Positions 1 through 41,215 of a stretch of 41,215 bases of DNA are shown here, in pieces; the first letter of the stretch is position 1; each line of letters begins with the position of its first letter. The notes beneath the pieces were generated by a model. That model ran no database searches and had not been told where the DNA came from. It saw only the letters and a list, made by a program, of their open reading frames with translations. The DNA is from Coriobacteriia bacterium (GTDB lineage Bacteria > Actinomycetota > Coriobacteriia > Anaerosomatales > Kmv31), in NCBI GenBank assembly GCA_014859305.1, contig JACUUM010000017.1, forward strand, positions 1 through 41,215. The letters run 5' to 3'. The position numbers and the translations under genes are program-made.

Positions 1-482
1 TTGGCGATGAGCTTGTCGACGGCCGTCTCGACGGTCACGGGGTCGACGCCGCCGACGAGCTTCTCGCACGCGAGCCCGACGCAGTCCGAGGCTTGCTGGC
101 GCAGCGTCGCCAGCTCGCTCTCGCGCGCCTTGGCGATCTCGGCCCGGCCCCGCTCGAGCATCTCCGAGACCTCCGCCATCGAGTCCTCGAGGATCGTCTT
201 GCGCTCGCGTTCGGCTTGCTCCTTGCCCGCCCGGACGACCGAGTCGGCCTCGGTCTGCGCCTCCGCGACGATCTCGGCGGCCGAAGCCTCCGCCTCGCCC
301 CACATCCGGTCGGCCTCGGAGTGCTGCGCGCGGGCCGCCTCGAACCGCGCTTCCCGCGCCTCCATCACCCGGATGTACGGCAGGAAGTAGACCTTCCGCG
401 CGACCGCGTAGGTCGCCGAGAAGATCGCCATCACCGATACGATCACAGGCGGGTTGATCTGGTTGAGAGGATTGAGGTCCAT
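1..482 (-). CDS. atpF: ATP synthase F0 subunit b (C-terminal end outside window)
   Basis: Peripheral-stalk subunit b of the F1F0-ATP synthase, holding F1 static relative to the a/c motor. The reading frame starts at an ATG preceded by GGGAGG and stays open for 160 codons to the left edge, so the stop lies just outside. Residues about 10-35 form a single hydrophobic anchor. The rest is a highly charged, Ala/Glu/Arg-rich helix of the kind that forms the b-dimer coiled coil. Family members are about 160-180 residues long, so little is missing. It follows atpE by 31 bp in the usual a-c-b order; delta, alpha, gamma, beta and epsilon would be expected next outside the window. I assign it by architecture and position rather than by a diagnostic motif. 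Confidence 0.9.
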   Translation of the reverse strand, partial: MDLNPLNQINPPVIVSVMAIFSATYAVARKVYFLPYIRVMEAREARFEAARAQHSEADRMWGEAEASAAEIVAEAQTEADSVVRAGKEQAERERKTILEDSMAEVSEMLERGRAEIAKARESELATLRQQASDCVGLACEKLVGGVDPVTVETAVDKLIA

Positions 483-513
483 CTCAGCCTCCCCCTCCCG
501 TCGCTTCTCTCGA

Positions 514-750
514 TCAGCCGACCTTGCCGGACATGATCAGCGTCACGACCAGGGTGTAGATGCACAGCGCCTCGATGAGCGCCATGCCGATGAGCATCGC
601 CGTGAAGAGCTGCGCCGCTATCTCCGGCTGCCTGGTCATGCCTTCGATGGCCGAGACGGAGATGCCGCGCATGGAGATGGCCGCCGCCAGAGCGCCCACG
701 ATGATGGGCACCGTCGCGATGAGAGCCACCAGCACCGTGTTCATTTCCAC
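514..750 (-). CDS. atpE: ATP synthase F0 subunit c
   Basis: Proteolipid of the rotor ring, 78 aa, with two transmembrane helices (about 5-27 and 47-73) joined by a polar loop containing RQPE, the family signature. The ion-binding carboxylate is Glu60. In the sodium-binding ring of Ilyobacter tartaricus a Gln lies 33 residues before the Glu and a Ser follows it. Here those positions are Met27 and Ala61, so a proton-coupled ring is more likely. The start is a GTG six bases after GGAGGAG; an ATG two codons later is an alternative. A 7-bp perfect hairpin lies between this gene and atpB, close to the ribosome-binding site. Confidence 0.95.
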   Translation of the reverse strand: MEMNTVLVALIATVPIIVGALAAAISMRGISVSAIEGMTRQPEIAAQLFTAMLIGMALIEALCIYTLVVTLIMSGKVG

Positions 751-769
751 CGTTCTCTCCTCCCCTTCT

Positions 770-788
770 CCGGGGCTCGGCGCCCCGG
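770..788 (-). other. hairpin in the atpB-atpE intergenic gap
   Basis: A perfect 7-bp GC stem (770-776 with 782-788) and a 5-base loop sit in the 63-bp gap after the atpB stop and about 20 bases before the atpE start. There is no U tract. It may be an mRNA-processing or translation-adjusting element, because c is needed in much higher copy than a. This role is inference. Confidence 0.35.
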
Positions 789-813
789 ACGGTCTCCGAC
801 GTCCTTGCCGGAC

Positions 814-1560
814 TCAGACCCCCGCGGGGGCCGTCTCGACCGATTCCTCAGCTTTGCGCTTCTTGAACCTGGACCGCCTCGACGCCTTGGCCTTCTTCTC
901 CTCGTGATGGATCGCCCCCGCTATGAACGACGACGTCAGCAAGGTGAACACGAGAGCCTGGACGAACGCCGGTATCAGGCCGAGAGTGTGCAGGATGAGC
1001 GGGATGCCGACGGGCACCATCCCCATGACCAGCACGAGGGTCATGTGCTCTCCTCCGATGTTGCCGAAGAGTCGGAGCGAGAGCGAGAAGACGTCCGTCA
1101 CCTTGGCGATCCACTCCATCGGGTTCGGCCAGAACAGGTGTTTCACCGCCCCACCGATGCCCTGGAAGATGCCGCTGAACACGAGCGTCCCGAGGACGGC
1201 GGACAGCGCCAGCGCGAGCGTGACGCTGAAGTACGACGTCGGAGGGTTGTTCAGCACCGGCAGCGGCAGCACGCCCATCAGGTTCGCGCCGAAGATGAAC
1301 AGGAAACACGTCGCGAGAAAGGGCGCGACCTGCCTGACGATCCTCGCGCGCTCCTCCCCGTGCCCCATGTCTCGTGCCTTGCCCACGAAGAAGTCCAGGA
1401 TGAACTCCCCCACGTTCTGGCGCCCCTCGGGCACGTCCTCCGACAGTTCGCGCGAGCCCAGCACCTTGGCCAGCGCGACGAGCCCTACACCGACCAACGC
1501 GGCGTTACCCACGACGATGTACGGCATGAAGTGCTCGATGGCGGTCTTCTCCGCCTCCAT
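814..1560 (-). CDS. atpB: ATP synthase F0 subunit a
   Basis: Static proton-channel subunit of F0, 248 aa. Several hydrophobic helices are visible (about 12-34, 80-100, 110-132 and 170-215). The family signature SLSLRLFGNIGG is present, with the essential Arg at position 163 facing the c-ring carboxylate. The ATG follows GAGGAGGGGATC. The last ~30 residues are an unusually charged Lys/Arg/Glu tail after the final membrane helix. It lies 19 bp after atpI and upstream of atpE. Confidence 0.96.
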   Translation of the reverse strand: MEAEKTAIEHFMPYIVVGNAALVGVGLVALAKVLGSRELSEDVPEGRQNVGEFILDFFVGKARDMGHGEERARIVRQVAPFLATCFLFIFGANLMGVLPLPVLNNPPTSYFSVTLALALSAVLGTLVFSGIFQGIGGAVKHLFWPNPMEWIAKVTDVFSLSLRLFGNIGGEHMTLVLVMGMVPVGIPLILHTLGLIPAFVQALVFTLLTSSFIAGAIHHEEKKAKASRRSRFKKRKAEESVETAPAGV

Positions 1561-1579
1561 GGGCGATCCCCTCCTCCCA

Positions 1580-2011
1580 TCAGTGCCAGACGTCCCTGCC
1601 CGCCTTGAGCATGCGTGCGGCGACGATGATGCTGCCCACGATGAAGATGGTCGCGTCGACGACGAGCACTCCGGCGACCATGCCCCAGAAGTCGAACACG
1701 AAGGGCAGCGTGACGGCGGCCAGGAGCAGCACGGCCTTGGCGCCGAAACGTATGCCCATGTAATGGACGACGTCGCCGAGGCCTACCGTCCCGTGCTCCC
1801 CGGAATCCTCGACGGCCCGCTCCCCCCCTTTCACGATCTCCCTGAGCGTCCAGATGTCCACGACGGCTCCGACCAGGACCGCGAACGAGAAGCGCCAGTC
1901 GCGGGTGATGATCCCGCCGGTGAGAGCGACACCGGCGGTGGCCCATCGCGCCCAGCCGATCAGCTCGCGTATGAAGCTCCAGGAGTACTCGAGCCGGGAT
2001 GAGGCCGCCAT
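1580..2011 (-). CDS. atpI: ATP synthase subunit I-like membrane protein
   Basis: A 143-aa protein with four predicted membrane helices (about 20-38, 40-58, 85-105 and 110-130). It sits between atpZ and atpB, where atpI is found in many bacteria; AtpI is thought to help assemble the c-ring. The sequence itself is weakly conserved, so the call rests on size, topology and position. The start is the ATG at 2011, 11 bp after the atpZ stop and preceded by GAGGTGG. A longer reading frame continues upstream but runs through atpZ out of frame, so I reject the extension. Confidence 0.75.
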   Translation of the reverse strand: MAASSRLEYSWSFIRELIGWARWATAGVALTGGIITRDWRFSFAVLVGAVVDIWTLREIVKGGERAVEDSGEHGTVGLGDVVHYMGIRFGAKAVLLLAAVTLPFVFDFWGMVAGVLVVDATIFIVGSIIVAARMLKAGRDVWH

Positions 2012-2022
2012 CCGCCACCACC

Positions 2023-2268
2023 TCACATGAACTCGCGCAGGCGCAGCATGTCCCGCACGGCGACGAACAAGGCGAACAGCAGTCCGGCGCCGGTGAGGTA
2101 GGGGAACCAGCCGAGCCAGTTGTCGGCGAGGTAGCCGAAGAAGCCTCCGGCCACGAGGTAGCTCGGGATGAGCGACCAGACGGCGATCGAGCGCAGGAAC
2201 TCGCGCGGGATGAGATCCCGGGACAGCAAGCGCGACCGGCCGTCGCCGCTTCGAGCGGTACCACCCAT
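2023..2268 (-). CDS. atpZ: AtpZ/AtpI-type small ATP synthase accessory protein
   Basis: An 81-aa protein with a basic N-terminus and two transmembrane helices (about 29-48 and 55-75). The GGFFGYLADNWLG segment resembles the Gly-rich helix of the AtpZ/F0F1-ATPase gene 1 family, proposed to be a small ion (Mg2+/Ca2+) transporter or assembly factor of F0. It is the first gene of the atp operon. Its ATG is preceded by GAGGAAGG with good spacing. The promoter with the Rex-like operator lies about 210 bases upstream. Confidence 0.75.
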   Translation of the reverse strand: MGGTARSGDGRSRLLSRDLIPREFLRSIAVWSLIPSYLVAGGFFGYLADNWLGWFPYLTGAGLLFALFVAVRDMLRLREFM

Positions 2269-2385
2269 GGCGCACCTTCCTCGGTCGCGCCCGACGGCGC
2301 ATCCGGCGCTTCGTCCCGTAGAGAACGGGCGATCGTCATGGGTGGTGCGGGCAGGGCAGTCTGAACGGCTTGCGGGTCTGACGGC

Positions 2386-2481
2386 TCAGGCCACTCGTCC
2401 GGTGTTCCATCCGGTCGCTCGACGCTGCGGGACTCGTCGCTTCGGGACCTTCGGACTTGTCCGGTCTTCCTGGTCTGCCAT
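2386..2481 (-). CDS. possible leaderless 31-aa leader ORF of the atp operon (doubtful)
   Basis: An ATG lies five bases after the TACATT -10 element and opens a 31-codon frame ending in TGA 117 bp before atpZ. The product would be very basic (many Arg/Lys) with no hydrophobic segment. Leaderless mRNAs are common in Actinobacteria, so translation is possible. No homology is recognised and chance occurrence in GC-rich DNA is quite likely. Confidence 0.2.
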   Translation of the reverse strand: MADQEDRTSPKVPKRRVPQRRATGWNTGRVA

Positions 2482-2485
2482 CTTG

Positions 2486-2514
2486 AATGTACCACTACTT
2501 GTGAGGGTTGTCAC
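2486..2514 (-). promoter_or_regulatory. predicted promoter of the atp operon
   Basis: On the minus strand GTGACA (2514-2509, 5/6 of the -35 consensus) is followed after exactly 17 bases by TACATT (2491-2486, 4/6 of -10). Transcription would start near 2480. It is the best sigma-70-like match in the gap before atpZ, in an AT-richer patch than its surroundings. Confidence 0.55.
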
Positions 2515-2516
2515 AA
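2499..2516. promoter_or_regulatory. Rex-type operator (TTGTGA-N6-TCACAA)
   Basis: An 18-bp perfect-arm palindrome, TTGTGA GGGTTG TCACAA, spans the -35 hexamer and most of the spacer of the atp promoter. The arms equal the known consensus of the NADH/NAD+-sensing repressor Rex of Actinobacteria and Firmicutes. The inner five bases of each arm also fit CRP-type sites. Its place over the -35 element fits a repressor, which favours Rex. Confidence 0.65.
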
Positions 2517-2775
2517 TCGTTCTGGATAAAACGGCAGGTCAAGCGCACGCTAAGGTCCGTTCAGATGTTTTCAGGCTCGTTTTTGCTGGCTGAACGAAGA
2601 TGCACCAGGCTTAGCGCCGAGATGACCAGCCGTTCTCACGGCGGCGAGTGTGGGCGACGGCGGCCGGCAAGGGCAGGCAGGAACGACTTCGTTCGTTCAC
2701 CGACTGGATCTCGAAGAAGGATCAACGCCATCTGCAAGCAGGGGGCAGGCACGAAGACCCTGGAGCTGGCCGTCC

Positions 2776-4704
2776 TCAGCACGTCCGCGACTCCGCGCCC
2801 AGCCGTTCCGCGAACTCGTCCAGTGGCCGTGACCCGACCTCCCCCTCCGAGCGCTCGCGAACCGAGACGGCACCGGCCTCCGCCTCCTTGTCGCCCACCA
2901 CGAGCATGTACGGCACCTTGCGCTGCTGCCCCTTGGCGATCTTGACCCGCATCGGCTCGTTCTCGGCGTAGACCTCCACGCGCCCTCCAGCGGCCTCCAG
3001 ACGCTCCCGAACCTCTTCGGCGTAGGGCAGATGACGGTCGGCTATCGGGATGACCACCGCCTGCACAGGAGCCAGCCAGACCGGGAAGGCGCCGGCGTAG
3101 TGCTCGATGAGGATCCCGAGGAAGCGCTCCATGGAGCCGAGCAGCGTGCGGTGGAGCATGAACGGCCGCGCCTCGGTGTTCTCAGGCGTGCGGTAGGTCA
3201 GGTCGAACCTCTCGGGGTTGTTGAAGTCCACCTGGATCGTCGCGCACTGCCACTCGCGGCCGATGGCGTCACGCAGCTTGACGTCGATCTTGGGGCCGTA
3301 GAACGCGCCGTCGCCCTCGTTGATCGCGTATCGCTTCCCGCGCCTCTCGAGCGCGGCCATCAGCGAGCGCGTCGCGTGGTCCCACTGCTCGTCGGTGCCG
3401 ATCGCCTTCTCCGGACGGGTCGACACCTCGTGCGCGTAGCCGAAGCCGAAGGTCGCCATCGCCCAGTCGACGAGGTCGAGCATCGCTTCGACCTCTTCGA
3501 CCACCTGGTCGTTGGTGCAGAAGATGTGGGCGTCGTCCTGCGTGAAGCCGCGCGCCCTCATGAGGCCGTGCACCACTCCGGACATCTCGTGCCGGTACAC
3601 CGTGCCGAACTCGAACCAGCGCAAGGGCAGGTCGCGGTAGCTGCGGATGTCGGCCCCGTACACGTAGATGTGACCCGGGCAGTTCATCGGCTTGACGGCG
3701 TACTCCGAAGTCCTGCCCTCCCCCTCTTCGGTGGTGAAGAAGTACATGTTGTCGCGGTAGTAGTCGTAGTGGCCGGAGATGCGCCACGTGTCGGCCTTGT
3801 AGATGTGCGGCGTGATGAGCTCCGCGTAGCCGCGTCGGTACAGCTCGGCGCGCTCCCAGTCCTGCAGCAGGCGCAGGACGCGGGCGCCCTTCGGGTGGTA
3901 GAGCGGCAGGCCGGCGCCGGCGGACTCGTTGAACGAGAAGAGGTCCAGCTCGCGTCCGAGCTTGCGGTGGTCGCGCTTCTCGGCCTCCTCGAGGCGGGTC
4001 AGGTACGCCTGCAGCTCCCTCGCGGTCGGCCAGACGGTGCCGTATATCCGCTGCAGCATCGGGCGGCTCGAGTCGCCGCGCCAGTAGGCGCCCGCCACCT
4101 TCATGAGCTTGAAGTGGGTCAGTCTGCCGGTGTCGGGGACGTGCGGACCCCGGCACAGGTCCGTGAAGCCGCCCTGCGTGTAGAGGCAGACCTGCTCGTC
4201 GTCGGGCAGTTCCCCGAGCAGCTCCTGCTTGTAGGGCTGGCCCTCCATCCTGTCTTGCGCCTCGGCGCGGTCGACCTCGGCACGCCGGAACGGCAGCTCC
4301 TCGGCGACGATCTCGCGCATCCGCGCCTCGATCCGTTCGAGGTCCTCCGGGGTGAACGGGCGTTCCACCTCGAAGTCGTAGTAGAAGCCGTCCTCGATCG
4401 CCGGGCCGATGCCGAGCCTGGCGCCCGGGAAGAGCGACCGGACCGCCTCGGCCATCACGTGAGCGGCCGAGTGGCGCAGGACCTCCAGCGACTCCGGGTC
4501 GCGGTCCGTGAGTATCCGCGCCTCGTCCCCCTCGCGAAGGCGCCTGCCGAGGTCGACCACCTCGCCGTCGATCCGCGCCGCTATCGCCGCGGCGGCCAGC
4601 CGAGGACCGATCGACGCGGCGAGGTCCCCAACGGTCGATCCCTCGGGGAGGCGCCTCGCGCTCCCGTCGGGGAGCCTGACGGTGATCTCGGGCACGGCTG
4701 CCAC
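2776..4704 (-). CDS. thrS: threonine--tRNA ligase
   Basis: Class II aminoacyl-tRNA synthetase charging tRNA-Thr in the cytosol, 642 aa (family about 640). In order: an N-terminal TGS domain (about 5-67), the second additional/editing domain with an HSAAH motif (around 80), the class II catalytic core, and a C-terminal anticodon-binding domain (about 535-630). The catalytic zinc ligands are recognisable as the Cys of MNCPGH, the His of YRHEMSG and the His of FMLHRTLLGS. Two GTG codons are adjacent; AAGGAG directly abuts the first, so the second (4704) has the better spacing. A 14-bp hairpin lies 47 bp upstream. There is no room for a T-box leader. Confidence 0.96.
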   Translation of the reverse strand: MAAVPEITVRLPDGSARRLPEGSTVGDLAASIGPRLAAAAIAARIDGEVVDLGRRLREGDEARILTDRDPESLEVLRHSAAHVMAEAVRSLFPGARLGIGPAIEDGFYYDFEVERPFTPEDLERIEARMREIVAEELPFRRAEVDRAEAQDRMEGQPYKQELLGELPDDEQVCLYTQGGFTDLCRGPHVPDTGRLTHFKLMKVAGAYWRGDSSRPMLQRIYGTVWPTARELQAYLTRLEEAEKRDHRKLGRELDLFSFNESAGAGLPLYHPKGARVLRLLQDWERAELYRRGYAELITPHIYKADTWRISGHYDYYRDNMYFFTTEEGEGRTSEYAVKPMNCPGHIYVYGADIRSYRDLPLRWFEFGTVYRHEMSGVVHGLMRARGFTQDDAHIFCTNDQVVEEVEAMLDLVDWAMATFGFGYAHEVSTRPEKAIGTDEQWDHATRSLMAALERRGKRYAINEGDGAFYGPKIDVKLRDAIGREWQCATIQVDFNNPERFDLTYRTPENTEARPFMLHRTLLGSMERFLGILIEHYAGAFPVWLAPVQAVVIPIADRHLPYAEEVRERLEAAGGRVEVYAENEPMRVKIAKGQQRKVPYMLVVGDKEAEAGAVSVRERSEGEVGSRPLDEFAERLGAESRTC

Positions 4705-4751
4705 CACTCCTTCGCGCGATCCCGCGTCCGGGACGGGTCAGGGTACCGGAA

Positions 4752-4783
4752 CGCCCCGTGGCGGCCTCGGCCGCCACGGGGCG
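4752..4783 (-). terminator. 14-bp perfect hairpin, terminator-like
   Basis: Bases 4752-4765 pair perfectly with 4770-4783 around a CTCG loop. It lies 26 bases after the stop of the zinc-ribbon gene and 47 bases before thrS. No U tract follows on the minus strand, as is common in GC-rich genomes. It could end transcription of the zinc-ribbon gene or act in the thrS leader. Confidence 0.5.
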
Positions 4784-4809
4784 CGTCGCGGACGCTACAG
4801 CCCCTTATT

Positions 4810-5268
4810 CTACTGCTTGGTCTTGCAGAAGGGGCACACGTTCCACGCGAGCTTGAGGGGCTTGCCGCACTCGACGCAGCTCTTGCGGAGCTTCTTCATG
4901 CAGTACGGGCAGATGAGGAAGTCCTTCTCGACGGGCTTGTGACACCCGGGACAGGTCTCCATGTCCCGGGCGAGCGATATCTCCTTGTGCCGTATCTCGA
5001 GGTCGCGCTCGCGCGTGTCGTCGGCATACTCGGGAGGCCGCACGATCATGTAGATGATCCAAGCCGGGATGCCGAGGAAGACGAGGCTGAACACCGCGAC
5101 GGTCAGTGCCCAGAACCAGCCCATCGCGCCGCGCCGGGAAGCGTCGCGGTAGGTCCAGAAGACGAGCGCGACGCTGAACACGATGTAGAACAGCAGCAGG
5201 AGCTGCGAGATGAGCCGGAACGTGTCAGAGTTGGTGATAGGCGCGAACAGATCCGTCAGCTCGCCCAT
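4810..5268 (-). CDS. membrane protein with double zinc ribbon
   Basis: A 152-aa protein of unknown function. Residues 18-39 and 50-76 are two transmembrane helices. They are followed by a charged linker and two treble-clef/zinc-ribbon units with CPxC/CxxC knuckles: Cys106/109/120/123 and Cys131/134/145/148. Eight cysteines in four pairs should bind two zinc ions, placing a double-zinc-ribbon domain at the very C-terminus on one face of the membrane. The start is the ATG at 5268 behind GGAGGAAAGGGAG; the frame is open further upstream but lacks a ribosome-binding site. It is transcribed divergently from panD. No specific function can be assigned; such ribbons often mediate protein contacts. 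Confidence 0.8.
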   Translation of the reverse strand: MGELTDLFAPITNSDTFRLISQLLLLFYIVFSVALVFWTYRDASRRGAMGWFWALTVAVFSLVFLGIPAWIIYMIVRPPEYADDTRERDLEIRHKEISLARDMETCPGCHKPVEKDFLICPYCMKKLRKSCVECGKPLKLAWNVCPFCKTKQ

Positions 5269-5336
5269 GGACTCCCTTTCCTCCCGCCCGGGCTCCGCCG
5301 GGAACGTCGTCCGCTCCTGCCGCAGGGCGACAGGTG

Positions 5337-5342
5337 ATTCTA
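5337..5342 (-). promoter_or_regulatory. -10-like TAGAAT for the zinc-ribbon gene
   Basis: TAGAAT (5/6 of the -10 consensus) on the minus strand, about 70 bases before the ATG of the zinc-ribbon gene. No good -35 is visible. The same hexamer occurs on the plus strand at 5395-5400, making a divergent arrangement. Confidence 0.4.
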
Positions 5343-5394
5343 CCATTCCGACGCCACCACCCGCCCCCTGAAGAAGGGCTTGGCGCTGCTGGGG

Positions 5395-5400
5395 TAGAAT
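5395..5400 (+). promoter_or_regulatory. -10-like TAGAAT for panD
   Basis: TAGAAT on the plus strand, 94 bases upstream of the panD ATG, without a clear -35 hexamer. It is the best promoter-like element in the divergent gap. Confidence 0.4.
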
Positions 5401-5493
5401 GACTCATCACCCCCGCCACCGGGCCTCGTCACGGCGACACGGCGAGTACCCGGGCCCGGTGTAGGTACCCAGGTGTTGGGAGCTTCCCACGCG

Positions 5494-5889
5494 ATGAGAC
5501 GCAAGATGATGTACGGAAAGATCCACCGTGCGACGGTCACGGGGGCCGACGTCTCCTACGAGGGGAGCGTCACGATCGACGCCGCCCTCATGGAGGCGGC
5601 CGACATACTCCCCAACGAGGCCGTATGGATCTGGGACGTGGACAACGGCGCTCGGCTCGAGACCTACGCGATCCCCGGCGCCCGCGGCTCGGGGGTGGTG
5701 TGCGTGAACGGCGCGGCGGCGCGCAGCGTGAGTGAGGGCGACAAGGTGATCATCGCCACGTTCGTCGAGATGGCCGACGCCGAGGCCCGCTCCCACCGCC
5801 CGACGGTGGTCTTCGTGGACGACCGCAACCGCATCAGCGCAGGGCGCTCCGAGCACGGCGGCCAGACCGGCGTCGCCCGGATCAGGTAG
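5494..5889 (+). CDS. panD: aspartate 1-decarboxylase precursor
   Basis: Pyruvoyl-dependent enzyme that makes beta-alanine from L-aspartate for pantothenate and coenzyme A synthesis; cytosolic tetramer. The protein is 131 aa, the usual length being 120-140. The N-terminal block GKIHRATVT and the YEGS cleavage site are intact: self-cleavage between Gly24 and Ser25 gives the pyruvoyl group. Earlier in-frame GTG/TTG codons exist, but the family begins with M-x-R-x-M, so I choose the ATG at 5494. It is a single plus-strand gene that converges on and overlaps the stop region of the downstream ATPase gene by 8 bp. A CoA supply gene suits an acetyl-CoA-producing organism, but no closer link is visible. 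Confidence 0.95.
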
Positions 5890-6802
5890 GGAGCACGCCG
5901 CTTCCCTGCCCGTCCTCCGGCTCGACCACCTCGACCCGCGCCTCGGCCAGCTCCTCGGGCGTCCGCAGGACGTGGACCGACGTGAACCCCTCCTCGGGCA
6001 GGCCCGGCAGCGAGTGGCGCAGGTGGCGCAGCTGCCCCCGTACTGCCGCCACCGGGACCTTGCGCCCGGCCCGGGCCTCGTTGCGCTCGAGGCACAGCTC
6101 CTCGGGGAGGTCCAGCACGATGGCGACGGCCGGCCGGCGGTGATGCCGCGATATGGCGAGCAGCTCCGCCCGCTTGTCGGCGGTCACGTTGGTCGCGTCC
6201 ACCACCGTCAGCCGCCGGTGCTTCAGACGCATCCCCACGATCTGGTACATGAGCTTGAACGCGTCGGCGGAGGCCTTGGTGGGGTCGTCGGAGACGCGCT
6301 CCCGCAACTCGTCCGAGGACACCGTCGCCGACGGCCGGAAGTTGCGCGCCGCGAACGACGTCTTCCCGCAGCCCGCGGCGCCTACCAGGACCACCAGCGC
6401 CTCGCCGGGCAGCCGGATGACGCCTCGGGAGCGCGCTTGCGACATCGCTATCCCCGCGGTCCCCGCCTCGCCGCCGCCGGGCTCCCAGTCCGCGACCCCC
6501 TCCGAGAGCGCGCGGAGCCGGGCGCTCTCCCGGGCGAGAGCCGCCGTCGTAGCGAGGCGAGCCGCCAGCGGGGCGACCGCGACGACGAAGGCCGCGAGCG
6601 TGCCCGCGAGGACGTTCCCGGCGAGCATGCGGAACGAGAAGAACGCCGCGCCCACGGCGTTCGCCCCCCCGAGAGCGACGAGCGCCATGCGAACGGAGTC
6701 CCGCGCGGCGACGGGACGCGCGTCGGCGAAGGCGTGCAGTGCGGCGCTGGCTGCGAGGAACGACAGTGCCACGGCGTACCCCACGACGTCCGTCACCCTC
6801 AC
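5882..6802 (-). CDS. membrane-anchored Pnkp-like polynucleotide kinase domain ATPase
   Basis: A 306-aa protein in two parts. Residues 1-90 hold about three hydrophobic segments (5-26, 36-58, 63-84), a putative membrane anchor. Residues 130-290 are a P-loop kinase: Walker [10 protein letters not shown] at 141-149, a SSDELR segment after it, VDATN at 201-205, and a lid-like [10 protein letters not shown] region. From memory these blocks match the 5'-OH polynucleotide kinase domain of bacterial Pnkp RNA repair proteins. The phosphatase and ligase domains of Pnkp are absent, as is a neighbouring Hen1. The start is a GTG behind AAGGAGG. It lies 128 bp downstream of fdhA, so read-through from that operon is possible. 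Substrate and cellular role are unknown. Confidence 0.7.
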
Positions 6803-6907
6803 GGCTCCGCCTCCTTCCCGTCCTCACCTGCTCGCCCCGCCCCGTCGAAGTGTAGCCGAACGCGGACGACGGACGGCGGCCCGAGGAGGCCGGGGCGGAC
6901 ACGGAGA

Positions 6908-6930
6908 CGCCGCCGGGCGTGCGGGCGGCG
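6908..6930 (-). terminator. GC hairpin directly after fdhA
   Basis: A 7-bp stem (6908-6914 with 6924-6930) with a 9-base loop starts immediately after the fdhA stop codon. It has no U tract. It is a candidate end of the 22-kb operon, but weak evidence alone. Confidence 0.35.
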
Positions 6931-9684
6931 CTACGCGGTCGCTCTTCGCACCCTCACGGGCACGCGCTTGAGCGCGGGGATCTTGGACACGGGGTCCAGA
7001 CGCACGCCGATGACCCGGTTCACCGGGGACCTCGCGTCGTGGATGGACAGGAACACGACACCTGCCGGGGAGCGGCCCGACACACGGACGGGTACCTCCA
7101 GCACGCCGCCTTCGCCGGCCACCTCGACGAGGTCGCCGTCGGTCACGCCGAGGCGCTCGGCATCGTCGGGGTGCATCTCCGCCGCCGCGCCGCCCAGCAC
7201 GGGGCCGAGCGCCGAACGCCGCGTCATCGTGCCCCCGTGGTAGTCGAGCGAGGTGCGTCCGGTCGTGAGCGTCATCTCCATGCCGTCCTGTCCGTCGGGC
7301 GACGTGCGCGCCCGCTGGACGTACTCGACCGCGGCGAACTCGCCCTTGCCCCTGGTGAACGCTTCGACGTGCAGGATCGGGGTACCGGGATGGCCGGAGT
7401 CCGGACACGGCCACTGTATTCCGCCCTGGTCGAGACGGCGGTAGGAGATGCCGGCGTAGATGGGGGTGACGGCGGCGATCTCCCGCATGATCTCGCGTGG
7501 GGAGCGGTAGTGCTCCGGCGCGCCGAGGAGCGTGGAGAGCTCGCTCAGTATCCTCCGGTCCGGCCGCGCGTGACCCGGCGGCGACACCGCCCGACGCAGC
7601 CGCTGCACCCGTCGCTCGGTGTTGGTGAACGTGCCGTTCTTCTCCGCGAAGCACGCCGCCGGCAGGACGACGTCCGCCAGCTCCGCGGTCTCGGTCAAGA
7701 AGACGTCCTGCACCACCAGGAACTCCAGAGAGGACAGCGCCTCGATGACGTGCGACTGATCCGGGTCGGAGAGCACGGGGTTCTCCCCCATCACGTACAT
7801 CGCCTTGAGGTCCCCTTCGCGGGCCGAGGCGAACATCTCGACGAGCGTGAGACCGGGCTCGCGGGGCAGGGAGCGGCCCCACATGCTCTCGAACCGCTGC
7901 ACGGCGCGGGTGTCGGTGACGCGAGCGTAGCCGGGCAGCATGTCCGGCAGGCATCCCATGTCGCAGGCTCCCTGGACGTTGTTCTGGCCGCGCAGCGGGT
8001 TCACGCCCGTTCCCGGCCTGCCGACGTTGCCGGTGAGCATGGCGAGGTCGGCCAGAGCCCGCACCTGAGCGGTCCCCGACTCGTGCTGGGTGACCCCCAT
8101 GCAGTACACGATCGATGCGGCCTCGGCGGACCCGTACGCCTCGGCGGCGCACCGGATGTCCCGTTCGGCCACGCCGGTGATCAGCGAGACGCGCTCTACA
8201 GGGTAGTCGGCGAGCCGCTCGCGAAGCCGCTCGAACCCCTCCGTGCGCGAGGCGATGAACGCCTCGTCCTGCATGCCGGCGTCGAGGATCGCCCGCATGA
8301 TCCCGTTGACGAGCGCCGTGTCGGTACCGGGACGCGGAGCCAGCCACACCTCGGCGTGATCGACGAGGCGGACGCGGCGAGGATCGACCACGACGAGCCG
8401 CGCTCCCTCACGCGCGGCACGCTTCAGCTCCAGCGCCACCACCGGGTGGGTCTCGGTGGTGTTGGAGCCCACGACCAGGATCGTCCGCGCGTTGCGCAGG
8501 TCCGCTATCGGGTTGGTCATCGCCGCGCTGCCGAACGAGGCGGCCAGACCGGCCACCGTCGAGCTGTGTCAAAGGCGGGCGCAATGGTCGATGTTGTTCG
8601 TGCCGATCGCGGTGCGCATGAGCTTCTGGAACAGGAAGTTCTCCTCGTTCGTGCACTTGGCCGACGCCAATCCTCCGATCGCGTCGGGACCGCGGGCTTC
8701 GCGGAGGGCTCGCAGCCGGTCCGCCACCAGAGGCAGGGCCTCGTCCCAGCCGACGGGCACCAACTCACCGTCCCGCCGCACGAGAGGGTCGGTGAGCCGC
8801 TCGGGGTGTCCGATGAAGCCGAAGCCGAAGCGTCCCTTGCCGCAGAGGTTGCCGCCGCTCACGCCCCTGTCCAGCGGCGAGGAGACGCCGACGACCTCCT
8901 GCCCGCGCGTCTCGAGCAGCAGGGTGCACCCGACGCCGCAGTACCCGCAGACCGTCTCCGTGGTCTTCGTCTCCCACATCCTGCCGGCGAAGCGGCGCGA
9001 ACGGGCGGTCAGCGCACCGACCGGGCACGTGGAGACGCACTGCCCGCAGGACTCGCAGCCCACGTCCGTGAGTTCGCGCTCGAACGCCGTTCCCACGCGC
9101 GTCTCGAAGCCGCGACCCACCCAGGCGAGCACCCCCACCGCCTGGACCTCCTCGCATATCCTGATGCACCTGCCGCAGCGCACGCACTTCGCCGGGTCCC
9201 GCAGTATCAGCGCGTCGCGCTCGTCCACGGGGGCCTCGTTGCGTTCCCCGACGTACGGCGTCTCCGTCACCTGCAGCTCATAGGCGGCGTCCTGCAACGC
9301 GCAGGCACCGTTCCTCTCGCAAGTCATGCACTCCATCGCGTGGTCGGACAGGAGCAGCTCGACTATAGTGCGGCGCAGCTCCAGCACCCTCTCGCTGTCC
9401 GTCCTGACGACCATGCCCTCGGCGGCCGGCGTCGAGCAGGAGGCCACGGGACCCCGCGCGCCCTCGACCTCCACCATGCACAGCCTGCACCCCCCCCACG
9501 CCTCCAGCCGGGGGTCGTGGCACAGCGTCGGGACCGGGATGCCCGCCTCGCGGCACACCTCGAGGAGCGAGCTGCCCGCGGCGGCGGTGAGGGTGCGTCC
9601 GTCGACCTCCAGGGTGACGGTCTCGACCGCCGCCGCCGTACCGGACGGTCCTCGGCCGCTCGCCTTCTGCTCGCCGTCGCTCAC
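6931..9684 (-). CDS. fdhA: selenocysteine-containing NAD(P)-linked formate dehydrogenase, catalytic subunit (reads through UGA at 8569-8571)
   Basis: Mo/W-bis-MGD enzyme reducing CO2 to formate (or the reverse), 917 aa when the in-frame UGA at codon 372 is read as selenocysteine. Domains: 2Fe-2S ferredoxin (Cys55/66/69/83), NuoG-like His-Cys cluster (His115, Cys119/122/128), two 4Fe-4S clusters (Cys167/170/173/177 and 210/213/216/220), the catalytic-domain 4Fe-4S (Cys246/249/253/281), molybdopterin core, and C-terminal dinucleotide-binding domain. The residues around the UGA, NNIDHCARL-U-HSSTVAGL, match the active site of E. coli FdhF, and a SECIS hairpin follows. Both flanking frames are intact and family-like, so this is not a frameshift. 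The NuoG-type N-terminus and the neighbouring NuoF- and NuoE-like genes indicate an electron-transferring trimer. The GTG start follows AGGAGG. Confidence 0.95.
8539..8557 (-). promoter_or_regulatory. bacterial SECIS element in fdhA
   Basis: Starting 11 bases after the UGA, GGTGGCC and GGCCGCC form a 7-bp stem (one G-U pair) around a GGTCT loop. The E. coli fdhF SECIS, recognised by SelB, has a closely similar GGUCU apical loop at about this distance. It lies inside the coding sequence, as expected for bacteria. Confidence 0.85.
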
Positions 9685-9703
9685 TCCTCGTCACCTCCTC
9701 GCA

Positions 9704-11530
9704 TCAGGCTCTGACGATGGCCGCCAGCTTGCACTGCGACTCGCAGGCGCCGCAACGGGTGCAGCGCTCCGCGTCTATGACGTAGGGCTCCTTGCGCTCG
9801 CCGGAGATGGCGCCGACGGGACAGACCCGGACGCACGCGCCACAGCCGCGGCAGAGCTCGGCGTCCACCACGTACGTCGCCAGCGCCTTGCAGTAGCCTG
9901 CCCGGCAGCGCCCCTCCTCGATGTGCTCCCAGTACTCCTGGCGGAAGTACCTCAGTGACGTCAGCACGGGGTTGGGCGCGGTCTGACCGAGGCCGCACAG
10001 CGAACCCGCCTTCACCGCGCCCGCGAGACCCTCGAGCAGCTCCAGGTCGCCGTGTGCTCCGCGGCCTTCCACGATACGGGTCACGATCTCGAGCATGCGC
10101 TTCGTGCCGATCCGGCAGGGCACGCACTTGCCGCACGACTCCCGCTGCGTGAACTCGAGGAAGAAGCGGGCGAGGTCGACCATGCAGGTCCCCTGGTCCA
10201 GGACGACCACCCCGCCGGAACCGACGATCGCTCCGGCTTCGGTGAGCGTCTCGAACGCGATCGGGGTGTCGAGCAGCTCGGCTGGGATGCATCCGCCGGA
10301 CGGCCCCCCGATCTGCACCGCCTTGCACTCGCCGTCAGGCACCCCGCCGCCGATCTCCTCGACGAGCTCCCGTAGGGTGGTGGTCCCCATGGGCACCTCG
10401 ACCAGCCCGGCGGTCGTGACTGCCCCGGTCAGGGCGAACACCTTGGTCCCCCGGCTCTGCTCGGTGCCTATCCTGGCGTAGGACTCGGAGCCGTTCAGCA
10501 CGATCCAGGGGACAGTGGCCAGCGTCTCGACGTTGTTCACGCAGGTCGGCTTGCCCCACAGCCCGCTCTGGGCCGGATACGGCGGCCGGATCCTGGGCAT
10601 GCCGCGCCGTCCTTCGATCGAAGCGAGGAGCGCGGTCTCCTCGCCGCATACGAACGCTCCCGCCCCCTCCTTCACCCGGACCTGGAACGAGAACCCCGAG
10701 CCCATCACGTCCTCGCCGAGCAGCCCGCGCTCCTCGGCCTGCTCGATCGCGTGTCTCACCCTCGTCACGGCCAGCGGGTATTCCTCGCGGACGTAGACGT
10801 ACCCCCGCGAGCAGCCCACGGCGTACGCCGCGAGCGCCATGCCCTCCAGGACGGCGTGAGGGTCGCTCTCGAGCACCGCGCGGTCCATGAACGCGCCCGG
10901 GTCACCCTCGTCGCCGTTGCAGATGAAGTACTTGGGCGAGCCGGCCGCGGCCCGTGCCAGGCGCCACTTCGTGCCCGTCGGGAAGCCCGCCCCGCCGCGG
11001 CCGCGCAAGCCCGCGTCGGACACCGTCTGGATCACCTGCTCGGGAGACATGTAGAAGAGACCCAGCCGGAGTGCCGCGTACCCCCCGTGGACGAGCGCGT
11101 CGTCGAGGTCCTCGGGATCGACCATGCCGCAGTTGCGCAGGACGATGCGCGTCTGCCTCCGATTGAACGGCAGTTCGTCGTAGGGCAGCGCCGGTGGGCC
11201 GGCGGGGGCATCGTCCAGGGGCGTCCCGTCGGGCGAGGACGCGAGCCGGCGGACGACGTCGGCGGCGTCGGTGGGCGCGACGCGCGGGAACAGGACGCGC
11301 GCGGGGTCGGCGCGCACGACGGGTCCCTGCTGGCATATCCCGTGACAGCCCGTGCGGACGACGCGGACGCGCCCCTCCCCGTGGACGAGCGCCGCCTCCT
11401 CCAGCGCGGAGGCGACCTCCAGCGAGCCGTTCATCGCGCAGCCGGAGCTCGTGCAGACGTACACGGTGACGACCCGCGTGCTCGGGACCCTCTCCACTGC
11501 GACGTGCGCGACCGCCCTCACCTCACTCAC
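9704..11530 (-). CDS. NuoF/HydB-like NAD(P)H-binding subunit of formate dehydrogenase
   Basis: Flavin-containing electron-input/output subunit, 608 aa. The order is an N-terminal thioredoxin-like 2Fe-2S domain (Cys26/31/62/66), an FMN/NADH-binding Rossmann region with GRGGAGFPTG (177-186), an SLBB segment, the NuoF 4Fe-4S (Cys466/469/472/512), and a C-terminal pair of ferredoxin 4Fe-4S clusters (Cys560/563/566/570 and 590/593/596/600). This layout is that of HydB/HylB in bifurcating hydrogenases and formate dehydrogenases. The GTG start overlaps the TGA of the nuoE-like gene (GTGA), implying translational coupling. The frame is open ~33 codons further but those codons overlap nuoE. NAD versus NADP and true bifurcation with ferredoxin cannot be read from sequence. 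Confidence 0.92.
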   Translation of the reverse strand: MSEVRAVAHVAVERVPSTRVVTVYVCTSSGCAMNGSLEVASALEEAALVHGEGRVRVVRTGCHGICQQGPVVRADPARVLFPRVAPTDAADVVRRLASSPDGTPLDDAPAGPPALPYDELPFNRRQTRIVLRNCGMVDPEDLDDALVHGGYAALRLGLFYMSPEQVIQTVSDAGLRGRGGAGFPTGTKWRLARAAAGSPKYFICNGDEGDPGAFMDRAVLESDPHAVLEGMALAAYAVGCSRGYVYVREEYPLAVTRVRHAIEQAEERGLLGEDVMGSGFSFQVRVKEGAGAFVCGEETALLASIEGRRGMPRIRPPYPAQSGLWGKPTCVNNVETLATVPWIVLNGSESYARIGTEQSRGTKVFALTGAVTTAGLVEVPMGTTTLRELVEEIGGGVPDGECKAVQIGGPSGGCIPAELLDTPIAFETLTEAGAIVGSGGVVVLDQGTCMVDLARFFLEFTQRESCGKCVPCRIGTKRMLEIVTRIVEGRGAHGDLELLEGLAGAVKAGSLCGLGQTAPNPVLTSLRYFRQEYWEHIEEGRCRAGYCKALATYVVDAELCRGCGACVRVCPVGAISGERKEPYVIDAERCTRCGACESQCKLAAIVRA

Positions 11531-11994
11531 CCCTCGTCCCGCAGGTCGGTCACGAGTCCGCGGGCCACGCCGGGCGTGGCGGGACCGTACGTCTTCTCGC
11601 CGACGATCATCACCGGAGCCAGGCCGCAACAGCCCAGGCAGGCGACGGATTCGAGAGAGACGTCACCCTCCTCGGTGGTCTCGCCGAGTTCCACCCCGAG
11701 GACCTCCTGCACCGCCCTGGTGACCTCGGGAGCGCCACGCACGTGGCACGCGGTCCCGTGGCAGATCTTGACGACGACACCGCCGTGCGGCTCGAAGCGG
11801 AAGCGCGAGTAGAACGTGGCGACGCCATAGACGGCCGCCGGAGTGACTCCTCGGGCCTCCGCGATGCGGTCGAGGACCTCCTCGGGCAGGAAGCCGAAGA
11901 TGTGCTGCGCCTCCTGGAGCACGGCGATGAGACCGCCCCGGTCTTCCCCATGCCGGAGCAGCACCTCCTCGAGGAGTCTCGTCCGCTCGTCCAT
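11527..11994 (-). CDS. NuoE/HydC-like 2Fe-2S subunit of formate dehydrogenase
   Basis: A thioredoxin-fold [2Fe-2S] protein, 155 aa, the small partner of NuoF-type subunits. The cluster ligands are Cys78, Cys83, Cys119 and Cys123, in the usual CxxxxC...CxxxC spacing. The helical N-terminus with QEAQHIFGFLPEEV is typical of the family. I take the ATG at 11994, which has AGGAGG six bases upstream. An open frame extends 70 codons further but overlaps acsE and looks non-coding. It is the first of three genes (E, F, catalytic) that should form one formate dehydrogenase trimer, and it follows acsE by 38 bp. Confidence 0.93.
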   Translation of the reverse strand: MDERTRLLEEVLLRHGEDRGGLIAVLQEAQHIFGFLPEEVLDRIAEARGVTPAAVYGVATFYSRFRFEPHGGVVVKICHGTACHVRGAPEVTRAVQEVLGVELGETTEEGDVSLESVACLGCCGLAPVMIVGEKTYGPATPGVARGLVTDLRDEG

Positions 11995-12032
11995 CGCGTG
12001 CCTCCTACGCGTCGCCGGCTCGATCCGCCGGC

Positions 12033-12812
12033 TCATTGCAGATACGAGTGACAATACAGGGTCTCGTTGCTCAGGATGCGCATCGACTTCAGGGCCGCCG
12101 TCAGCCCCTCGTCGAGAGGATCCGCGATCATCGCGTCGAGGCCGGCCTGCGCGAGCATCACGGCGTACGCCGCGGCCAGAGGGGTGCGCACCTCCGGCGG
12201 GCAACCGTTGTAGATGTTGGAGAGGCCGACGACGGTCTTCATCTGCGGCTCGCTGAGCTGCTTGAACAGCCGGATGGCCTCCAGGGCCTCCGTGGCCTGC
12301 TGCTGTGCGACGCAGACGGGCAGCAGCAGCGGGTCCAGGTACACGCGATCCAGCGGCACGCCGAACTCCTGGGCCGCGGCCATGATCTCGGCCGCGGCAG
12401 CGACGCGCTCTCCGCAGTCGCGGCTGACGCCCGCCTCGGTCATGGCCAGCCCGATGATGTCCGCCTCGTACTGTGCGGCCAGGGGCATCAGGCGCTCCAG
12501 CCGCGCGCGCTCAGCGGAGGTCGAGTTGATCATCGGGCGCTTGCGGCACGCCCGCAGGCCCGCCTCTATCGCCTCGACGTTGGTGGTGTCCAGGCAGAGC
12601 CGCACGTCCACGGCGTCCTGGACCGTGTTCACCAGCCACTCCATCATCTCAGGTCCGCCCCTGGTCGCCGGCCCGAGGTTCAGGTCCAGCATCTCCGCGC
12701 CCGCTTCCGCCTGCTCGGTCGCGGCCTCCCGGATCGGGACGGGGTCACGTTCCTTGATCGCCGGGCCGATCGTCTTGCTCATCACGTTGATCTTCTCGCC
12801 GATGACCAGCAT
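12033..12812 (-). CDS. acsE: methyltetrahydrofolate:corrinoid iron-sulfur protein methyltransferase
   Basis: Transfers the methyl group of CH3-THF to the cobalt of the corrinoid iron-sulfur protein. It is a 259-aa TIM barrel of the pterin-binding family (Moorella MeTr is 262). Folate-pocket residues fall at the same numbers as in the Moorella enzyme as I recall them: Asp75, Asn96, Asp160 and Asn199 (within GLSNIYNG). The N-terminal LVIGEKIN block is also family-typical. It lies 12 bp after a cooC-like gene and before the formate dehydrogenase genes. The start is an ATG. Confidence 0.95.
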   Translation of the reverse strand: MLVIGEKINVMSKTIGPAIKERDPVPIREAATEQAEAGAEMLDLNLGPATRGGPEMMEWLVNTVQDAVDVRLCLDTTNVEAIEAGLRACRKRPMINSTSAERARLERLMPLAAQYEADIIGLAMTEAGVSRDCGERVAAAAEIMAAAQEFGVPLDRVYLDPLLLPVCVAQQQATEALEAIRLFKQLSEPQMKTVVGLSNIYNGCPPEVRTPLAAAYAVMLAQAGLDAMIADPLDEGLTAALKSMRILSNETLYCHSYLQ

Positions 12813-12824
12813 GTCCGCCTCCGC

Positions 12825-13601
12825 TCACGTCCGCTCGATGTGATCGATGATCCCGCCCGCCAGCGTCCTGACCTTCTCCGCGAACGTCGCGTCGGCGTCC
12901 AGCGGTGTCCGCCGTCCGCGGTCCGCCATGCGGATCGCGTCGCTGTCGGGTAGCCACGCGAAAGGCTCGTCGCCGAGCGCCGCGCGGAGATACTCCTCGT
13001 CCTCGGCCGAGCGCACCTTGTTGCACACGACCACGACCCGGGGCACGCCGAGGTCGCTCGCGAGCCTGCGGACCGCCCCGGCCGTCGCGACGCTGCGCGA
13101 CCCAGGCTCGACGACTACGACGAACGCGTCCACGGCGTCCGCCGTCCCGCGCCCGAGGTGTTCCAGGCCCGCCTCCATGTCCATGACGACGACCGATTCC
13201 TCGTCGGCCAGCAGCCGGCTGACCACGGCGCGGAGGAAGACGCTCTCGGCGCACATGCAGCCGCTCCCGCCGCGCTCGACCGTGCCCATCCGCAGGATGC
13301 GGACGCCGTCGACCTCCACGGAGTAGGCGTCGGGGATGTCGTCCACCTCCGGGTCCAGCCGGAACATCCCGCCCGCGCCCGGCCGTGCCCCGGTACGCTC
13401 CTCGATGACGTCGGCCAGATGCGACAGGGGAAGGCAGCGTTCGGCCTCCTCGGGCGTCGCACCCAGGGCTTCGGCGAGGTTCGCGTCCGGGTCCGCGTCC
13501 ACGGCGTAGACGCGGCGGCCGTCCCGCGCCCAGGTCAGAGCGAGCGCCGCGGCGAGCGTGGTCTTGCCCACGCCTCCCTTGCCTGAGACCGCGATCCTCA
13601 C
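12825..13601 (-). CDS. CooC-type nickel-insertion ATPase (copy 1, metF side)
   Basis: MinD/SIMIBI-class P-loop ATPase, 258 aa, of the family that loads nickel into CO dehydrogenase or acetyl-CoA synthase. It has a deviant Walker A GKGGVGKT (7-14), a VDADPDANL block (34-42), and a Cys115-Met-Cys117 pair. That pair matches the CxC which in CooC binds Ni/Zn at the dimer interface. Its GTG start lies 11 bases after GAGGAGG, and the gene follows metF by 19 bp. A second paralogue sits at 24563-25366. Which one serves AcsA and which AcsB (AcsF role) cannot be settled here. Confidence 0.9.
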   Translation of the reverse strand: MRIAVSGKGGVGKTTLAAALALTWARDGRRVYAVDADPDANLAEALGATPEEAERCLPLSHLADVIEERTGARPGAGGMFRLDPEVDDIPDAYSVEVDGVRILRMGTVERGGSGCMCAESVFLRAVVSRLLADEESVVVMDMEAGLEHLGRGTADAVDAFVVVVEPGSRSVATAGAVRRLASDLGVPRVVVVCNKVRSAEDEEYLRAALGDEPFAWLPDSDAIRMADRGRRTPLDADATFAEKVRTLAGGIIDHIERT

Positions 13602-13620
13602 CGCTTACGCTCGCCTCCTC

Positions 13621-14487
13621 TCACAGGCCCGCCGCGTCGAGCACGTCCACGACCCGATGCTCCGCACCCACCGCCATCACGTGAACCCCGTCGCAGCAGG
13701 GCTGCAGCGCACGGATGATCTCCCCCGCGATGCGGATGCCGGTCTCGGCCGGCTTGTCCGACTCCTCCAGCCGACGGACGAACGCCTCCGGCACGCGGAC
13801 GCCCGGGACCTTCTCGTTCAGGAAGACCGCCATCCTTGCGGAGCGGAGCAGCAGGATCCCGGCCAGGACGGGCACGCCGTGTCCCCGCGCGCGCTCCATG
13901 AACGCCTCGAACCGGTCCACGTCGTAGACGGCCTGCGTCTGGAAGAAGCGGGCACCCGCGCGGACCTTCTTCTCGAACTTGCGCATCTGGGGCTCCAGCG
14001 GCTCGGCCTCCGGGGTCACGACGGCCCCGGCGAACAGCTCCGGCGCCTGGGAGAGCTCGCCGCCTGCCATGTCCCGTCCCTCGTTGAGCGACGAGATCGC
14101 CGAGAGCAGCTGCACGGACTCCAGGTCGTAGACGGGGCACGCGCCTGCATGGTCGCCGGCGCGCGGGTGGTCGCCCGTGAGGGCGAGCACGTTGCGCACT
14201 CCCAGCGCCCATACGCCGAGGAGATCCGATTGCAGCGCCAGCCTGTTGCGGTCGCGGCACGTCACCTGGAAGACCGTCTCGTGCCCGCGCTCCTGGAGGA
14301 GCCCGCACGCGGCCAGCGTGCTCATCCGCATGACGGCTGACTGGTTGTCGGTCACGTTGATCGCCGTCACTCGGCCGCGGAGGCGCTCGGCGACCTCGAG
14401 CATCCTCTCGACGTCGACACCCTTGGGCGGACCGACCTCGGCCGTGACCGCGAACCGCCCGCTCTCCAGCGTCTCGCGCAGGCTCAC
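13621..14487 (-). CDS. metF: 5,10-methylene-THF reductase
   Basis: FAD-dependent TIM barrel reducing methylene-THF to methyl-THF, 288 aa, close to the short acetogen form (about 290-310). Recognisable blocks include AVTAEVGPPKG near the N-terminus, TDNQSAVMRMS, ALTGDHPRAGDH (folate/FAD region) and FFQTQAVYD. The GTG start overlaps the stop of metV by 4 bp and follows GAGGAGG. In acetogens MetF works with the zinc/iron-sulfur protein MetV rather than directly with NADH. The adjacent flavoprotein at 15146-17167 may feed the pair with electrons (inference). Confidence 0.93.
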   Translation of the reverse strand: MSLRETLESGRFAVTAEVGPPKGVDVERMLEVAERLRGRVTAINVTDNQSAVMRMSTLAACGLLQERGHETVFQVTCRDRNRLALQSDLLGVWALGVRNVLALTGDHPRAGDHAGACPVYDLESVQLLSAISSLNEGRDMAGGELSQAPELFAGAVVTPEAEPLEPQMRKFEKKVRAGARFFQTQAVYDVDRFEAFMERARGHGVPVLAGILLLRSARMAVFLNEKVPGVRVPEAFVRRLEESDKPAETGIRIAGEIIRALQPCCDGVHVMAVGAEHRVVDVLDAAGL

Positions 14488-15149
14488 GACGCCTCCTCCT
14501 CCTCCTCGCTCCACAGGTCGAGCGTCCCGCACGAGGAGCGCCGAGAGTGGTCCTTTGGCGGCAGGATGGTGTCGATCGAGGAGATGCGCCCGAGGGACTC
14601 CAGACGGGCGTGTATGTCCACCCAGGCGCACGGCCTGCGGGGGTCGACCTCGCACATGCCCGCCTCCATGCCGCCGCAGGGGCCGTTGAGGATCCCTTTC
14701 GCGCAGCGAGCCACGGGGCATATGCCGGCTGTCTCGCCGAGGACGCAGTCGCCGCAGGCGGCGCATTCCTCGCGCCAGCTCGCCACACCTCGTGCCGCTC
14801 CGATGAACAGCGTGTCGAGCACCGGATACACGGGACGGCCGAGCATCTCCGCCATGAGCGCCACGCCGGCTCCGCAGGCCAGCGATCCCACGGCGTCGAG
14901 ATCCTCGACGTCGAGTTGGGACACGTACTCGGGCTCGCACTGGCGCTGCAGCACCTCGGTGCGGAACCGCCTCTCGCGGCCGTTACCCCCGTCCGCGATG
15001 TGCAGGGCGGTCGCCAGCGACTCCACCTCCTTGGCCCCGCCGGCGAGCGAGACGGCCGCGCACGTGTTGCACCCCACGAGCGCCACCCGCTCATGGCCCT
15101 CGATCATCCTGCGTATGTCCCCGAGCGGCTTCCTGCGGACGACGATCAC
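14484..15149 (-). CDS. metV: MetV, partner of methylene-THF reductase
   Basis: A 221-aa cysteine-rich protein of the MTHFR C-terminal family, the small subunit of acetogenic methylene-THF reductase. An N-terminal VGCNTC segment and a C-terminal Cys-rich region (CAACGDCVLG, CPVARC, LNGPCGGM, GMCEV) supply many metal or Fe-S ligands; Moorella and Acetobacterium MetV carry iron-sulfur or zinc sites here. A run of glutamates lies near the C-terminus. The GTG start overlaps the previous stop (GTGA), and the stop overlaps metF, so the three genes are translationally coupled. Confidence 0.9.
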   Translation of the reverse strand: MIVVRRKPLGDIRRMIEGHERVALVGCNTCAAVSLAGGAKEVESLATALHIADGGNGRERRFRTEVLQRQCEPEYVSQLDVEDLDAVGSLACGAGVALMAEMLGRPVYPVLDTLFIGAARGVASWREECAACGDCVLGETAGICPVARCAKGILNGPCGGMEAGMCEVDPRRPCAWVDIHARLESLGRISSIDTILPPKDHSRRSSCGTLDLWSEEEEEAS

Positions 15150-17167
15150 GGCGCGTCACCTCCCGCGTGGGCCAGGGTGCCGGGGGCGGCGACGGGATAG
15201 CCGAAAGCGGCCGACTCCTCCGGCCGCACCACCAGGCGGCCCTCGAACCCGTACTCCCTCGCGGCGCGAGCGATGCGGCCGAGGTGCGCAACGACCAGGT
15301 CCGAAGCCTCGCCGTGAGCGCACTGCCGGCCCAGGCACGGGGCGAAGGTCACCCTGCCGGCGCCCATGTCGAGCGCGGCGAACGCCGCGTTCTCGCTGAC
15401 CTGCAGCAGGCAGGGCACCACGACGGCGTCCCCGGTCAGCGTGAGCGCCGAGACGGAGCAGGCGAACACGACCTCCTCGCGACCCCGTCCGGCACCCTCC
15501 TCGGGAGCAGGCGCGGATCCGCCGGGGAGTCGGGACGGGAGCTCCAGTTGCAGGTACGGCGAGAGCGAGATGGCCTGCGACGGGCACGCCGAGGCGCACG
15601 CGCCACACGCCCGGCACTCCTCGGGAGGCATGTACGGGTAGCCGTCCGCACCGACCCGGGGCACCTGGTACGGGCAGACCCTCACACACGTGAGGCAGAC
15701 CGCGCACTTGGCGGTACTCACGCGCGCGCCGCCGGCACAGGAGAGACAGCGGTGCGCCTCGAGACGCGTCTGGTTCTGGTCGAACCCGCCCTCCACTTCC
15801 TCGAAGCAGGCCACGCGCGCCTCGGGGCACAGACGAGAGACCTTCACGCGTCCAGCCAGACGAAGGTGCTCCGCCACCCGAGCCGGCACCTCGCCGAGCG
15901 CCGGCGGATCGGCGTCGAGCGCGCGCAGCGGCTCCGTGTCACCGGAGAGCGACGCGTGGACCGCCGCCGCGGCCCGGTGCCCCGAGCCGATCGCGTCCAC
16001 GACGCGCGCCGGCCCCGACAGCGCGTCACCCGCGGCGTAGATGCCGGGGAGGGTCTCCTGCGTTCGCTCCTCGGTGGAGATGAGCCCGCGCGGGCCGACC
16101 TCCGCCTCCAGCCCCTCCAGCTCGGCGGCCTGCCCGACCGCCAGCACCACCGTGTCGGCCTGCAGGAACGCCGTGTCGCTCTCGTCGAACCGGGGGGCGA
16201 AGCGCCCGCTCTCGTCGAAGACCGCCACGCACCTCTTCACCTCGACGCCCTCGGCGCCCTGCGTCCCGCGCACGGCCACGGGACCGAAGCCGGCGTGGAT
16301 CTCCACCCCCTCCTCCTCGGCCTCGCTCACCTCCTGGGCGGAGGCCGGCATCTCGTCGCGCTGCTCGAGGCAGACCATCCGCACGGAGCCGGCCCCGAGG
16401 CGCACCGCCGTCCTCGCCGCGTCGACGGCCACGTTGCCTCCGCCGATCACCACCACGGAGCCTTCCAGCTCCGGGGGGCGCCGGTCGTTGACCGAGCCGA
16501 GGAACTGCATGGCCCCGACGACGCCGGGCAGGTCCGCGCCGTCCACGGGCAGCAGGCGGCTGGCCTGCAGCCCCGGTGCGAGCACGACCGCCTGGAACGT
16601 CTCGACGAGCCACTCCATGTCGATGTCCCGTCCGATCCGGGCGTTCGTCACGGCCCTCACGCCGCTGTCCAGGACGTGCTGGATGTCCCGCATGAGCTGT
16701 TCCTTGGGCAGCCGGTACGGGGGGATGCCGTAGCGCAGCATGCCACCGAGCTCGGGACGCGCCTCGAACAGGAACACGCGGTAGCCCAGGCGCACCAGGT
16801 CGTACGCGGCGGTGAGCCCTGCGGGTCCGGAGCCCACGACGGCGACCTGCGTGGCCTGTTCCAGCTTCTGCTTCGGTCGAGGATACCGGCCGTGGTCGGC
16901 GACCGCGCGCTTCACGGCCGCGATCGCCAGGGACTCGTCCAGCGCGCGTCGCCGGCACGCGTCCTCGCACGGGTGCTCGCACACGCGGCCGCACACGGCC
17001 GGCAGCGGGTTGTTCTCCAGGACCACCGCCAGTGCCTCGTCGAAACGGCCTTCGGAGGCGAGCGCGAGGTACCGCGGCACGTCCACGCGGGCCGGACATG
17101 CCGCCCGGCACGGGGACCAGACCTCCGTAGGCGGTGACGGCACCATGATCCCATCGAGTCCGAGCAT
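15146..17167 (-). CDS. GltD/NfnB-like flavoprotein with two ferredoxin clusters and MvhD-like C-terminus
   Basis: A 673-aa electron-transfer flavoprotein. It begins with a GltD/DPYD-like Fe-S domain (Cys20/24, 59/63/67/71). Then come FAD-binding GSGPAG (112-117) and NAD(P)-binding GGGNVA (242-247) Rossmann domains with an AAGDAL motif, two 4Fe-4S ferredoxin clusters (Cys488/491/494/498 and 518/521/524/528), and a C-terminal ~70-residue region with four cysteines (570, 586, 611, 616). The last resembles the MvhD/FlpD 2Fe-2S domain that docks on Hdr complexes. It sits between acsC and metV with a 4-bp overlap to metV, so I infer it supplies electrons to MetFV or ties this step to NAD(P)H and ferredoxin. 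The start is uncertain: GTG 17176 or ATG 17167; GGGGTGG is better spaced for the latter. Confidence 0.8.
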   Translation of the reverse strand: MLGLDGIMVPSPPTEVWSPCRAACPARVDVPRYLALASEGRFDEALAVVLENNPLPAVCGRVCEHPCEDACRRRALDESLAIAAVKRAVADHGRYPRPKQKLEQATQVAVVGSGPAGLTAAYDLVRLGYRVFLFEARPELGGMLRYGIPPYRLPKEQLMRDIQHVLDSGVRAVTNARIGRDIDMEWLVETFQAVVLAPGLQASRLLPVDGADLPGVVGAMQFLGSVNDRRPPELEGSVVVIGGGNVAVDAARTAVRLGAGSVRMVCLEQRDEMPASAQEVSEAEEEGVEIHAGFGPVAVRGTQGAEGVEVKRCVAVFDESGRFAPRFDESDTAFLQADTVVLAVGQAAELEGLEAEVGPRGLISTEERTQETLPGIYAAGDALSGPARVVDAIGSGHRAAAAVHASLSGDTEPLRALDADPPALGEVPARVAEHLRLAGRVKVSRLCPEARVACFEEVEGGFDQNQTRLEAHRCLSCAGGARVSTAKCAVCLTCVRVCPYQVPRVGADGYPYMPPEECRACGACASACPSQAISLSPYLQLELPSRLPGGSAPAPEEGAGRGREEVVFACSVSALTLTGDAVVVPCLLQVSENAAFAALDMGAGRVTFAPCLGRQCAHGEASDLVVAHLGRIARAAREYGFEGRLVVRPEESAAFGYPVAAPGTLAHAGGDAP

Positions 17168-17178
17168 CCCAACCACCC

Positions 17179-18537
17179 CTAGGCCGTCGTCTGGAGCTGT
17201 CTCAGGAACGCGGGTATGTCAGCGGCTTCCGCGGGGCCCACGGTCACTTCCCAGCTGTCGCCGAGGCACTCCGCGAGCTCGCCGCTGATCTGTGCGACGA
17301 GCCCGGGGATGATCACCCGCCGGTGCGACAGCCGGTCCGTGACGTCGCTCCCCTTGAGGAAGGCGGCGATGGAATCGGGGACGAACTTGCCCGCCGCCCA
17401 CGCGGTGAGCACGGAGAGCCCCTCGGCGTCCACCACGCCGAGGTGCGCGGGGATCCCGCTGGCCTCCACCTCGGAGGAGACGATGAAGTACGAGAGCGAG
17501 AAGTTCGTAGTGACGAGCAGGGGCGCATCGGCATCCGGCGAGCCGATGTCGTAGACGCGCTGCTCGACCTGCATCGGGCGCTGGGGATCCGTGTACAGGT
17601 TCTGCCTGAGCACCAGCAGCGGCAGCATCCGCCAGGGCTCGGCCCCGGAGAGCACGACGATCCCCGCGTACTTGGCGACGTGCGTCGCGGCGTACATCGC
17701 CTCGAGCATGGGGTCGCCGCCGGAGTGAAGCGCCGGGAAGGTGATGACGGGGTAGCCCAGCGCCCGGAACTTCCGCTCCAGGGCCGAGCGACGGATGAAG
17801 ACGAGGTCGCGCAACCCGTCCGCGGCCGTCGCCGAGCCGGGGTCGAGCACGAGGTCCTTGCATCCGGCCTCCGCGGCCCGTTCCGCCGTCGCGGCAAGGG
17901 AGGCAAGGTCGCCGGTGCCGCGCAGCGCGAGAGGGCACTCGTGGCGCTTGGCGAGCTCCGCCATCGCGTCCAGGCTCTCCGCGGTGGCCCCGTGCAGCAG
18001 CGGCCGGGACGCGGCGGCCTCGGACAGCGCCGCCTCCATCTCCGCCGCGGCCTCCGCGGAGAGCACGAGCGGCAGGTCGGTGAGCGACGAGACGCGCGAG
18101 ACGACCTCCCGGAAGCGCGCCGCCTCCCCCGAGGACCGCACGACGAGGCAGCTCACCGACAGGTGCTGCTGCACGCGCTCGAAGCCCAGCGAGTCCGCCT
18201 CGCGCACCCGGGCCTCGATCTCCTCGTCCGGCGACGCCGCGTCGACGAGCACGCCGAAGGCGGTCGGGTTGACGAAGGTGCGGTCGTGACGGTACAACAC
18301 CGTCTCCTCGCCCACCTTGAAGGCGCGCTCCCCGACGCCGACGGTGACGCCTCGGATGGGCGGCGCGCTGGCGTCGGAGAGCTCCGCGGCAGCCTCCTCC
18401 GACACGTGGGGACAGGCCGTGAGCTCCGCCTGACTGGCGGCGAGCTTCATGGCGAACGCCAGGCAGGTCGGCACGCCGCAGTCCCCGCAGTTGGTCTTCG
18501 GGAGCTTCTTGAAGATGTCCAGTCCGCTCAGTGCCAT
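17179..18537 (-). CDS. acsC: corrinoid iron-sulfur protein, large subunit
   Basis: Carries the methyl group from AcsE to acetyl-CoA synthase on a cobamide. It is 452 aa (Moorella 446). The N-terminal 4Fe-4S domain has Cys17/20/25/42 in TNCGDCGVPTC, the TIM barrel occupies about 95-320, and the C-terminal third is the B12-binding domain. It pairs with AcsD, which is encoded five kilobases upstream in the same operon. An ATG start lies in a 58-bp gap after acsB. Confidence 0.96.
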   Translation of the reverse strand: MALSGLDIFKKLPKTNCGDCGVPTCLAFAMKLAASQAELTACPHVSEEAAAELSDASAPPIRGVTVGVGERAFKVGEETVLYRHDRTFVNPTAFGVLVDAASPDEEIEARVREADSLGFERVQQHLSVSCLVVRSSGEAARFREVVSRVSSLTDLPLVLSAEAAAEMEAALSEAAASRPLLHGATAESLDAMAELAKRHECPLALRGTGDLASLAATAERAAEAGCKDLVLDPGSATAADGLRDLVFIRRSALERKFRALGYPVITFPALHSGGDPMLEAMYAATHVAKYAGIVVLSGAEPWRMLPLLVLRQNLYTDPQRPMQVEQRVYDIGSPDADAPLLVTTNFSLSYFIVSSEVEASGIPAHLGVVDAEGLSVLTAWAAGKFVPDSIAAFLKGSDVTDRLSHRRVIIPGLVAQISGELAECLGDSWEVTVGPAEAADIPAFLRQLQTTA

Positions 18538-18595
18538 CTCTTCCGTCCTCTCGTCGCGCCCGCCGCAGCCGCGCCGAACCGGTCCTCCCGCCGCT

Positions 18596-20776
18596 TCAGA
18601 ACAGCGGGTCCATCGTCAGTGCAGGGTGGCCCACCTCGGTCATGAACTCGAGGACCGCCTCCTCGGTCTCGCCGACGCTCTCGTCGGCGATCATGTCGAG
18701 GAACTCCGGCGTGCCCAGCTCCTCGCAGCGACGCTGGAGCTGGGGCCGCAGGGCCTCCTTCAACTCGCTCGTCATCCATGCCACGCGGTGCAGACCGCCT
18801 TCGGCCTGGATGAACTTCTTCGAGCTGACGTAGCCTCGCCCGATGCCCATGAACCCCGGCATCTGCACGCCGCCGCCGACCGTGCCCGCCAGGGTGGAGA
18901 ACTTCATGCCGCACGGCGTCATGCCGGAGTGCTCGCGGTTGACGATCATCACGCCGTTGCACGAGGGCAGGACGGCGACGATGCACATGAAGCAGCCGCA
19001 GGACGTCATCGGGTGCTCCATGAGCGAGTAGGCGTTGAAGCGCTCGACGGTGCGGTTGGAACGCTCGTGCACGAACTCGTTGATGCCGGCCCACTGTCCG
19101 GTCCGGAGGTCGATGGTCTCGCCCTTGGGCACCGGCTGGTTCGGACCGGAGGGGTTGAGCTCGTAGGAGGCCTTCCCGTCGAGCCAGTTGTACGCCCCGC
19201 ACAGCCCCAGCCGCTCCGGAGTGATCATGCAGATGTGGTTGGGTGCGAAGCTCTGGCACAGGCTGCAGGAGTAGAAGTCCTCCACCGACTCGTCGGTGAG
19301 ACCGGCCATCCGCGCGTCGCGGGCCTCGTAGGACTCGCGCGCCTCAGCCATCACGCGCTCGACGTCCTCGGCGCGCGTGAACACCGTCACCTCGACCTTG
19401 TCGATGATCGCCGAGAACTCCTCGAGCAGCTTCGCCCGCAGGATCTCGCCGAGGTGCGCCAGCCTGAAGCCCTTCTGGAACGCGGCGTTGGACACGCGCA
19501 TCCACACCATGTCGCGCTGCCCGATGTGCAACACGCCCTCGGCGTAGTTGATCAGGTGGTGGAACTGGCGCTCGACGACCGGCTCGAAATCGGACTGCAT
19601 CTTGCGCCCCGCGACCGTGACCAAGAGGCCCAGCGGCAACTTCGACCCGGCCTCGACGCCGTCGAGGTCGGGCCCCTCGACGTGGATGCGGCCGTCGGTC
19701 ACCTCGCTGGAATCGCGCACGCTCAGCCACTCGAAGGCCGGGGAGCGACCGCCTCCCATCTCGGCGTACGTGTCCTCCTTGCGGATGCGCTCGCCCTCGA
19801 AGGCCGGGCTGTAGGCCACCGGGATCGGTATCTCGGTCACCTTGATCTTGAGCCCGCGCACCTCGATGGCCCGCTGCACGATCTCGTCGAGAGGGATGTT
19901 CGACACGACGTGCTCGTACGTGCACACGCCCGTCGGAAGGATCTCGGGTATGTCGCTGTCGGCGATCGTCGGGAATCCGTAGGAGATGGCGCCGGCGGCG
20001 GTGGCGTACCACTCGTCGGTCACCTCGCCCAGCGCCATGACGAACGCGAAGACGCGGTTCTTGTTGTAGCGCAGGATGCGCTCGTAGTCGCCCGGCGCGA
20101 TACCGCCGAAGGCCATCGCCGCCCGCGTGGCGAAGCCCAGGGAGTAGATGTGGGCGGTGATCTCCTTGCCGAAGGGGACGAGCCGTGTGTCCCAGCCCAG
20201 CTGCACTCCTTCCTCGGCGAGCTGCTCCGCGAAGGACGTGCCGCGATGGTGGCCGGCCATGAACACGTACAGGCCCTTCTCCTGCATCTCGCGAGCGAGC
20301 TTCGCGGCGGTCGCCGCATCCGGCGCGGTGCCCGCGACGGCCGCGAAGCCGGGCGCGGAACCGTCCACGAACTCCACGCCCTTGGCGCGCATGATCACGT
20401 CGTCGGCGGCTCCCAGCCATATGCCGTCGACCGGAGACGGGCCCGTGACGTACTTGAGCGCCTCCAGCAGCTCTTCGGCGAAGAGCGCCGCGATGCCGGC
20501 GTCCAGCGTGCCGCCCAGGTAGGGCAGCCAAACGCGCTCCGCCGGCGCGTCGGGCAGGAGCTCGCGCGCCATGTCCACCACGAGGTCCATGTCCGAGAGG
20601 CGTTCCACCTTCTCCCCGCTGAGCCCGTGGATGACGGGCAGGTAGTAGGCGGTGTTGGGGAACTCGATCCGGGTGTCGGCGGACAGCGACTCCTTGGCGG
20701 CGGCGACGGCCGAGGCGGCGCGCTCCACGAGCTCGTGGGCGCCGCCGATGGCCGAGGCGGCGATGATCCTAGACAT
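18596..20776 (-). CDS. acsB: acetyl-CoA synthase (CODH/ACS alpha subunit)
   Basis: Condenses the corrinoid-bound methyl group, CO from CODH and CoA into acetyl-CoA at the Ni-Ni-4Fe4S A-cluster. It is 726 aa (Moorella 729) and includes the full ~310-residue N-terminal domain that binds CODH, so it is the bacterial form. The A-cluster ligands are Cys504, Cys507, Cys516, Cys526 and the Cys593-Gly-Cys595 pair. The start overlaps the end of acsA by 8 bp, consistent with tightly coupled synthesis of the two subunits. Confidence 0.98.
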   Translation of the reverse strand: MSRIIAASAIGGAHELVERAASAVAAAKESLSADTRIEFPNTAYYLPVIHGLSGEKVERLSDMDLVVDMARELLPDAPAERVWLPYLGGTLDAGIAALFAEELLEALKYVTGPSPVDGIWLGAADDVIMRAKGVEFVDGSAPGFAAVAGTAPDAATAAKLAREMQEKGLYVFMAGHHRGTSFAEQLAEEGVQLGWDTRLVPFGKEITAHIYSLGFATRAAMAFGGIAPGDYERILRYNKNRVFAFVMALGEVTDEWYATAAGAISYGFPTIADSDIPEILPTGVCTYEHVVSNIPLDEIVQRAIEVRGLKIKVTEIPIPVAYSPAFEGERIRKEDTYAEMGGGRSPAFEWLSVRDSSEVTDGRIHVEGPDLDGVEAGSKLPLGLLVTVAGRKMQSDFEPVVERQFHHLINYAEGVLHIGQRDMVWMRVSNAAFQKGFRLAHLGEILRAKLLEEFSAIIDKVEVTVFTRAEDVERVMAEARESYEARDARMAGLTDESVEDFYSCSLCQSFAPNHICMITPERLGLCGAYNWLDGKASYELNPSGPNQPVPKGETIDLRTGQWAGINEFVHERSNRTVERFNAYSLMEHPMTSCGCFMCIVAVLPSCNGVMIVNREHSGMTPCGMKFSTLAGTVGGGVQMPGFMGIGRGYVSSKKFIQAEGGLHRVAWMTSELKEALRPQLQRRCEELGTPEFLDMIADESVGETEEAVLEFMTEVGHPALTMDPLF

Positions 20777-22727
20777 CGAGCTCCCTCCTCATCTGCATGT
20801 CGTAGAGGACGCGCTCGGCGGGGACGTCGATGCCCAGGGCCGCCCGCTTGGCGTCGATATGGTCCAGGGCGCTGGTCACGATGTCCGCCGGTTCCGAGAT
20901 GAACGCGAGCTTGCCGCCGACCTGCCCTTCCCACCCGTCGAGCATGTGCCGCACGACCTCGTCGCTGCCGCCCACCGGGGAACCCACGCCGCCGAAGATG
21001 ACGTACGCCCCCGATGCGACGCAGTACGTGGCGATCTCGAGGGCCTTCTCGCTGTACCACTCGGGGCAGATGCCCACGGCGGGGAGATCCGAGATGTCCT
21101 CGCCCAGGCCGCCCTCCTCGACGACCTCGGAGAGGATCGTCAGGATCCTCGAGTTGTCCACGCAGGAGCCGAGGTGCAGGACGGGCGGTATGCCGACCGT
21201 GTCGCACACCTCCCGCAGCCCCGGCCCCGCCGCCTCCATCGTCTCGGGGGCGAGCAGACCGTGCTTGCCGCCGGCGATCGCCGCGCAGCCGGTGGCGACG
21301 ACGAGGACGTCGTTCGCGATGAGCTCCCGGACGACGCCGACTATGCCGGCATCATGGGGGACCCGCGGGTTGTTGCACCCGACGACGGCGGCGAGACCGC
21401 GGATGCGGCCGTTCGCCACGTTGTCGTTCAGCGGCCTGAACGACGCGCGCAGCTTCCCGCCGAGCATGTAGCGGATGTACTCGTGGGAGAAGCCGGCGAC
21501 GAGCTCGCTCGAGTGTGCGGGGATACGCACCTCGCCTCGGTTCGCGTAGTTGGCGATCGCCGTGCGTACGATCTCGCGCGCCACCTCCAGGGGGCGCTCC
21601 TCGTCCAGCTCGACGTGGATGGCCCCTCCGCCCAGCTTCGCCTTCGGAGACGTGCTGATGAGCTTCGTGTGGAAGTGGCCGGCCACCTCGCCGAGGCCCT
21701 GGAACACGCACTGCACGTCGACGACCATCACCTCGACCGCGCCGGTCAGGATCGCGAGCTCCTGCTGGAGCGTGTTGCCCGCCGGCGGGACACCCTGCCG
21801 CATGAGCACCTCGTTGGACGTGCAGCAGATCCCCGCGAGGTTGATCCCGGCGGCGCCGGCACCCCTGGCGAGCTCGATCATCCCGGGCTCCCGCGCCGCC
21901 TGCACGACCATGGTCGACAGGAGCGGCTCGTGACCGTGGATGATGATGTTGACGTGGTCGTCCTTCAGCACGCCGAGGTTCGCCGAACTGCGGAGCGCGG
22001 TCGGCGTGCCGAACAGCACGTCCTGCAGGTCCGTCGCGAGCATCGACCCGCCCCAGCCACTGGAGAGCGCCGTCCGCATGGCCGCCGTCAGGATGTTCTC
22101 GTAGTCCTGGTCCGTTCCCGGCCCGGTGCGGTGCATCAGCTCCACCACCTCGCGGTCCACGCCGCGAGGCGCGATCCCCAGCTTGCGCCAGATCTCCTGG
22201 CGCTTCTTGGGCGCCCGCGCAAGGTAGGCGAGCTCGCCGGTCTGCTTGCCGAACTCGGCGAGGGCGCGTTCGGCGACCTCGCGGGCGAGCGCGGCGACGT
22301 CCTTGCCATCCGACTCCACGCCGAGGTAGCCGGCGACGCGGTACAGCTTGACCTCGTCGGCGACGGCCACGCCCTCGAGCCCGCCCTCCGCGGCCGCGCT
22401 CAGCGCGATCGCGACGTCCCGCCCGTGGTCGGAGTGGGCCGATGCCCCCGCCGCCACCTTGCGGGCGAAGTTGCGCGCCGCGACCGTGGCAAGGGTGGCA
22501 CCGCACACGCCGCGCTTGGCCTCCTTGTCCTTGCCCCCGAAGCGGCATGGACCCATGCCGCAGTACTGGCAGCACGCTCCCTCGGCGCCGGTGGGGCAGG
22601 GCTTCATCTGCTCGGTGCGGGAGAACATCGTGGAGATGCCCTCACGCTCGGCGACCTCGAGCATCTCCAGGGTCGCGGGGTCGATGCTGCGCGGCCCCGC
22701 ACCCTCGATCGTCGTCGGCTCGGTCAT
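20769..22727 (-). CDS. acsA: carbon monoxide dehydrogenase (CODH/ACS beta subunit)
   Basis: Ni-Fe-S enzyme reducing CO2 to CO and passing the CO through a tunnel to AcsB. It is 652 aa. The N-terminal cysteines for clusters D and B lie in the CPTGAEGACCQYCGMGPC region (44-61). C-cluster ligands, by comparison with CooS/CODH-II, are His266, Cys302 (or the adjacent Cys301), Cys340, Cys451, Cys481 and Cys522. All are present, so the enzyme should be active. It follows acsD by 28 bp and overlaps acsB. Confidence 0.98.
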   Translation of the reverse strand: MTEPTTIEGAGPRSIDPATLEMLEVAEREGISTMFSRTEQMKPCPTGAEGACCQYCGMGPCRFGGKDKEAKRGVCGATLATVAARNFARKVAAGASAHSDHGRDVAIALSAAAEGGLEGVAVADEVKLYRVAGYLGVESDGKDVAALAREVAERALAEFGKQTGELAYLARAPKKRQEIWRKLGIAPRGVDREVVELMHRTGPGTDQDYENILTAAMRTALSSGWGGSMLATDLQDVLFGTPTALRSSANLGVLKDDHVNIIIHGHEPLLSTMVVQAAREPGMIELARGAGAAGINLAGICCTSNEVLMRQGVPPAGNTLQQELAILTGAVEVMVVDVQCVFQGLGEVAGHFHTKLISTSPKAKLGGGAIHVELDEERPLEVAREIVRTAIANYANRGEVRIPAHSSELVAGFSHEYIRYMLGGKLRASFRPLNDNVANGRIRGLAAVVGCNNPRVPHDAGIVGVVRELIANDVLVVATGCAAIAGGKHGLLAPETMEAAGPGLREVCDTVGIPPVLHLGSCVDNSRILTILSEVVEEGGLGEDISDLPAVGICPEWYSEKALEIATYCVASGAYVIFGGVGSPVGGSDEVVRHMLDGWEGQVGGKLAFISEPADIVTSALDHIDAKRAALGIDVPAERVLYDMQMRRELDV

Positions 22728-22755
22728 CTCGTGCCTCCCGTTCCTGTCACCGGAC

Positions 22756-23700
22756 TCACGCCCCCAGCCCCGAGAACGCGGCGCGCACCAGCGCGACGGC
22801 GTCGGGGTGGCGCATCACGATCACGTCGCCGCCGGCGAGCGCGAGCGACAGCGCCGTGGTGGCCTCCCAGAGCACGCCGCGCTTGCCGGCGTCGCCCCAG
22901 GAGGGCTCCTCCTCCTCGCTCGCCCGCGCCTCTTTGACGCGCCATGCCTCGCGTCCCACCTGGCAGACGATCGGGCTCTGCGTCATCGCGTCGTTCTGCG
23001 CGAGAGCGGCGAGCCTGAGCCGCTCTATGACCGTGTAGGCGTACTCGAGGCCGTAACCCAGCGCGCCGACCGAGGGGTCGGTCAACAGCCGGTCGATCCC
23101 CAGGCCGAGCTGCGTGAGCAGGATGTTGAGCTGCTTGGCCATGTTCACGTCTATCGGGCTCTCGCCGGAGACGAGGTGGGAGTAGCCCAGCGCCGCCGCG
23201 CCGACCTGCTTGTAGTTGTCCTCCACGGCCGGTCCCAGCACGACGTCGTGGCCGGCGCAGGCCTCGGCCACGGCCTTGAGGACCTCGGCGTCCTTGATCG
23301 CGTTGCCCGAGCCGTACACGACGAGCGGGGCGTCGACCCCCTCGGCGACCTTGCGCGCGACCTCCGCGGCCGCCTCGGGAGGGGCGTCGGCGCCGTTGGG
23401 GTCGGTGGAGGCCAGCTGCAGGCACACCATGTCCGCGCCGTGCTCCTCCACGCAGCGCCGCCCCCAGGCCACCGGGTCGTCGAGCACGTCCGCGAAGGGC
23501 TCCTCGGCCGCCGCCGGCCAGCCGTGCGGGCGCGCGTCGTAGACCTCCATAGCGATGAGAGGCGGGGTGAACGGCGCCCCGTCGAAAGCGTAGAACGGCA
23601 TGGTCCTGGCGCCGCCGGCGACCACCTGACGTCCCTCCGCCCCGAGCGCGACCTCGCGGATCGAGCCCGAGTAGCTCTGGACAGGGTCCTGGTACGTCAT
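22756..23700 (-). CDS. acsD: corrinoid iron-sulfur protein, small subunit
   Basis: The 314-aa TIM-barrel small subunit that forms a heterodimer with AcsC and helps hold the cobamide during methyl transfer. Family blocks include MPFYAFDG, IAMEVYD, STDPNG and VGALGYGLEYAYTVIER. The ATG at 23700 follows GGAGG; the frame remains open far upstream, but that part overlaps folD and is non-coding. It sits between folD (11-bp gap) and acsA, away from acsC, an order different from the acsCDE blocks of Moorella. Confidence 0.95.
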   Translation of the reverse strand: MTYQDPVQSYSGSIREVALGAEGRQVVAGGARTMPFYAFDGAPFTPPLIAMEVYDARPHGWPAAAEEPFADVLDDPVAWGRRCVEEHGADMVCLQLASTDPNGADAPPEAAAEVARKVAEGVDAPLVVYGSGNAIKDAEVLKAVAEACAGHDVVLGPAVEDNYKQVGAAALGYSHLVSGESPIDVNMAKQLNILLTQLGLGIDRLLTDPSVGALGYGLEYAYTVIERLRLAALAQNDAMTQSPIVCQVGREAWRVKEARASEEEEPSWGDAGKRGVLWEATTALSLALAGGDVIVMRHPDAVALVRAAFSGLGA

Positions 23701-23711
23701 CTGTAGCCTCC

Positions 23712-24566
23712 TCACGCCGAGCCGGCCCGCTGGCGGGCGGCCTTCACGGTGTTCTCCATCAGCACGGCCACGGTCATCGGACCGACGCCCCCGGGCACGG
23801 GAGTGATCGCCGAGGCCTTGCGGGCCGCGCTCTCGAAGTCGACGTCGCCGACCAGCTTGCCGTCGACCCGGTTGATGCCGACGTCGACGACGACGGCGCC
23901 TTCCTTGATGTGCGTGCCGTCGACCACCGAGGGGCGGCCCGCGGCCACCACGACCACGTCGGCGCGGGCGAGGTGCGAGCCGACGTCGGCGGTCCTCGTG
24001 TGGCAGACGGTGACGGTTGCGTTCTCCTTCTGCAGCATGAGCGCCACGGGCTTGCCGACGATGTTGCTGCGGCCGACGACCACGGCCTCCTTGCCGCTGA
24101 GCTCCACGCCCGCCTCCTGCAGGAGCACCATCACGCCCCTCGGCGTGCACGGCTCGAACGTCGGCTTGCCCACCAGCAGGTTGCCGATGTTCTCGGGATG
24201 GAAGCCGTCGACGTCCTTGGCCGGCGATATCGCCCGGATCACGGCCTGCTCGTCGATGTGGTCCGGCAGCGGGAGCTGCACGAGGATGCCGTCGACGGCC
24301 GGGTCCTCGTTCAGGCGCCCGACGAGCCCTAGGAGCTCCTCCTGCGTGGTCCCCGCCGGCATCGCGTGCTTCTCGGAGCGGATGCCGACCTCCGCGCACG
24401 CCTTCTCCTTGCTGCGCACGTAGGCCCGCGAGGCCGGGTCGTCGCCGACGACCACCACCGCGAGGGCGGGCTCGACGCCTCCCGCCCGCATCCGCGACAC
24501 CTCTTCGGCCAGCCGCTGCCGCATGGCGGCGGCGACGCCGGCCCCGTCGATGATCCTGGCGCTCAC
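23712..24566 (-). CDS. folD: bifunctional methylene-THF dehydrogenase / methenyl-THF cyclohydrolase
   Basis: Catalyses both the cyclohydrolase and the NAD(P)-dependent dehydrogenase step between formyl-THF and methylene-THF. It is 284 aa. Signature blocks are the catalytic Tyr49-x3-Lys53 (in AYVRSKEK), [24 protein letters not shown] and the C-terminal PGGVGPMT. No separate fchA is in the operon, so FolD is expected to do both steps. The GTG start overlaps the stop of the cooC-like gene (GTGA). Confidence 0.97.
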
Positions 24567-25366
24567 GTCTCTCTCCCGTCGCAGAGGGCCGGCGCTCCGG
24601 CCGAGGACAAGGTCGCGTCGCAGATGGCGTCGACAAGGCGCCGCACGGCGCCGACGGCCTCCGACGCTGCGGGAAGCTCGACGGTGGGACGCCCCCCGAG
24701 GTCGAGTTCCGCGATGAGCTCGTCGGGCGGCACCACCCCGGTGACGGCCAGACCGGCGGCCGAAGCCTCGGCGAGCAGTGCCGGCGCGAGGGGCTCGCGC
24801 GCGCGGTTGACGACGAGCAGCTTGCGCCCCGCGCAGACGCGCAACTCGTCGGCGAGCCCGGCCAGCCTCGCCGCGATACGGATGCCCCTCACGCTCGGAT
24901 CGGAGACCAGCACGAGCGCGTCCACGTCCCGCGTCGTGCGGCGGCTCAGGTGCTCCATGCCGGCCTCGTTGTCGACCACGACCCACTCGTAGCTGTCGGC
25001 GAGCATGTCCAGATACCGCCGCACCAGCGTGTTCGCATAGCAGTAGCAGCCGGGCCCCTCGGGTCGTCCCATCGAGAGCACGTCGAAACGCGGGCCCTCG
25101 GCGAGGACCTGCTGGATGTGGTACTCCATCCACACATCCTTGGTCATCCCGGGCGGCAGGTCGTCCACGGAGCCCATCAGGTCCTCCGTGACCTCGCCCA
25201 CGGAGCGTTCCACGTCCACGCCGAGCGCCTCGTGCAGGTTGGCGTTGGGGTCCGCGTCGACCGCCAGGATCGACCCCGGACGCGTGGTCAGCTCGCGCAC
25301 CGCGAGCGCGGCCAGCGTCGTCTTCCCCGTACCGCCCTTGCCGGCGAACGCGATCGTGAAGCTCAT
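24563..25366 (-). CDS. CooC-type nickel-insertion ATPase (copy 2, acsV side)
   Basis: A 267-aa MinD-like ATPase. Walker A is GKGGTGKT (9-16), with a VDADPNANL block next to it, and a Cys107-Tyr-Cys109 pair matches the CxC metal site of CooC/AcsF. It starts with an ATG that overlaps the acsV stop (ATGA) and runs into folD the same way. Its place next to the CODH/ACS structural genes suggests it matures AcsA or AcsB. The paralogue at 12825-13601 shares the layout but is clearly diverged. Confidence 0.9.
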
Positions 25367-27276
25367 CGGGCACCCCCGATCGACGCGCGGACCCCGGGCC
25401 GGGCGCATGACGGGAAGAGAGACGCGTCCGTGTGCGGCAGGAACAGACCCGAGACGTACTCGTCCATGAACGTCGCGCCGACGGAGAGCTCGACGTAGGT
25501 CATGGACCGCGCGATGCCCGACGCATCGGCGAGCGCGTCCATCGACATGGCGACCTCGCGCGCTCCGAGCAGCGAGCCGTTGCCGAGGTAGGAGAACCGC
25601 TCCTCGGGGAGGTCGGGCAGCAACCCGATGGCGACGGCCTGGTCGAGGTCGAGGTAGCGCCCGAACGACCCCGCGATGAACAGCCGCTGGATCGCGGAGA
25701 CGTCGATGCCCACGCTCCCGAGCAGCACGCGCACGCCTGCGAAGACGGCCGCCTTCGCGCGCAGCAGGTTCTCGATGTCGACCTCGGTGAGCACGATGTC
25801 GCGCGCCTCCTCGGTCTCCTCGGCGAAGGCCAGCACATACTCCCAGCCGTGCTCGCCCGGACGGATGCGCGAAACGCCCAGCTCGCGGTCGAACGCCCCC
25901 TTGCCGTCCACCGCGCCGCACCTGGACAGCTCCGCGAGGGTGTCGATCAGCCCGCTGCCGCAGACGCCCACCGGCGACGCCCCACCGACGGTGGCCAGCC
26001 TCGGTTCGAGCGTGTCGGGGTCGATCACCACGGATTCGATCGCGCCGTCGGTGGCGCGCATCCCGTGCAGCACCCCGCCGCCCTCGAAGGCCGGCCCCGC
26101 CGAGCACGAGCACGCCATCCGCCAGTCGCTGTCGCCCAGCACGATCTCGCCGTTCGTGCCGATGTCGATCAGCAGGGAGAGCTCGTCGCCGCGCGCCAGG
26201 CCGGAGGCCAGCGTTCCCGCCGTGATGTCGCCGCCGACGTAGCTGGCAGGGCATGGCAGCACGTACAGGCGGGCGCCCGGGCTTCCCGAGAGGCCCCACT
26301 CCGCGGCGGCCATCCACGGGAACGAGGACGCCGCCGGCACGTAGGGCTCCGTGCGGATGGTCGCGGGGTCGAGTCCGAGGAACAGGTGCGTCATGACCGT
26401 GTTCCCCGCGAGGTAGTACGCCACGACGTCACCGCCGGCGACGCCGGCGGCCTCCAGGGCGCGGGCAGTGGCCTCCTCGACGGAGTCGGTCGCCAGGACG
26501 CGGAGGCGCTCCAAGCCCCCGTCGCGCTCGGTGGCGATGATGCGCGAGATGACGTCGGCACCCATCACCGCCTGCCGGTTGTACTCGGACCCCCGCGCGA
26601 CCGGCAGGCCGCTCACGAGGTCGATCACCTCGCTCACCACCGTAGTCGTGCCGAGATCCACCGCGACCGCGTACTGGCGGCCGGCGAGCTCGCCCGCCTC
26701 CGCGCTCACGACCTCGCCTCCGCCGGCGCCGTCCTCCACGAGCAGCACGGTCGCGGACCAGTCCCCGTCCCGCAACGCCCGCGGTATCGACCGGACGGCC
26801 TCCAGAGACGATCCGATCCGCTCCAGCCCGCAGGCGCGCGCCACCTCGCGCAGCAGCCTCTCGCAGTCCGAAGCGGGGTCGTCGACGGTCGGGGGCGTCA
26901 CGCGTACGGCCACGCGGCGGACGGGCGGCCTCAAGGGGAACGGGGTCTCGAAGGCGCGGTCGGCGATCGCGGCGGCCGGGTGCGGCTCCCGCGCGGTCAT
27001 CCGCGACGCGGCCGGGACGCTGACGACGACGTCGCCGGTGACCTGTGCGGTGCACGCGAGGCGGAGGCCGGCGGCGGCCTCCTCGGGCGAGAGGCGCCCG
27101 TTCGTGCCTCCGTCCACCTCGCCCTGGAGGACGGCGACCTTGCACTTGCCGCACGTACCGGCACCTCCGCACGTGGAGATGACGTGCACGCCGGCGGTCA
27201 GGGCGGCCTCCAGGATGGTGGTCCCGCGGTCGACCTCCATGGCGCAGCCATCCTCTCGGAAGGTCACCTTCGGCAC
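25363..27276 (-). CDS. acsV: reductive activator of corrinoid proteins (AcsV/RACo-like)
   Basis: An ATP-dependent reactivase that reduces inactive Co(II) to Co(I) in the corrinoid iron-sulfur protein. It is 637 aa: an N-terminal plant-type 2Fe-2S ferredoxin domain (Cys36/42/45/75), a linker, then the large ASKHA-fold DUF4445 region with AVDLGTTTV and LIDIGTNGE phosphate motifs and a GSFGRYLDL segment near the end. The start is the GTG at 27276, six bases after AAGGAGG; an upstream GTG/ATG frame overlaps fhs. Its presence with acsC and acsD completes the corrinoid methyl-carrier system. Confidence 0.92.
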
Positions 27277-27310
27277 CAGTCGCCTCCTTCCCGAAGCCTC
27301 TCGTCGCTTC

Positions 27311-29005
27311 TCAGAACAGGCCGACGATGCGGCCGGCATCGTCGAGGTCGATGTGATTCCCCGCCGGCGTGCTCGGCAGCCCGGGCATGGTGCGCATGTC
27401 GCCGCAGAGCGGATAGAGGAAGCCCGCCCCAGCGCTGGCCCGGACGTCCCTGATCGGGAGCCGCCATCCTGTCGGCCGCCCCTTCACCGTGGGATCGTGG
27501 GAGAGCGACAGGTGGGTCTTGGCCATGCAGATGGGCAAGCGCGCCAGCCCCGCCTCGGTGTACTGCTCGAGCTTGCGCTTGGCGGCCGGTGCGTAGTCCA
27601 CCCCGTCGGCGCCGTAGATGCGCGTCGCGATGGCCTCGATCTTCTCCGTCAGCGGCACGTCGTCGCGATAGGTGAACCGGAACTGCTTGGGCATCTCGCA
27701 CGCCGCCACCACCGCCTCGGCGAGCTCCTCGCCTCCGGCTCCCCCCTTCGCGTGCATCCTGTGCGTCACGGCGAAGTCCGCTCCCGCCGCCATCGCCCGC
27801 TCGCGAACGAGCTCGTGCTCGCGCTCGGTGTCGGTCGGGAAGTGGTTCACGGCGACCACGACCGGCACGCCGAAGGACTTCATGTTCTCGACATGCTTCT
27901 CGAGGTTGCCGACGCCCTCGGCAAGGCTGTCGAGGTCCTCGGAGGTCAGCGCGGGGTCCAGCGGCTTGCCGGGGACGACGTTGAAGCGGCCCGAATGGGT
28001 CTTGAGCGCGCGCACCGTCGCGACCACGACGGCGCAGTCCGGCTTGAGCCCCGAGGCCCGGCACTTGATGTTGAAGAACTTCTCCGCCCCCATGTCCGCA
28101 CCGAACCCGGACTCGGTCACCACGTACTCGCCGAGCTTCAGGGCGATCCTGTCGGCGATGATGGAGTTGTTGCCCTGCGCGATGTTGGCGAACGGCCCCG
28201 CATGCACGAACACCGGCCCGCCCTCGAGGTTCTGCAGCAGGTTGGGCTTGACCGCGTCGCGCAGCAGGACGGCCATCGACCCCGCGCACTTCAGCTGCTC
28301 GGCGGTGACCGGCTCACCGTCGTACGTCAGCCCGACGATCACCCTCCCGCACCTTGCGCGGATGTCCGCGAGGTCGCAGGCCATGGCGAGGATCGCCATG
28401 ACCTCGCTGGCCACCGAGATGTCGAAGCCGGTCTCGCGCGGGACGCCGTCGGCCTTGCTGCCGAGGCCCACGACGATGTTGCGTAGTGCGCGGTCCGAGA
28501 TGTCCACGACGCGCCGCCAAGTCACTGAGTGCGGGTCCATGCCGAGCGGGTTACGGAAATGGAGGCTGTTGTCGATGTAGGCGGCGAGCAAGTTGTTCGC
28601 CATACTCACCGCGTGCACGTCACCGGTGAGATGCAGATTGAAGTCCTCCATGGGCAGCACCTGGGAGTAGCCGCCCCCCGCCGCGCCGCCCTTGATCCCG
28701 AACACGGGACCGAGGGAGGGCTGCCTGATGCAGGTGACGGCCCTCTTGCCGACGTGGCGCAGGGCCTGCCCGAGTCCGATCGTGGTGACCGTCTTGCCCT
28801 CACCCAACGGCGTCGGGGTGACGGCCGTCACGTCGACGTACCGCCCGTTCGGACGGTCCGCGAGCCTGCCGAGCAGGCTCAGGTCCACCTTGGCCTTGTA
28901 CCTGCCGTAGAGCTCGAGCTCTTCGTCCAGGATGCCGGCCTCGCCCGCCACCTCTTCGATGAGGCGCATGGTCGCTTCCTGGGCGATCTGCAGGTCTGAC
29001 TTCAT
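27311..29005 (-). CDS. fhs: formate--tetrahydrofolate ligase
   Basis: ATP-dependent activation of formate to 10-formyl-THF. It is 564 aa (family about 556-560). The P-loop TPLGEGKT lies at 65-72, and the blocks RQPSLGPVFGIKGGAAGGG and EDFNLHLTGD match those of Moorella Fhs. It is the first gene of the sixteen-gene unit, with a promoter-like sequence about 100 bases upstream. The ATG follows GGGGAGG. Confidence 0.98.
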   Translation of the reverse strand: MKSDLQIAQEATMRLIEEVAGEAGILDEELELYGRYKAKVDLSLLGRLADRPNGRYVDVTAVTPTPLGEGKTVTTIGLGQALRHVGKRAVTCIRQPSLGPVFGIKGGAAGGGYSQVLPMEDFNLHLTGDVHAVSMANNLLAAYIDNSLHFRNPLGMDPHSVTWRRVVDISDRALRNIVVGLGSKADGVPRETGFDISVASEVMAILAMACDLADIRARCGRVIVGLTYDGEPVTAEQLKCAGSMAVLLRDAVKPNLLQNLEGGPVFVHAGPFANIAQGNNSIIADRIALKLGEYVVTESGFGADMGAEKFFNIKCRASGLKPDCAVVVATVRALKTHSGRFNVVPGKPLDPALTSEDLDSLAEGVGNLEKHVENMKSFGVPVVVAVNHFPTDTEREHELVRERAMAAGADFAVTHRMHAKGGAGGEELAEAVVAACEMPKQFRFTYRDDVPLTEKIEAIATRIYGADGVDYAPAAKRKLEQYTEAGLARLPICMAKTHLSLSHDPTVKGRPTGWRLPIRDVRASAGAGFLYPLCGDMRTMPGLPSTPAGNHIDLDDAGRIVGLF

Positions 29006-29104
29006 TCCGTCCTCCCCTTCGTCGTGGCGGGGCCAAGCGGTGGGAGGGACGTCGGCATCGGGAACGATCCGTCGCCGCGGCCCGTCCCTACCTGCGTACG
29101 TCGG

Positions 29105-29133
29105 AAGATAGGCCCCCGGATGGTCGTTGCGAA
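29105..29133 (-). promoter_or_regulatory. predicted promoter of the Wood-Ljungdahl operon
   Basis: On the minus strand TTCGCA (29133-29128, 4/6) and TATCTT (29110-29105, 4/6) are exactly 17 bases apart, in the 244-bp gap between folC and fhs. The leader to the fhs ATG would be about 93 bases. No palindromic operator or riboswitch was recognised. Confidence 0.5.
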
Positions 29134-29249
29134 CGGCTGGCTTGCGTGCGGCCCCACAGCCTCGGCAAGCGGTCGGATTAGGGGTTTGAGTGGAGGGGGC
29201 GCCCTCGGACGCGAGTCCCGGCCGGGCGTGGACCGCAGCGGCGGCGTCC

Positions 29250-30563
29250 TCAGCACAGCAGCTGCCGGGCCGCTCCGGCGAGGTACAGGCTGCCGGCCAC
29301 GAGCACTCCCCGGCTGCCGGGCAGCGCGAGCGCCGCGTCCAGCGCGTCGGGGAGCGCGCCGCGGACCAGGGGCCGCCTGCCGGTGGCGTTCTCGACCGCC
29401 TCGGCGAGACGGCGCGGCTCCATCGCTCTCGCCGAGGGGGCGCGGGTGCACACGAAGCGGCGGACGGCCGGGGCGAGGGCAGCGGCGATCCCTTCGGCGT
29501 CCTTGTCGTCGCAGACGCCGAGGACCAGGTCGGGGGCGGCAGCTCCGAACGCCTCCTCGACCGCTCCGGCGAGCCGCGCTGCGGCCTGGGGGTTGTGCGC
29601 CCCGTCGAGCACCACGGGGACGGGGTCGCGGCAGGCGAGCTCGAAGCGGCCCGGGAACCGCACCCCCGCCAGCGCGCTGCGCACGGCTTCGGCCTCCAGG
29701 GCGCCGCCCGCGACGGCCTCGGCCGCAGCTACGGCGACGGCGGCGTTGGGCGCCTGGTACGAGGGCGCGTACACCTCGATCCCGCCGTAGTCCGCCCGCC
29801 CGGCGACGCGCAGCCGCGTGGGCTCACCCGGCGCGGCGGGCCTCTCGCGCACGTCGAAGCGCACCTCTCGGTATGCCTCCCCCGCGCCGCCGCCGCCGAC
29901 CGGCAGCACGAGCGTCGCCGGGGCGCCCATCAGGCGCGCGCGTTCGAGGACCACGCCCAGCGCGTCACCGCAACCCGGGCCGACGACAGCGGCGGACGCG
30001 CGCTTTATCACGTGGGCCTTGTCCTCGGCGATGGCCGCAAGCGTGCCGCCGAGGCGTTCGGCGTGGTCGAGCCCCACGCCCGTCACCACACTCACAGCGG
30101 GAGCGACGACGCTGGTGGCGTCCCACCGCCCTCCCATCCCCACCTCCAGCACCGCCACGTGCACCCCCCGCTCGGCGAAGAGCAGCAGCGCCGCGGCCGT
30201 GAGCAGCTCGAACTCGGTCGTGCGGCGGCCGTCCTCGGCCGTCTCCCACACGCGCCGCATCGCGTCTGCGAACGCTCCGGGCTCCACGGGCCGGCCGTCG
30301 ATCGCGATGCGCTCCGTGTAGGACCGCAGGTGCGGGCTCGTGTAGGCGCCGGCCCGCAGGCCCTGGGCGCCGAGGAGCGCCGAGAGCATCCACGTCACGG
30401 AGGTCTTACCGTTCGTGCCTGTGACCTGGACGGACCGGAAGGCGTCCTGCGGGTCCCCCAGCCCCGCGGCCAGCGCGCGGATGCCGTCCAGGGAGGGGCG
30501 GATGCCGAACTTGAGCGCCGAGGACAGCGCCGCCAGGGCGTCGGCGTAGGACCATGCGGGCAT
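29250..30563 (-). CDS. folC: folylpolyglutamate/dihydrofolate synthase
   Basis: Mur-ligase-family enzyme adding glutamate to dihydropteroate and/or folates, 437 aa. The P-loop VTGTNGKTS, EVGMGGRWDATSV, GLDHAERLG and LDGAHNP motifs are intact. The ATG at 30563 lies 17 bp after the valS stop; an open frame upstream overlaps valS and is rejected. It supports a folate-dependent carbon pathway, although valS-folC pairs occur in many bacteria regardless of metabolism. Confidence 0.95.
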   Translation of the reverse strand: MPAWSYADALAALSSALKFGIRPSLDGIRALAAGLGDPQDAFRSVQVTGTNGKTSVTWMLSALLGAQGLRAGAYTSPHLRSYTERIAIDGRPVEPGAFADAMRRVWETAEDGRRTTEFELLTAAALLLFAERGVHVAVLEVGMGGRWDATSVVAPAVSVVTGVGLDHAERLGGTLAAIAEDKAHVIKRASAAVVGPGCGDALGVVLERARLMGAPATLVLPVGGGGAGEAYREVRFDVRERPAAPGEPTRLRVAGRADYGGIEVYAPSYQAPNAAVAVAAAEAVAGGALEAEAVRSALAGVRFPGRFELACRDPVPVVLDGAHNPQAAARLAGAVEEAFGAAAPDLVLGVCDDKDAEGIAAALAPAVRRFVCTRAPSARAMEPRRLAEAVENATGRRPLVRGALPDALDAALALPGSRGVLVAGSLYLAGAARQLLC

Positions 30564-30580
30564 GAAGGGCTCCGCCGCGC

Positions 30581-33304
30581 CTACTCGAGGGCCTCGAGCT
30601 GCTCGCGCAGGAGGCGCTCCTCGGCGGCGAGCCTCGCCTCCTCGGCGCGCACCTTCTCGACGACCTCGGCGGGGGCGCCGGAGGCGAACCGCTCGTTGTC
30701 GAGCTTGGCCTTCCGCGCGGCTCGTTCCGTGCCGACGCGGGCGAGCTCGCGCGAGACGCGCGCCCTCTCGCGGTCGAAGTCGACGAGACCCTCCAGCGGC
30801 ACGAAGACCTCCATGCCCCCCGCCACGCCGGCGGCGGCATGGCGCGGGCGCTCGGCGTCCGGGTCGACCGTCGACTCGCTGACTCCCGCGAGCTCGCCGA
30901 GGTACCGCGCCTCGGTGCGCACGAGCATCGCGTGCGCACCGCCGCCCTTCACGACCAGCCGCACCCCGGTCCTGGCCGGTACCCCGTAGCGCGCGCGCAC
31001 GGCACGCACCTCGGTGATGAGCTCCTGGAGCACCCGCATCGACGCCTCGGCGCTCTCGTCGCGGAGGCGCTCGAGCCCCGCCGGCCACGCCGCGACCATC
31101 AGTGAGGGCTCGCCGGCGTGCGCCTGGACCGGCGCCCGGTCCGCGTCGGTCAGCGGCAGGCGCCGCCAGATCTCCTCGGTGACGTATGGCATGAACGGGT
31201 GCAGGAGCCGCAGCGCCCGGTCGAGCACGAACACCAGGTTGCGCTGGGCGGAGCGGCGTGCCTCCCGCTGCTCCTCGGTGGCCTCGGGCGCCGCCCCCGC
31301 GGCGAGCCTGCCCTTGGCGAGCTCGATGTACCAGTCGCAGTACTCGCTCCAGAAGAAGCCGTACAGCTCTCGCGCGGCCTCCCCGAAGTCGTACGCCTCG
31401 ACGCCGGCCTCTCGCGCGGCGTCGACGTCCAGCGCCCGATCGACGACGCCGGCGACCTCCGCGAGGCGCGAGAGGATCCAGCGGTCCGCCACCGTGGCGG
31501 TCTCGGGCTCCCCGGGCTCGTGGCCGTCCAGGTTCATCAGCACGAAGCGGCTGGCGTTCCATATCTTGTTCGCGAAGTTACGCGAGGACGCCAGCTTCTC
31601 CTCGGAGAAGCGCACATCCTGCGAGCCCGTGACCTGGAGCATCAGACCGAAGCGCATGCCGTCGGCGCCGTAGTGCTCCATCAGGTCCAGGGGGTCGATG
31701 CCGGTCCCCAGCGACTTGGACATCCGCTTGCCCTCGGCGTTGAAGACGGTGGGGTGGATGATGACGTCGCGGTAGGGCACGTCGCCGGCGAAGTGCATGC
31801 CGCTCATGATCATCCTCGCCACCCACAGGAACAGGATGTCGCGCGCGGTTGAGAGCACGGAGGTCGGGTAGAAGCAAGTCAGCTCGGGCGTCGCGGCGGG
31901 CCAGCCGAAGACGGCGAACGGCCAGAGTTGCGAGGAGAACCACGTGTCGAGCACGTCCTCGTCCTGGCGGACGGGCCCGCCGCAGTCCGGGCAGGCCTCC
32001 AGGTCCGTCATCGAGGCGACCGCCTTTCCCCCGCACGCCGCGCAGTAGAACACCGGGATCTGGTGACCCCACCACAGCTGGCGGCTGACGCACCAGTCAC
32101 GGATGTTCTCCATCCAGTCGAAGTAGACCTTCTCCCAGCGCTTCGGGTGGAACACCACGCGCCCGTCGCGCACCGCCTCGATCGCGGGAGCGGCCAGCGG
32201 CTTCATGTCCACGAACCACTGGTCCGACAGCCACGGCTCCACGATGGTATGGCAGCGGTAGCAGTGGCCCACCGCGTGAGGCCTGTCCTCGACCTCGGCC
32301 AGGAGGCCTTGCGCTTCCAGGTCGGCGACCACCCGGCCGCGCGCCTCGAAGCGGTCCAGCCCCGCGTAGGGGCCGCCGTTCTCGTTGACGGTGGCGTCGG
32401 GTGCGAGGACGTTGACCTTCTCGCAGCCGTGCCGCTCGGCGATCTCGAAGTCGTTGGGGTCGTGGGCGGGTGTGACCTTGACCGCCCCGGTGCCGAAGCA
32501 AGGGTCGACGTAGTCGTCGGCGACCACGGGGATGTCGCGGCCCAGCAGCGGCAGGACGACCGTGGCTCCGACCACGTCCCGGTAGCGTTCGTCCTCGGGG
32601 TGCACCGCCACGCACGTGTCGCCCAGCATGGTCTCGGGCCGTGTCGTCGCGACGACCAGGTGCGTGTACCCCCCGCGCGGCTCGGCGAGCGGGTAGCGGA
32701 TGTGCCACAGCGCACTGTCGACCTCGGCGTGCTCGACCTCGATGTCCGACAGCGCAGTGGCGCAGCGGGGACACCAGTTGATGATGCGCTCGCCGCGGTA
32801 GACCAGGCCTTCCTCGAACCAGTCGACGAACACCTTACGGACGGCGCGCCGGTAGCCGGGGTCCATCGTGAAGTGCTCGTCGTCGTAGTCGCAGGAACAG
32901 CCCATCGCCTTGAGCTGGCCGATGATCGTGGACCCATGCTCGCGGCGCCATTCCCAGCACATCTCGACGAACCGCTCGCGGCCCACGTCGTGGCGAGAGA
33001 GCCCCTGCAGCGCGAGCTTCTGCTCCACCTTGTTCTGGGTGGCGATCCCGGCGTGGTCGGTGCCGACCACCCAGCGGGTGGGGCGCCCCGTCATCCGCAT
33101 GCGGCGGACGACGACGTCCTGGATGGTGTTGTTGAGCGCATGCCCCATGTGCAGGGAGCCGGTCACGTTCGGCGGCGGGATGACGACGGTGAAGGGCTCG
33201 GCCCCCTCGGTCACCGGCTGGCGGAAGTACCCGCCGGACAGCCAGGACTCCAGCACCGGCCCCTCCACGGACTTCGGGTCGTACGCCTTGGGCATCTCAC
33301 TCAT
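30581..33304 (-). CDS. valS: valine--tRNA ligase
   Basis: Class I synthetase, 907 aa (family about 880-950). The HIGH-type motif is in [14 protein letters not shown] and KMSKS appears as [10 protein letters not shown]; the editing CP1 region, the anticodon-binding domain and a C-terminal coiled coil (about the last 70 residues, rich in Glu/Arg/Ala) follow in the expected order. Zinc-type CxxC pairs are visible in the middle (YCAACG, ACPDCG). The start is the ATG at 33304; an in-frame GTG eight codons upstream is possible. A -10-like TAGAAT lies 37 bases upstream, leaving no room for a T-box. Confidence 0.96.
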
Positions 33305-33340
33305 CGGTGTGCGCCGTCCCCTTCCCACGCGGTCATGAGG

Positions 33341-33346
33341 ATTCTA
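33341..33346 (-). promoter_or_regulatory. -10-like TAGAAT upstream of valS
   Basis: TAGAAT (5/6 of -10) on the minus strand, 37 bases before the valS ATG, preceded by an AT-richer stretch but no convincing -35. It lies in the gap after clpX, so valS-folC may have its own promoter. Confidence 0.4.
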
Positions 33347-33393
33347 TGTCAAAGCGTCCCGTACATGACTGTGGGCTCTCGGCAGGTGCGCCC

Positions 33394-33410
33394 GGCGGGC
33401 GCGGCCCGCC
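33394..33410 (-). terminator. GC hairpin between clpX and valS
   Basis: A 7-bp perfect stem (33394-33400 with 33404-33410) and a 3-base loop lie in the 227-bp gap after clpX. There is no U tract. It is a plausible end of the tig-clpP-clpX unit. Confidence 0.35.
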
Positions 33411-33531
33411 CCGTTCGCCGAGGAGGACGCGAAGCACAGGAGAGGGCGGCACGAGCGAAGGGGGACGCGGACCGGCGCCTCCGGCTGCGACCGTCGCCGG
33501 GAGGCGCTCCCGCCGTCCGGCCGGACGCGGG

Positions 33532-34794
<1,263 letters not shown>

Positions 34795-34800
34795 GTCCGA

Positions 34801-35418
34801 CTACCCCGTTCCGCTCTCCTTGGCGCGCTTCGTCACGACCTCGTCGACGAGGTTGTAGGACTGGGCCTCCTCGGCGGTCATGATGTAGTCGCGGTCCGTG
34901 TCCGTGTGGATCTTCTCGATCGGCTGCCCCGTGTGGTGCGCGAGGATCTCGTCCAGCCGGTGCCGCATCCGGATCATCTCCTTGGCACCGATCTCGATGT
35001 CGGCCACCTGCCCCTGCACCCCGCCGAGGGGCTGGTGGATGAGGATCCGGCTGTTGGGCAGAGCGTAACGCTTACCTTCGGCGCCCGCGGCGAGCAGCAC
35101 CGCCGACATGGATGCGCACTGGCCGATGCAGATGGTCGAGACGTGGCAGCGCACGTACTGCATCGTGTCGTAGATCGCCAGTCCCGCCGTCACCAGACCG
35201 CCCGGCGAGTTGATGTACAGGTTGACATCCTTGTCCGGGTCCTGGCTCTCGAGGTGGAGGAGTTGCGCGATCACGAGGTTGGCGATCTCGTCGCCGATCT
35301 CGTGCCCGAGGAAGATGACGCGCTCGTTCAGCAGGCGAGAGTAGATGTCGAAGCTGCGCTCGCCCCGGCTCGTCTGCTCGACGACGATCGGCACCAGGTT
35401 CCTGGCGTCGTGACCCAT
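34801..35418 (-). CDS. clpP: ATP-dependent Clp protease proteolytic subunit
   Basis: Serine peptidase forming the tetradecameric chamber, 205 aa. The catalytic triad is Ser103 (GQCASMSA), His128 (LIHQPLGG) and Asp177. The ATG at 35418 is behind GAGGAG and 4 bp after the tig stop; a longer open frame upstream overlaps tig and is rejected. Confidence 0.97.
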
Positions 35419-35422
35419 CAGG

Positions 35423-36880
35423 CTACTCCTCGCTGTCCTGCCCGGTCGCGGGCTCCGGGGCCTTCTCGGCGCGTTCGGCCGTGTCAGCCTTCTTCTTCCT
35501 CCTCGGAGTCTTCTTCCCCGAAGACGCCTTCGGAGCGTCCTCTCCACCGGCCGCCGGCGTCTCATTATCCCCATCCGGCCCCGGCTCTCTCTCGACCACG
35601 GTCACATTGTCGATGAGCCATTCGACGGCCTTGCGGTGCATCACCTGCTCCCGCACGACCGGAAGGACGCCGGCCGCCCGCCAGCGCTCTCTGAGCTCCT
35701 CCACGGGCCGGTCGCCGCCGCCCATCTCCGCGAGCGAAGCGTCGACGTCCTCGTCGGCGACCTCCATGCCCTTGGCGCGGAAGAGCGCTTCCAAGGCCAG
35801 CTCCTCGCGCACCGAGCGCTCCGCCTGCTCGGCGATGTCGCGCTCGATCTGCTCGGGATCGACGTCGGTGGCGTTCACGTAATCCTTCAGAGTTATCCCG
35901 CGCGCCTCGAGGCTGTTGAAGAAGTCCCGCGTCATCGCGTCCTTGGCCGAGTCGACCATCGCCTGGGGCACCTCGCCTTCGACCCGTTCGGCCAGCGCCC
36001 GCCGGGCTTCGCGCTCGATGGTCTGCATGTGCGCGAGCTCGCGGGACTCGCTGAGGCGCCGGCGCATGTCGTCGCGAAGCTCCTGGATCGTGTCGAAGCC
36101 GCCGACGTTGCCTGCGAACTCGTCGTCGGCCTCCGGCATGATCTTGGCCTTCACCTCGTGCACGGTGATGTCGAAGGCGGCCTTCCTGCCGACGAACTCC
36201 GGGTTCGAGGAGCTCTCGGGGATCACGAACTCGGCCTTCGAGGAATCGCCCGGACCGGCGCCGAGGACGGCGTCGTCGAACTCCTCGGGCATCAGGCCCC
36301 GGCCCATCTCGTAGAGGTACTTGTCGACGCTGTTGCCCTCGTAGCTCTCGCCGTCGACCAGACCCGTGAAGCTCAGGAGCACGAAGTCGTCCGGTCCCGC
36401 ACCCCTGTCGGTGACCGGCTCGAGCGTGGCGAACCGCTCGCGCATGATCTCGATCTGCCGCTCGACCTCGGCGTCGGTGACGGCCCTGGACGGGATCTCG
36501 ACGGAGACGGGCTCGTCCGAGCTGAGCGCGAGCTGCGGCCGGACCCGGACCTCCGCCACGTAGGTGTACGCCTCGCCCTCGCGCGGCAGCTCCAGCTCGC
36601 CGAGGTCGGGTTGCCCGACCGTGCGCAGGTCCTCGGCGTCGAGAGCAGCCGGGTAGGTCTCGTTCACGATCGCTTCCTGGGCCTCGGCCAGCACGTTGTC
36701 CCGGCCGACGTGCCCCTCGACGATCGGGCGTGGGGCCTTCCCGGCCCGGAAGCCCGAGATCCGCAGCTTGGAGGCCACCCGCTTGTACGTCGCGGCCACG
36801 GCGCGGTCGACTTCCTCGGGCGCGACCGTCACCGTGAGCCGGACGAGGCCGTCTTCGACGTTCTCGACCTTCGTCTCCAC
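35423..36880 (-). CDS. tig: trigger factor
   Basis: Ribosome-associated chaperone and peptidyl-prolyl isomerase, 485 aa. The N-terminal ribosome-binding domain has the GFRxGKxP signature ([10 protein letters not shown]), followed by an FKBP domain (about 160-245) and a helical C-terminal chaperone domain. The last ~45 residues are a low-complexity Lys/Glu/Ala/Pro tail not usually required for the fold. The start is a GTG with AGGAGGG five bases upstream. tig-clpP-clpX is a widely conserved order. Confidence 0.95.
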
Positions 36881-36917
36881 GCTGTCCCTCCTGGTCCGTC
36901 GGCTCATCGACACGGCG

Positions 36918-36938
36918 GCCCGGCACCGGGGGCCGGGC
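36918..36938 (-). terminator. stem-loop between tRNA-Leu and tig
   Basis: A 7-bp perfect GC stem (36918-36924 with 36932-36938) and a 7-base loop, 21 bases after the tRNA-Leu CCA end. No U tract. It may partly separate tRNA transcription from tig or mark processing. Confidence 0.35.
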
Positions 36939-36958
36939 TGCTCGCGTCATGGGATCCC

Positions 36959-37043
36959 TGGTGCGGGCGAGAGGACTCGAACCTCCACGGGTCTCCCCAC
37001 CAGATCCTAAGTCTGGCGCGTCTGCCGATTCCGCCACGCCCGC
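36959..37043 (-). tRNA. tRNA-Leu (anticodon UAG), CCA encoded
   Basis: 85 bases including the genomically encoded CCA. The acceptor arms GCGGGCG/CGCCCGC pair perfectly, the anticodon loop is CTTAGGA (UAG, reading CUA), a long variable arm typical of class II tRNA is present, and the T arm has GGTTCGAGTCC. An A discriminator precedes CCA. Confidence 0.96.
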
Positions 37044-37060
37044 TAGAAGACCGGCTCCAC

Positions 37061-37066
37061 AGTATA
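37061..37066 (-). promoter_or_regulatory. -10-like TATACT for tRNA-Leu
   Basis: TATACT (5/6) lies 17 bases before the tRNA-Leu 5' end and just after the terminator behind tRNA-Lys. This suggests the two tRNAs are separate units. No clear -35. Confidence 0.45.
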
Positions 37067-37069
37067 ACG

Positions 37070-37095
37070 AAAAGGCCGGCGACCGGCGCCGGCCT
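37070..37095 (-). terminator. intrinsic terminator after tRNA-Lys
   Basis: An 8-bp perfect stem AGGCCGGC/GCCGGCCT (37073-37080 with 37088-37095) with a 7-base loop is followed on the minus strand by TTTT. It lies 14 bases after the tRNA-Lys CCA end and is the most classical Rho-independent terminator in the window. Confidence 0.8.
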
Positions 37096-37109
37096 CGCAG
37101 TGATCGCTG

Positions 37110-37185
<76 letters not shown>

Positions 37186-37199
37186 ACAGGTGCTCGCAT

Positions 37200-37228
37200 A
37201 TTCTACCCCGCGTCGCCGAAAGTGCAAA
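37200..37228 (-). promoter_or_regulatory. predicted promoter of tRNA-Lys
   Basis: TTTGCA (37228-37223, 4/6) and TAGAAT (37205-37200, 5/6) with a 17-base spacer; transcription would start about 7-8 bases before the mature tRNA. Confidence 0.5.
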
Positions 37229-37356
37229 TCGCGCTCCGTGCGCCGGCTCCGCGCCGCCCGACGGGCGGGTGGCAAAGCCTGCCATGGAAAGGTATACATA
37301 TCCGAATGGGTGCGCCGGCGAGGCGCCGGACACCGACCGCGAGGGACGAGGACCGC

Positions 37357-37881
37357 ATGACGACCCGCGGCATCCGCCACCCCATCGATACCACACTGCG
37401 AGTGCTGCGCCGGTCCCTGGGGCTCGGCGTGCTCTGGTGGGTGGTCGCCGAGGGAGACGCTTCGTCGCTGCAGTTCGGGATCCCGACCGTGCTGCTCGCC
37501 TCGGCCGCGTCGGTGGGGCTGACGCCCGCGCGATCCTGGCGGCTGCGGCTCTCCCGCGTCCCGCGCTTCGTCGCGTACTTCGCGGCGCAGTCCGCGGTCG
37601 GCGGCGTCGACGTCGCCCTGCGCGCCTTGCGCCCGAGCATGCCCCTGGCGCCGGGCACGGTCGTCTACCCGCTGCGGCTCCCGTCGGTGCCGCCGAGGGT
37701 GCTCATGGCCGACGTCTTGAGCCTGCTGCCGGGCACGCTCTCCGTCGGGCTCACCGAGGAGGTCCTGATAGTGCATGTGTTGGACGTCGGCACGGACCTC
37801 GTCGGGCCGACGCGCAGGCTCGAGGACGAGATCGCGGCGCTCTTCGGGCTTCAGGACGAGCTGCTCGAGGGGGTGTCGTGA
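37357..37881 (+). CDS. mrpE: Mrp/Mbh antiporter module subunit E
   Basis: MnhE-family membrane protein, 174 aa, with two to three N-terminal helices (about 15-50) and a cytoplasmic C-terminal region that includes the PLRLPSVPPR and DVLSLLPGTLSV blocks typical of the family. It is the first gene of a plus-strand cluster. The ATG follows GAGGGACGAG; a longer frame upstream is rejected because it lacks membrane character. A TATACA hexamer at 37293-37298 is a possible -10. Each following gene overlaps or abuts its neighbour. Confidence 0.88.
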   Translation: MTTRGIRHPIDTTLRVLRRSLGLGVLWWVVAEGDASSLQFGIPTVLLASAASVGLTPARSWRLRLSRVPRFVAYFAAQSAVGGVDVALRALRPSMPLAPGTVVYPLRLPSVPPRVLMADVLSLLPGTLSVGLTEEVLIVHVLDVGTDLVGPTRRLEDEIAALFGLQDELLEGVS

Positions 37882-38159
37882 CGGGCGCGGTGTTCGTCGG
37901 GCTGGCGGCGTTCCTGCTCCTGACCGTGCTCCTCGGCCTGATCCGCGTGGAGCGCGGACCTTCGGGCGCGGACCGCATGCTCGCCGCCCAGCTGTTCGCC
38001 ACGTCCGGCGTGGCGATGCTGCTGCTGCTCTCCGAGGGCCTGGGCGCGCCGTCGCTGCGCGACGTCGCCCTCGTCGTGGCGTTGCTGGCGGCGGTCGCGG
38101 CGGTCGCGTTCGTCAAGCGCGCGTGGGACTGGCGGCGCGTGACCGAGGAGCGCTCGTGA
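37878..38159 (+). CDS. mrpF: Mrp/Mbh antiporter module subunit F
   Basis: A 93-aa protein with three membrane helices (about 3-22, 35-52, 58-80) and the RVERGPSGADRMLAAQL block of the MnhF/PhaF family. The GTG start overlaps the mrpE stop (GTGA). Confidence 0.9.
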   Translation: MTGAVFVGLAAFLLLTVLLGLIRVERGPSGADRMLAAQLFATSGVAMLLLLSEGLGAPSLRDVALVVALLAAVAAVAFVKRAWDWRRVTEERS

Positions 38160-38458
38160 GCCTGCTCGACGCTGTCTCGGTCGCGCTGTGCGTCGCCGGC
38201 GCCGTGTTCTTCTTCGCGGGCTCGGTCGGCCTGCTGCGGTTCCCCGACGTCTACACGAGGCTTCACGCGCTCACCAAGGCCGACAACCTCGGACTGGGAC
38301 TCACCGCGGCCGGCCTCGCGCTCCGGGCGGACTCCCCGCTCGTGGCGCTGAAGCTGCTGCTGACGTGGTTGCTGGTGCTGCTGGCCGGCGCGACGGCGTC
38401 GCACCTGGTGGCCGGCGCGGCTGAGGCCGCGGGCGTCGAGCCCTGGAGCCGGCCGTGA
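38156..38458 (+). CDS. mrpG: Mrp/Mbh antiporter module subunit G
   Basis: A 100-aa protein with three helices and the signature FRFPDVYTRLHA-like LLRFPDVYTRLHALTKADNLG of MnhG/PhaG. The GTG start overlaps the mrpF stop (GTGA). E, F and G are the small subunits of multi-subunit Na+/H+ antiporters and of the MbhABC part of membrane-bound hydrogenases. Confidence 0.92.
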   Translation: MSLLDAVSVALCVAGAVFFFAGSVGLLRFPDVYTRLHALTKADNLGLGLTAAGLALRADSPLVALKLLLTWLLVLLAGATASHLVAGAAEAAGVEPWSRP

Positions 38459-39453
38459 CGGTGGCGAGCTGGGTCTTCGACGCGCTCCTCGTGGCGGCGA
38501 TGCTGTTCACCGCCGTACGGTCCCTGGCCGAGCTGCGGCTCTTCAAGTCGGTCGTGCTCTTCATCGCCTTCGGCCTGCTGGCGGCGTTCGCCTGGGTCAG
38601 GCTCGGGGCGCCGGACATCGCGCTGGCCGAAGCCGCCATCGGCACGGGCATCACCGGAGTGCTGATGCTCGACGCGGTGGGTCACATGAAGCGGCGTACC
38701 GAGCCCTACCCGACCTACCACGCGGGCGAGGCGAGGCCCTCCCCTCCTCCCGGACCGGCCTCCGGGTCCCGCAGCACCGCGCTGGCCGCCGCGGCGCTCG
38801 CCCTGGGGCTGGCTGCCGCGCTGACCCTCGCCGAGCTCGCCATCCCGGAGGACCTGCCCGGGCTGGCGCCGGCAGTCGCGGCGCACCTCGGGGCGGCCGG
38901 CGTGGAGAACCCCGTCACCGCGGTCCTGCTCAACTTCCGCGGATACGACACGCTGCTCGAGATCGGCGTGCTGGTGCTGGCCGCCCTCGGCGTGCTCTCG
39001 CTCAGGGGGGGACGGCCCAGCGCGCCCGGAGCGGTCGCCGGCAAGGCCGGCCCCGTCCTGTCCGCGATGACTCGCCTGCTCGCACCCGTGATGATCGTCG
39101 TGGCCGGCTACCTCCTGTGGGCCGGCGCACACGCGCCGGGGGGCGCGTTCCAGGCAGGGTCCGTCCTGGGCGCCGCGGGCGTGCTGCTCTCGCTGTCGGG
39201 CTACGTCCGGCCGGTCTGGATCGGGCGCGGCCTCGCCCGGTGGATGCTGTCGGCGGGCTTCCTCGTGTTCCTCGCGATAGCGGCCGCCTCGATCCTCGCG
39301 GGAGGCCGGTTCCTGGAATATCCGGCCCCCTACGCCAAGAGTCTCATGCTGGCGGTCGAGACCGTGCTCACCCTGTCCATCGCGGCGATCCTCGTCAGCC
39401 TGTTCATCGCCTCGGCCGCCCCCGTGTCCCCGTCAGAGACCGAGGAGGCGTGA
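38455..39453 (+). CDS. DUF4040 (MbhD/MrpA-C-terminal)-MnhB fusion protein
   Basis: A 332-aa membrane protein joining two parts. Residues 1-80 form a DUF4040/MbhD-like domain with FGLLAAFAWVRLGAPDIALAE and TGITGVLMLDA. Residues 110-195 hold two helices like MbhE, and residues about 200-320 form an MnhB domain with GHxPGGGFQ-like HAPGGAFQAGSVLGA. In Pyrococcus Mbh these are separate subunits D, E and F. Here one frame encodes all three with no stop. The GTG start overlaps mrpG. Confidence 0.85.
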   Translation: MTVASWVFDALLVAAMLFTAVRSLAELRLFKSVVLFIAFGLLAAFAWVRLGAPDIALAEAAIGTGITGVLMLDAVGHMKRRTEPYPTYHAGEARPSPPPGPASGSRSTALAAAALALGLAAALTLAELAIPEDLPGLAPAVAAHLGAAGVENPVTAVLLNFRGYDTLLEIGVLVLAALGVLSLRGGRPSAPGAVAGKAGPVLSAMTRLLAPVMIVVAGYLLWAGAHAPGGAFQAGSVLGAAGVLLSLSGYVRPVWIGRGLARWMLSAGFLVFLAIAAASILAGGRFLEYPAPYAKSLMLAVETVLTLSIAAILVSLFIASAAPVSPSETEEA

Positions 39454-39788
39454 TGAGCAGGACCGACCTCTTCGCGCTCGCGGGCATGGCGCTGTTCGTC
39501 ATCGGCGCGCAGGCGCTCGTGACGCGAGACCACCTGCTCCACAAGGTGCTGGCCTTCAACATCATGGGCGGCGGCGTGTTCCTCGTGCTCGTCGGCATCG
39601 CGCGGCGGGTGCCCGGCCCCGTCCCCGACCCGGTGCCGCACGCGATGGTGCTCACCGGCATCGTGGTGACAGTCAGCGCCACGGCCTTCGCCTTGGCCAT
39701 CGTGAAGCGGCTCTCCTCCGAGACCGGCAGCGGCGTGCTCGAGCCTCCCGACACCGGGAACGGGACGCGGGAAGGGGGTGCGGCGTGA
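39453..39788 (+). CDS. mrpC: Mrp/Mbh antiporter module subunit C
   Basis: NuoK/MnhC-family protein, 111 aa with three membrane helices (about 5-22, 30-50, 63-87). The conserved Gly-Gly-Gly-Val-Phe helix and the DPVPHAMVLTGIVVTVSATA block are clear family marks. The start ATG shares one base with the preceding TGA. Confidence 0.92.
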   Translation: MSRTDLFALAGMALFVIGAQALVTRDHLLHKVLAFNIMGGGVFLVLVGIARRVPGPVPDPVPHAMVLTGIVVTVSATAFALAIVKRLSSETGSGVLEPPDTGNGTREGGAA

Positions 39789-41215
39789 GCGAGGCGCTGG
39801 GCTGGGCCGCCCGGCACCTGCCGGCCCTCCTGGTGCTCGCGCCTCTGGCCGGCGCCGTCCTGTCCTTCCTGGCGGGCCCGCACAAGGCGCCGGCAGCGGC
39901 GACCGCCACCGCTCTGGTCGTGCCCGTGCCGGCGTTCGCGCTGGCCGCCCGCGTGCTGCAGCGCGGCCCGCTGCGGTACGAGGTCGGCGGCTGGGGGGCC
40001 CCGCTCGGCATCGACCTGGCCGTGGACGGACTGTCCGCGCTGCTGATCTGCGTGACCGCGGTGGTCGGGCTGGCCGTGACCGTCTACGCGACCGGCTACT
40101 TCTCGTGCACTCACGAGAGGGGGACGCACACGGAGCTGTTCTGGCCGGTGTGGCTGCTGTTGTGGGCGGCGCTGCTGGCGCTGTTCGTGTCCGCTGACGC
40201 GTTCAACCTGTACGTCTGCCTCGAGCTGGTGAGCATCTCGGCCGTGATCCTCGTCGGCCTCGGCGGCGGGGTGGCCGCCCTGAGAGCGTCGCTGCGGTAC
40301 ATGTTCGCGAGCATGTTCGCCTCGCTCCTGTACCTGCTCGGCGTCGCCCTGCTCTACGGAGCGTTCGGCTCGCTCGACCTGGCGACCCTGCGGGAAGCGG
40401 CGCGGCCCGGCGTGACCGGGGCGGTCGCCGTCGCGGCCATGACGGCCGCACTGGCGCTCAAGACGGCCCTGTTCCCGATGCACTTCTGGCTGCCGGCCGC
40501 GCACGCCTCGGCACCGTCTCCCGTGAGCGCGGCGCTGTCGGCACTCGTCGTCAAGGCGTCGTTCTACATCGCATTGCGGCTCGTGCTCGAGGTGGCACCG
40601 CCGGGCTACGTGCCGGCCATGCCCTACGTGCTCGGCCTCATGGGCGCCGCGGCGATCGTCTGGGGCTCGGCGCAAGCGCTCGTCCAGTCCCGTCTCAAGA
40701 TGATGGTCGCCTACTCGACCGTCGCCCAGATCGGCTACCTCTTCCTGGTGTTCCCGCTGGCCGCCGCTCCCGCGGCCGTCGGCTCGGGCGCCGCGCTCGT
40801 GGCCTGGTCCGCCGTCGTCCTGCACGCCGTCGCGCATGCGCTGGCCAAGGGCGCGATGTTCCTGTCGGCCGGAACGCTGCTGAAGCGCTACGGGCACGAC
40901 CGCATCCCCGACCTCGCCGGCGCCGCCCGCTCCGCGCCCGCCTCCGCGGCCGCCTTCGCCTTGGCCGGGGTCACGATGATGGGGCTGCCGCCCTCCGGCG
41001 GGTTCGTCGCGAAGTGGATGCTGTTCGAGGCGTCGCTGCGGACGGGCCAGTGGTGGTGGGCGGCGCTGCTCGTCCTCGGCGGGCTGCTGGCCGCGGCCTA
41101 CGTCTTCCGAGTGGTCGCCGCGCTCATGGCGCAGCCGGACCGGGACCTGCCCGCTCCCTCGCCCGTCGCCGCGGCGCTGGATTGGGTGCCGCTCACGCTC
41201 GCGGTGGCGTCTCTG
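39785..41215 (+). CDS. Mrp/Mbh antiporter-like subunit D (3' end outside window)
   Basis: NuoN/MnhD-type ion-pumping subunit; 477 codons are visible without a stop. Key features are the acidic residue in YVCLELVSIS (TM5 Glu), the Lys in LKTALFPMHFWLPAAHASAP, the LKMMVAYSTVAQIGY block and a His/Lys-bearing HAVAHALAKGAMF segment. The MnhC-MnhD order matches Mbh G-H as well as Mrp C-D. The GTG start overlaps the mrpC stop (GTGA). What follows outside the window decides whether this is a plain antiporter or part of a hydrogenase or other redox complex. Confidence 0.9.
   Translation, partial: MSEALGWAARHLPALLVLAPLAGAVLSFLAGPHKAPAAATATALVVPVPAFALAARVLQRGPLRYEVGGWGAPLGIDLAVDGLSALLICVTAVVGLAVTVYATGYFSCTHERGTHTELFWPVWLLLWAALLALFVSADAFNLYVCLELVSISAVILVGLGGGVAALRASLRYMFASMFASLLYLLGVALLYGAFGSLDLATLREAARPGVTGAVAVAAMTAALALKTALFPMHFWLPAAHASAPSPVSAALSALVVKASFYIALRLVLEVAPPGYVPAMPYVLGLMGAAAIVWGSAQALVQSRLKMMVAYSTVAQIGYLFLVFPLAAAPAAVGSGAALVAWSAVVLHAVAHALAKGAMFLSAGTLLKRYGHDRIPDLAGAARSAPASAAAFALAGVTMMGLPPSGGFVAKWMLFEASLRTGQWWWAALLVLGGLLAAAYVFRVVAALMAQPDRDLPAPSPVAAALDWVPLTLAVASL

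Follow-up and report, generated by a model that had tools for sequence, protein, structure and literature searches.

It is still debated how energy conservation is tied to the reduction of methylene-tetrahydrofolate (methylene-THF). In vitro, MetVF on its own takes ferredoxin as donor, and by this route growth on H2 + CO2 would come at the expense of ATP (PMC8760232). The electron-input modules known for methylene-THF reductases (MTHFRs) are none at all, RnfC2 or HdrABC-MvhD (PMC8760232; PMC9430772). The stretch of DNA analysed here, hereafter the window, comprises 41,215 nucleotides of contig JACUUM010000017.1 from a Coriobacteriia bacterium (GCA_014859305.1). In its Wood-Ljungdahl operon a single gene between acsC and metV encodes a fusion of a GltD-type flavin core, a ferredoxin domain (Fd) and an MvhD domain, which raises the question of what this protein does for MetVF. 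From sequence comparison we consider it probable (about 0.68) that the fusion is the NAD(P)H-oxidising electron-input subunit of a MetVF-type MTHFR, and that transfer through it is most likely linear. The evidence comprises sequences, mostly from draft genomes, and a survey of the family within the order and across the Actinomycetota.

Gene arrangement in the window

The operon runs in the order fhs, RACo, folD, acsD (a CdhD match at 22.8-23.7 kb), CODH, acsB, acsC, fusion, metV, metF, cooC, acsE, a NuoE-like gene, a NuoF-like gene and formate dehydrogenase. On the reverse strand, the CO dehydrogenase catalytic subunit occupies 20769..22727, acsB (acetyl-CoA synthase) 18596..20776 and acsC (corrinoid Fe-S protein large subunit) 17179..18537; the fusion follows at 15146..17176 and is succeeded, on the same strand, by metV (14484..15149, an MTHFR C-terminal/DUF5981 protein), metF (13621..14490, methylene-THF reductase), a CooC-like ATPase (12825..13601) and the acsE methyltransferase (12033..12812). 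Pfam matches (CdhD and FeS for acsC, DUF5981 for metV, MTHFR at 2.7e-44 for metF) confirm the position between acsC and metVF given in the initial annotation, and the overlap with metV that it described is the 4-nt GTGA at 15146-15149; on the other side, 2 nt separate the end of acsC from the GTG of the fusion. The same annotation ran the gene from 15146 to 17167. The 15146 end holds, while 17167 is an in-frame ATG (M4) within an open reading frame that reaches a GTG at 17176 and encodes 676 amino acids. A plausible AGGGG Shine-Dalgarno sequence lies 8 nt upstream of the ATG, and either start codon is possible.

At the end of the operon, the NuoE-like (11530-12204) and NuoF-like (9704-11629) genes lie beside a NuoG-like formate dehydrogenase gene (6931-9714, reverse strand), and together they form an NAD-linked, HydBC/StnAB-like formate dehydrogenase. 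An in-frame TGA in the NuoG-like gene ('ARLUHSS', about 8569-8571) probably encodes selenocysteine.

Domain architecture of the fusion protein

Pfam matches agree with the GltD/NfnB-like core, N-terminal Fe-S domain and two ferredoxin clusters first proposed for this protein. All features described below are encoded on the reverse strand. The N-terminal helical Fe-S domain (Fer4_20, 16889..17113; Pfam 7e-18, residues 22-96) carries Cys23, 27, 62, 66, 70 and 74, and all of these except Cys62 are kept in 33/33 family members. The FAD/NAD(P)-binding core of the GltD/NfnB/StnC type (15941..16864) is recognised by Pfam (Pyr_redox_2, 8e-32, residues 110-399), by structure comparison and in an AlphaFold model with pLDDT mostly above 90; the model is confident for this core only and poor for the Fd and MvhD parts. 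The 2x[4Fe-4S] ferredoxin domain (15554..15727; Fer4_9, 1e-6, residues 490-536) resembles in sequence the C-terminal Fd of HdrA, and its eight cysteines are invariant in the 15 sequences of the order, bar one position in one sequence.

The C-terminus had been thought to resemble MvhD/FlpD, and the domain search bears this out. Across the region 15224..15472, which holds Cys573, 589, 614 and 619, a Pfam scan of the full-length protein gave FlpD at 6e-4 and 20.2 bits, under the curated cut-off of 22.3 (PF02662); the tail scanned alone gave 24.7 bits, over that cut-off. The tails of relatives score 42.7 bits in a sister sequence and 59 to 91.8 bits in other phylum members. A profile of 13 tails found MvhD chains of Hdr-Mvh complexes among solved structures, with E from 5e-9 (7bkb_F) to 3e-5, and nothing other than MvhD chains below E 0.7. 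The orthologues of the order keep all four cysteines (15/15). In the wider family the fourth is absent from 7/33 members, so a [2Fe-2S] relay through MvhD is not universal. These seven (L144, L155, L157, L159, L163, L165 and L169, all of f43) have a CSEDDDGHF-type sequence where that cysteine is gone, and their [2Fe-2S] cluster may be lost or altered.

Among solved structures the GltD core comes closest to the NfnABC large subunits and StnC, and NfnB ranks behind them. At the position where NfnB has a Glu ligand to the proximal [4Fe-4S] cluster, the fusion has Lys89 (16910..16912; K170 in StnC), and Lys occurs there in 33/33 family members. Arg155, the counterpart of the NfnB Arg at the N5-contact position, is likewise conserved in 33/33. 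After the second Rossmann strand, Cys-Leu-Glu (residues 269-271, 16364..16372; 30/33 members) stands where the NADPH-dependent relatives compared have Tyr-Arg-Arg. An RCLSC motif (Cys477 and Cys480, 15737..15751), present in 15/15 sequences of the order and 33/33 of the family, supplies two cysteines that are possible ligands of a cluster in the GltD domain.

Conservation and linkage to metV

Other genomes of the order contain 14 full-length orthologues at 44-49% identity, and all 14 sit between acsC and metV. Within the order acsB was found in 14 of 69 genomes, 13 of which also have the fusion; in the remaining one (G068) acsB lies at a contig edge. Two genomes (G100 and G144) have the fusion and no acsB match, on short contigs where acsC adjoins the fusion. 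An in-frame TGA in G266 and G280, considered as a selenocysteine codon, proved to be a normal stop.

Across the phylum we examined 33 more family loci, drawn from many families. The gene directly downstream is metV in 45 of 51 loci; in three the contig ends first and three are paralogues. The latter (L182, L187 and L191) match only the GltD-Fd part and lack metV, and they were set aside and left out of the adjacency count, which for the 48 family loci proper gives metV next in 45/45 not ended by a contig edge. The conserved linkage to metVF expected by the initial annotation is therefore found both in the order and in the phylum, and it holds also where acsC is not seen (L184 and L158). Of the 92 acsB-positive genomes in the phylum sample, about two thirds show no strong match to the fusion, and MetVF also occurs without it. 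A scan of genome contigs returned mostly GltD-Fd paralogues, among which metF or metVF lies nearby only in L014 and L012.

One GltD-Fd protein of the genome that contains the window has an N-terminal extension and is encoded within a complex I (nuo-type) operon (L130, about 8226-10742, C4); similar proteins occur in most genomes of the order.

Exchange of modules between acsC and metV

In two loci (L198 and L211) the slot between acsC and metV begins with an HdrA core with Fd, followed by MvhD, metV, metF, HdrC and HdrB. Another locus (L154) has a split arrangement, GltD-Fd plus a separate MvhD gene (FlpD 104.9 bits), and L171 has GltD-Fd-MvhD in the slot and HdrCB after metF; in seven loci of the Actinomycetota the slot is empty. 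In the MetV tree all seven empty-slot sequences group in a clade of their own (100/100), and the two Hdr-slot MetVs nest among 42 GltD-slot MetVs, from which it follows that HdrA-MvhD and GltD-Fd-MvhD have been exchanged within one MetV lineage. Both the exchange and the tree support the earlier suggestion that a single polypeptide could stand in for HdrABC-MvhD. That suggestion named Moorella as the counterpart, correctly for HdrABC-MvhD; the RnfC2-like subunits also ascribed to Moorella belong to the Acetobacterium/Blautia type III enzyme (PMC8760232).

A locus from the Desulfobacterales (L014) encodes a 1355-aa GltD-HdrA protein followed by mvhD-metV-metF. The fusion aligns to residues 37-502 and 1281-1346 of this protein (GltD core 41% identical, Fd 45% identical), skipping the HdrA core. 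Of four HdrA loci compared, three encode a C-terminal Fd that matches the Fd segment of the fusion at 36-50% identity (E about 1e-12 to 1e-16); the fourth HdrA locus and other GltD-Fd proteins match it at E 1e-5 or worse. Since the alignment skips the HdrA core and the Fd segment is HdrA-like, we read the fusion as the Fd-MvhD end of an Hdr system attached to a flavin core of the GltD type. The mvhD gene of L014 (about 13458-13898, between GltD-HdrA and metV) contains an in-frame TGA (FCCNYUGYSAADLAG), and its product is a probable selenocysteine protein.

Comparison with known systems

The type IV (Hdr-type) MTHFR of Moorella thermoacetica and Sporomusa ovata (MetVF with HdrCBA and MvhD) shares with the fusion system MetVF, MvhD and an HdrA-like C-terminal Fd, and in related phylum members it takes the same acsC-metV slot. 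In contrast to type IV, the fusion lacks both an HdrA flavin core and neighbouring HdrBC genes, and its 676-aa chain unites GltD, Fd and MvhD. GltD domains are themselves known in HdrA proteins, both in Moorella (PMC9430772) and as an insertion in archaeal type III HdrA (PMC12054007); however, type III HdrA and the GltD-HdrA of L014 keep the HdrA flavin core (L014 residues about 503-1280) that the fusion lacks. Type III MTHFR (RnfC2-MetVF of Acetobacterium woodii) likewise has a dedicated NADH-type input subunit adjoining metVF, although RnfC2 is an FMN protein of the NuoF/RnfC type whereas the fusion is composed of GltD-type FAD, Fd and MvhD domains. No RnfC2-like subunit lies beside metVF in this genome, where Complex1_51K occurs only in the rnf operon of C1 and in the NuoF-like gene of the formate dehydrogenase.

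Sporomusa StnC and the NfnABC large subunit resemble the fusion in having GltD fused to Fe-S domains, with Lys at the proximal-cluster position and GltD as an NAD(P)H entry coupled to an Fe-S wire. They differ in that the fusion has no NuoG-like domain, no StnAB module directly beside it and CLE rather than YRR, and its partner would be MetVF. A study of serpentinites records gltD near actinobacterial acs, as well as an hdrA-mvhD-metVF-hdrCB cluster, and in the portion of that study available to us a GltD-Fd-MvhD fusion is not described (PMC7325909). Our literature search, of incomplete coverage, found no described class with GltD, Fd and MvhD beside metVF.

A model for electron input to MetVF

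We propose that NAD(P)H, more likely NADH, would reduce the FAD of the GltD core. Electrons would leave the FAD one at a time through the cluster or clusters of the GltD domain, then travel by way of the HdrA-like Fd domain, with its two [4Fe-4S] clusters, and of MvhD into the MetV clusters, and from there to the flavin of MetF, which would reduce methylene-THF to methyl-THF. The fusion would thereby fill the slot and the role of the Moorella-type HdrABC-MvhD, with a GltD flavin core in place of that of HdrA, which makes linear transfer, without bifurcation, the most likely mode. The domains, gene order, conservation and slot exchange described above are direct observations; complex formation, the donor, the path and direction of the electrons and the lack of bifurcation are what we infer. 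The donor is probably NADH, because CLE replaces the Tyr-Arg-Arg of the NADPH-dependent relatives. The glycine-rich motif of the fusion is GxGxxA, a motif often read as NADP(H), and since this points the other way we hold the preference for NADH loosely. There is a precedent in A. woodii, whose MetVF takes NADH once the NADH module RnfC2 is added (PMC8760232).

The initial annotation proposed an electron-confurcating or NAD(P)H-ferredoxin-linked reductase complex. On a bifurcating or confurcating reading the GltD FAD would split the electrons of two NADH between methylene-THF (by way of Fd, MvhD and MetV) and ferredoxin (by way of the GltD-domain clusters), or do the reverse in methyl-THF oxidation. 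The FAD of the homologous NfnB bifurcates, type IV MTHFRs are suspected of bifurcating (PMC8760232), and an rnf operon in the genome (L178, 6295-11380, C1; RnfC, D, G, a membrane subunit and a B-like gene) could use the reduced ferredoxin; the same operon means that NADH and ferredoxin pools can be connected elsewhere. The conserved Arg at the N5 position accords with bifurcation, and the FAD site taken alone leaves room for it, but StnC also has this Arg, which makes the residue uninformative. Given that the HdrA TrxR-type flavin core, with L014 as reference, has no counterpart in the fusion, that no gene of the NfnA or Hyd/StnAB type adjoins the fusion (the direct neighbours are acsC and metV), that no HdrB or HdrC lies alongside, that the closest solved relatives are StnC and the NfnABC large subunits, and that the invariant Lys is shared with StnC, whose GltD FAD was shown to be non-bifurcating (PMC10482914), we find bifurcation or confurcation unsupported and think it unlikely. 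It is equally doubtful that the fusion defines a fifth acetogenic MTHFR type, widespread in the Actinomycetota, in which the GltD FAD couples NADH oxidation to the reduction of both methylene-THF and ferredoxin; if true, methylene-THF reduction would be energy-conserving with a single-chain input module in place of HdrABC-MvhD. Elsewhere in the genome, full-length HdrA was not found, with weak partial matches only, at C6, and CCG-domain proteins occur only at C1 and C19. A 574-aa HdrA-like/Fd/MvhD protein (L138, 6981-8705, C6) is encoded immediately ahead of genes for the small and large subunits of a [NiFe]-hydrogenase-like enzyme.

The fusion might instead shuttle electrons among ferredoxin, NAD(P)H and MetVF, or dock MetVF to Rnf, to CODH/ACS or to the formate dehydrogenase of the operon. 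Isolated MetVF takes reduced ferredoxin (PMC8760232), the MvhD of Sporomusa has MetF, HdrA and HdrB as interaction partners and associates with the membrane more than any other subunit (PMC9430772), and CODH and the NuoE/NuoF/FdhA set share the operon. Against this, a complete GltD nucleotide and FAD core favours an NAD(P)H donor and the fusion is tied specifically to metV, even without a visible acsC, so we regard such a role as quite improbable. It is hardly credible that the fusion is the small subunit of glutamate synthase, or some other NAD(P)H dehydrogenase of general function, and lies in the acs-met operon by chance, as the automatic annotation names (GltD/PRK12771-type) and a figure legend placing gltD among the genes near actinobacterial acs (PMC7325909) might suggest. 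Linkage to metV at every assessable locus (45/45), restriction of the fusion within the order to acs-bearing genomes, the MvhD domain, exchange with HdrA-MvhD and a separate GOGAT-type cluster elsewhere in the genome all speak against it. The CCG-domain protein at C19 adjoins glutamate synthase genes: an HdrB-HdrC-like fusion gene (L139, 8092-9519) lies beside a multi-gene glutamate synthase cluster there, and in a Chloroflexi locus (L012) HdrC and HdrB lie beside the same kind of cluster.

Implications

An electron-input subunit for MetVF made of GltD, Fd and MvhD would be a further MTHFR type beside the three inputs known. The Hdr-type MTHFR complex has resisted purification, and a three-gene version consisting of an input subunit, MetV and MetF would lend itself much more readily to expression and assay than the Moorella enzyme with its six subunits. 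That HdrABC-MvhD and GltD-Fd-MvhD replace one another within one MetV lineage amounts to a natural experiment on what the HdrA flavin core contributes. Because the fusion occupies the slot of the large HdrABC-MvhD set of other phylum members, it may represent a more compact form of an energy-coupling step that is under debate.
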